The translations under genes were made by a program, and so were the position numbers. Positions 1 through 35,650 of a stretch of 35,650 nt of DNA are shown here, piece after piece (the first letter of the stretch is position 1; every line of letters begins with the position of its first letter). Location: assembly GCA_001295935.1 (NCBI GenBank), contig LJHX01000096.1, positions 1 through 35,650 of the forward strand, in the 5' to 3' direction. The stretch comes from an alpha proteobacterium AAP81b. Its GTDB lineage: Bacteria > Pseudomonadota > Alphaproteobacteria > Sphingomonadales > Sphingomonadaceae. The notes under the pieces were generated by a model. It saw only the letters and a program-made list of their open reading frames with translations, was not told where the DNA came from and did no database searches.

Positions 1-258
1 CGAAGCGGTCGCCCGAAGGGCGATGACGGCGATTCAACAACCGTGAAAGCCGCTCTAGAGCCGACCCGGCTTTCGCAAGCACCTTCCCCGTCGCTCATAC
101 CGAGCGAAGTCGAGGCACGCCCAGCGGCGGGAGCGTGCTTCGACTTCGCTCGGCATGAGCGGCTGGCGCTTGCTCAGCAAAGGCGAGTTCGGTCCGGAGT
201 CCGGCTGCCACACTGCTTGGCGGAACCGCACAATCCGCATCACAAGCGTCACGATGAA
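1..258. other. Intergenic stretch upstream of pucBA
   Basis: I see no convincing complete gene here. One reading frame enters from the left edge and stops at a TGA at 44-46 after 14 codons. It could be the tail of an upstream gene but is too short to identify. A 7-bp inverted repeat (46-52 with 67-73) follows that stop directly and might end its transcript, though there are only three T residues after it. The palindromic repeat at 93-160 fills most of the rest. Open frames on both strands lack a ribosome-binding site and family resemblance. Confidence 0.5.
93..160. repeat. Palindromic intergenic repeat, copy 1
   Basis: Arms 93-120 and 133-160 are inverted copies matching at 26 of 28 positions around a 12-base loop. 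The core is CCGAGCGAAGTCGAGGCACG and its complement. The same element recurs at 7366-7439 and 34211-34284. This is the most diverged copy: the left arm has ATAC where the others have ATGC, and the right arm has GCTTCG for GCCTCG. It lies about 100 bases upstream of the pucB promoter and would form a long hairpin in RNA. Confidence 0.9.
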
Positions 259-286
259 TTGACACATTGATCTGTTGCGATATTTT
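259..286 (+). promoter_or_regulatory. Probable sigma-70-type promoter of pucBA
   Basis: A consensus -35 hexamer TTGACA (259-264) is followed after 16 bases by TATTTT (281-286), a fair -10. Transcription would start near 293 and give a leader of about 150 nt before pucB. The nine-base string TTGACACAT occurs at 259-267 and again at 285-293. The -10 sits inside the TGT-N12-ACA operator, as expected of a light- and oxygen-repressed antenna promoter. No start-site data were available, so the assignment rests on motif and position. Confidence 0.55.
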
Positions 287-290
287 GACA
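273..290. promoter_or_regulatory. PpsR/CrtJ-type operator
   Basis: A perfect TGT-N12-ACA palindrome (TGT 273-275, ACA 288-290) overlaps the proposed -10 of the pucBA promoter. This is the recognition pattern of PpsR/CrtJ, the aerobic repressor of bacteriochlorophyll, carotenoid and puc genes in purple bacteria. A one-mismatch site (CGT-N12-ACA, 247-264) lies 26 bases upstream, centre to centre. PpsR often binds paired sites. No ppsR gene is in the window. Confidence 0.65.
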
Positions 291-445
291 CATGCGCCGA
301 AAGGCCTTGTTTCAACCGTGACGCTGGCAGCGGGCGGCATGACCCTTGGGCGCAGGTGTTGCTGGCGGCCATGTGGTCGCGAAACGTGCCGGGGGGAGAG
401 ACGCTTTCGGCGCGCTGGGTGCCCAAGTCTCGGAAAGGTTGTCGT

Positions 446-598
446 ATGGAAGACGCAGAAAAAGTCTACCCGACCGGTCTCACGCCCAAGCAGGCGGAAG
501 AGATCCAGGACGGGTTGATGTGGGGGACGCGCATCTATTTCGGGATCGCGATTTTCGCCCATATCCTCGCCTATCTCTATTCACCCTGGCTGCACTAA
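446..598 (+). CDS. pucB: LH2 light-harvesting antenna, beta subunit
   Basis: This 50-residue single-span membrane protein is the beta polypeptide of a peripheral light-harvesting complex. It aligns without gaps to LH2 beta chains from Thr10 to the end: GLT near residue 11, GTR at 27-29, the B850 ligand His39 in AHILA, and the PWLH terminus. Core LH1 beta chains usually lack GTR and end in RPWL or RPWF, so LH2 is favoured. Arg29 matches the arginine that contacts B800 in known structures. Gln21 stands where almost all beta chains have His. The ATG at 446 was chosen because AAGG lies 7 bases upstream and the product then has normal length; an in-frame ATG at 275 would add a tail unlike the family. 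pucA follows after 12 bases. Confidence 0.93.
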   Translation: MEDAEKVYPTGLTPKQAEEIQDGLMWGTRIYFGIAIFAHILAYLYSPWLH

Positions 599-610
599 GG
601 GAGGCCCAGC

Positions 611-781
611 ATGAAAGAAGGACGTATCTGGCTGTATGTCAGCCCCACCGTCGGTCTGCCGCTGTTCTTCCTGGCGTTCATCACCGCGTCGCTGCTGGTG
701 CACGCTTCGATCCTGAGCAACACGACCTGGATGGCAAGCTTCTGGCAGGGTGGCGCCGCCACCGCCGCCAAGGCGCCCTGA
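611..781 (+). CDS. pucA: LH2 light-harvesting antenna, alpha subunit
   Basis: This 56-residue membrane polypeptide pairs with the beta chain to bind the B850 bacteriochlorophyll ring. It aligns without gaps to LH2 alpha chains: GRIWLYVSPTVG at the N-terminus, the ligand His31, TTW at 38-40 and WQGG at 45-48. The N-terminal Met, which ligates B800 in known LH2, is in the usual place. The tuning pair at 44-45 is Phe-Trp; B850 complexes usually have Tyr-Trp or Tyr-Tyr. A GGGAGG ribosome-binding site lies just upstream. The gene is followed by a strong terminator with no pufLM, so this is a stand-alone antenna operon and not the core puf operon. Confidence 0.93.
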   Translation: MKEGRIWLYVSPTVGLPLFFLAFITASLLVHASILSNTTWMASFWQGGAATAAKAP

Positions 782-824
782 CGCCGCGCGGCGCCGCCTC
801 GGCGGCGTCGTTCTGGCCAAGACG

Positions 825-856
825 AGGCCGGGGTCCAGCGATCCCGGCCTTTTTTG
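825..856 (+). terminator. Rho-independent terminator of pucBA
   Basis: A perfect 8-bp stem (AGGCCGGG at 825-832 with CCCGGCCT at 843-850) has a 10-base loop and is followed by a run of T at 850-855. The T-run is on the plus-strand side only, so it serves pucBA. pucC, which is convergent, ends 14 bases further on. Confidence 0.9.
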
Positions 857-869
857 GTGTCCTTGTGCC

Positions 870-2285
870 TCAGCGCCGCGGCCGGACCCCGAGCAACGGC
901 AGCATCGTCGCCAGGGTCACCACCAGCAGCACGATCTCGATGGCATAGACGATGACATAGCCCGTCGCCGCGGGTGGCCAGGGCAGGGCGACCGCCGGCG
1001 CCGCGACATCGCGCAGGAATCCGCCGAGCGCCGCGCCGACTCCCGCCGCTGTCGCCTGCGCCGCGCCCCAGCTGCCGAGCGCCAGCCCGATCTGCTCGCG
1101 TGGTGCGAAGTTCATCGTCGCCGTCAGCGTGCCATGGCCGAACAGCCCGCCGCCGAAACCGATCAGCAGCACACCGAGGACGAACAGCGGCACCAGCTGC
1201 AAGGGCGCGGCGAGAATCACCATCGCGAACGCCGGAATGCCGACCACGGCGCCGATCGTCGCCATGCGGAAGGGATCGAAGCCGCGGGCAAGAATGCGCG
1301 AGGCAAGCGCGAAGCCGAGCAGGCCGCCGCCGGCGAAGGTCGCCGTCAGCTTGGTGGTATCGCCGACGCCGAGCCCGAGGATCTGGCCGCCATAGGGTTC
1401 GAGCAGGATGTCTTCCATGCTGAAGGCCAGCGTGCCCAGCGCGACGGCGACGAGGCGGCGGACGGCATGCGGCTCGGCGGCGTAGAGCGCCCAGCTTTCG
1501 GCGAAGCTGCGGCCGGCTTCGACGCGGCGGCCGGGCGCACGCGCCTCCTGCTTCCACAGCGCCGCGAAGTTGAGCACGAAGGTGATGACCGCGGTCGCCT
1601 GAATGACCTGGATCAGCCGGCCGTGCGAGAAATCGGCGAGCGCCGCGCCGAACAGCAGCGCCGCGGCGATCATGCCGATCAGCAGCATCGAATACATCAG
1701 GCCGACGATATTGGGGTGCGAGGTCTCGGGGGCCTGGTCGGTGGCGAGCGCCAGCCCGACTGTCTGGGTGACATGGACGCCGGCGCCGACGAGGAGAAAG
1801 GCGATGCCGGCGCTGATCTGGCCGATCCACGCCGGCGCGCTGCCCGACTGGCCGGCACCCGCTAGCACCAGCAGCGCGAAGGGCATCATCGCCAGCCCGC
1901 CGAACTGCAACATGGTGCCGCGGAAGATATAGGGCACCCGCCGCCAGCCGAGCGCCGAGACATGGGTATCGGAGCGGAAACCGATCAGCGCGCGGAACGG
2001 CGCGAACAGCAGCGGCAGCGCCAGCATGACGCCGACGAGCGTCGCCGGCACGCCGAGTTCGACGATCATGACGCGATTGAGGGTGCCGACGAGCAGCACC
2101 AGCGAAATGCCGACCGACACCTGGATCAGCGACAGCCGCAGCAGCCGCGACAGCGGCAGGTCCTCGCTGGCGGCGTCGGCGAAGGGCAGGGCGCGGCTGC
2201 CCCAGCTCATCCACATCGACATGATGCCGCGGTTGACGCGGCCCATCGGGCGCGGCGCCGGTCGCGGCTTGCTGGCGTCAGTCAT
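870..2285 (-). CDS. pucC: PucC-family antenna assembly protein (MFS fold)
   Basis: A 471-residue polytopic membrane protein of the bacteriochlorophyll-delivery (BCD/PucC/LhaA) branch of the major facilitator superfamily. These proteins help assemble LH1 or LH2 by handling pigment or antenna subunits. Visible family marks are the N-terminal MSWGSRALPFADAA stretch, the LNRVMIVELGVPA segment after the first membrane span, the GFRSDTHVSALGWRRVPYI loop, and about 12 hydrophobic segments. Length is normal. Because it adjoins pucBA I name it pucC rather than lhaA; the branch cannot be settled by eye. It is convergent to pucBA, unlike the collinear pucBAC of Rhodobacter. A degenerate TGT-N12-GCA at 2353-2370, upstream of its start, may be a weak PpsR site. 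Confidence 0.88.
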   Translation of the reverse strand: MTDASKPRPAPRPMGRVNRGIMSMWMSWGSRALPFADAASEDLPLSRLLRLSLIQVSVGISLVLLVGTLNRVMIVELGVPATLVGVMLALPLLFAPFRALIGFRSDTHVSALGWRRVPYIFRGTMLQFGGLAMMPFALLVLAGAGQSGSAPAWIGQISAGIAFLLVGAGVHVTQTVGLALATDQAPETSHPNIVGLMYSMLLIGMIAAALLFGAALADFSHGRLIQVIQATAVITFVLNFAALWKQEARAPGRRVEAGRSFAESWALYAAEPHAVRRLVAVALGTLAFSMEDILLEPYGGQILGLGVGDTTKLTATFAGGGLLGFALASRILARGFDPFRMATIGAVVGIPAFAMVILAAPLQLVPLFVLGVLLIGFGGGLFGHGTLTATMNFAPREQIGLALGSWGAAQATAAGVGAALGGFLRDVAAPAVALPWPPAATGYVIVYAIEIVLLVVTLATMLPLLGVRPRR

Positions 2286-2352
2286 TGCTGCCGGTCGTCC
2301 CCCCTGTCGCGCGACCGATGGTCGCGGCGATCCTGAGGCGGCAAATGACTCC

Positions 2353-2370
2353 TGTGCGTGACGATTTGCA
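2353..2370. promoter_or_regulatory. Possible degenerate PpsR site upstream of pucC
   Basis: TGT-N12-GCA, one mismatch from the PpsR/CrtJ pattern, lies 68-85 bases upstream of the pucC start in the 105-base gap before the DUF1348 gene. A six-base pattern with one mismatch is expected by chance fairly often, so only the context makes it worth listing. Confidence 0.25.
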
Positions 2371-2390
2371 AGCGATCTGCGGGCCTTTTC

Positions 2391-2858
2391 CTACAGCCCG
2401 AGGTCGCTCAGCCCCGGATGGTCGGCCGGCCGCACCCCGGCGCGGTCCCAGTGGAAAAGCCGGTCGGCGGCGGCGATAGCGACATCGTTGATGCTGGCGT
2501 GCCGCTCGGCCATCAGGCCGTCGGCGTCGAAGGCCCAATTCTCATTGCCATGGCTGCGCCACCATTGGCCGGCGGCATCGTGCCATTCATAGACGAAGCG
2601 CACGGCGATGCGGTTGTCGGTGAAGGCCCAGAGCTCCTTGATCAGCCGGTATTCGAGTTCGCGCGCCCATTTGGCAGCGAGGAAGGCTTCGATTTCGGCG
2701 CGGCCGGTGAGGAAGCTGTGGCGGTTCCGCCAGCGGCTGTCCGGCGTGTAGGCGAGCGCGACGGCGGCAGGATCGCGGCCGTTCCAGGCGTCCTCGGCGC
2801 GGCGCACCTTGATGGCGGCGGTTTCGGCGGTGAAGGGCGGCAGCGGCGGGCGGGTCAT
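2391..2858 (-). CDS. DUF1348 family protein (NTF2/SnoaL-like fold)
   Basis: A 155-residue soluble protein. It matches the DUF1348 group of small NTF2-like proteins: an N-terminal [10 protein letters not shown] segment, then RWRNR, the [16 protein letters not shown] helix, RFVYEWHD, and a C-terminal HASINDVAI stretch. NTF2-like folds form an alpha-beta barrel with a pocket, and many act as isomerases or hydrolases, but no activity is established for this group as far as I know. Its ATG overlaps the stop of the PPOX-like gene by four bases (ATGA, 2855-2858), indicating translational coupling. GGGAG lies about 8 bases upstream of the start. Confidence 0.85.
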
Positions 2859-3475
2859 TTCGTCGTCTCCCGGCCGGCTTTCAGCGCGGCGTTTTCGGCT
2901 TCCAGCGCGGCGAGGCGTTCATGCAGCGGTGCCATCGCGGCGGCGATTTCAGGCTCGGTCCAGCGCGGCGTAATGTGCTGGGGGCAGTTCCAGTCGCTCG
3001 CCGCGAGGTGCAGGACGAAGGCGCGCTCGGGCAGGGCGCGATAGCCCGGCACCGCCAGCGCCGCGGCGAGCGCCGGATCGTCGGCGAGGGGGCGGACTTC
3101 GAGACGCGCCAGCAGCTTCAAGCGGCGCTGGGCCGGATAATCGACCAGGATCAGCGCGACGCGCGGTTCGGTGACGCTGTTGCCGACGGTGAGGAACTGG
3201 CGATTGCCGCGATAATCGGCGAACGCCAGGGTATGGGCATCGAGGGCGCGAACGAAGCCCGGTGGCCCGCCGCGATGCTGGACATAGGGCCAGCCATCGG
3301 CCGAGACCGAGGCGAGGTAGAAACTGTCGCGCGCGGCGATGAAGGCGATGTCGGCGGCGGTCAGCCCGGGAAAGTCGGTCGCGTCGTCGAAGCGCGCATA
3401 GCTCGCGCGGCTGCCGTCGGCGGCCTGGGCGGCGCGCACCGCCGGCGTTGCGGTGAGGGCGAGGAAGGCGGGCAT
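2855..3475 (-). CDS. Pyridoxamine 5'-phosphate oxidase-like FMN-binding protein
   Basis: A 206-residue protein with the split-barrel fold of the PPOX-like family. Typical segments are [20 protein letters not shown], the FMN-pocket region [24 protein letters not shown] near the dimer interface, and [12 protein letters not shown], which is usual in the COG3576-type branch. The C-terminus ([18 protein letters not shown]) looks like a short coiled coil. Such proteins bind FMN or F420, but the substrate cannot be read from sequence. The start at 3475 has GAGGAG a few bases upstream; an open frame continues beyond it to 3838, antisense to nothing and overlapping the upstream gene, without a site. 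It is the second gene of the set read from 4071. Confidence 0.85.
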
Positions 3476-3494
3476 GCTGATCTCCTCGGAAGTG

Positions 3495-3524
3495 CCCGGT
3501 GCCGCGGGGCAGCGCGGCACCGGG
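3495..3524 (-). other. Intercistronic hairpin
   Basis: A perfect 11-bp inverted repeat (3495-3505 with 3514-3524, 8-base loop) fills most of the 56-base gap between the AhpD-like gene and the PPOX-like gene. No T-run follows it on the minus strand, so it is more likely an mRNA-stabilising or processing hairpin than a full terminator. It could make the first gene more abundant than the next two. Confidence 0.6.
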
Positions 3525-3531
3525 GCGAAGC

Positions 3532-4071
3532 TTAGGCCGCCGCCGCGACGACCGGGAAGTCGATTTCGGTACGGGCGACGTTGTTGACGAAGTTGGTGAA
3601 GAAATTTTCCACCACCACCGCGACGATCTCGAGGATCTGGGCGTCGCTGAAGCCGGCGAGGCGAACGGCGGCGAGATCGGCGTCGCTGACCTGGCCGCGG
3701 GCTTCGGCGACCGCCTTGGCGAAGGCAACCGCGGCATTGGCACGGGCGTCGGCCGACTTGCCGATGCGCGCGGCGGCGATTTCCTCGGCGCTGAGCTTGG
3801 CGAGGTTGGTCGCCAGATAGCTGTGCGCCGACAGGCAATAGTCACAGCCGTTCACCTGCGCGGTGACCAGCGCGATGCGCTCGCGGGTCTTGACGTCGAG
3901 GCTCTTGCCGAGCGCGCCGCCAAGGCCGGTCATGCCCTGGAGGACCGCCGGGCTGAGGCCGGCGACGCGATAGAGGTTGGGGATGACGCCGAGCGACTTG
4001 TTGACGGCGTCGAGGATCGGCGCCGAGGCGGCGGGCAGGGTGGCGAGATCGGGGGTGGCAATACGGGGCAT
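3532..4071 (-). CDS. Carboxymuconolactone decarboxylase family protein (AhpD-like)
   Basis: A 179-residue all-helical protein of the AhpD-like peroxidase-related group. The catalytic-type motif is Cys76-Asp-Tyr-Cys79 followed by His83 (NGCDYCLSAH), which in AhpD relatives forms the redox-active disulfide and proton relay. The N-terminal IPNLYRVAGLSP stretch is also typical. The role is probably thiol-dependent peroxide or alkylhydroperoxide detoxification, not true carboxymuconolactone decarboxylation. The start at 4071 is preceded by AAGGAA; an open frame extends to 4176 but would run through the regulatory gap. First gene of a three-gene set, divergent from a LysR regulator. Confidence 0.88.
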   Translation of the reverse strand: MPRIATPDLATLPAASAPILDAVNKSLGVIPNLYRVAGLSPAVLQGMTGLGGALGKSLDVKTRERIALVTAQVNGCDYCLSAHSYLATNLAKLSAEEIAAARIGKSADARANAAVAFAKAVAEARGQVSDADLAAVRLAGFSDAQILEIVAVVVENFFTNFVNNVARTEIDFPVVAAAA

Positions 4072-4187
4072 GGGGTCGGTTCCTTGGCTTGGCGCCGGAC
4101 CAATCCGGCGACGCCACCCATCTAGGCCCTTCCCCGGAATGCGATAATCGGGCAGATCAGCAAGACATAATTGCACGAGAGGCGATA

Positions 4188-5105
4188 ATGGACCGGCTCG
4201 AAACGATGAAGGCCTTTGTCGCCGTCGCCCATGCCGGCAGCTTCGCCGGCGCGGCGCGGCAGCTGCGGCTGTCGCCGTCGGCGGTGACGCGCGCCGTCGG
4301 CGAGCTCGAAAGCCATCTCGGGCTGACCCTGTTCAACCGCTCGACGCGCGTCGTCAGCCTGACCGAGCGCGGGCGCATCCATCTCGACAGCGTCCGCGCC
4401 ATTCTCGACGAGATCGTCGCCGCCGAAGCCCGGGTGCGCGGCCAGGACGCCGCCCCGCGCGGGCTGCTGACGGTAACCGCGCCGGTGGTGTTCGGGCGGT
4501 TGCACGTGCTGGCGATCGTCAACACCATGCTCGCCGCCCATCCGGCGCTCAGCGTCCGGCTGGTCCTCGTCGATCGCGACATCAATCTCGTCGAAGAGGG
4601 CATCGACGTCGCCATCCGCATCGGCGCGCTCGCCGATTCGAGCCTGATCGCGACGAAGCTGGGCGAAGTCTGCCGCGCCGTCGTCGCCAGCCCGGCCTAT
4701 CTGGCGCGGCGCGGCGTGCCGGCGACCCCCGCCGACATTGCCGACCACGACATTATCGCCTTTGACGGCCTTTCTTCGGGGCTCGAGTGGCACTTCGCCG
4801 ATACCAGCATCCGCACCGCGCCGCGGCTGGCGGTCAACAGCGCCGACGCGGCGATCGCCGCCGCCGAAGCCGGGCTCGGCATCACCCGCACCCTGTCCTA
4901 CCAATTGCGCGATGCCGTCACCGCGGGGCGGCTGCAGTTGCTGCTCGGCGGCTTCACGCCGCCGCCGGTGCCGGTATCGGCGCTCTATCCGCCGCGGCGC
5001 TACACCTCGCCCAATGTCACGGCGTTCCTCGCCGCGGCGCGGGCGCGCTTTCGGGCCGCGCCGCTGGTGCCGGCGGCGGCCTGGGGAATCGCCGCGATCC
5101 GCTAA
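4188..5105 (+). CDS. LysR-family transcriptional regulator
   Basis: A 305-residue LysR-type regulator. Residues 1-60 hold the winged helix-turn-helix (MKAFVAVAHAGSFAGAARQL, then LSPSAVTRAVGELE and FNRSTR), and the rest is a periplasmic-binding-protein-like effector domain with the usual DVAIRIG and GLGI segments. GAGAGG lies 5 bases before the ATG at 4188. The 116-base gap to the divergent AhpD-like gene should hold its operator, and the string CGATAAT occurs in it twice (from 4142 and from 4183), although no clear T-N11-A box stands out. By context it controls the AhpD-like/PPOX-like/DUF1348 set and itself. The effector is unknown; this LysR subgroup often responds to aromatic or oxidative signals. 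Confidence 0.93.
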   Translation: MDRLETMKAFVAVAHAGSFAGAARQLRLSPSAVTRAVGELESHLGLTLFNRSTRVVSLTERGRIHLDSVRAILDEIVAAEARVRGQDAAPRGLLTVTAPVVFGRLHVLAIVNTMLAAHPALSVRLVLVDRDINLVEEGIDVAIRIGALADSSLIATKLGEVCRAVVASPAYLARRGVPATPADIADHDIIAFDGLSSGLEWHFADTSIRTAPRLAVNSADAAIAAAEAGLGITRTLSYQLRDAVTAGRLQLLLGGFTPPPVPVSALYPPRRYTSPNVTAFLAAARARFRAAPLVPAAAWGIAAIR

Positions 5106-5225
5106 TCGATCCACAGAAAATCGGCAAGGCCGGCGCGTTCCTGTCGTTTTCAGCATCAGGCTTCGCCGATCGGTAATATTGTATCGTTACGGCGCCACGG
5201 ATCGTTTCGTACAAGGATTTTCGGC

Positions 5226-7331
5226 GTGCCCCTCAGCCAGAATGCCAGCTATTCCTTCTACGGGGATTCTATTTCGGCCTATCGTACCTTTGCCACCTAC
5301 AGCACCGCGCTCTACCGCGACCTCGCCGGGCGCATCCGCCTGGCCGAAAATGCCGATCTGGCGGTCAGTGCCAACAGCGGCGGCGCGCCGGGGTGGAATT
5401 TCGCCATCGCCGGCACCACCGTCTCCGAGATCACCCAGCGCTTTCAGGCGCTCGTCGCCGATGACGAAGCCGATATCGTCTTCATGCTGATGGGCGCCAA
5501 CAATTATGGCACGGCGGGTCCCGGCAGCGGCAGCGTGCAGGATTGGCGCGATCGTGCCGACGACATCGTTGCCGCTGCCGCCGCCGCCGGCAAGATCCTG
5601 GTGTTCCTGCCGCCGATCGACCACCGCAACGATCCCGTCGCCGGGCGCGAGGCGCTGAAGAACTATCTGCCGACCCTGGCGTCGGACAAGGTCATCGTCC
5701 CCGACACCTCGGGCTTCGATGCCAGCATCCACACCGATGACGGCGTCCACCCCAACCAGGCCGGCGCCGAATTCCTCGCCGATGTGGTGTCGGCGGCGGT
5801 CGCGGCGATCCTGCCGGCGGCCTATGTGCTGCCGACGAGCGGCGACCTCCTCGGCAATGGCGATCTTGCCGGCAGCGGCGGCATCCTGCGCGGCAGCGCG
5901 ATCGGTGCCACCGCCGGCACCGTCGCCGATGGCTGGGCGCTGTCGCGCGTTTCGGGGGCTGGGACGATCGTCGCCGAAACGGTGACGCTCGCCGATGGCG
6001 ATGCCGCCCAGACCTTCCGCTACACCGGTCGCGGCTTTGCCAAGCTCGAACAGCGCATCGCCGTCGATGCCAGGGCCGGCGAGCAATATGAAGTCATCGC
6101 AAAGGTGCGCGTCGACGATCCCGGCAATGGCTTTCAGGGGCTGTGGGCGACCGATGGCGACAACAGCGACGGTGTTCGCCTGTTCGAATCGACCTGGATC
6201 GACAGTACCTATGCCGCCGGCACCGGATCGTGGGAGACAACGCTGCGCAGTCCGACGCTGACGCTCGCCGCCGATGAAGACACCGCGCTGGTGCAGATCC
6301 TGATGCAGTTCGGCGGCTCCACCGCCGCGACGGTCACCATCGCCGATATCCATGTCGTCAAGGTCGATCGCGACGCGCCTGGCGAGCCGCCGGTCGAGCC
6401 GCCGACACCGGTGCTGACCTTCGAGGAACGGCTGGTGCTCGAGCTGACCGCCGATCCGACGACGCTGCTCCGCGGCGCCAGCGCCGACAGCTTCGTCGCC
6501 AGGAGCAATATCGCGCTGCAAATGCTCGCCGGCGCCGGCAATGATATCATCACCGGCTCGCGCCTCGACGACATCCTGCTCGGCCAGGCCGGCGCCGACC
6601 GGCTGAACGGCAGCGATGGCAACGACCTGCTGCTCGGCGGGCTCGACAATGACACGCTGCTCGGCGGCAATGGCGACGACACGCTGTTGGGTGGCGTCGG
6701 CGACGACAGCATCACCGCCGGCGCCGGCAGCGACTCGGTTGATGGCGGCGATGGCAATGACACGCTGCTGGCGAGCGACGGCGCCGACATTCTGATTGGC
6801 GGTAGTGGCAATGATTCGCTCGTCGGCGGCAATGGCGCCAATCGGCTCGCCGGCGGCGACGGCGTCGACGCGCTGACGGGTGGCGGCGGCGCCGACACCC
6901 TGTTCGGCGACGCCGGCGATGACAGATTGACCGCCGGCACTGGCGACGATGTCCTCGCCGGCGGCGCCGGGGTCGATCGGCTTTATGGCAATGACGGCGA
7001 CGATCGGCTCGACGGCGGCGCCGGCGCCGACAGCCTGGTCGGCGGCCTTGGCGCCGACCGCTTTGCTTTCACCAGCGCCGACGCGACCGATCGTATCACC
7101 GACTTCAATGCCGGCGATGGCGACAGCCTCGACTTGTCGGCGCTGTTCACCCGTCCGGTGACGGGCGATCTCGCGCAATGGGTGCAGCTTGCCGTTGTCG
7201 GCCGCACCAGCTTCCTCAGCGTCGATGTCGATGGCGGCGGCAACAGTTTCGTCACCATCGCCGAGCTGACGGGCGTTTTCGCCTTTGCCGATGCCAAGGC
7301 GTTGCAGGCGGCGGGTGGGCTGCTGATCTAG
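5226..7331 (+). CDS. SGNH/GDSL hydrolase with C-terminal RTX repeats, type I secreted
   Basis: A 701-residue modular exoenzyme. Residues 10-195 are an SGNH hydrolase: YGDS with nucleophile Ser15, Gly63 (block II), Gly-Ala-Asn92 (block III), and Asp172-x-x-His175 (block V). Residues of about 205-380 look like a beta-sandwich carbohydrate-binding-type module, followed by a Pro/Glu linker. From about residue 433 to 610 there are roughly 17 glycine- and aspartate-rich RTX nonapeptides (GGNGDDTLL type), then a serralysin-like tail (GADRFAFTSADATDRITDF). There is no N-terminal signal peptide, which fits ABC/type I export. Translation starts at GTG 5226, with AAGGA 8 bases upstream. The likely role is an esterase or deacetylase on polysaccharide or lipid; the substrate is not evident. 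No HlyB/HlyD/TolC genes are nearby. Confidence 0.88.
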   Translation: MPLSQNASYSFYGDSISAYRTFATYSTALYRDLAGRIRLAENADLAVSANSGGAPGWNFAIAGTTVSEITQRFQALVADDEADIVFMLMGANNYGTAGPGSGSVQDWRDRADDIVAAAAAAGKILVFLPPIDHRNDPVAGREALKNYLPTLASDKVIVPDTSGFDASIHTDDGVHPNQAGAEFLADVVSAAVAAILPAAYVLPTSGDLLGNGDLAGSGGILRGSAIGATAGTVADGWALSRVSGAGTIVAETVTLADGDAAQTFRYTGRGFAKLEQRIAVDARAGEQYEVIAKVRVDDPGNGFQGLWATDGDNSDGVRLFESTWIDSTYAAGTGSWETTLRSPTLTLAADEDTALVQILMQFGGSTAATVTIADIHVVKVDRDAPGEPPVEPPTPVLTFEERLVLELTADPTTLLRGASADSFVARSNIALQMLAGAGNDIITGSRLDDILLGQAGADRLNGSDGNDLLLGGLDNDTLLGGNGDDTLLGGVGDDSITAGAGSDSVDGGDGNDTLLASDGADILIGGSGNDSLVGGNGANRLAGGDGVDALTGGGGADTLFGDAGDDRLTAGTGDDVLAGGAGVDRLYGNDGDDRLDGGAGADSLVGGLGADRFAFTSADATDRITDFNAGDGDSLDLSALFTRPVTGDLAQWVQLAVVGRTSFLSVDVDGGGNSFVTIAELTGVFAFADAKALQAAGGLLI

Positions 7332-7365
7332 CTAGAAATTGTAGACCCCTGGCTTCATTTTTGCT

Positions 7366-7439
7366 CCCGCTCATGCCGAGCGAAGCCGAGGCATGCCCGC
7401 AAGTCGGCACGTGCCTCGACTTCGCTCGGCATGAGCGGG
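7366..7439. repeat. Palindromic intergenic repeat, copy 2
   Basis: Arms 7366-7395 and 7410-7439 are inverted copies matching at 28 of 30 positions around a 14-base loop. This is the same element as at 93-160 and 34211-34284. It lies between the ends of two convergent genes (stops at 7331 and 7502), so its hairpin may block read-through from both sides. Confidence 0.93.
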
Positions 7440-7501
7440 AATGGGGCCGGTTCGACAACAGTTGCTTCGAAGCGTAGGCGCCTCGAAGCGCCCGCTGCCG
7501 A

Positions 7502-10500
7502 TCAGCGCCCGCTTGTCGACCCGGCGGCCGCCGCGACAGCCGCCGGCCCGAGTACGCGGTCGAGGTCGGCGATAACGCCATCGATCCGCCCGCGCAGCTC
7601 GGTGTAGCGCTCGGCGGCGTCGCGGCCGACCTTCTGGTCGGTCGCCGCCGTCTCGCTGTAGAGATAGCCGACATGGGTCTGCAGGCCGGGCGCGCTGTAG
7701 CGGATCGGCGGGGTGATCAGCTTGTCGACGATCGGCTGCAGCGCCTTTTCGCGCGCCGGATCGGGCTGCGCCTTCAGATCGGACTGCGCCTGGCGCACCC
7801 GCGCCACTGCGGCATTGGTGTCATGCACCAGCTTGAGCACCCGCATGTTGTGATCGAACTGCGCGGCGAGATCGGCGTCGCTGACGCCGCTGGCGGTGAC
7901 GCGCGGATCGGCGGCGATGCGCAGCGGCTGGCGGGCGGTGACGCCGCCGGCGGTGAGCTCGACGCTATAGGCACCGGGAGGCGCGACGGGGCCGGGCGGC
8001 GACCGCGGCGGGGTGGCGCCGGCCGGCGCCGCGGGCTCGCCCGACCAGCGCAGATCCCAGATGAAGCGGTGCATGCCGGCCTTGTTGTCGAGCTTTGCCG
8101 GATAGGCGGGGCGGTAGCGGCTGCCGCCCTCGTCGTCGCCGCCACCACCGCCGCCGCCGGCGCGCGTCGCCGGGCCCTCGCTCGAAAAGCGCCGGACGAC
8201 AGCGCCGGCAGCATCGCGGATGGTCAGCGTTACCGGCGTTCCCGCCGCGGTCGGCGCGATGAAATAGTCGATCTGCGCGCCGGGCAGGATGTGCTCGGGG
8301 CCTTCGCTCGGGTCGTCGCCCTTGTCGCCCGAGGCGTTGACTCGGATCGCCGTCGCCGGTGCGTAGAGCCGCGTCGCCATGGCGTCGGCGGGCGAAGGCA
8401 GCTGGCGCAGTACCCCGAGATTGTCGAGAATGTAGAAGCCGCGCCCCTGCGTCGACAGCACCAGGTCGCCATGCGCCAGGCGGATATCGGTGACCGGCAC
8501 CGCCGGCAGGTCGATCTGGAAGCGCTGCCAGGCGCCGCCGCGATCGAACGAGACATACATGCCGAATTCGGTGCCGGCATAAAGCAGCCCCGGCCGCTCG
8601 GGGTCCTCGCGGACGACGCGCGTCGGCTCGTCGGCGGCGATGCCGTTGCGGCCGTCGGCGATGCGCGTCCAGCTCTTGCCGTAATCGTCGGTGCGATAGA
8701 GGTAGGGCGCGAAATCGCCGAGCAGATAGCGCAGCACGGCGATGTAGGCGGTGCCCGGCGCGCGCACCCCCGGTTCGATATTCTGGACGCGGCCACCGGG
8801 CGGCAGGCCCTTGGGCGTCACATTCTGCCAGGTCGCGCCATTGTCCTGCGTCACATGCACGAGACCATCGTTGGAGCCGGCCCAGATGACGCCGGGCTTC
8901 AGCTTGCTTTCGCGGATGGCATAGACCGTCGAATAGACTTCCTCGCCGGTGGCATCGCGGGTGATCGGTTCGCCCGAGGCAAGCTGCTTGTCGGGCGGGT
9001 TGAGCGTCAGGTCGGGGCTGATGACATCCCAGCTGACACCGCCGTCGCGCGAACGATGGACATATTGCGAGCCATAATAGACCGTATCGGGATCGACCGG
9101 CGAAATCTCCATCGGCGCGACGCGCTGGAAGCGGAAGCGCAGCGATTTCGGATCATTGCCATAGAGCGACTCGCTGCCGACCCAATATTGTACCTCGTTG
9201 CGGTTGGTGCGCAGGTCGAGCCGGCTGAACTGGCCCTTGCAGCCGCCATAGACGATCATCGGATCGCCCGTCTTGGGGATCGACGGCCCGGTTTCGCAGC
9301 CCGGCCCGATCGCGAAGCCGACGCCATCGCCGAGCGGCGCCGATGGCACGATCACCGTCGTATTGTCCTGTTGGGCGCCATAGAGGCGATAGGGGAATTG
9401 GTCGTCGGTGGCGACCTGGTAGAGTTCGGCGGTCGGCTGGTTCGATTGTACGCTCCAGGTCCTGCCGCCATCGAGCGAGACATTGGCGCCGCCGTCATTG
9501 GCCTGGACGATGCGCAGCGAATCGCGCGGGTTGATCCAGACGTCGTGATTGTCGCCGTGCGGCACGCGTTGCGTCGCGAAGGTCTTGCCGCCGTCAACCG
9601 ACTTGAACCAGCCTTCGTTGCCGATGAACAGCAGGTCGGCATTGCTGGGATCGACACCCAGCGTGGTGTAGTAGAACGGGCGGGTGATCAGCCGGTTCTC
9701 GCCATTGACCAGCGCCCAGGTCGCGCCGGCATCGTCCGAACGATAGAGGCCATGGCCGGGCTTGGCTTCGATCAGCGCATAGAGGCGATTGGGCGCCGCG
9801 GCGCTGACGCCGACATTGGCTCTGCCGAACAGCCCGGTCGGCAGGCCGCCGCCGAGCTTGGCCCAGGTGTCGCCACCGTCGGTCGACTTGTAGAGGCCGC
9901 CATCCATGCTGCCCGAGAGGATCGACCAGGGCTTGCGGCGGCCATACCACATCGCGGTGTAGAGGATTCGCGGATTGCCCGGCTGGAACTCAAGATCGGC
10001 GGCGCCGAGGCTTTCGTTGAGGAAAAATATCTTCGTCCAGGTCTTGCCGCCGTCGCGCGTCCGGTAGACGCCGCGTTCCTTCGAATCCTGGAAAGGATTG
10101 CCCGACGCCGCGACAAAGACCTCGTCGGGATTGGTCGGATTGATGCGGATCGTCGCGATCTGGCCGACGTCGCGCAGGCCGATGAAGCTCCAGGTCTTGG
10201 CGCCGTCGACCGATTTGTAGATGCCGCGGCCGATCGAGACATTGCTGCGGATCTTCGACGATCCGGTGCCGGCGTAGAGGATATCGGGGTTGCTGTCGGC
10301 CACCGCGACGGCGCCCATCGAGCCGACCGAAATCTGCCCGTCGGTGGTATTGCGCCACGATTGCCCGGCGTCGGTGGTCTTCCAGACGCCGCCGCCGACG
10401 GTGCCCATGTAGAAGGTATTGGGCTGCGACGGCACGCCGGTGACGGTGGTGACGCGGCCGCCGCGCCACGGCCCGACCTGGCGGTAGTGTAGGCCCGCCC

Positions 10501-10612
10501 ATTGCGCCGCGTCGTAGAGGGGGGCGGGGGCAGGCGCGGCAACCGCCGCCGCGGCGAGCGCCGGACCGGCAAGGATGGTGCTGGCCACCAGCACCGCGAG
10601 CATGGCCTTCAT
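7502..10612 (-). CDS. Secreted sortilin/BNR Asp-box beta-propeller protein
   Basis: A 1036-residue exported protein with a signal peptide of about 21 residues (MLAVLVASTILAGPALA). It contains at least ten Asp-box repeats of the SxDxGxTW type, for example KTTDAGQSW, KSVDGAKTW, RTRDGGKTW, KSTDGGDTW, RSRDGGVSW and RTDDYGKSW. These indicate one or two BNR/VPS10-like beta-propellers, as in the WD40/YVTN/BNR and sortilin-like families often labelled glycosyl hydrolases. The last 300 residues form a separate beta-rich and helical region. Catalytic function is unproven; binding of glycans or peptides is equally possible. The start at 10612 has AGGGGG just upstream; the open frame to 10840 would run through the promoter region. 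It is divergent from a TonB receptor. Confidence 0.82.
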   Translation of the reverse strand: MKAMLAVLVASTILAGPALAAAAVAAPAPAPLYDAAQWAGLHYRQVGPWRGGRVTTVTGVPSQPNTFYMGTVGGGVWKTTDAGQSWRNTTDGQISVGSMGAVAVADSNPDILYAGTGSSKIRSNVSIGRGIYKSVDGAKTWSFIGLRDVGQIATIRINPTNPDEVFVAASGNPFQDSKERGVYRTRDGGKTWTKIFFLNESLGAADLEFQPGNPRILYTAMWYGRRKPWSILSGSMDGGLYKSTDGGDTWAKLGGGLPTGLFGRANVGVSAAAPNRLYALIEAKPGHGLYRSDDAGATWALVNGENRLITRPFYYTTLGVDPSNADLLFIGNEGWFKSVDGGKTFATQRVPHGDNHDVWINPRDSLRIVQANDGGANVSLDGGRTWSVQSNQPTAELYQVATDDQFPYRLYGAQQDNTTVIVPSAPLGDGVGFAIGPGCETGPSIPKTGDPMIVYGGCKGQFSRLDLRTNRNEVQYWVGSESLYGNDPKSLRFRFQRVAPMEISPVDPDTVYYGSQYVHRSRDGGVSWDVISPDLTLNPPDKQLASGEPITRDATGEEVYSTVYAIRESKLKPGVIWAGSNDGLVHVTQDNGATWQNVTPKGLPPGGRVQNIEPGVRAPGTAYIAVLRYLLGDFAPYLYRTDDYGKSWTRIADGRNGIAADEPTRVVREDPERPGLLYAGTEFGMYVSFDRGGAWQRFQIDLPAVPVTDIRLAHGDLVLSTQGRGFYILDNLGVLRQLPSPADAMATRLYAPATAIRVNASGDKGDDPSEGPEHILPGAQIDYFIAPTAAGTPVTLTIRDAAGAVVRRFSSEGPATRAGGGGGGGDDEGGSRYRPAYPAKLDNKAGMHRFIWDLRWSGEPAAPAGATPPRSPPGPVAPPGAYSVELTAGGVTARQPLRIAADPRVTASGVSDADLAAQFDHNMRVLKLVHDTNAAVARVRQAQSDLKAQPDPAREKALQPIVDKLITPPIRYSAPGLQTHVGYLYSETAATDQKVGRDAAERYTELRGRIDGVIADLDRVLGPAAVAAAAGSTSGR

Positions 10613-10690
10613 GAATGTCCCCCTGTGAACTTTGTCGTGGTGTTTGACATTGCTGAAGCAGCGATGAACGTCGATCACAGCCGATGTCGA

Positions 10691-10702
10691 TTGCCATGGC
10701 AA
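10691..10702. promoter_or_regulatory. 12-bp perfect palindrome between divergent genes
   Basis: TTGCCATGGCAA is a perfect palindrome in the 221-base gap between the divergent Asp-box protein and the TonB receptor, 79 bases from one start and 132 from the other. This is a plausible place for a shared operator. No regulator is adjacent and I do not recognise the site. Confidence 0.3.
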
Positions 10703-10833
10703 GGCTCGCCTTCGGGCGGTATCGCAACAATGACAAAAAATATTGGTGAGATGTTTCGCCAAGGCATTGTATCGGCGCGTATTCCGGCAACAATCGGGCG
10801 GTGCGGTGCAAGCCCCAACGAAGGACGCCATCG

Positions 10834-12813
10834 ATGCCAAGCTGCTGCCATGTCGGGCTTCTGCTCGCCGTCACGCTGGCGCCCGCGGCCCACGCCGCGG
10901 CGAGCGAGGACGCCGACCTTGCCGGGCTGGTGGTCACCGCGACCGAGATCGACGATCGCATCCGCCCGCCACGCCTTGCCGCCGACCGGACCTTCCTCAC
11001 CGAGCGCCAGCCGCGCAGCGTCGCTGAAATGCTGCGCTTTCTGCCCGGCGTTTCGGCGCGGACCAATTCGCGCGGCGAGACCGTCGCGCGGGTTCGCGGC
11101 GGCGACGAGCGCCAGACGCAGGTCTTTCTCGACGGCGCGCCGCTCGCCGTGCCGTGGGACGGGCGAATCGATCTCGGCGTCCTCCCCGCCGGGCTGGTCG
11201 GCAGTATCGAGGTCGCCAAGGGGGCGGTGCCGATCGAATATGGCACCAACGCCGTCGCCGGGGTGGTCGACCTGCGCACCGGCGGCCGCGCGACGCCGGG
11301 CGGCGAAGCCAGGGCCGAGGGCGGCACCGGCGGTTTCGCCGCCGCCAGCGCACTTGCCGATGTCGCCTTCGGCGCCAATCGCGTGCTGGTCGCGGCGTCG
11401 GGGGTGCGCCGCGACGCCGAGCCCGTCGCCGACCGCAATGCCCTGCCGTTCAGCCAGGCGGCGGGCGGCGGCCGCACCAACAGCGATCTCGAATCGCTCA
11501 GCCTGTTCGGCGCCTGGGGCCATGAGGGCGAGGCGGTCGCCGGCCGCGCCAGCCTGCTCCATGTCGCGACGACGCGCGGGATCGCGCCCGAATCGGATCG
11601 CAACCCCGCCGTCGCGGCGCCGCGCTACTGGCGCTATCCCGACATCGCGCTGACGCAAGCGACCCTCAGCGGCAGCGCCGAGCTCGGCGCCGCCACGCTG
11701 CGTGCCGTCGCATGGCAGCAATGGTTCCGCCAGACGATCATCGCCTACACCGATGTCAGCTACCGCACCCCCCGGACATCCCAGCAGGACGACGATGCGA
11801 CGACAGGCGGTCGCCTGACGCTCGCCCTGCCGCTCGGGCGCGTCGGGCTGCGGCTGGCGGGCAGCGCCCAGACGTCGCGCCATGCCCAGGTCGACAGCAA
11901 CCTCGTCACCGGCGTCGCCGGCCCGCGGCTGGTCTATCGCCAGAATCTGTTCTCGATCGGCGCCGAGGTCGATGTGCCGATCGGCCCGGCGCGGGCGACT
12001 TTCGGCGTCGCCTGGGACCGCGCCTCAACGCCGCGCACCGGCGACAAGCCGCCCCAGCCCGACATGGACGCCGTCGCCTTTTCGGCCGCCGTGCGGGGCG
12101 CGATCGCCCCGAACACGACGCTGACCCTGTCGGGCGGCCGGCGCACCCGCTTCCCCTCGGCGCGTGAGCTGTTCGGCGAGGCGCTCGGGCGTTTTCTCGT
12201 CAACCCGGCGCTGGCGCCGGAGACCAACTGGCTCGCCGATCTCGAACTGGCGTGGCAGGGGCGCGTATGGGGGCAGGCGGCGAGCCTGGTGATCAACCCC
12301 TTCTACTCGCGCGGGGAAGGCACGCTCGGCCAGCGCGTCGTCCGCGTCGGCGGCGTCGCGCTGCGCCAGCGCTACAATCTTTCGGGAACGCAAAGCTTCG
12401 GCGTCGATTGGCGAGCGACCGTCGCGCTGACGCCGCGCCTCGACGTCGAGGCGTTCGGCAGCGCGCTCGATGCCTGCGCGGATGCCGGCGATGCGGCGTT
12501 TCCCGCCCTGCCGCAGCGTCCCGAATATGAGGCCGGTGGCGCGCTGCGCTGGCGGCCGACCGACGCGCTGTCGTTTCGCGCCGAATATCGCCGGGTGGGG
12601 CCGGCGGTCGATCTCGACGCGGCCGGCAACCGCGCGCGCCTCCCCCCCGGCGATGAGCTCAATCTGCGCGGCCGCTGGGCGTTCGCCAGCGTCGGCCGAT
12701 CGCGGCTGGCGGTGACCTTGGCCGTCGACAATGCCACCGATGCGGTGATCACCCCGCAACTCGGGTTGCCACTGCCGGGGCGGACGGTCCGCTTCGGTCT
12801 CAGCGTCGATTGA
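10834..12813 (+). CDS. TonB-dependent outer-membrane receptor
   Basis: A 659-residue receptor for TonB-driven uptake across the outer membrane. Residues 1-18 are a signal peptide (LLLAVTLAPAAHA). A TonB-box-like VVTATE follows near residue 32. The plug domain is seen in SVAEMLRFLPGV, QTQVFLDGAPL and the closing AVPIEYGTNAVAGVVDLRTG, and the remainder is beta-barrel. At about 660 residues it is in the size class of BtuB/FepA-type receptors. The ATG at 10834 has AAGGA 8 bases upstream and gives the only good signal peptide. The protein ends in FGLSVD, with Asp instead of the aromatic residue usual at barrel C-termini. The substrate is unknown; no cobalamin riboswitch or Fur box is visible. Confidence 0.87.
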   Translation: MPSCCHVGLLLAVTLAPAAHAAASEDADLAGLVVTATEIDDRIRPPRLAADRTFLTERQPRSVAEMLRFLPGVSARTNSRGETVARVRGGDERQTQVFLDGAPLAVPWDGRIDLGVLPAGLVGSIEVAKGAVPIEYGTNAVAGVVDLRTGGRATPGGEARAEGGTGGFAAASALADVAFGANRVLVAASGVRRDAEPVADRNALPFSQAAGGGRTNSDLESLSLFGAWGHEGEAVAGRASLLHVATTRGIAPESDRNPAVAAPRYWRYPDIALTQATLSGSAELGAATLRAVAWQQWFRQTIIAYTDVSYRTPRTSQQDDDATTGGRLTLALPLGRVGLRLAGSAQTSRHAQVDSNLVTGVAGPRLVYRQNLFSIGAEVDVPIGPARATFGVAWDRASTPRTGDKPPQPDMDAVAFSAAVRGAIAPNTTLTLSGGRRTRFPSARELFGEALGRFLVNPALAPETNWLADLELAWQGRVWGQAASLVINPFYSRGEGTLGQRVVRVGGVALRQRYNLSGTQSFGVDWRATVALTPRLDVEAFGSALDACADAGDAAFPALPQRPEYEAGGALRWRPTDALSFRAEYRRVGPAVDLDAAGNRARLPPGDELNLRGRWAFASVGRSRLAVTLAVDNATDAVITPQLGLPLPGRTVRFGLSVD

Positions 12814-12948
12814 GGCGGCCGCCCACGGCAAGGCCTTGATTCTGCGCACCGGCGCGCGATCGCGCGACGCCGTGACGTCGGGTTCGGGCCATAGCCCATG
12901 GTTATGGATTGCCGCCGTTTTTGAAGAGGTTGCCGCCCATCCGTCCGG

Positions 12949-12976
12949 TTGACGCGCATTACGCGACTGTTACTCT
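12949..12976 (+). promoter_or_regulatory. Possible promoter of the receptor-CapA-M20 operon
   Basis: TTGACG (12949-12954) and TACTCT (12971-12976) are separated by 16 bases and lie about 125 bases before the second TonB receptor. The -35 is good and the -10 is poor. The 289-base gap from 12814 to 13102 holds nothing else I recognise apart from a CG-rich 14-bp palindrome at 12853-12866. Confidence 0.3.
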
Positions 12977-13102
12977 TCCTGGAGGGGATGGGACGCGCGT
13001 CGTCTAACGCGCCGAAACAACCGTGGGGTCAAGGTCGTTCGAAGGACAAAATCGCCTCGAGCGGAAAACCCCGCCGCGTGTTTCGGCAACAGGGGGATTT
13101 CT

Positions 13103-16100
13103 ATGCGCGGCTTTGCACGCTTCGTTCTTCACCGCCCGGCTCGGGCCGCACGGCGGTCGTCCCGGCAGCCGCTGCCGATGGGTTCGGCGGGCACCGGCAC
13201 GGCGTCGATCGATGTCGCGGTGATGGCGGCAGCACCACGGCACTTCGCGCTCGCCAGCCGGGCCTTGCTTGGCGGCTTGTTGCTGACGGGGGCGAGTGCC
13301 GCCTATGCCCAGGCGGCCGCGCCGCCGCCGGCCGCGCCGCCAGCCACGCCGAGTGCCGCCGCCGATACCGCCGTCGATGCCGAGGCCGACGCCGCCGAGA
13401 TCACCGTCACCGGCTCGCGCATCACCCGCAGTGGCTTCGACCAGCCGACGCCGGTCACCGTCGTCAGCACCGCCGATATTCAGGCGGCGGCGCCCGCCAA
13501 CATCGCCGATTTCGTCAACCAGATCCCGTCGGTGGCGGGCAGCGTCACGCCGGCGAACAGCCAGCGCAACCTCAGCGCCGGCACCGTCGGCGTCAACACC
13601 GTCAATCTGCGCAATCTCGGGTCCAACCGCACGCTGGTGCTGATCGATGGCAAGCGTTCGGTCGGCTCGACGGCGCAAGGCACCGTCGACATCAACACCA
13701 TCCCGCAGGGGCTGGTGAAGAGTGTCGAGGTCGTCACCGGCGGCGCGTCGTCGGTCTATGGCTCGGATGCCGTCGCCGGGGTCGTCAACTGGATCCTCGA
13801 TCGCAGCTTCACCGGCCTCAAGGGCGAATTCACCGCCGGCGAGACGACCTATGGTGACGACAATACCTATCGCGTCTCGCTGACCGGCGGTTTCGATTTT
13901 GCCGGCGGCCGCGGGCACATCCTGCTTAATGGCGACTTCGTCCGCCGCGGCGGCGTCTTCGGCGCGCCGCGGCCCTGGGCCGAGCAGGGCGTCCACCTCA
14001 CCCAGAACCCTTATTACACCACCACCAATGGCGCGCCCGAGCTGCTGGTTTCGGCGCAATCGGGGCTGAATACGCTGACCGGCGGCGGTATCATCACCTC
14101 AGGCGTAGCGCGCGGCACCTATTTCGGTCCGGGTGGATCAGTCAACCAGTATAATTATGGCCCCAATCGCGTCAACAACAGCCCCTGGACGATCGGCGGC
14201 GACTATCGGCAGAGCCTCCACTATTTTGGCACCTCGATCCAGCCCGCAGAAGCGCTTGAGGGGGTCTTCGGTCGCGCCAGCTACAAGATCTGGGACAATT
14301 TCGAGGTCTTCACCGAAATCACCTACAACCGCAGCGCCTCGACCAACTGGGGCGGCTACGGCACCGACAAGGCCAATGTCACCATCCGGACCGAGAATCC
14401 CTTCGTTCCGGCCTCGGTCCGCGCCCAGTTGCAGGCCGCCAATCAGACGAGCTTCACCCTCGGCACCTGGAACGCCGATCTGCCGACGCGCCTCAGCGAG
14501 AATGAGCGCAAGGTCCAGCGCTATGTCTTCGGCTTCGAGGGCAATTTCGGGTTGATCGGCCTCAATTGGAATTTCGACGGCTATTACCAGAAGGGCAAGA
14601 CCCGCAGCTTCGAGAACGTCGTCGCCACCAACCAGACGCAGATCCGCTATGCCCAGGACGCGGTGCGCAACAGCAGCGGCGAGATCGTCTGCCGCGTCAC
14701 CCGCGATGGCAGCACCGATCCGCTCGCCGTCGGCTGCGTCCCCTATAACCGCATGGGCATCGGGGTGAATTCGGCCGCGGCGATCGACTATGTCAGCGGC
14801 CGGCCGAGCCGCGTCCAATATTTCGAGCAGGACGTCCTGGCGTTCAACTTCAACACCAAGATCGCCAATGGCTGGGTCGATGACATCGGCCTCGCCTTCG
14901 GGCTCGAACATCGCAAGGAACAGATCTCGGGCACCGTCGCGCCAGGCTCCCAGAGCGGCTGGATCGCCGGCAACTATCTCGCCACCAACGGCTCCTATTC
15001 GGTGACCGAAGGCTATGTCGAAACTCTCGTGCCGCTGCCGTGGAAGTTTGAATTCACCGGTGCGGCGCGCGTCACCGCCTACAGCCAGTCGGGCACGGTG
15101 GTGACCTGGAAGGCCGGCCTGACCTGGCAGCCGATCGACGGGCTGCGCCTGCGCGTCACCCGCTCACGCGACATCCGCGCGCCGAACCTGTCGGAACTGT
15201 TCCAGGCCGGCACCCGCAATACCAATTCGGTCAGCGATCCCTGGCAGAACAACGCCGCGGTGCGCTACACCCAGACGGTTACCGGCAACCTCGCGCTGCA
15301 ACCCGAAAAGGCCGATACTTGGGGCTTCGGCCTGGTCTATCGTCCCGAATTCATCCCCGGTCTTGGCTTTTCGGTCGATTACTATGATATCGACATCAGC
15401 GGCGCGATCGGCACGCTGGGGCCGCAGGCGATCGTCGACCGCTGCTTCGATGGCAATGTCGAACTCTGTCAGCGCCTGCAGGCGATTGTCAACAATTCGC
15501 CGATCGCCTTCGGTTCGCCGGGCTTCAGCCTCGCCAACGGCGCGCCCGGCGTTCAGGAGTTCCTGATCGCCAACAGCCCCTATAATTTCCTGTCGCAACG
15601 GTCGCGCGGGATCGATATCGAAGCCAGCTACACTTTCGACCTCGAGAAAATCTTCCCCAAGGCGCCCGGCACGGTCACGCTGCGCGGCCTGGCGACGCAC
15701 TTCATCGAGGCGACGCAGTCGAACGGCGTCGATGCGCCGACCAACTCGGCCGGGGAAAACGCCTTTGGTGGCCCGCCCGATTGGAATTACCGCGTCACCC
15801 TCGGCTACAAAGTCGATAACTTCGAACTCCAGCTCGTCGGCCGCGGGATCAGTGACGGGGTCTATAACAACGACTTTGTCGAATGCACCACCGCCTGCCC
15901 GGCGACCAATTCGATCAACCGCACCATCGCCAACAACCGTATCAAGGGTGCCTTCTACTTCGACACCTATCTGGCCTATACGCTGCCGATCGACAGGGTG
16001 AAGCCGCAGTTGTTCCTGCGCGTCAACAATTTGTTCAACCGCGATCCGGTGCTGATCGGCAAGGGACCTTCGGACAATTCCAACGTCGATGTCGGCATCA

Positions 16101-16168
16101 ACCAGACGCTCTATGACTTCCTCGGCCGGACGTTCCGCGTCGGCGTTCGCTTCAACTTCGGCGGCTGA
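13103..16168 (+). CDS. TonB-dependent receptor, large type
   Basis: A 1021-residue outer-membrane receptor of the large group common in sphingomonads and Caulobacter. An Ala/Pro-rich segment with AQAAAPPPAAPPA follows the signal peptide (cleavage near residue 70). The TonB box is probably AEITVTGSRI. Plug motifs are NIADFVNQIPSV, NLRNLGSNRTLVLIDGKR and VVTGGASSVYGSDAVAGVVN, and the barrel ends in RVGVRFNFGG. The ATG at 13103 has GGGGGA upstream but makes an unusually long pre-sequence; the ATG at 13223 would give a standard signal peptide, so the start is open. CapA and M20 genes follow within 33 and 38 bases, forming a likely operon. The ligand is unknown; peptides or oligosaccharides are typical for this group. 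Confidence 0.9.
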   Translation: MRGFARFVLHRPARAARRSSRQPLPMGSAGTGTASIDVAVMAAAPRHFALASRALLGGLLLTGASAAYAQAAAPPPAAPPATPSAAADTAVDAEADAAEITVTGSRITRSGFDQPTPVTVVSTADIQAAAPANIADFVNQIPSVAGSVTPANSQRNLSAGTVGVNTVNLRNLGSNRTLVLIDGKRSVGSTAQGTVDINTIPQGLVKSVEVVTGGASSVYGSDAVAGVVNWILDRSFTGLKGEFTAGETTYGDDNTYRVSLTGGFDFAGGRGHILLNGDFVRRGGVFGAPRPWAEQGVHLTQNPYYTTTNGAPELLVSAQSGLNTLTGGGIITSGVARGTYFGPGGSVNQYNYGPNRVNNSPWTIGGDYRQSLHYFGTSIQPAEALEGVFGRASYKIWDNFEVFTEITYNRSASTNWGGYGTDKANVTIRTENPFVPASVRAQLQAANQTSFTLGTWNADLPTRLSENERKVQRYVFGFEGNFGLIGLNWNFDGYYQKGKTRSFENVVATNQTQIRYAQDAVRNSSGEIVCRVTRDGSTDPLAVGCVPYNRMGIGVNSAAAIDYVSGRPSRVQYFEQDVLAFNFNTKIANGWVDDIGLAFGLEHRKEQISGTVAPGSQSGWIAGNYLATNGSYSVTEGYVETLVPLPWKFEFTGAARVTAYSQSGTVVTWKAGLTWQPIDGLRLRVTRSRDIRAPNLSELFQAGTRNTNSVSDPWQNNAAVRYTQTVTGNLALQPEKADTWGFGLVYRPEFIPGLGFSVDYYDIDISGAIGTLGPQAIVDRCFDGNVELCQRLQAIVNNSPIAFGSPGFSLANGAPGVQEFLIANSPYNFLSQRSRGIDIEASYTFDLEKIFPKAPGTVTLRGLATHFIEATQSNGVDAPTNSAGENAFGGPPDWNYRVTLGYKVDNFELQLVGRGISDGVYNNDFVECTTACPATNSINRTIANNRIKGAFYFDTYLAYTLPIDRVKPQLFLRVNNLFNRDPVLIGKGPSDNSNVDVGINQTLYDFLGRTFRVGVRFNFGG

Positions 16169-16201
16169 CCCACGCGCGCCGCTGCCATCAGGGAGGCTTG
16201 C

Positions 16202-17626
16202 ATGCACGGATCGCAACCGGCGACAACGTTCGGCAAGCCGCGCCTGCGGCGGCCAAGCCTGATTGTGGCGCTGGGCGTGATGCTCGGCACCGCCACCGGC
16301 GCGCTGGCGCAATCGGCCGAAACCGCGCCGATCAAGCCGGTGCCGAGCACACCGATCGCCGATGGCTTCAGCCTCGCCGCGGTCGGCGACCTCATCTATC
16401 TGCGGCCGATGCTGGCGACGGTCGAAAAACGCTCGCCCGCCATGGTTAAGATCCTGCGTGATGCCGATGTCACCTTCGGCAATTACGAGATGACCAGCAT
16501 CGACCTGCCACGCTTCAAGGGGTCGCCGCAGGCCGAATCGGGCGGCACCTGGCTGTTCTCCGATCCCGCCGTGGCGCCCGATCTCGTGCGCATGGGCTTC
16601 GATATCGTCGGCCATGCCAACAACCATGCCACCGATTGGGGTGTCGAGGGGTTGGCTGAGACGCTGCAGGTGCTCGATGACGCCGGGCTCGTCCATGCCG
16701 GCACCGGTCACAATATGTCGGCGGCGCGGGCGCCGCGCTATCTCGATGCCCCGGCGGGGCGCGTCGCCATTGTCGCGGCGAGTTCGAGCTTCACGCCGAT
16801 GTCGCGCGCCGCCGATCCGCTCGGCGAGGTCCCCGGCCGGGCCGGGGTCAATGGGCTGCGCACCGAACGCGTCGGCCAGGTCTCGGCAGCCGATCTTGCC
16901 GTGCTGGCGCGGCTTGCCGGCACGCGCGAGGGCGCCCCGGTGCGCTTCAACGGCCTGCGCTACGAGGCCGTCGCCGATCCGAAAACGCCGATGGATACCG
17001 CCTACATCACCAATGTCCGCGACGAAAAGGCCAATCTCACCTCGGTGCGACAGGCGCACCAGAACGGCAATTTCGTCGTTTTCTCCTTGCACAACCACGA
17101 ACCCGGCAATGGCAGCCAGGTACCGGCGGCCTTCGCCGTCGACTTTGCCCATAAGGTCATCGATGCCGGTGGCGATGCCTTCATCGGCCATGGCCCGCAC
17201 CAGCTGCGCGGCATCGAAATCTACAAGGGCAAGCCGATCTTCTATTCGCTCGGCAACTTCGCCATGATGAACAACTCGCTCGACGCCATGCCGGCCGACA
17301 TCTACGACCAATATGGCGCCGATCCGGCGGCGACGACGGCGCCCGAGCTGCTGCAATCGCGCAACGAGCGCTCCTTCGCCGATCCCAACCTTTATGAATC
17401 GGTGATCGCCGTCAGCCGCTATGTCGGCGGCAAGGTTGCCGAGGTCAGACTCTATCCGATCGATCTCGGCGTGTCGGTGCAGGGCGCGGCGCGCGGCGTG
17501 CCGGGGCTTGCTGACGCCACCGTCGGCAAGCGCATCCTCGAACGGATGCAGCGGCTGTCGCAGCCGTTCGGCACCAGCATCGCCATCGAAAACGGCGTCG
17601 GGGTCATCCGGATCGCCGCGAAATAA
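16202..17626 (+). CDS. CapA family protein (PGA_cap metallophosphatase-like fold)
   Basis: A 474-residue exported protein with a signal peptide ending near residue 36 (GTATGALAQ). It carries the motif set of the CapA/PGA_cap domain: AAVGDLIY (Asp63), FGNYEMTS, ANNHATDWG near 140-147, LHNHEPG, and the closing GHGPHQLRGIEIYKGKPIF and YSLGNF. In Bacillus CapA belongs to the poly-gamma-glutamate synthesis and export machinery; many Gram-negative homologues stand alone with unknown roles, and the fold resembles calcineurin-like phosphoesterases. Here no capBC ligase genes are present. GGAGG lies 5 bases before the ATG. It sits between a TonB receptor and an M20 peptidase in one operon, so a role in using a peptide or polyglutamate is an inference. 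Confidence 0.88.
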   Translation: MHGSQPATTFGKPRLRRPSLIVALGVMLGTATGALAQSAETAPIKPVPSTPIADGFSLAAVGDLIYLRPMLATVEKRSPAMVKILRDADVTFGNYEMTSIDLPRFKGSPQAESGGTWLFSDPAVAPDLVRMGFDIVGHANNHATDWGVEGLAETLQVLDDAGLVHAGTGHNMSAARAPRYLDAPAGRVAIVAASSSFTPMSRAADPLGEVPGRAGVNGLRTERVGQVSAADLAVLARLAGTREGAPVRFNGLRYEAVADPKTPMDTAYITNVRDEKANLTSVRQAHQNGNFVVFSLHNHEPGNGSQVPAAFAVDFAHKVIDAGGDAFIGHGPHQLRGIEIYKGKPIFYSLGNFAMMNNSLDAMPADIYDQYGADPAATTAPELLQSRNERSFADPNLYESVIAVSRYVGGKVAEVRLYPIDLGVSVQGAARGVPGLADATVGKRILERMQRLSQPFGTSIAIENGVGVIRIAAK

Positions 17627-17664
17627 TCCGGGGGCGTCGGCCCCGCAACAACGAGGGGAATGAC

Positions 17665-18954
17665 ATGACGCTGCGCCGTTCGATCGTCGCGATGCTGCTG
17701 GCGACCGCCGCGCTGCCGGCCGCGGCGCAGGGCGTCGATCCGGCGCATCTCGCGGCGATGAAGAAGCTGATGGCGAGCAAGGCCTTCGCCACGGCGCGCG
17801 CCTCGCTCGAAACCGATTATGACCGCATCGTCAAGGACATCATCACCCTGACCGAAATCGAAGCGCCGCCCTTCAAGGAAGCGGTGCGCGCCCGCGCCTA
17901 TCTCGAAATGCTGCGCGCCGAAGGGCTGACCGACCTCGAGATCGACGCCGAGGGCAATGCCATGGGCCTGCGCAAGGGCACCGGCGGCGGTCCGCTGCTC
18001 GTCGTCGCGGCGCACCTCGACACGGTGTTTCCCGCCGGCACCAATGTGAAGGTGCGCCGCGAGGGCAACCGCCTGCACGCCCCCGGCGTCGGCGACGATA
18101 CCTGCAGCTTGCCGGTGCTGCTCGCCTTCCTCCGCGCCATGAAGGCCGCCAACATCACCACGAAAAGCGACATTTTGTTCGTCGGCGACGTTGGTGAGGA
18201 GGGTCCGGGCGATCTGCGGGGGATGAAGTATCTGTTCACCAAGGGCAAGTACAAGGATCGCATCGGCCAGTTCATCTCCTTCGAACCCGGCCAGGCGCGC
18301 GTCACCAACGCCGGCGTCGGCTCGAAGCGCTACAAGATCACCTTCAAGGGGCCGGGCGGCCACAGCCTCGGCGCCTTCGGCCTGGTCAATCCGGCCTATG
18401 CGCTCGGCGCCGCCATGGTCGAATTCGGCAAGATGCAGGTTCCGGCCAAGCCCCGCACGGTGTTCAACGTCGGCATCGTCGAGGGCGGCACCTCGGTCAA
18501 TTCGATCCCCTTCGAGATGGCGATGACCGTCGACATGCGCTCCGAAGGTGTCGCCGAATTGAAGGCCGAAGAGGATTATCTCCTCGCGCTGATCCCCAAG
18601 GCGGTCGCCTGGGAAAATGCCGTGCGTTCGACCAAGGAAGGCGCGATCACCGCCGACATCAAGATGATCGGCGATCGCCCGGTCGGTGCGACGCCGATTG
18701 CCGCGGATATCGTCCAGACCGCCGGCGCGGCGGTGATCGCCGGCGGCGGCGAGGCGAGCTTCGGCGCCAGCTCGACCGATTCCAACCTGCCGATGAGCCT
18801 CGGCGTACCGGCCATCACACTGGGTTCGGGGTTCGATACCGATCGCTCGCATTCGCTCGATGAATCGCTGCTGCTCGACAAGCCGGCGACGGTGAAGCAC
18901 ATGGCGATGGGGCTGGCGACCGTCCTGTCGCTCGCCGGCGCGACGATGAAATAG
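17665..18954 (+). CDS. M20/M25/M40 family zinc peptidase, exported
   Basis: A 429-residue metallopeptidase with a signal peptide (residues 1-21, ending LPAAAQ). Metal-site motifs are His117-Leu-Asp119 (AAHLDT), the bridging Asp in GVGDD (144-145), the catalytic Glu pair in GDVGEEGPGD (178-179), and a late His in SHSLDE. The dimerisation domain shows KGPGGHSLGAF and NVGIVEGGTSVNSIP. Relatives include glutamate carboxypeptidase (CPG2), peptidase T and aminoacylases, acting on small peptides or N-acyl amino acids. GAGGGGA precedes the ATG. It is last in the receptor-CapA operon and convergent with an M14 carboxypeptidase. Exact specificity is not readable. Confidence 0.9.
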   Translation: MTLRRSIVAMLLATAALPAAAQGVDPAHLAAMKKLMASKAFATARASLETDYDRIVKDIITLTEIEAPPFKEAVRARAYLEMLRAEGLTDLEIDAEGNAMGLRKGTGGGPLLVVAAHLDTVFPAGTNVKVRREGNRLHAPGVGDDTCSLPVLLAFLRAMKAANITTKSDILFVGDVGEEGPGDLRGMKYLFTKGKYKDRIGQFISFEPGQARVTNAGVGSKRYKITFKGPGGHSLGAFGLVNPAYALGAAMVEFGKMQVPAKPRTVFNVGIVEGGTSVNSIPFEMAMTVDMRSEGVAELKAEEDYLLALIPKAVAWENAVRSTKEGAITADIKMIGDRPVGATPIAADIVQTAGAAVIAGGGEASFGASSTDSNLPMSLGVPAITLGSGFDTDRSHSLDESLLLDKPATVKHMAMGLATVLSLAGATMK

Positions 18955-18982
18955 CGGCGCCGGCTGGTTGCTGCCGGCGCCG
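18955..18982. terminator. Hairpin after the M20 gene
   Basis: A perfect 10-bp stem (18955-18964 with 18973-18982, 8-base loop) begins at the base after the M20 stop codon. Only a weak T-rich stretch (CTTGTTT) follows, so it may be an imperfect terminator or a 3'-end stabilising structure. Confidence 0.5.
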
Positions 18983-19009
18983 CGCTTGTTTGGAAGCCTG
19001 GCAAATGGG

Positions 19010-19027
19010 CCCCCGCGTGCGCGGGGG
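19010..19027. terminator. GC hairpin between convergent peptidase genes
   Basis: CCCCCGCG (19010-19017) is mirrored by CGCGGGGG (19020-19027), giving a very stable hairpin 20 bases beyond the M14 stop codon. No T-run follows on either strand. With the 18955-18982 hairpin it makes the 92-base gap between the convergent M20 and M14 genes almost entirely structured. Confidence 0.4.
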
Positions 19028-19046
19028 TGACGATCCTTTGTTGCGG

Positions 19047-21881
19047 TCAGTCCTCCCGACCCGATGCGCGATCCGCGGTTGCCGCTGCAACCGGAACCCC
19101 CGCCTGGCTCGGCCCATAGAACAGGCCGTTGAACAGGAATTTGAAGGTGCCATAGGCTTGGCCGCGCTGGGTGACTTCGGGCGCCAGCAGGAATACCCGG
19201 CCGCGGCCGAGGCTCGCGTCGATGACGCCGCTGGTGTCATTGAGCGCCTTCTGGCCCCAGGCCCAGCCCGACTTCAAGGGATCATCGCTGGCGAACCAGG
19301 AAACGCGCTTCACCCCCGCGGCGCCCGGCGCGATCCGATAGGTCGGGTTGTTGTTGTAGAAGACATGCACCGTCTCGGGTACGCCGAAGGCGAGCGGGTC
19401 GGTGATGTCGACCCTGGCTTCGAGCACCGACCCCGGCACATAGAATTTCGTGCTCGGCAGGGTGGTGCGCTTGCCGCTGGCATCGACGGTCGACAGCGCG
19501 TTGGTCACCGGCAGCCCCATGCCCTCGGCCATGGCGGTCGCATTGCCGATGGTGATGACGGTGCCGCCGGCCTTGGCGAAGGCGGCGACCTGCGGCAGCG
19601 TCTTTTCGGTGGTGATATTGCCCAGCGCCATCTGCCATTCGGCGGGAATGTCGGCGGCGGCAGGCTGGCCGCGGCCGCGGCCCTCGCGGCCCATGATGTC
19701 TGTCTGGAAGACGAGGACGTCGTATTTGCGGTTGAGGCCGCCCTTGTCGAGTTCCTGCGGATAGACGCGGGTATAGGGGAATTCGAACTGTTCGAAGATC
19801 CAGCGGGTATGGCCCGATGCCATCGACCCGCCATAGATATCGACAAGGCCGATGCGCGGCGCCTTGACGGCGATGGTCTCGCCGGCGGGCTTCGCCGCGA
19901 CGGCATGGGCATCGATGCCGAGGCCGCGCACCGCGGCTTCGACGATCGCCTTGCCGCGCGCCGGGATCCACAGCGCGCCGGGTGCCAGCGTCTTGCCGTC
20001 GACGGTCGTCGCGCCCTTCAGCCACCAGACCGGCACGCCGGCCTTCAAGAGGCGATTGGTCAGGGTGAAGCTGTTGTTGGTGGCGTGGCTGACGACATAG
20101 CCGGCGCTGCCGGTGCCGACGATCTTGCCGGCCGGCGGCGTGTCGATGACGTCGGGGACGACCGGGAAGTGCGGCGGCGCGCCATCGAGCTGGCGATCGA
20201 AAGCGACATTCATCTGATAGGCGAGGGTATAGCCGGTGATGTCATAGGGCCGGATCGGCGGGCCGCCCGGATAGGCGAAATCCTGCGGGTGATCCTGCGG
20301 CTCGAACATGTCGAGGACATGCGGGCGGAAGGCCTGGTCGGTGCGGACGATGTAGGAGCCGGCGGGATAGCTCTTGCCGCCGAAGCTGAAGGCGGCATCG
20401 GCCTTTTCGACCTCGATACCGGTCTTTATCAGCGCGTTCAGGAACTTGACCGTCGTCGGCAGGTCGGCCTGTTCGCTCGCCGACAGGATATAGGCGCGCG
20501 GCGCACGCATCGCCGGGTCCTGCAGCACCGATTTGTACAGCGACGACGGGATGATGGCGCGGGTATCATAGCCGACGAGATCGTCGAGGGGGCTGCCGGT
20601 GGTCGGCTTCTTCATCGCCGCGGCAGCGGCCTTGGCGGCATCGATGCGCTTCGGCGTCACCACCCAGCTGTCCGCGCTGCCCTTCTGGATCTGGTTCCGC
20701 CCCATGATGTAGCGGTTGTAGAGGACGGTCTCGCGATAGCGCGACGCATAGTCGAGCACCGCGCGATCCATTTCCTTGATGTAATCGATCGACTGCTGGA
20801 AATGCCATTTCTGCGGCGCGATGGTCAGCACCTCGTCCTGGCGGTTGAGCTGGTTGGCCGGGACGAAGGGAATTTCCATCGGCGTCGGATTGCCGATGAT
20901 CTCGGTAAGGATGCCAATCTGGTTGTGGAAATAGCCGATAGTGCGGACGCCGCCGTTGAACCAGGTCGAATAGGGCGCGCCTGAGCGCGACACCGAGCCG
21001 CCCTTGCCCTGGGCGACAAGCCGGGCGTGCATCGCCGTGCCGACGGCGTCGGTCTGGTTGATGACCAGCGGTTCATTGTTGTAATTATAGGGATCGCGGA
21101 ACGGCGGGATGAAGACGACGGTACCGACCGGTCCGGTCTGGTGCTCGTTGTAGAGGATCTGCGGGAACCATTCGCGATACGCCGCGCGGTTCATGTTGGT
21201 GGTTTCGGGCTGGTTCGAAATGAAGCTGTCGCGATTGTTGTCGTGGCCGATATACTTCTGATACAGCACCGGGATGTTGTTGCTGTCGCGCTTGGTCTTG
21301 TCGGGGTTGCGCATGTACCAATTGGCGACGAGCTCGAGGCCATCGGGGTTGGCGAAGACGAACAGCATGATGTCGTCGTTCAGCAGCCGCAACGTCTCGG
21401 GATCGTTCTTCGTCAGCATTTCGTGGATGATCTGGAAATGCGTCTGGACGTTGATGACTTCGGTGGCATGCAGCCCGGCGTCGATCCACACCACGGCCTT
21501 GCCTTCGGCGGCGAGCGCTTTGGCCTGCTCGTCGGTCAGCCCCTTGGCCAGCGCCAGCCGCTTTGAAATTTCGCGATATTTGTCGAGGTTGCGGATGTTG
21601 TCTGGCGACGAGACGATCGCCATATATTGTTCGCGGCCCTCGGCGGTCTTGCCGATGCTGACCAGCTTCATGCGGTCGCTTTCGCCGGCGACGGTCTTCA
21701 GCCAGGTTTCGAGCTGGGTGTTGTTGGCGAGGAAATAATCGGTGCCCGGCGCCGTTTTCAGGATCGCCGCGGGTTCGGTGACTTTTGCCTGGGTCGGCGG
21801 CGCCAGCTGGGCGACGACCGGCGTCGCGACGATGCCGGCGCCGAGTGCCAGCATGGTCGTGGTGAGCAGAAAAGCGCGCAT
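19047..21881 (-). CDS. M14 family zinc carboxypeptidase, exported
   Basis: A 944-residue metallocarboxypeptidase with a signal peptide (residues 1-25, ending TPVVAQ). The zinc motif His138-x-x-Glu141 lies in DAGLHATEV, followed by NPDGLELVANWY and RDSNNIP (substrate-carboxylate region) and YNEHQTG, which probably supplies the third ligand. The peptidase domain covers about residues 40-400. The long C-terminal part includes a Rossmann-like GATase1-type segment (LVFQTD to GGTVITIGNATAM). Two in-frame ATGs occur; the one at 21881 is preferred because AGGGAG lies 6 bases upstream, whereas it abuts the one at 21887. The protein probably trims peptides in the periplasm or outside the cell. It is convergent with the M20 gene. 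Confidence 0.88.
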   Translation of the reverse strand: MRAFLLTTTMLALGAGIVATPVVAQLAPPTQAKVTEPAAILKTAPGTDYFLANNTQLETWLKTVAGESDRMKLVSIGKTAEGREQYMAIVSSPDNIRNLDKYREISKRLALAKGLTDEQAKALAAEGKAVVWIDAGLHATEVINVQTHFQIIHEMLTKNDPETLRLLNDDIMLFVFANPDGLELVANWYMRNPDKTKRDSNNIPVLYQKYIGHDNNRDSFISNQPETTNMNRAAYREWFPQILYNEHQTGPVGTVVFIPPFRDPYNYNNEPLVINQTDAVGTAMHARLVAQGKGGSVSRSGAPYSTWFNGGVRTIGYFHNQIGILTEIIGNPTPMEIPFVPANQLNRQDEVLTIAPQKWHFQQSIDYIKEMDRAVLDYASRYRETVLYNRYIMGRNQIQKGSADSWVVTPKRIDAAKAAAAAMKKPTTGSPLDDLVGYDTRAIIPSSLYKSVLQDPAMRAPRAYILSASEQADLPTTVKFLNALIKTGIEVEKADAAFSFGGKSYPAGSYIVRTDQAFRPHVLDMFEPQDHPQDFAYPGGPPIRPYDITGYTLAYQMNVAFDRQLDGAPPHFPVVPDVIDTPPAGKIVGTGSAGYVVSHATNNSFTLTNRLLKAGVPVWWLKGATTVDGKTLAPGALWIPARGKAIVEAAVRGLGIDAHAVAAKPAGETIAVKAPRIGLVDIYGGSMASGHTRWIFEQFEFPYTRVYPQELDKGGLNRKYDVLVFQTDIMGREGRGRGQPAAADIPAEWQMALGNITTEKTLPQVAAFAKAGGTVITIGNATAMAEGMGLPVTNALSTVDASGKRTTLPSTKFYVPGSVLEARVDITDPLAFGVPETVHVFYNNNPTYRIAPGAAGVKRVSWFASDDPLKSGWAWGQKALNDTSGVIDASLGRGRVFLLAPEVTQRGQAYGTFKFLFNGLFYGPSQAGVPVAAATADRASGRED

Positions 21882-22082
21882 GTCCATCTCCCTGTCATGG
21901 GCGACCCGCCGCCGGCCGGCGGCGTCCGCTACGTCCCCGCGCCGTCCGACGCCGCCAAGGGTGGCGTCGCGGCGCCAGGCCTTGCATCAGGTCATCGGTA
22001 TCGGCGATTGCCCCGATCCAAGAATAACCAGCGTGCGCCCCGAATCGACCCGGCATCTGTGCGGCCGCCCCCAGCAAAGATT

Positions 22083-22114
22083 GGCGATGCCATAGCTTGC
22101 GGCTATGTATCGCC
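22083..22114. other. Bulged hairpin between dcyD and the M14 gene
   Basis: GGCGAT-GC-CATAGC, a 5-base loop, then GCTATG-T-ATCGCC forms a 12-bp stem with a small internal loop. It lies 30 bases after the dcyD stop codon and about 200 bases before the M14 start. No T-run follows on the minus strand. It could be a 3'-end or leader structure; the rest of 21882-22143 shows nothing recognisable. Confidence 0.45.
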
Positions 22115-22143
22115 CTCGGCAAGGCCCTGATGCCGCCGCCGGA

Positions 22144-23157
22144 TCAGGCGGCGCGTGCCGTTGTCGCCAGCACCGCCTGGCTGGCGAACAGCACCGGCGA
22201 ACCGCCGGTGTGGACGAACAGCACCGTTTCGTCGCGAGCGATCTCGCCCGACCGCACCAGCGCGATCAGCCCCGCTGCCGCCTTGCCGGTATAGACGGGG
22301 TCGAGCAGGATGCCCTCGGTACCGGCGAACAGCCGCACCGCCTCGACCATCTCGGCGGTCGGCAGCGAATAGCCGGGGCCGACCCATTCGTCGCGGCAGA
22401 CGATCGCCTCGCGCGGCACCGGCGACGCCACCCCGGCGAGCGCGGCGATCTCGACCGCCAGCTTGTGGACATTGCCTTCCTGCTCGGCGCGCGGCCGGCG
22501 CACGTTGATGCCGGTGATCGGGATACCGGCGCTGTTGCCGAGCAGCCCCGCGACCAGCCCGGCATGGGTGCCGGCGCTGCCGCTGGCGACGACGATCCGG
22601 TCGATGGCGAGGCCCTGGTCGAAGGCCTGTTGCAGCAGTTCCTCGGCGCAGGCGACATAGCCGAGCCCGCCCAGCGCATTCGAGCCGCCGCCGGGAATGA
22701 TATAGCCGCGCCGGCCCTGGGCGGCGAGCGCCGCCTGCATCGCCGCCATGGTGCCGGCGAGATCGGCACCGAGCTCGACGACCTCGACCTTTTCGACGCC
22801 GAGCAGGTCGAACAGGAAGTTGTTGCCTGATGCCGCCGGGTCATAGCTGCCGGGCACGCGCTGTTCGAGCACCAGCTGGCATTTCAGCCCCTCGCGCACC
22901 GCCGCGGCGAGGGTCAGCCGGCAGTGGTTCGATTGCACCGCACCGACGGTGATCAACGTGTCGGCGCCCTGGGCGAGTGCCTCGGCGACGAGGAATTCGA
23001 GCTTGCGGGTCTTGTTGCCGCCGCCGGCGAGGCCGAGCAGATCGTCGCGCTTGACGAACAATCGCGCGCCGCCGAGCGCTGCCGCCAGATGCGGCATCGG
23101 TTCGATCGGCGTCGCATGCGCGGTGTAACGCCGGCGCTTGAAGCGCGCGAGATTCAT
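22144..23157 (-). CDS. dcyD: D-cysteine desulfhydrase (PLP-dependent)
   Basis: A 337-residue fold-type II PLP enzyme of the ACC deaminase/D-cysteine desulfhydrase family, converting D-cysteine to pyruvate, sulfide and ammonia. Lys49 in GGGNKTRKLEF is the Schiff-base lysine, VQSNHCR is the substrate-binding loop, and SGSAGTHAG binds the PLP phosphate. Two residues separate the subfamilies: ACC deaminases have Glu295 and Leu322, whereas this protein has Thr290 (DPVYTGK) and Thr317 (VHTGGSP), the same 27-residue spacing, favouring the desulfhydrase. The ATG at 23157 has GGGGAG upstream; the open frame to 23331 lacks similarity. It follows a LysR gene and precedes an M14 peptidase on the same strand. 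The product has no signal peptide, so it is cytoplasmic. Confidence 0.9.
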   Translation of the reverse strand: MNLARFKRRRYTAHATPIEPMPHLAAALGGARLFVKRDDLLGLAGGGNKTRKLEFLVAEALAQGADTLITVGAVQSNHCRLTLAAAVREGLKCQLVLEQRVPGSYDPAASGNNFLFDLLGVEKVEVVELGADLAGTMAAMQAALAAQGRRGYIIPGGGSNALGGLGYVACAEELLQQAFDQGLAIDRIVVASGSAGTHAGLVAGLLGNSAGIPITGINVRRPRAEQEGNVHKLAVEIAALAGVASPVPREAIVCRDEWVGPGYSLPTAEMVEAVRLFAGTEGILLDPVYTGKAAAGLIALVRSGEIARDETVLFVHTGGSPVLFASQAVLATTARAA

Positions 23158-23379
23158 GAGCAGCTCCCCTTCAGATCGTAATGGCGACGCAGGCGCGCGC
23201 CACGCCCCCCCGATGCGTGGCCCGGCCGATTCGGCGGCGCCGGGACCCCCGCCGGTTCCGGCACGCGGCTGTGCCACCGCGCAGCGCCGCGTGTCGCCCC
23301 CGGCGGCGGGCGCGGCAAGCAATCCGCCCATTCAATCTGTAAGGAAGCCCATAGCCTTGGGCAGGGGGTGGCGACGGCG

Positions 23380-24279
23380 CTATTCGTCGACCGCCGGCGG
23401 CACCGCCTCGCGCATGACGATCTTTTGCAGGTCGAGAAAGCTGCGCGCCAGCCGCGACAGCGGCGCTTCCATCAGATGCAGCGCCTTTAATTCAAAGGTC
23501 ACGGCGGGATCGAGGACCCGGAATTCGAGGTCGTTGCCGACAAACCCCCGCGCCGTGAACTCATCGACCAGCGCGACGCCGGCGCCATGGCGGGCCATTC
23601 CCGCGGCAATATAGACCGAGCGGACGAGGATCGCCGGCTTGACCGCGGGCGATCCGAGTTCGGGGTCGATCAGCCCGGCGATGGCGACGCCGGGGGCAAG
23701 GCCGATGACATCCTGGCGCCGCAACTCGCGCAGGCTGATCGTCGTGCCCTCGGCGGGCAGCAAGCCGCGCTTGAACAGGGCGCCGACGCGGCCGACGCCC
23801 AAAGGCACCCGGGCGATCTCCGGCGCCGGTGACAAGTCATGGCCGATGACGAAATCGCAATCGCGCGAGATCAGCGCGTCGCGGAAGCGGTCGTGATGGA
23901 TGGCGCTGACTTCGAAGGATACGCTCGGCAGCCGCCGGCGAAAGCGCGATACCACCTCGGGGGTGAGCGACAGCGCCAGCGACGGCAACACGCCCATGCG
24001 GATACTGCCCGACAGCGTCGACTTGAGATTGCGCGCGGTGCGCTGGAAGGTATCGATGCGGGCGTGGAGGTCATCGACTTCGCGGAACAGCACATGCGAT
24101 TCCTCGGTCGCCATCAGCCGGCCCTTGACCAGTTTGAAGAGCGGAAAGCCGAGGCGCGATTCCGCGTGGCGGATGACCTTGCTGACCGAGGGCTGCGAGA
24201 CATTGAGCAACCGCGAGGCGCCGCTGATCGAGCCGACCGAGTAGACGGCGTGAAAGACTTCAATCTGCCGAAGATTCAA
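23380..24279 (-). CDS. LysR-family transcriptional regulator with TTG start
   Basis: A 299-residue LysR-type regulator. The winged helix-turn-helix occupies residues 1-60 (LRQIEVFHAVYSVGSISGAS, then VSQPSVSKVIRHAESRLGFPLF), and the effector domain follows from about residue 90. The segment FKLVKGRLMATEES is typical of the branch that contains nocR/occR-like and amino-acid-related regulators. Translation most likely begins at TTG 24279: AAAAGGGG lies 8 bases upstream and the family's conserved start (MNLRQIEVF) fits exactly. The upstream ATG at 24480 would add 67 residues of low-similarity sequence. It lies 222 bases before dcyD on the same strand and may control it and the M14 gene; the effector is unknown. 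Confidence 0.9.
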   Translation of the reverse strand: MNLRQIEVFHAVYSVGSISGASRLLNVSQPSVSKVIRHAESRLGFPLFKLVKGRLMATEESHVLFREVDDLHARIDTFQRTARNLKSTLSGSIRMGVLPSLALSLTPEVVSRFRRRLPSVSFEVSAIHHDRFRDALISRDCDFVIGHDLSPAPEIARVPLGVGRVGALFKRGLLPAEGTTISLRELRRQDVIGLAPGVAIAGLIDPELGSPAVKPAILVRSVYIAAGMARHGAGVALVDEFTARGFVGNDLEFRVLDPAVTFELKALHLMEAPLSRLARSFLDLQKIVMREAVPPAVDE

Positions 24280-24548
24280 ATCATAGCCCCTTTTGTCCGC
24301 TGACGCCCGTTCCAGCTCTCCCGTTGCTGATCTTGCGTAGCGTATCGCAGGCTTGCGGACTTTCAACGCTCGCGCCGGTCCGCTCACCGAGAATGCCGGC
24401 TTGTGGCGCTCGTGCAACACCGCAGGGTTGGTGCGGCGCTCGCGCGCGGCGGCGGCGCCAACAACCATGTTGCAGTGCAAGCGAATCTGTGGCGCTTTGG
24501 CGATCGGGGCTCGCCGGTGGGGGAATCGTCGGCCTCAGGAAAACCATT

Positions 24549-25706
24549 TTGGCCACGATGAACCGATTCAGGCGGACTTGCCGACCCTTGCCGACGGCCG
24601 CCGGCGCGCGCCGGGATGCCGCGACGGCGGTGGCTCGCGGCGCCGTTGGCGGCGTGCTGGCGCTCGCGGCGTTGGTGCTGGCCGGCTGCGATACGGGCAG
24701 CGCCGCCAAGGCACCGCGCAAGCTGCCGCCGCTCGTCGCCGTGGTGGCGCCGCAGTCGCACCGCTTCATCAATCGCATCGAAGCCGTCGGCACGGCGCGC
24801 GCCAATGAACAGGTCACCCTGTCGTCGCCCGTCACCGAGCGGATCGAGCGCCTCAATTTCCGCGACGGCGGCTTTGTCGCCAAGGGCGCGATCATCGCCG
24901 TGCTGGCGCAGGGCCAGGAACAGGCGGCGCTCGCCAGCGCGCGCGCCGAGCAGGCGCAGGCGATCGGCCAGTTGCGCCGCATCGAGGCGCTGAGCAGCCG
25001 CGGCTTTGCCACCGGCACGACGCTCGACCTGCAACGCGCCGCGGCGCGCCAGGCCGAGGCGCAGGCGGCCAATGCCCAGGCGCAGATCGCCGACCGGATC
25101 ATCCGCGCGCCCTTTGCGGGCTTCGCATCGCTGCGTACCATTTCGGAAGGCGCGATCGTCGCCAGCGGCGCGCCGATCGCGACGATCAGCGACATTTCGC
25201 GCATCAAGCTCGATTTCACCGTGCCCGAAACCGCGCTGCGCAGCGTCCGCGTCGGCCAGACCATCGTCGCGCGCGCCGCCGCCTGGCCCGACGATCCCGT
25301 TTCGGGCACCATCGCGACGATCGACCCGGTCATCGATCCCGCCACGCGTGCCGCCACGGTTAGGGCCATCCTCGCCAACCCCGGCCTGCGGCTGAAGCCT
25401 GGCATGCTGCTCACCGTCGCCATCGAGGCCGAGGCGCGCCAGGGCCTGGCGGTGCCCGAAATGGCGGTGACCGACGAAGGCGCCGAGCGCTTCGTCTATG
25501 CCGTCGGCAAGGACAACAAGGCGCACCGCACCAAGGTGACCGTCGGCGCGCGCGATGCCGGCGTCGTCGAGGTGACGGGGCTTGCCGCGGACACGAGGGT
25601 GATTTCGGAAGGCATTGCCAAGGTCAGTGACGGCGGGCGGGTGCGGATCCGTAAGGACGCGCCGGCGGCAGCGGCAGCAGCGGCGGGCGAGGGCGGCGCG
25701 CCATGA
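24549..25706 (+). CDS. RND efflux periplasmic adaptor (membrane fusion lipoprotein)
   Basis: A protein of about 385 residues linking an RND pump to an outer-membrane channel. The signal peptide has an unusually long basic N-region and ends in the lipobox LAGC, so it is probably lipid-anchored. Barrel-sandwich and hairpin segments are seen in EAVGTARANEQVTLSSPVTE and VLAQGQEQAALASARAEQAQA; the second lipoyl half is IRAPFAGFASLRTISEGAIV; the beta-barrel includes IDPVIDPATRAATVRAI and LRLKPGML. The start is ambiguous: TTG 24549 has AGGA 8 bases upstream, whereas ATG 24558 would be 17 bases from it. The stop overlaps the pump start by four bases. No repressor or TolC gene is beside it. Confidence 0.9.
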   Translation: MATMNRFRRTCRPLPTAAGARRDAATAVARGAVGGVLALAALVLAGCDTGSAAKAPRKLPPLVAVVAPQSHRFINRIEAVGTARANEQVTLSSPVTERIERLNFRDGGFVAKGAIIAVLAQGQEQAALASARAEQAQAIGQLRRIEALSSRGFATGTTLDLQRAAARQAEAQAANAQAQIADRIIRAPFAGFASLRTISEGAIVASGAPIATISDISRIKLDFTVPETALRSVRVGQTIVARAAAWPDDPVSGTIATIDPVIDPATRAATVRAILANPGLRLKPGMLLTVAIEAEARQGLAVPEMAVTDEGAERFVYAVGKDNKAHRTKVTVGARDAGVVEVTGLAADTRVISEGIAKVSDGGRVRIRKDAPAAAAAAAGEGGAP

Positions 25707-28700
25707 TGCTGTCCGACCTGTCGGTGCGCCGGCCGGTGCTGGCGGCGGTGATGGCGATCCTGATCGCCATCGCCGGGCTGGTCGGTTTCCTCAACCTGTC
25801 GGTGCGCGAATATCCCCAAACCGAACCGCCGATCGTTTCGGTAAGCACCACCTATACCGGCGCCGCGGCGTCGGTCGTCGAAAGCCGCGTCACCCAACCG
25901 CTCGAGGAACGCCTCGCCGGCATCGAGGGCATCGAGACGATCTCGTCGCGCTCGTCCGACGGCCAGTCGAACATCAGCATCGAATTCCGCCCGACCAGCA
26001 ACATCGACAATGCCGCCAACGACGTCCGCGACCGCGTCGCCGGCGCCGCCGACGATTTGCCCGATGAAGTCATTGCGCCCGAAGTCCGCAAGGTCGACGC
26101 CGATGCCCAGCCGATCCTCTACATCATCATCCGCGCGCCGAGCTGGAACAAGATCAAGCTGTCGGATTGGGTCGAGCGCTTCATGGTCGATCGTTTCTCG
26201 ACCCTCGACGGCGTCGCCCAGGTCCAGTTCAGCGGCCAGGCGCGCCCGGCGATGCGCGTCTGGCTCGATGTCGAGCGCCTCGCGGCGTTCCGCCTGACCC
26301 CCGGCGATGTCGAGGCGGCGCTGCGCCGCCAGAATGTCGAACTGCCCGCCGGGCGCATCGAATCGAAGCAGCAGAATGTCTCGCTGCGCGTGACGCGCGG
26401 CTTCCAGACGCCGGCGGACTTTCGCGCGCTCGTCGTCGGCCGCGGCGCCGACGGCTATCTGGTGCGCCTCGGCGATATCGCGCGGATCGAGCAGGGGCCC
26501 GAGAACCCCTACACGTCGTTCCGCTTCAAGGGTGAGGCGGCGCTCGGCCTCGGCATCATCCGCCAGTCGGGGGCCAACACGCTCGAGGTCGCGCGCCGCG
26601 CCAAGGCGCTGGCCAAGGAGCTCGAAGCCGGGTTGCCCGACGGCGTCACCATGGACGTCGGGTCGGACAATTCGTTGTTCATCGAGCGCGCCATCGACGA
26701 GGTCTGGCGTACGCTGGCCGAAGCGACGGCGCTGGTCGTGCTGGTCATTTTCCTATTCGTCGGCAGCGTGCGCGCGACGATCATCCCCGCCATCACCGTG
26801 CCGATCTGCCTCGCCGGCACTTTCGCGGTGCTCTGGCTGTTCGGCTATTCGATCAACTTGCTCACCCTGCTGGCGCTGGTGCTGGCGATCGGCCTCGTCG
26901 TCGACGATGCCATCGTCGTTCTCGAGAACATCCATCACCGCATGGAGGCGGGCGAGTCGGCACTGGTCGCGGCCTATCGCGGCACCCGCCAGGTCGGCTT
27001 CGCGGTCATCTCGACGACGCTCGTCGTCTGCGCGGCGTTCGTGCCGCTGATGTTCATCGCCGGGCAGACCGGGCTGCTGTTCCGCGAGCTGGCGGCGGCG
27101 ATGATCGCCGCGGTGGCGATCTCGGGGCTGCTGGCGCTGACCGTGGTGCCGATGCTGTGCTCGAAGCTGCTCAAGCCGGGCGAGGGCGGCCGGCTGGCGC
27201 GCGGCATCGATCGGGCCTTCCGCGGGCTCGAACGCGGCTATGGCCGGGCGCTCGCCGCGACGCTCGCCCGGCCGCTGCTGCCGCTGGTCGCGGTCGCGGC
27301 GTTCCTCGCAGGTTCGGGCTGGCTGTTCACCACGCTCGATGTCGAGCTGATCCCGCCCGAGGATACCGGCGTCGTCGAAGTGCGGTTGAATGCGCCCGAA
27401 GGCACCGGCTTTGCCCAGCTCGATTCCTACCTTGGTCAGGTCGAGCGGCTGCTGCTGCCGATGACCGAGGGCAAGGGCGCGGTGCGCGCCTTCAACGGCC
27501 GCTCGCCGGCGAACAATGGCCCGTCCGAGGATTTCAACGCCTCGCAGATGACCGTCTATCTGCGGCCGTGGGAAGAGCGCAGCAAGAAGTCGATCGACGT
27601 CGCGCGGGCGATCACCGCCAAGCTGCAGGATGTCGCGGCGGTGCGCGGCAATGCCACCGTCCGCTCGTCGCTCGGGCGTGGTCGTGGCCAGCCGGTCAAT
27701 TTCGTCATCGCCGGCGCCAGCTACGAGGCGTTGGCGCGTGCGCGTGACCGCCTGCTCGCCGCCGCCGACGCCAACCCCGGCCTCGTCAACATCGACGCCG
27801 ATTATGTCGAGACCAAGCCGCAGATGCTGATTGACGTCGATACGGCGCGCGCCGGCGACCTCGGCGTCTCGGTCAATGACGTCAGCCAGGCGCTGCAGAC
27901 CTTGATGGGGTCGCGGCGCGTCTCGACCTATGTCGAAAATGGCGAAGAATATCGCGTCATCGTCCAGGCCGAGGCGGGCGGGCGCGACAATGAAAATCGG
28001 CTGGGGTCGGTCTATGTCCGGTCGCGCTCGGATACGCTGGTGCCGCTGTCGAGCCTTGTCCATACCCGCGACAATGCCGCGGCGCGCGAGCTCGGCCGCT
28101 TCAACAAGATGCGCGCCATCACCCTGCAGGGCGGGCTGGCGCCGGGCTATTCGCTCGGCCGCGCGCTGGCCTTCCTCGAGGCTGAAGCGGCGAAGTCGCC
28201 CGAAATCCTGGCGGTCGGCTATCGCGGCGAGAGTCAGTCGCTGAAGCAGACCGGGGGGTCGATCTGGGTGGTCTTCGCGCTGACCATCGTCATCATCTAC
28301 CTGCTGCTGGCGGCGCAGTTCGAAAGCTTCGTCCACCCGGCGATCATCATCACGACGGTGCCGCTGGCGGTCGGCGGCGGCGTCATCGGGCTGGCGGCGG
28401 CGGGGATGACGCTCAATCTCTACAGCCAGATCGGCATCGTCATGCTGGTGGGATTGGCCGCCAAGAACGGCATCCTGATCGTCGAATTCGCCAACCAGCT
28501 GCGCGACGAGGGGATGACCTTCGGCGCGGCGATCGTCGAGGCATCGACGCGGCGACTGCGGCCGATCCTGATGACGTCGATCGCAACGGTGCTCGGCGCG
28601 GTGCCGTTGGCGCTGAGCTCGGGGGCAGGGGCTGGGGCGCGGTCGGCGATCGGGGTGATCATCGTCGCCGGGGTGTCGTTGGCGACGCTGATCACCCTGT

Positions 28701-28813
28701 TCCTGATCCCGCTGCTCTATTCGGCGCTGGCGCGGCGCACCGGGTCGCCGCAGGCGGTCTCGCGCCGTCTCGACAGCGAACTCGGGCCGGAAGCGCCGCC
28801 GCTCCAGGCCTGA
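25703..28813 (+). CDS. RND multidrug efflux permease (HAE1 family)
   Basis: A 1036-residue inner-membrane proton/drug antiporter of the AcrB/MexB type, forming a tripartite pump with the adaptor before it. Proton-relay residues are present: Asp401-Asp402 in TM4 ([17 protein letters not shown]) and Lys921 in TM10 ([17 protein letters not shown]). The N-terminal [20 protein letters not shown] and the porter-domain motif [15 protein letters not shown] are typical. It has two sets of six membrane spans around large periplasmic loops. Length is close to AcrB (1049). The start ATG lies in ATGA shared with the adaptor's stop, indicating coupled translation. The outer-membrane partner must be encoded elsewhere. 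Substrates cannot be inferred. Confidence 0.95.
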
Positions 28814-28881
28814 CGGCGCGTGTCCGGCGGCTGCGCGGGGTTGTGTTGCCGGGGGGCATTGCCTTAGGGAAAGGCCGGTCT

Positions 28882-28958
<77 letters not shown>

Positions 28959-29092
28959 ATTGGCGCCGTCGCTTTTGGGCGCTTGTCATGATATCTGGCG
29001 AAACGCGCAACAGGGCTTCGCAACGGTCGCGTTTCTTTGTATGGCCCGCAGTCGCGCCGACAGCGCGTAACCTCGAGATGGAGAGATCCAAT

Positions 29093-29383
29093 ATGAAGAC
29101 TGCTCTGACGCTGGCGGCTGTGGCCAGCCTGGGCCTGCTGGCCGCTTGCGGCGAGAAGGCGGCCGAGAACACCACCACGACCACCACCACCGAGAACACC
29201 ACCGTCACCACCGACGCCATGGCGACCGGCAACGACGCGATGGCCACCGGTGACGCGATGGCGACCGGCAATGACGCGATGGCCGCTGGCAACGACGCCA
29301 TGGCCGCCGGCAACGACGCGATGGCCGCTGGCAACGATGCCATGGCCGCCGGTGCCGACGCCATGGCCACCGAAAAGAAGTAA
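29093..29383 (+). CDS. Small repeat-rich lipoprotein
   Basis: A 96-residue exported lipoprotein of unknown function. The signal peptide ends in the lipobox LAAC with Cys19 (LAAVASLGLLAACG), and no Asp follows at +2, so outer-membrane sorting is plausible. After a Thr-rich linker come eight tandem copies of a DAMAxGN heptad (one shortened to six residues), ending in DAMATEKK. The Ala-rich repeat is probably helical with a seven-residue stagger, giving one acidic face. The start at 29093 has GGAG 9 bases upstream; earlier in-frame starts lack the signal sequence. A terminator follows. Similar short Ala/Asp repeat lipoproteins occur in sphingomonads, but none that I know has an assigned role. 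Confidence 0.85.
   Translation: MKTALTLAAVASLGLLAACGEKAAENTTTTTTTENTTVTTDAMATGNDAMATGDAMATGNDAMAAGNDAMAAGNDAMAAGNDAMAAGADAMATEKK
29213..29371 (+). repeat. 21-bp tandem repeat inside the lipoprotein gene
   Basis: Eight consecutive units starting GACGC(C/G)ATGGC. Six are 21 bases, the second is 18 bases (one codon lost), and the last is cut to 15. Units differ mainly at third positions (ATGGCGACC, ATGGCCGCT, ATGGCCGCC), so the array is old or has been homogenised only in part. The reading frame survives gain or loss of any unit. Confidence 0.93.
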
Positions 29384-29428
29384 GAGCAGCGTTGCCTCGC
29401 CTGCCCTGGCAGGCGCTGGCGTAAAAGG

Positions 29429-29458
29429 GGGGTCGGCCGCAAGGGTCGGCCCCTTTTT
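29429..29458 (+). terminator. Rho-independent terminator after the lipoprotein gene
   Basis: A 10-bp stem (29429-29438 with 29444-29453, including two G-T pairs) with loop GCAAG is followed by five T residues at 29454-29458. It lies 45 bases after the lipoprotein stop codon and about 155 bases before the next gene. Confidence 0.9.
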
Positions 29459-29614
29459 GCATTTCTCCCGCCGCCGGCGTCGCGCCGGGTCCCGGGGCCG
29501 GGTTCAAGCGCCATTCAGCGCTGCTGCGCGATGCCGGGCGATATTGACCCGCGCCAAGGGAGCCCCTAGCCCGCTTGACGCATAAATGTCGCACTGACCT
29601 TGGGAGAAGATGCC

Positions 29615-30877
29615 ATGACCCCTATCGTTCGCCGCCTCGCCGCCGGATTGCTCGCCACCGCCGCGGTCGCCGGTGTCACTCTGGTCGGGGTGCCGGCCGC
29701 GGCGCAGAAGCCGGCCGCCAAGCCCGCTGCCGAAAAGCCGGTCAAATTGTCGAAGCCGGTGCTGGCACTCGTTACCGAGGCGCAGAAGCTGCTCGCGGCC
29801 AACGACAATGCCGGCGCGCTCGCCAAGATCAATGAAGCGCTGGCGTTGCCCAATCAGACCGCCGACGATACCTATACTCTGTTGCGCTTCCGCCTCAATG
29901 CGGCGATCGGGCTGAATGACAATCCGACAGTCGAGGACACGCTTGCCAAGCTGCTCCTCACCGGACGCGTCAGCGCCGAAGATCAACCGAAATATTATCG
30001 CAACATCGGTGCCTTTGCCATGCAGCGCAAGGATTATGCCACCGCGACCGCGGCCTTTGAGAAACTGATCGCGCTCGATCCCAACAATGCCGAGAACAAG
30101 GTGGCGCTCGGCGAACTGTATTTCTCGCAGAAGCAGAACGCCAAGGCCGTCGAAACCATCAGTGCCGCCATCGCCACCCAGACCGCCGCCGGCCAGAAGG
30201 CGCCCGAGAATTGGTATCGCCGCGCGCTGGGCATTTCCTATGATGGCAAGCTCGGCCCGCTCGTCCAGTCGTCGGCGCTGGCGCTGGTCGCGGCCTATCC
30301 CAACCCGGTCAATTGGCGCGATGCCATCGTCATCCTGCGCGACAGCTTCCAGCGCATGGACGATTCGACCGAGCTCGACTTCCTGCGCCTGCAGGCGGCG
30401 ACCGGCTCGCTCAACGGCGAGCGCGACTATATCGAATATGCCGATACCGCGCTGCGCGGCGGTTTCCCCGGCGAGGCGCAGTTCGCCATCAATGAGGGCG
30501 TCTCGCGCAAGATGCTCGATGCCGGCAAGCCGCTCGTCGTCGAAATGAAGAAGAGCGCCGACGGCAAGGTCGCAGCCGACAAGGCGTCGCTGCCGGGGCT
30601 GGAAAAAGAGGCCAAGGGCAATCCCAAGCTGATCGTCGCCACCGGCGACGCCTGGTACGGCTATGGCGACTATGCCAAGGCGGCGGCGCTCTACCGCCAG
30701 GCGCAGGGCAATGCCGCGATCGACCAGTCGATCGTCAATCTGCGCCTCGGCGCGGCGCTGGCGCGTGGCGGCGATGCCGCCGGTGCCGCCGCAGCGCTCG
30801 GCCAGGTGACTGCCGCCGGCCCGCGTGCCGCGCTGGCGCAATATTGGCTGGCGCATGTGAAGGCGCCCAAGGCCTGA
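29615..30877 (+). CDS. Exported tetratricopeptide-repeat protein
   Basis: A 420-residue protein with a signal peptide of about 31 residues (LLATAAVAGVTLVGVPAAAQ), so it is periplasmic or secreted. TPR-type helical pairs are visible near residues 45-80 (EAQKLLAANDNAGALAKINE), 125-160 (IGAFAMQRKDYATATAAFEKL and LDPNNAENKVALGELYF) and 340-400 (GDAWYGYGDYAKAAALYRQA, LRLGAALARGGDAAGAAAAL). TPR proteins scaffold protein-protein contacts; the partner here is unknown. GGGAGAAG lies 6-8 bases before the ATG at 29615; an in-frame TTG at 29600 would overlap that site. A GC hairpin at 30892-30916 with a broken T-run follows and probably ends its transcript. Confidence 0.85.
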   Translation: MTPIVRRLAAGLLATAAVAGVTLVGVPAAAQKPAAKPAAEKPVKLSKPVLALVTEAQKLLAANDNAGALAKINEALALPNQTADDTYTLLRFRLNAAIGLNDNPTVEDTLAKLLLTGRVSAEDQPKYYRNIGAFAMQRKDYATATAAFEKLIALDPNNAENKVALGELYFSQKQNAKAVETISAAIATQTAAGQKAPENWYRRALGISYDGKLGPLVQSSALALVAAYPNPVNWRDAIVILRDSFQRMDDSTELDFLRLQAATGSLNGERDYIEYADTALRGGFPGEAQFAINEGVSRKMLDAGKPLVVEMKKSADGKVAADKASLPGLEKEAKGNPKLIVATGDAWYGYGDYAKAAALYRQAQGNAAIDQSIVNLRLGAALARGGDAAGAAAALGQVTAAGPRAALAQYWLAHVKAPKA

Positions 30878-33648
<2,771 letters not shown>

Positions 33649-33677
33649 CTTCGCCGGCTGAAGGTGGAGAGAGCGAT

Positions 33678-34184
33678 ATGCGCGCGTCATGGTTGCTGCC
33701 GATCGGGCTGCTCGGGATCGGTCTTGTCGCCTCGGTGGCGGTCGGTGCACCGCCGGCGGGGGACGATGTCCTGAAGCCGCTGTCAGTGCAGATGGCGACG
33801 CGCGGCGAGGCAGCGCTGACCAAGGGCGACGCCGCCGCGGCGATCGACGCCTATGAAGCGGCGCTGGCCGCCGATCCCAAGAATGTCGGTGCGTTTGTCG
33901 GCATCGCGCGCGCTTATGAAAAGCTCGGCCTGCCGGGCAAGGCGGTCAAATATTATCGCGAGGCGCTGGCGCTCAACCCGTCCGACCTCACCGCCCTCGA
34001 GGGCCAGGGCAAGGCGCTGATCGCCCGCGGCGCGACGGCGCGCGCCCAGGTCAACCTCGCGCGCATCAAGGCGCTGTGCAAGGCCGATTGCAGCGCCGCG
34101 GCGCGGCTGCAGATGGCGCTGAATACCGCGACGACGACGGCGGCGGCGGAGCCCGCCAAGCCGGCGGTGGCGGCGAAGAACTAG
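33678..34184 (+). CDS. Small exported tetratricopeptide-repeat protein
   Basis: A 168-residue protein with an N-terminal signal or anchor segment (LLPIGLLGIGLVASVAVGA). Two or three TPR units follow at about residues 38-110 (RGEAALTKGDAAAAIDAYEAAL, FVGIARAYEKLGLPGKAVKYY, REALALNPSDLTALEGQGKAL). A later Cys-x3-Cys (LCKADCSAAARLQ) may form a disulfide if the protein is periplasmic. The C-terminus is a low-complexity Ala/Thr/Lys tail. GGTGGAGA precedes the ATG at 33678. It probably shares the guaB transcript. Function is unknown; small TPR lipoproteins and exports often support envelope complexes. Confidence 0.82.
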   Translation: MRASWLLPIGLLGIGLVASVAVGAPPAGDDVLKPLSVQMATRGEAALTKGDAAAAIDAYEAALAADPKNVGAFVGIARAYEKLGLPGKAVKYYREALALNPSDLTALEGQGKALIARGATARAQVNLARIKALCKADCSAAARLQMALNTATTTAAAEPAKPAVAAKN

Positions 34185-34210
34185 CGTCTCCGGCAAACTG
34201 AACCCTCAGA

Positions 34211-34284
34211 CCGCTCATGCCGAGCGAAGTCGAGGCACGTCAGGGGGCTCACGGGCGTGCCTCGACTTCGCTCGGCATGAGCGG
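34211..34284. repeat. Palindromic intergenic repeat, copy 3
   Basis: Arms 34211-34239 and 34256-34284 are perfect inverted copies (29 of 29) around a 16-base loop. It is the cleanest of the three copies. It lies between convergent genes (stops at 34184 and 34434), as does copy 2. The remaining bases from 34285 to 34433 show nothing recognisable. Confidence 0.95.
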
Positions 34285-34433
34285 GTTTGATAGTTCCGCC
34301 CGTCCCGAACAGCCGCTGGGCAGGCGCGACCGGTTTGCCACCGCGATCAGGGTTTCGGCTCGACACTGAATCGACGGCGGTCGTCGTACCTATATTGACC
34401 GCTCCGTGCCACTCGATGCCAGCGCCGCGGCAA

Positions 34434-34799
34434 CTATGGTGCGCCGATGTCGATGCAATTGCCGTCGGGATCGGCGATGACGAAGGCGCGCATGCCATAA
34501 TCCTTGTCGGCGAGCGTCTTGACGATCGTCACCCCGGCGGCGACGCAGCTCGCGTGCAGGGCATCGACATCATCGACGAAGAGGTGCGCGACGTTGAATG
34601 CCGGGCCGCGATGTCCGGGCGCCAGCAGCAGGTGGAGTTCGGCGGCGTCGCGTTCGAGGATGGTGAAGATCACCGGATCGCCGTTCTGGAACACCGCTTC
34701 GAAGCCCAGCACGCCGGTGTAGAAGGCCAGCGCGCGTGCCATGTCGCTGACGCCGATACCGGCGGCGAGGCGGCCGAAGCGGATACCGTGACCGTCCAT
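34434..34799 (-). CDS. VOC family protein (glyoxalase/bleomycin-resistance-like)
   Basis: A 121-residue single vicinal-oxygen-chelate domain made of paired beta-alpha-beta-beta-beta modules. Marks are VSDMARALAFYTGVLGFE in the first module, ELHLLL with His56, HLFVDDVDALHASCVAAGV in the second module, and DPDGNCIDI at the C-terminus. The position usually occupied by a metal-binding Glu after DPDGN is Asp117 (CID), so metal binding is uncertain. Related proteins include glyoxalase I, dioxygenases and antibiotic-sequestering proteins; the activity cannot be told. It starts 9 bases after the rsmA stop on the same strand and is probably co-transcribed with it. Confidence 0.88.
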   Translation of the reverse strand: MDGHGIRFGRLAAGIGVSDMARALAFYTGVLGFEAVFQNGDPVIFTILERDAAELHLLLAPGHRGPAFNVAHLFVDDVDALHASCVAAGVTIVKTLADKDYGMRAFVIADPDGNCIDIGAP

Positions 34800-34808
34800 C
34801 GCCCCAGC

Positions 34809-35650
34809 CTATAGCCGCGCCGCGGCGCGGGCAAACGCCGCCACCGGCACGGTTTCGGCGCGGGCTTCGGGGTCGATGCCTTCCGCCACCATCGCGTCGA
34901 GCGCCCCCGGCAGCCCCTTGAGGCTCGCCCGCAGCATCTTGCGGCGCTGGCCGAAGGCGGCGGCGGTCAGCGCCGCCAGCCGGGCAGGTTGCGCCGGCGC
35001 CAACGGCGCCATCGGCACGAGATGGACGACCGCCGAAGTGACCTTGGGCGGCGGCACAAAGGCCTGGGGGGAGACGGTCATCGCGATCCGTGCCCGTGTG
35101 CGCCACTGCGCCAGCACTGCCAGCCGGCCATAGGCATCGTCGCCGGCGCTGGCGACGATGCGGTCGGCGACTTCCTTCTGGAACATCAGGGTCAGGCTTG
35201 CCCACCAGGGCGGCCAGGCCTCGCCGCTCAGCCAGGCGGTGAACAGCGCCGTGCCGATGTTGTAGGGCAGGTTGGCGACGATATGCGCGCCGGTGCCGGC
35301 AAGCGCCGCGGCGTCGACCTCGAGGGCATCGGCGTCGATGACCGTCAGCCGGGGGCCACGTTCGTCGTCGCCGACGGCGGCGGCGAGTTCGGCCAAAGCC
35401 GGCAGCGCGCGCGCGTCGCGCTCGACGGCGACGACGCGGGCGCCGGCGCGCAGCAGCGCCCGGGTCAGCCCGCCGGGGCCGGGGCCGACTTCATAGACGG
35501 TGGCGCCGGCAAGCGGGCTGGGGACACGGGCGATGCGATCGAGAAGATTGCCGTCGAGCAGGAAGTTCTGGCCGAGCGACTTCTTGGCCGCGAGGCCGTG
35601 GCGGGCGATGACCTCGCGCAGGGGGGGGAGCGCATCGACTCCCCTCCCGC
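34809..35650 (-). CDS. rsmA: 16S rRNA dimethyladenosine transferase, 5' end outside window
   Basis: RsmA/KsgA dimethylates two adjacent adenines in the 3' loop (helix 45) of 16S rRNA using SAM, late in 30S assembly. The frame is open from the right edge: [10 protein letters not shown] and the signature [11 protein letters not shown] come first, then motif [16 protein letters not shown], the catalytic NLPYNIGT (35250-35273), [11 protein letters not shown], and [12 protein letters not shown] in the C-terminal part. No in-frame start is visible before the edge, so a few N-terminal residues lie outside; about 280 codons are present, near full length. The ATG at 35635 is out of frame. The VOC gene follows after 9 bases. 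Confidence 0.95.

What the first reader, a model, noticed from the sequence alone, without database searches (positions are those of the whole stretch)
611..781. LH2 alpha subunit with Phe44-Trp45: predicted blue-shifted B850 absorption
Seen: the alpha chain aligns without gaps to LH2 alpha, with His31, and has Phe44-Trp45. Known: in LH2 the residues at alpha-44 and -45 hydrogen-bond the B850 acetyl groups. Tyr at 44 gives about 850 nm, and replacing Tyr44 by Phe in Rhodobacter sphaeroides shifts the band to shorter wavelength; low-light LH3-type antennas lack the tyrosine. Inferred: this is a naturally tuned antenna absorbing between B850 and B820, in a lineage where LH2 is uncommon.
Basis: partly seen in the sequence, partly recalled or inferred. 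Interest (0 to 1): 0.72.

Follow-up and report, generated by a model that had tools for sequence, protein, structure and literature searches.

The report
Sphingomonad LH2 antenna lacking Tyr44
This is a normal-looking accessory light-harvesting antenna gene pair of an aerobic photosynthetic bacterium whose colour-tuning residue is changed in a way expected to make it absorb slightly bluer light, as some related bacteria are already reported to do.

Summary
Window 446-598 is pucB and 611-781 is pucA. The alpha chain has His31 and Phe44-Trp45 in gap-free register with solved LH2 alpha chains. The operon looks functional: promoter-like site with overlapping PpsR-type motif, convergent PucC gene, ppsR and puf genes elsewhere in the genome. 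Trp45 is kept and Phe44 cannot hydrogen-bond, so one of the two B850 acetyl bonds should be lost; published mutants and structures then predict about 825-840 nm. A 2025 review lists 832, 835 and 837 nm peripheral bands for three sphingomonads. A solved LH2 with the same beta type and Phe44-Phe45 has an alpha chain named B-800/814. Phe44 is not peculiar to this genome: 9 of 20 readable same-genus genomes have it, with about 5 Tyr/Phe changes. LH2 is rare in the order (17 of 396) but usual in the genus (21 of 24). Less expected: Gln/Asn and Trp at beta(-18)/(-13), where other LH2 sampled have His and Asp, in 33 of 62 pairs. Verdict: a new member of a known kind; no spectrum of this host was available.

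The parts
259..286 (+). sigma-70-like promoter, TTGACA-16-TATTTT, upstream of pucB
   Evidence: 10 of 12 matches; 1 found against 0.2 expected in shuffles of 150-900
273..290 (+). PpsR/CrtJ-type motif TGT-N12-ACA overlapping the -10 element
   Evidence: at -173 from pucB; 14 of 22 upstream regions examined hold a TGT-N12-ACA (9 of them between -173 and -255, 5 only at -317 to -336; 8 have none), 1.13 sites expected in all by mononucleotide shuffles; PpsR protein in own genome. The motif is recalled knowledge, binding not tested
446..598 (+). pucB, LH2 beta chain, 50 aa: His39 (560-562, B850 ligand by homology), Arg29 (530-532), Gln21 at -18 (506-508), Trp26 at -13 (521-523)
   Evidence: PF00556 2.6e-9; best PDB 9lt4 beta, E 1.2e-19
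611..781 (+). pucA, LH2 alpha chain, 56 aa: His31 (701-703), Ser27
   Evidence: (PF00556 7e-11)
740..745 (+). codons of alpha Phe44 (TTC) and Trp45 (TGG), the two positions that donate hydrogen bonds to the B850 acetyl groups in other LH2
   Evidence: function of the positions from PMC8775250 and PMC9618040 (passages)
824..851 (+). intrinsic-terminator-like hairpin after pucA
   Evidence: 1 found, 0.5 expected by chance; weak on its own
870..2285 (-). PucC/LhaA-family antenna assembly protein, convergent with pucBA
   Evidence: PF03209 1.4e-146; a PucC gene on the opposite strand next to pucBA recurs in 20 of the 21 other regions examined (18 same-genus genomes, G309 and L008; not seen beside pucBA in G021)

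Best explanation
pucBA encodes a genuine peripheral LH2 antenna of an aerobic anoxygenic phototroph among the sphingomonads. Alpha and beta chains pair, and the rings assemble with help from the convergent PucC. Alpha-His31 and beta-His39 hold the B850 bacteriochlorophyll pair. Alpha-Trp45 still hydrogen-bonds the C3-acetyl of the alpha-bound B850. Alpha-Phe44 cannot bond the C3-acetyl of the beta-bound B850 of the adjoining unit. One of two red-shifting bonds is therefore missing and the long-wave band sits near 825-840 nm (most likely 830-838), which steepens the downhill step to LH1, listed at 862-868 nm in the four sphingomonads compared. Shown here: the genes, the register, residues 44/45, the operon setting, the distribution and the repeated Tyr/Phe change. 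Inferred: hydrogen-bond pattern, wavelength, expression and benefit.
For: Register and family. Residue rule from others: aY44F = B800-838/839 and Y44F+Y45L = B800-826; nine solved LH2 in which two C3 bonds go with about 850 nm, one with about 825, none with about 800. Relatives: review lists S. limnophila 837/800, E. dokdonensis 835/800, E. ramosum 832/798, against Polymorphobacter FW250 855 shoulder/800. Solved LH2 with the same beta type and F44-F45 has an alpha chain named B-800/814. Function: promoter-like site, PpsR-type motif and PpsR; LH1 pair on C101 beside frames that I read as pufLMC and bchXYZ (my reading, no family search of those frames); PucC neighbour conserved.
Against: No spectrum or expression data for this host. 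The named species with 832-837 nm bands could not be tied to sequences held here, so the F44W45-to-832/837 link is unproven. The 9lt4 label is a name, not a spectrum seen here, and its beta chain is named B-800-850. NCBIfam gives no match for alpha and only a sub-threshold LH1-beta match for beta. Beta-Trp of the PW motif or alpha-Ser43 might supply a substitute bond; P. molischianum bonds its beta-B850 acetyl from a beta Trp and absorbs at 846 nm (Table 1 of PMC9618040).
Confidence: 0.8

Rival explanations
1. A substitute donor (the beta-chain Trp of the PW motif, as in P. molischianum, or alpha-Ser43) restores the missing acetyl bond, so the complex absorbs at about 845-850 nm in spite of Phe44.
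For: Table 1 of PMC9618040 gives a beta-Trp bond to the beta-B850 acetyl in P. molischianum, B846; the window beta keeps a PW motif and alpha-43 is Ser here.
Against: The PW motif is also present in LH2 beta chains of complexes bonded from Tyr44 and in 9lt4, alpha named B-800/814; in R. sphaeroides nothing replaced Tyr44 (B800-838/839).
Confidence: 0.12
2. The Phe44 state has no adaptive meaning: alpha-44 drifts between Tyr and Phe because either gives a working antenna (a one-base change), and the spectral shift is a tolerated side effect. This concerns the why and can hold together with the best explanation.
For: At least 5 changes on the PucC tree of 21 rows, barely fewer than with shuffled labels (mean 7.2; 7% of 300 shuffles at or below 5); PMC11324704 (outline and abstract only) reports that dynamics inside one LH2 ring are robust to natural structural variation.
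Against: Only Tyr or Phe is seen at 44 in all 62 readable distinct pairs (a sample drawn by similarity to the window), so the site looks constrained; Rps. acidophila 7050 uses Phe44 in its low-light antenna (PMC8775250 passages).
Confidence: 0.4
3. The antenna is not made: a rarely or never expressed remnant.
For: No expression data; AAP LH2 tends to be produced in low amounts (PMC12654162 passages).
Against: Intact frames, promoter-like site with PpsR-type motif, ppsR, convergent pucC and puf genes present; homologue kept in 21 of 24 genomes of the genus.
Confidence: 0.08

Closest known systems
PDB 9lt4, LH2 with nine alpha and nine beta chains; alpha named B-800/814, beta named B-800-850 by the depositors (organism not shown by the tool)
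   Same: Closest solved beta chain (E 1.2e-19), with Asn/Trp at -18/-13 and Arg at -10; alpha His31 and Phe44
   Different: Has Phe45 where the window keeps Trp45, so it lacks both donor side chains; the window should lie redder than 814 nm
R. sphaeroides LH2 aY44F mutant (B800-838/839)
   Same: Same single loss at alpha-44 (PMC8775250 passages)
   Different: Engineered; alpha-45 is Tyr there and Trp here; its beta has His at -18 (His22)
Rbl. acidophilus 7050 LH3 (B800-820, PDB 1ijd)
   Same: Phe44 and blue-shifted band
   Different: Leu45 instead of Trp45, and Tyr41 makes a new bond; the window has Met41
LH2/LH3-like antennas of Sandarakinorhabdus limnophila (837/800), Erythrobacter (Porphyrobacter) dokdonensis (835/800), Erythromicrobium ramosum (832/798)
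   Same: Sphingomonad aerobic phototrophs with a blue-shifted peripheral band (Table 2 of PMC12654162)
   Different: Their puc sequences could not be identified by name here, so identity of alpha-44/45 is untested

Membership tests
LH2 (PucBA peripheral antenna) | Antenna alpha/beta chains of the PF00556 family, LH2-type rather than LH1-type | tested here: met
   PF00556 on both chains; the 11 best PDB matches of alpha carry LH2-type or uninformative antenna names, LH1 chains follow far below; best PDB match of beta is the 9lt4 LH2; the genome has a separate LH1-like pair on C101. Contrary: NCBIfam's only beta match is an LH1-beta model under its cut-off
LH2 (PucBA peripheral antenna) | His ligands for the B850 pair on alpha and beta | tested here: met
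   alpha His31 and beta His39 in register with solved chains
LH2 (PucBA peripheral antenna) | N-terminal alpha Met region and beta Arg(-10) of the B800 site | tested here: met
   M-K-E-G-R-I-W start and beta Arg29
LH2 (PucBA peripheral antenna) | Usual but not defining: beta His(-18) at the B800 site | tested here: not met
   Gln21 in the window; Gln/Asn in 33 of 62 distinct pairs with a beta read. Not treated as defining, because the deposited LH2 9lt4 has Asn there
LH2 (PucBA peripheral antenna) | Ring of 8-9 units absorbing near 800 and 820-860 nm | not testable with these tools
   needs purified complex
LH3 (B800-820 type, F44-L45) | No hydrogen-bonding residue at alpha-44 and alpha-45 | tested here: not met
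   Phe44 but Trp45 retained
PpsR-regulated photosynthesis operon | TGT-N12-ACA site at the promoter and a PpsR/CrtJ repressor in the genome | tested here: met
   (sequence only; binding not tested)

The most novel reading that the evidence does not exclude
Sphingomonad-type LH2 form a separate subclass of LH2. (a) The B800 pocket is rebuilt, with beta His(-18) to Gln/Asn and Asp(-13) to Trp changing together in every pair sampled. (b) They often make a half-step antenna, F44 with W45 and a band near 832-838 nm, which is nearly absent from the other LH2 in this sample (11 of 32 against 1 of 29). Alpha-44 has been switched between Tyr and Phe repeatedly within one genus, and the puc operon passes between genera, so the group is a ready-made natural series (YW, FW, FF) for reading spectral tuning in one scaffold.
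Probability: 0.45. Interest if true: 0.5.

Novelty: new member of a known kind. Interest (0 to 1): 0.36.

Why it matters
The tuning rule itself is established, and blue-shifted bands are already reported in this order, so the single gene is ordinary. What could be useful is the set: within one genus a similar scaffold occurs with YW, FW and FF at 44/45 (11, 6 and 3 of 20 readable genomes). That would let the contribution of each hydrogen bond, and the benefit of a steeper step from LH2 to LH1 in aerobic phototrophs, be measured in nature and not only in engineered mutants. The altered B800 pocket suggests that beta His(-18), reported as needed in R. sphaeroides, can be replaced.

Tried and rejected
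Tried without result: finding the publication or organism behind PDB 9lt4 (paper searches found none, Foldseek of a single-helix model with mean pLDDT 74.9, matched only 7pbw).

Rejected: a species tree from the longest open frames mixed in wrong reading frames and is not used; the script failed because remembered motifs were wrong; one search replaced them (G018 dropped as too short; G004, G005, G017 and G023 had no RpoB match; G014 and G019 are in the tree but have no LH2 state; 8 of 16 inner branches are open). In one search the simple residue index misreads L046-L048 and L069-L071 (one-residue insertion) and L084; the anchored reading is used. The first pattern missed some loci; one search replaced it. 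An earlier count said 1 of 28 for FW in the His type; the correct count is 1 of 29. The idea that the window is a full LH3 was dropped because Trp45 is kept; the idea that Phe44 is unusual was dropped.

Full report
What is there. The window is contig C204 of a 3.45 Mb genome in 207 contigs, and the genes sit at its left end. pucB (446-598) and pucA (611-781) are intact, each matches PF00556 above its cut-off, and a PucC-family gene (870-2285) faces them on the other strand. NCBIfam gives no match for alpha and, for beta, only an LH1-beta model just under its cut-off (59.1 against 61 bits). A promoter-like TTGACA-16-TATTTT at 259-286 is overlapped by a TGT-N12-ACA motif at 273-290, and a terminator-like hairpin follows pucA at 824-851. 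That TGT-N12-ACA is a PpsR/CrtJ site is recalled knowledge. Such a motif is present within 400 bases upstream of pucB in 14 of 22 regions examined, with 1.13 sites expected in all by mononucleotide shuffling; 9 of the 14 have it between -173 and -255, 5 only at -317 to -336, and 8 regions have none. The genome has a PpsR/CrtJ protein above the curated cut-off (371 against 275 bits). A separate LH1-like pair lies on contig C101 beside open frames that I read as pufL, pufM, pufC and bchX, bchY, bchZ (names from my own reading, no family search of those frames). The setting is that of a working, regulated antenna operon.

Residues. The alpha chain aligns to residues 1-50 of R. sphaeroides LH2 (7pbw) and, in the five alignments printed, to other solved antenna alpha chains without gaps. 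His31, Ser27, Trp40, Phe44 and Trp45 are therefore in LH2 register. In R. sphaeroides, Tyr45 bonds the C3-acetyl of the alpha-bound B850, and Tyr44 bonds a second B850 acetyl, tying one unit to the next; changing Tyr44 to Phe gave B800-838/839, and changing both gave B800-826 (PMC8775250, passages). PMC9618040 (passages) tabulates nine solved complexes and concludes that two C3 bonds go with about 850 nm, one with about 825 and none with about 800; there alpha-Trp45 bonds alpha-B850 and the next alpha-Tyr44 bonds beta-B850. PMC6988754 (passages) assigns about 140-220 cm-1 of red shift to each bond. With Phe44 and Trp45 the window should lose one bond, which gives about 825-840 nm.

Independent phenotype evidence. 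Table 2 of a 2025 review (PMC12654162, passages) lists Sandarakinorhabdus limnophila 865 with 837 and 800 nm, Erythrobacter dokdonensis 862 with 835 and 800, Erythromicrobium ramosum 868 with 832 and 798, and Polymorphobacter sp. FW250 868 with an 855 shoulder and 800. The review calls the first three LH3-like, says most Sphingomonadales lack LH2 genes, and lists other members, such as Sandaracinobacter sibiricus, without a peripheral band. PMC5017807 (passages) reports possible LH2 from an extra band at about 820-850 nm in three river isolates, one of which (S16) falls near Sandarakinorhabdus and Polymorphobacter. None of the review's species could be tied by name to a sequence held here, so the match is suggestive only. 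The strongest calibration is PDB 9lt4: its beta chain is the closest solved relative of the window beta (E 1.2e-19) and shares the unusual pocket pattern, its alpha has Phe44-Phe45, and depositors call the alpha chain B-800/814. This is a chain name, not a spectrum that I saw, and the beta chain of the same entry is named B-800-850. If the alpha name is right, an FW chain of this type should lie between 814 and about 855 nm.

Distribution (own genome included in each count). In the genus, 21 of 24 genomes have LH2. Residues 44/45 are readable in 20: YW 11, FW 6, FF 3 (G005 is interrupted just before residue 44). In the order, 17 of 396 sampled genomes match; in the class, 12 of 385. In one further genus (g36) 10 of 114 match, with 5 FW and 6 FF among 11 copies and no Tyr44. 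Over 63 distinct alpha-beta pairs, a sample drawn by similarity to the window and not random, beta(-18)/beta(-13) is Gln or Asn with Trp in 33 and His with Asp (once Gln) in 29, with no mixture; one pair has no beta read. Readable 44/45: Gln/Asn-Trp type FW 11, YW 11, FF 10 of 32; His type YW 10, FF 9, FL 5, FI 2, FW 1, FV 1, YF 1 of 29. Among F44 chains, Trp45 is kept in 11 of 21 against 1 of 18 (Fisher p 0.002; the rows are related, so this is a description and not a clean test).

History. On the PucC tree (21 rows: 19 of the genus, G309 and L008; G021 has no PucC beside pucBA) alpha-44 needs at least 5 changes; of 1000 bootstrap trees 981 give 5, 10 give 4 and 9 give 6; shuffled labels give 7.2 on average, with 7% of 300 shuffles at 5 or fewer. 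On the RpoB tree, genus only, the count is also 5, with 8 of 16 inner branches unresolved. So the residue flips often and carries weak phylogenetic signal. The window groups with G013 (FF), L008 (FF) and G309 (FW) at 100/100. G309 belongs to another genus: its RpoB is only 80.9% identical to that of the window's genome, but its PucC is 86.8%, whereas G008, G006, G007 and G012 of the same genus have RpoB 89-92% and PucC 64-73% (G013: 93.0 and 86.5). The puc operon has most likely moved between genera. Within the genus, G001 is almost identical to G012 and G003 in RpoB yet only 82.2% to G012 in PucC and in a different PucC clade, which suggests local replacement of the operon.

B800 pocket. PMC8775250 (passages) reports that changing beta-His22, which is position -18, to Ser removed almost all B800 absorption in R. 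sphaeroides. The window has Gln21 there, and Trp26 replaces Asp at -13, while Arg(-10) is kept. Because 9lt4 has Asn at -18 and its chains bear B-800 names, loss of B800 is unlikely; a carboxamide may do the work of His. This is inference.

Judgement. The gene is a new member of a known kind: a sphingomonad LH2 of the half-step type. It is neither an LH3 nor unusual in its own group. The wider pattern (paired pocket changes, repeated Tyr/Phe switching, operon transfer) is the part worth following. I saw no paper describing it in the listings, but the library holds open-licence papers only, no search named the beta-pocket residues, and of the nine papers opened I read passages (PMC12654162, PMC5017807, PMC8775250, PMC9618040, PMC6988754, PMC12210278, PMC8001610, PMC12817894) or the abstract (PMC11324704), none whole; the other listed papers were not opened. 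PMC12210278 was used only for taxonomy background; PMC8001610 and PMC12817894 gave nothing decisive. That the genus is Sandarakinorhabdus/Polymorphobacter-like is my inference and was not shown.

Noticed in passing
window 446-598; puc loci counted: Beta-chain positions -18 and -13 (relative to the B850 His) are Gln/Asn with Trp in 33 distinct pairs and His with Asp (once Gln) in 29; no mixed case in the sample.
   Followed up: partly
L125 (G309) and L008 against window 446-2285: puc operon of another genus (G309) is closer to the window (PucC 86.8%) than its RpoB (80.9%) allows: likely transfer between genera. L008 PucC is 85.9%, but no RpoB was found for its genome.
   Followed up: partly
L106 (G001) against L116 (G012): Nearly identical RpoB but PucC only 82.2% and a different LH2 alpha with a one-residue insertion before the His: likely replacement of the puc operon within the genus.
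   Followed up: partly
window 101-152, 7377-7428, 34221-34274: Three paired inverted copies of CGAGCGAAGTCGA (6 matches with up to 1 mismatch against 0.19 expected): an interspersed palindromic repeat, one pair upstream of the puc promoter.
   Followed up: no
L049 (G005): pucA interrupted by a short direct duplication just before residue 44 in a 75% complete assembly; may be an assembly error.
   Followed up: no
L081 and L084 (G308): One g36 genome carries two LH2 alpha genes on different contigs, both F44-F45; the second resembles the 9lt4 alpha closely by eye.
   Followed up: no
L016: LH2 alpha (YW) on a contig titled Candidatus Eremiobacterota (bog_1492); transfer or mis-binning not examined.
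   Followed up: no
L122 (G021): The only one of 22 regions examined in which no PucC gene was found within about 3 kb of pucBA; this genome's rpoB lies on a second, 574-kb contig.
   Followed up: no
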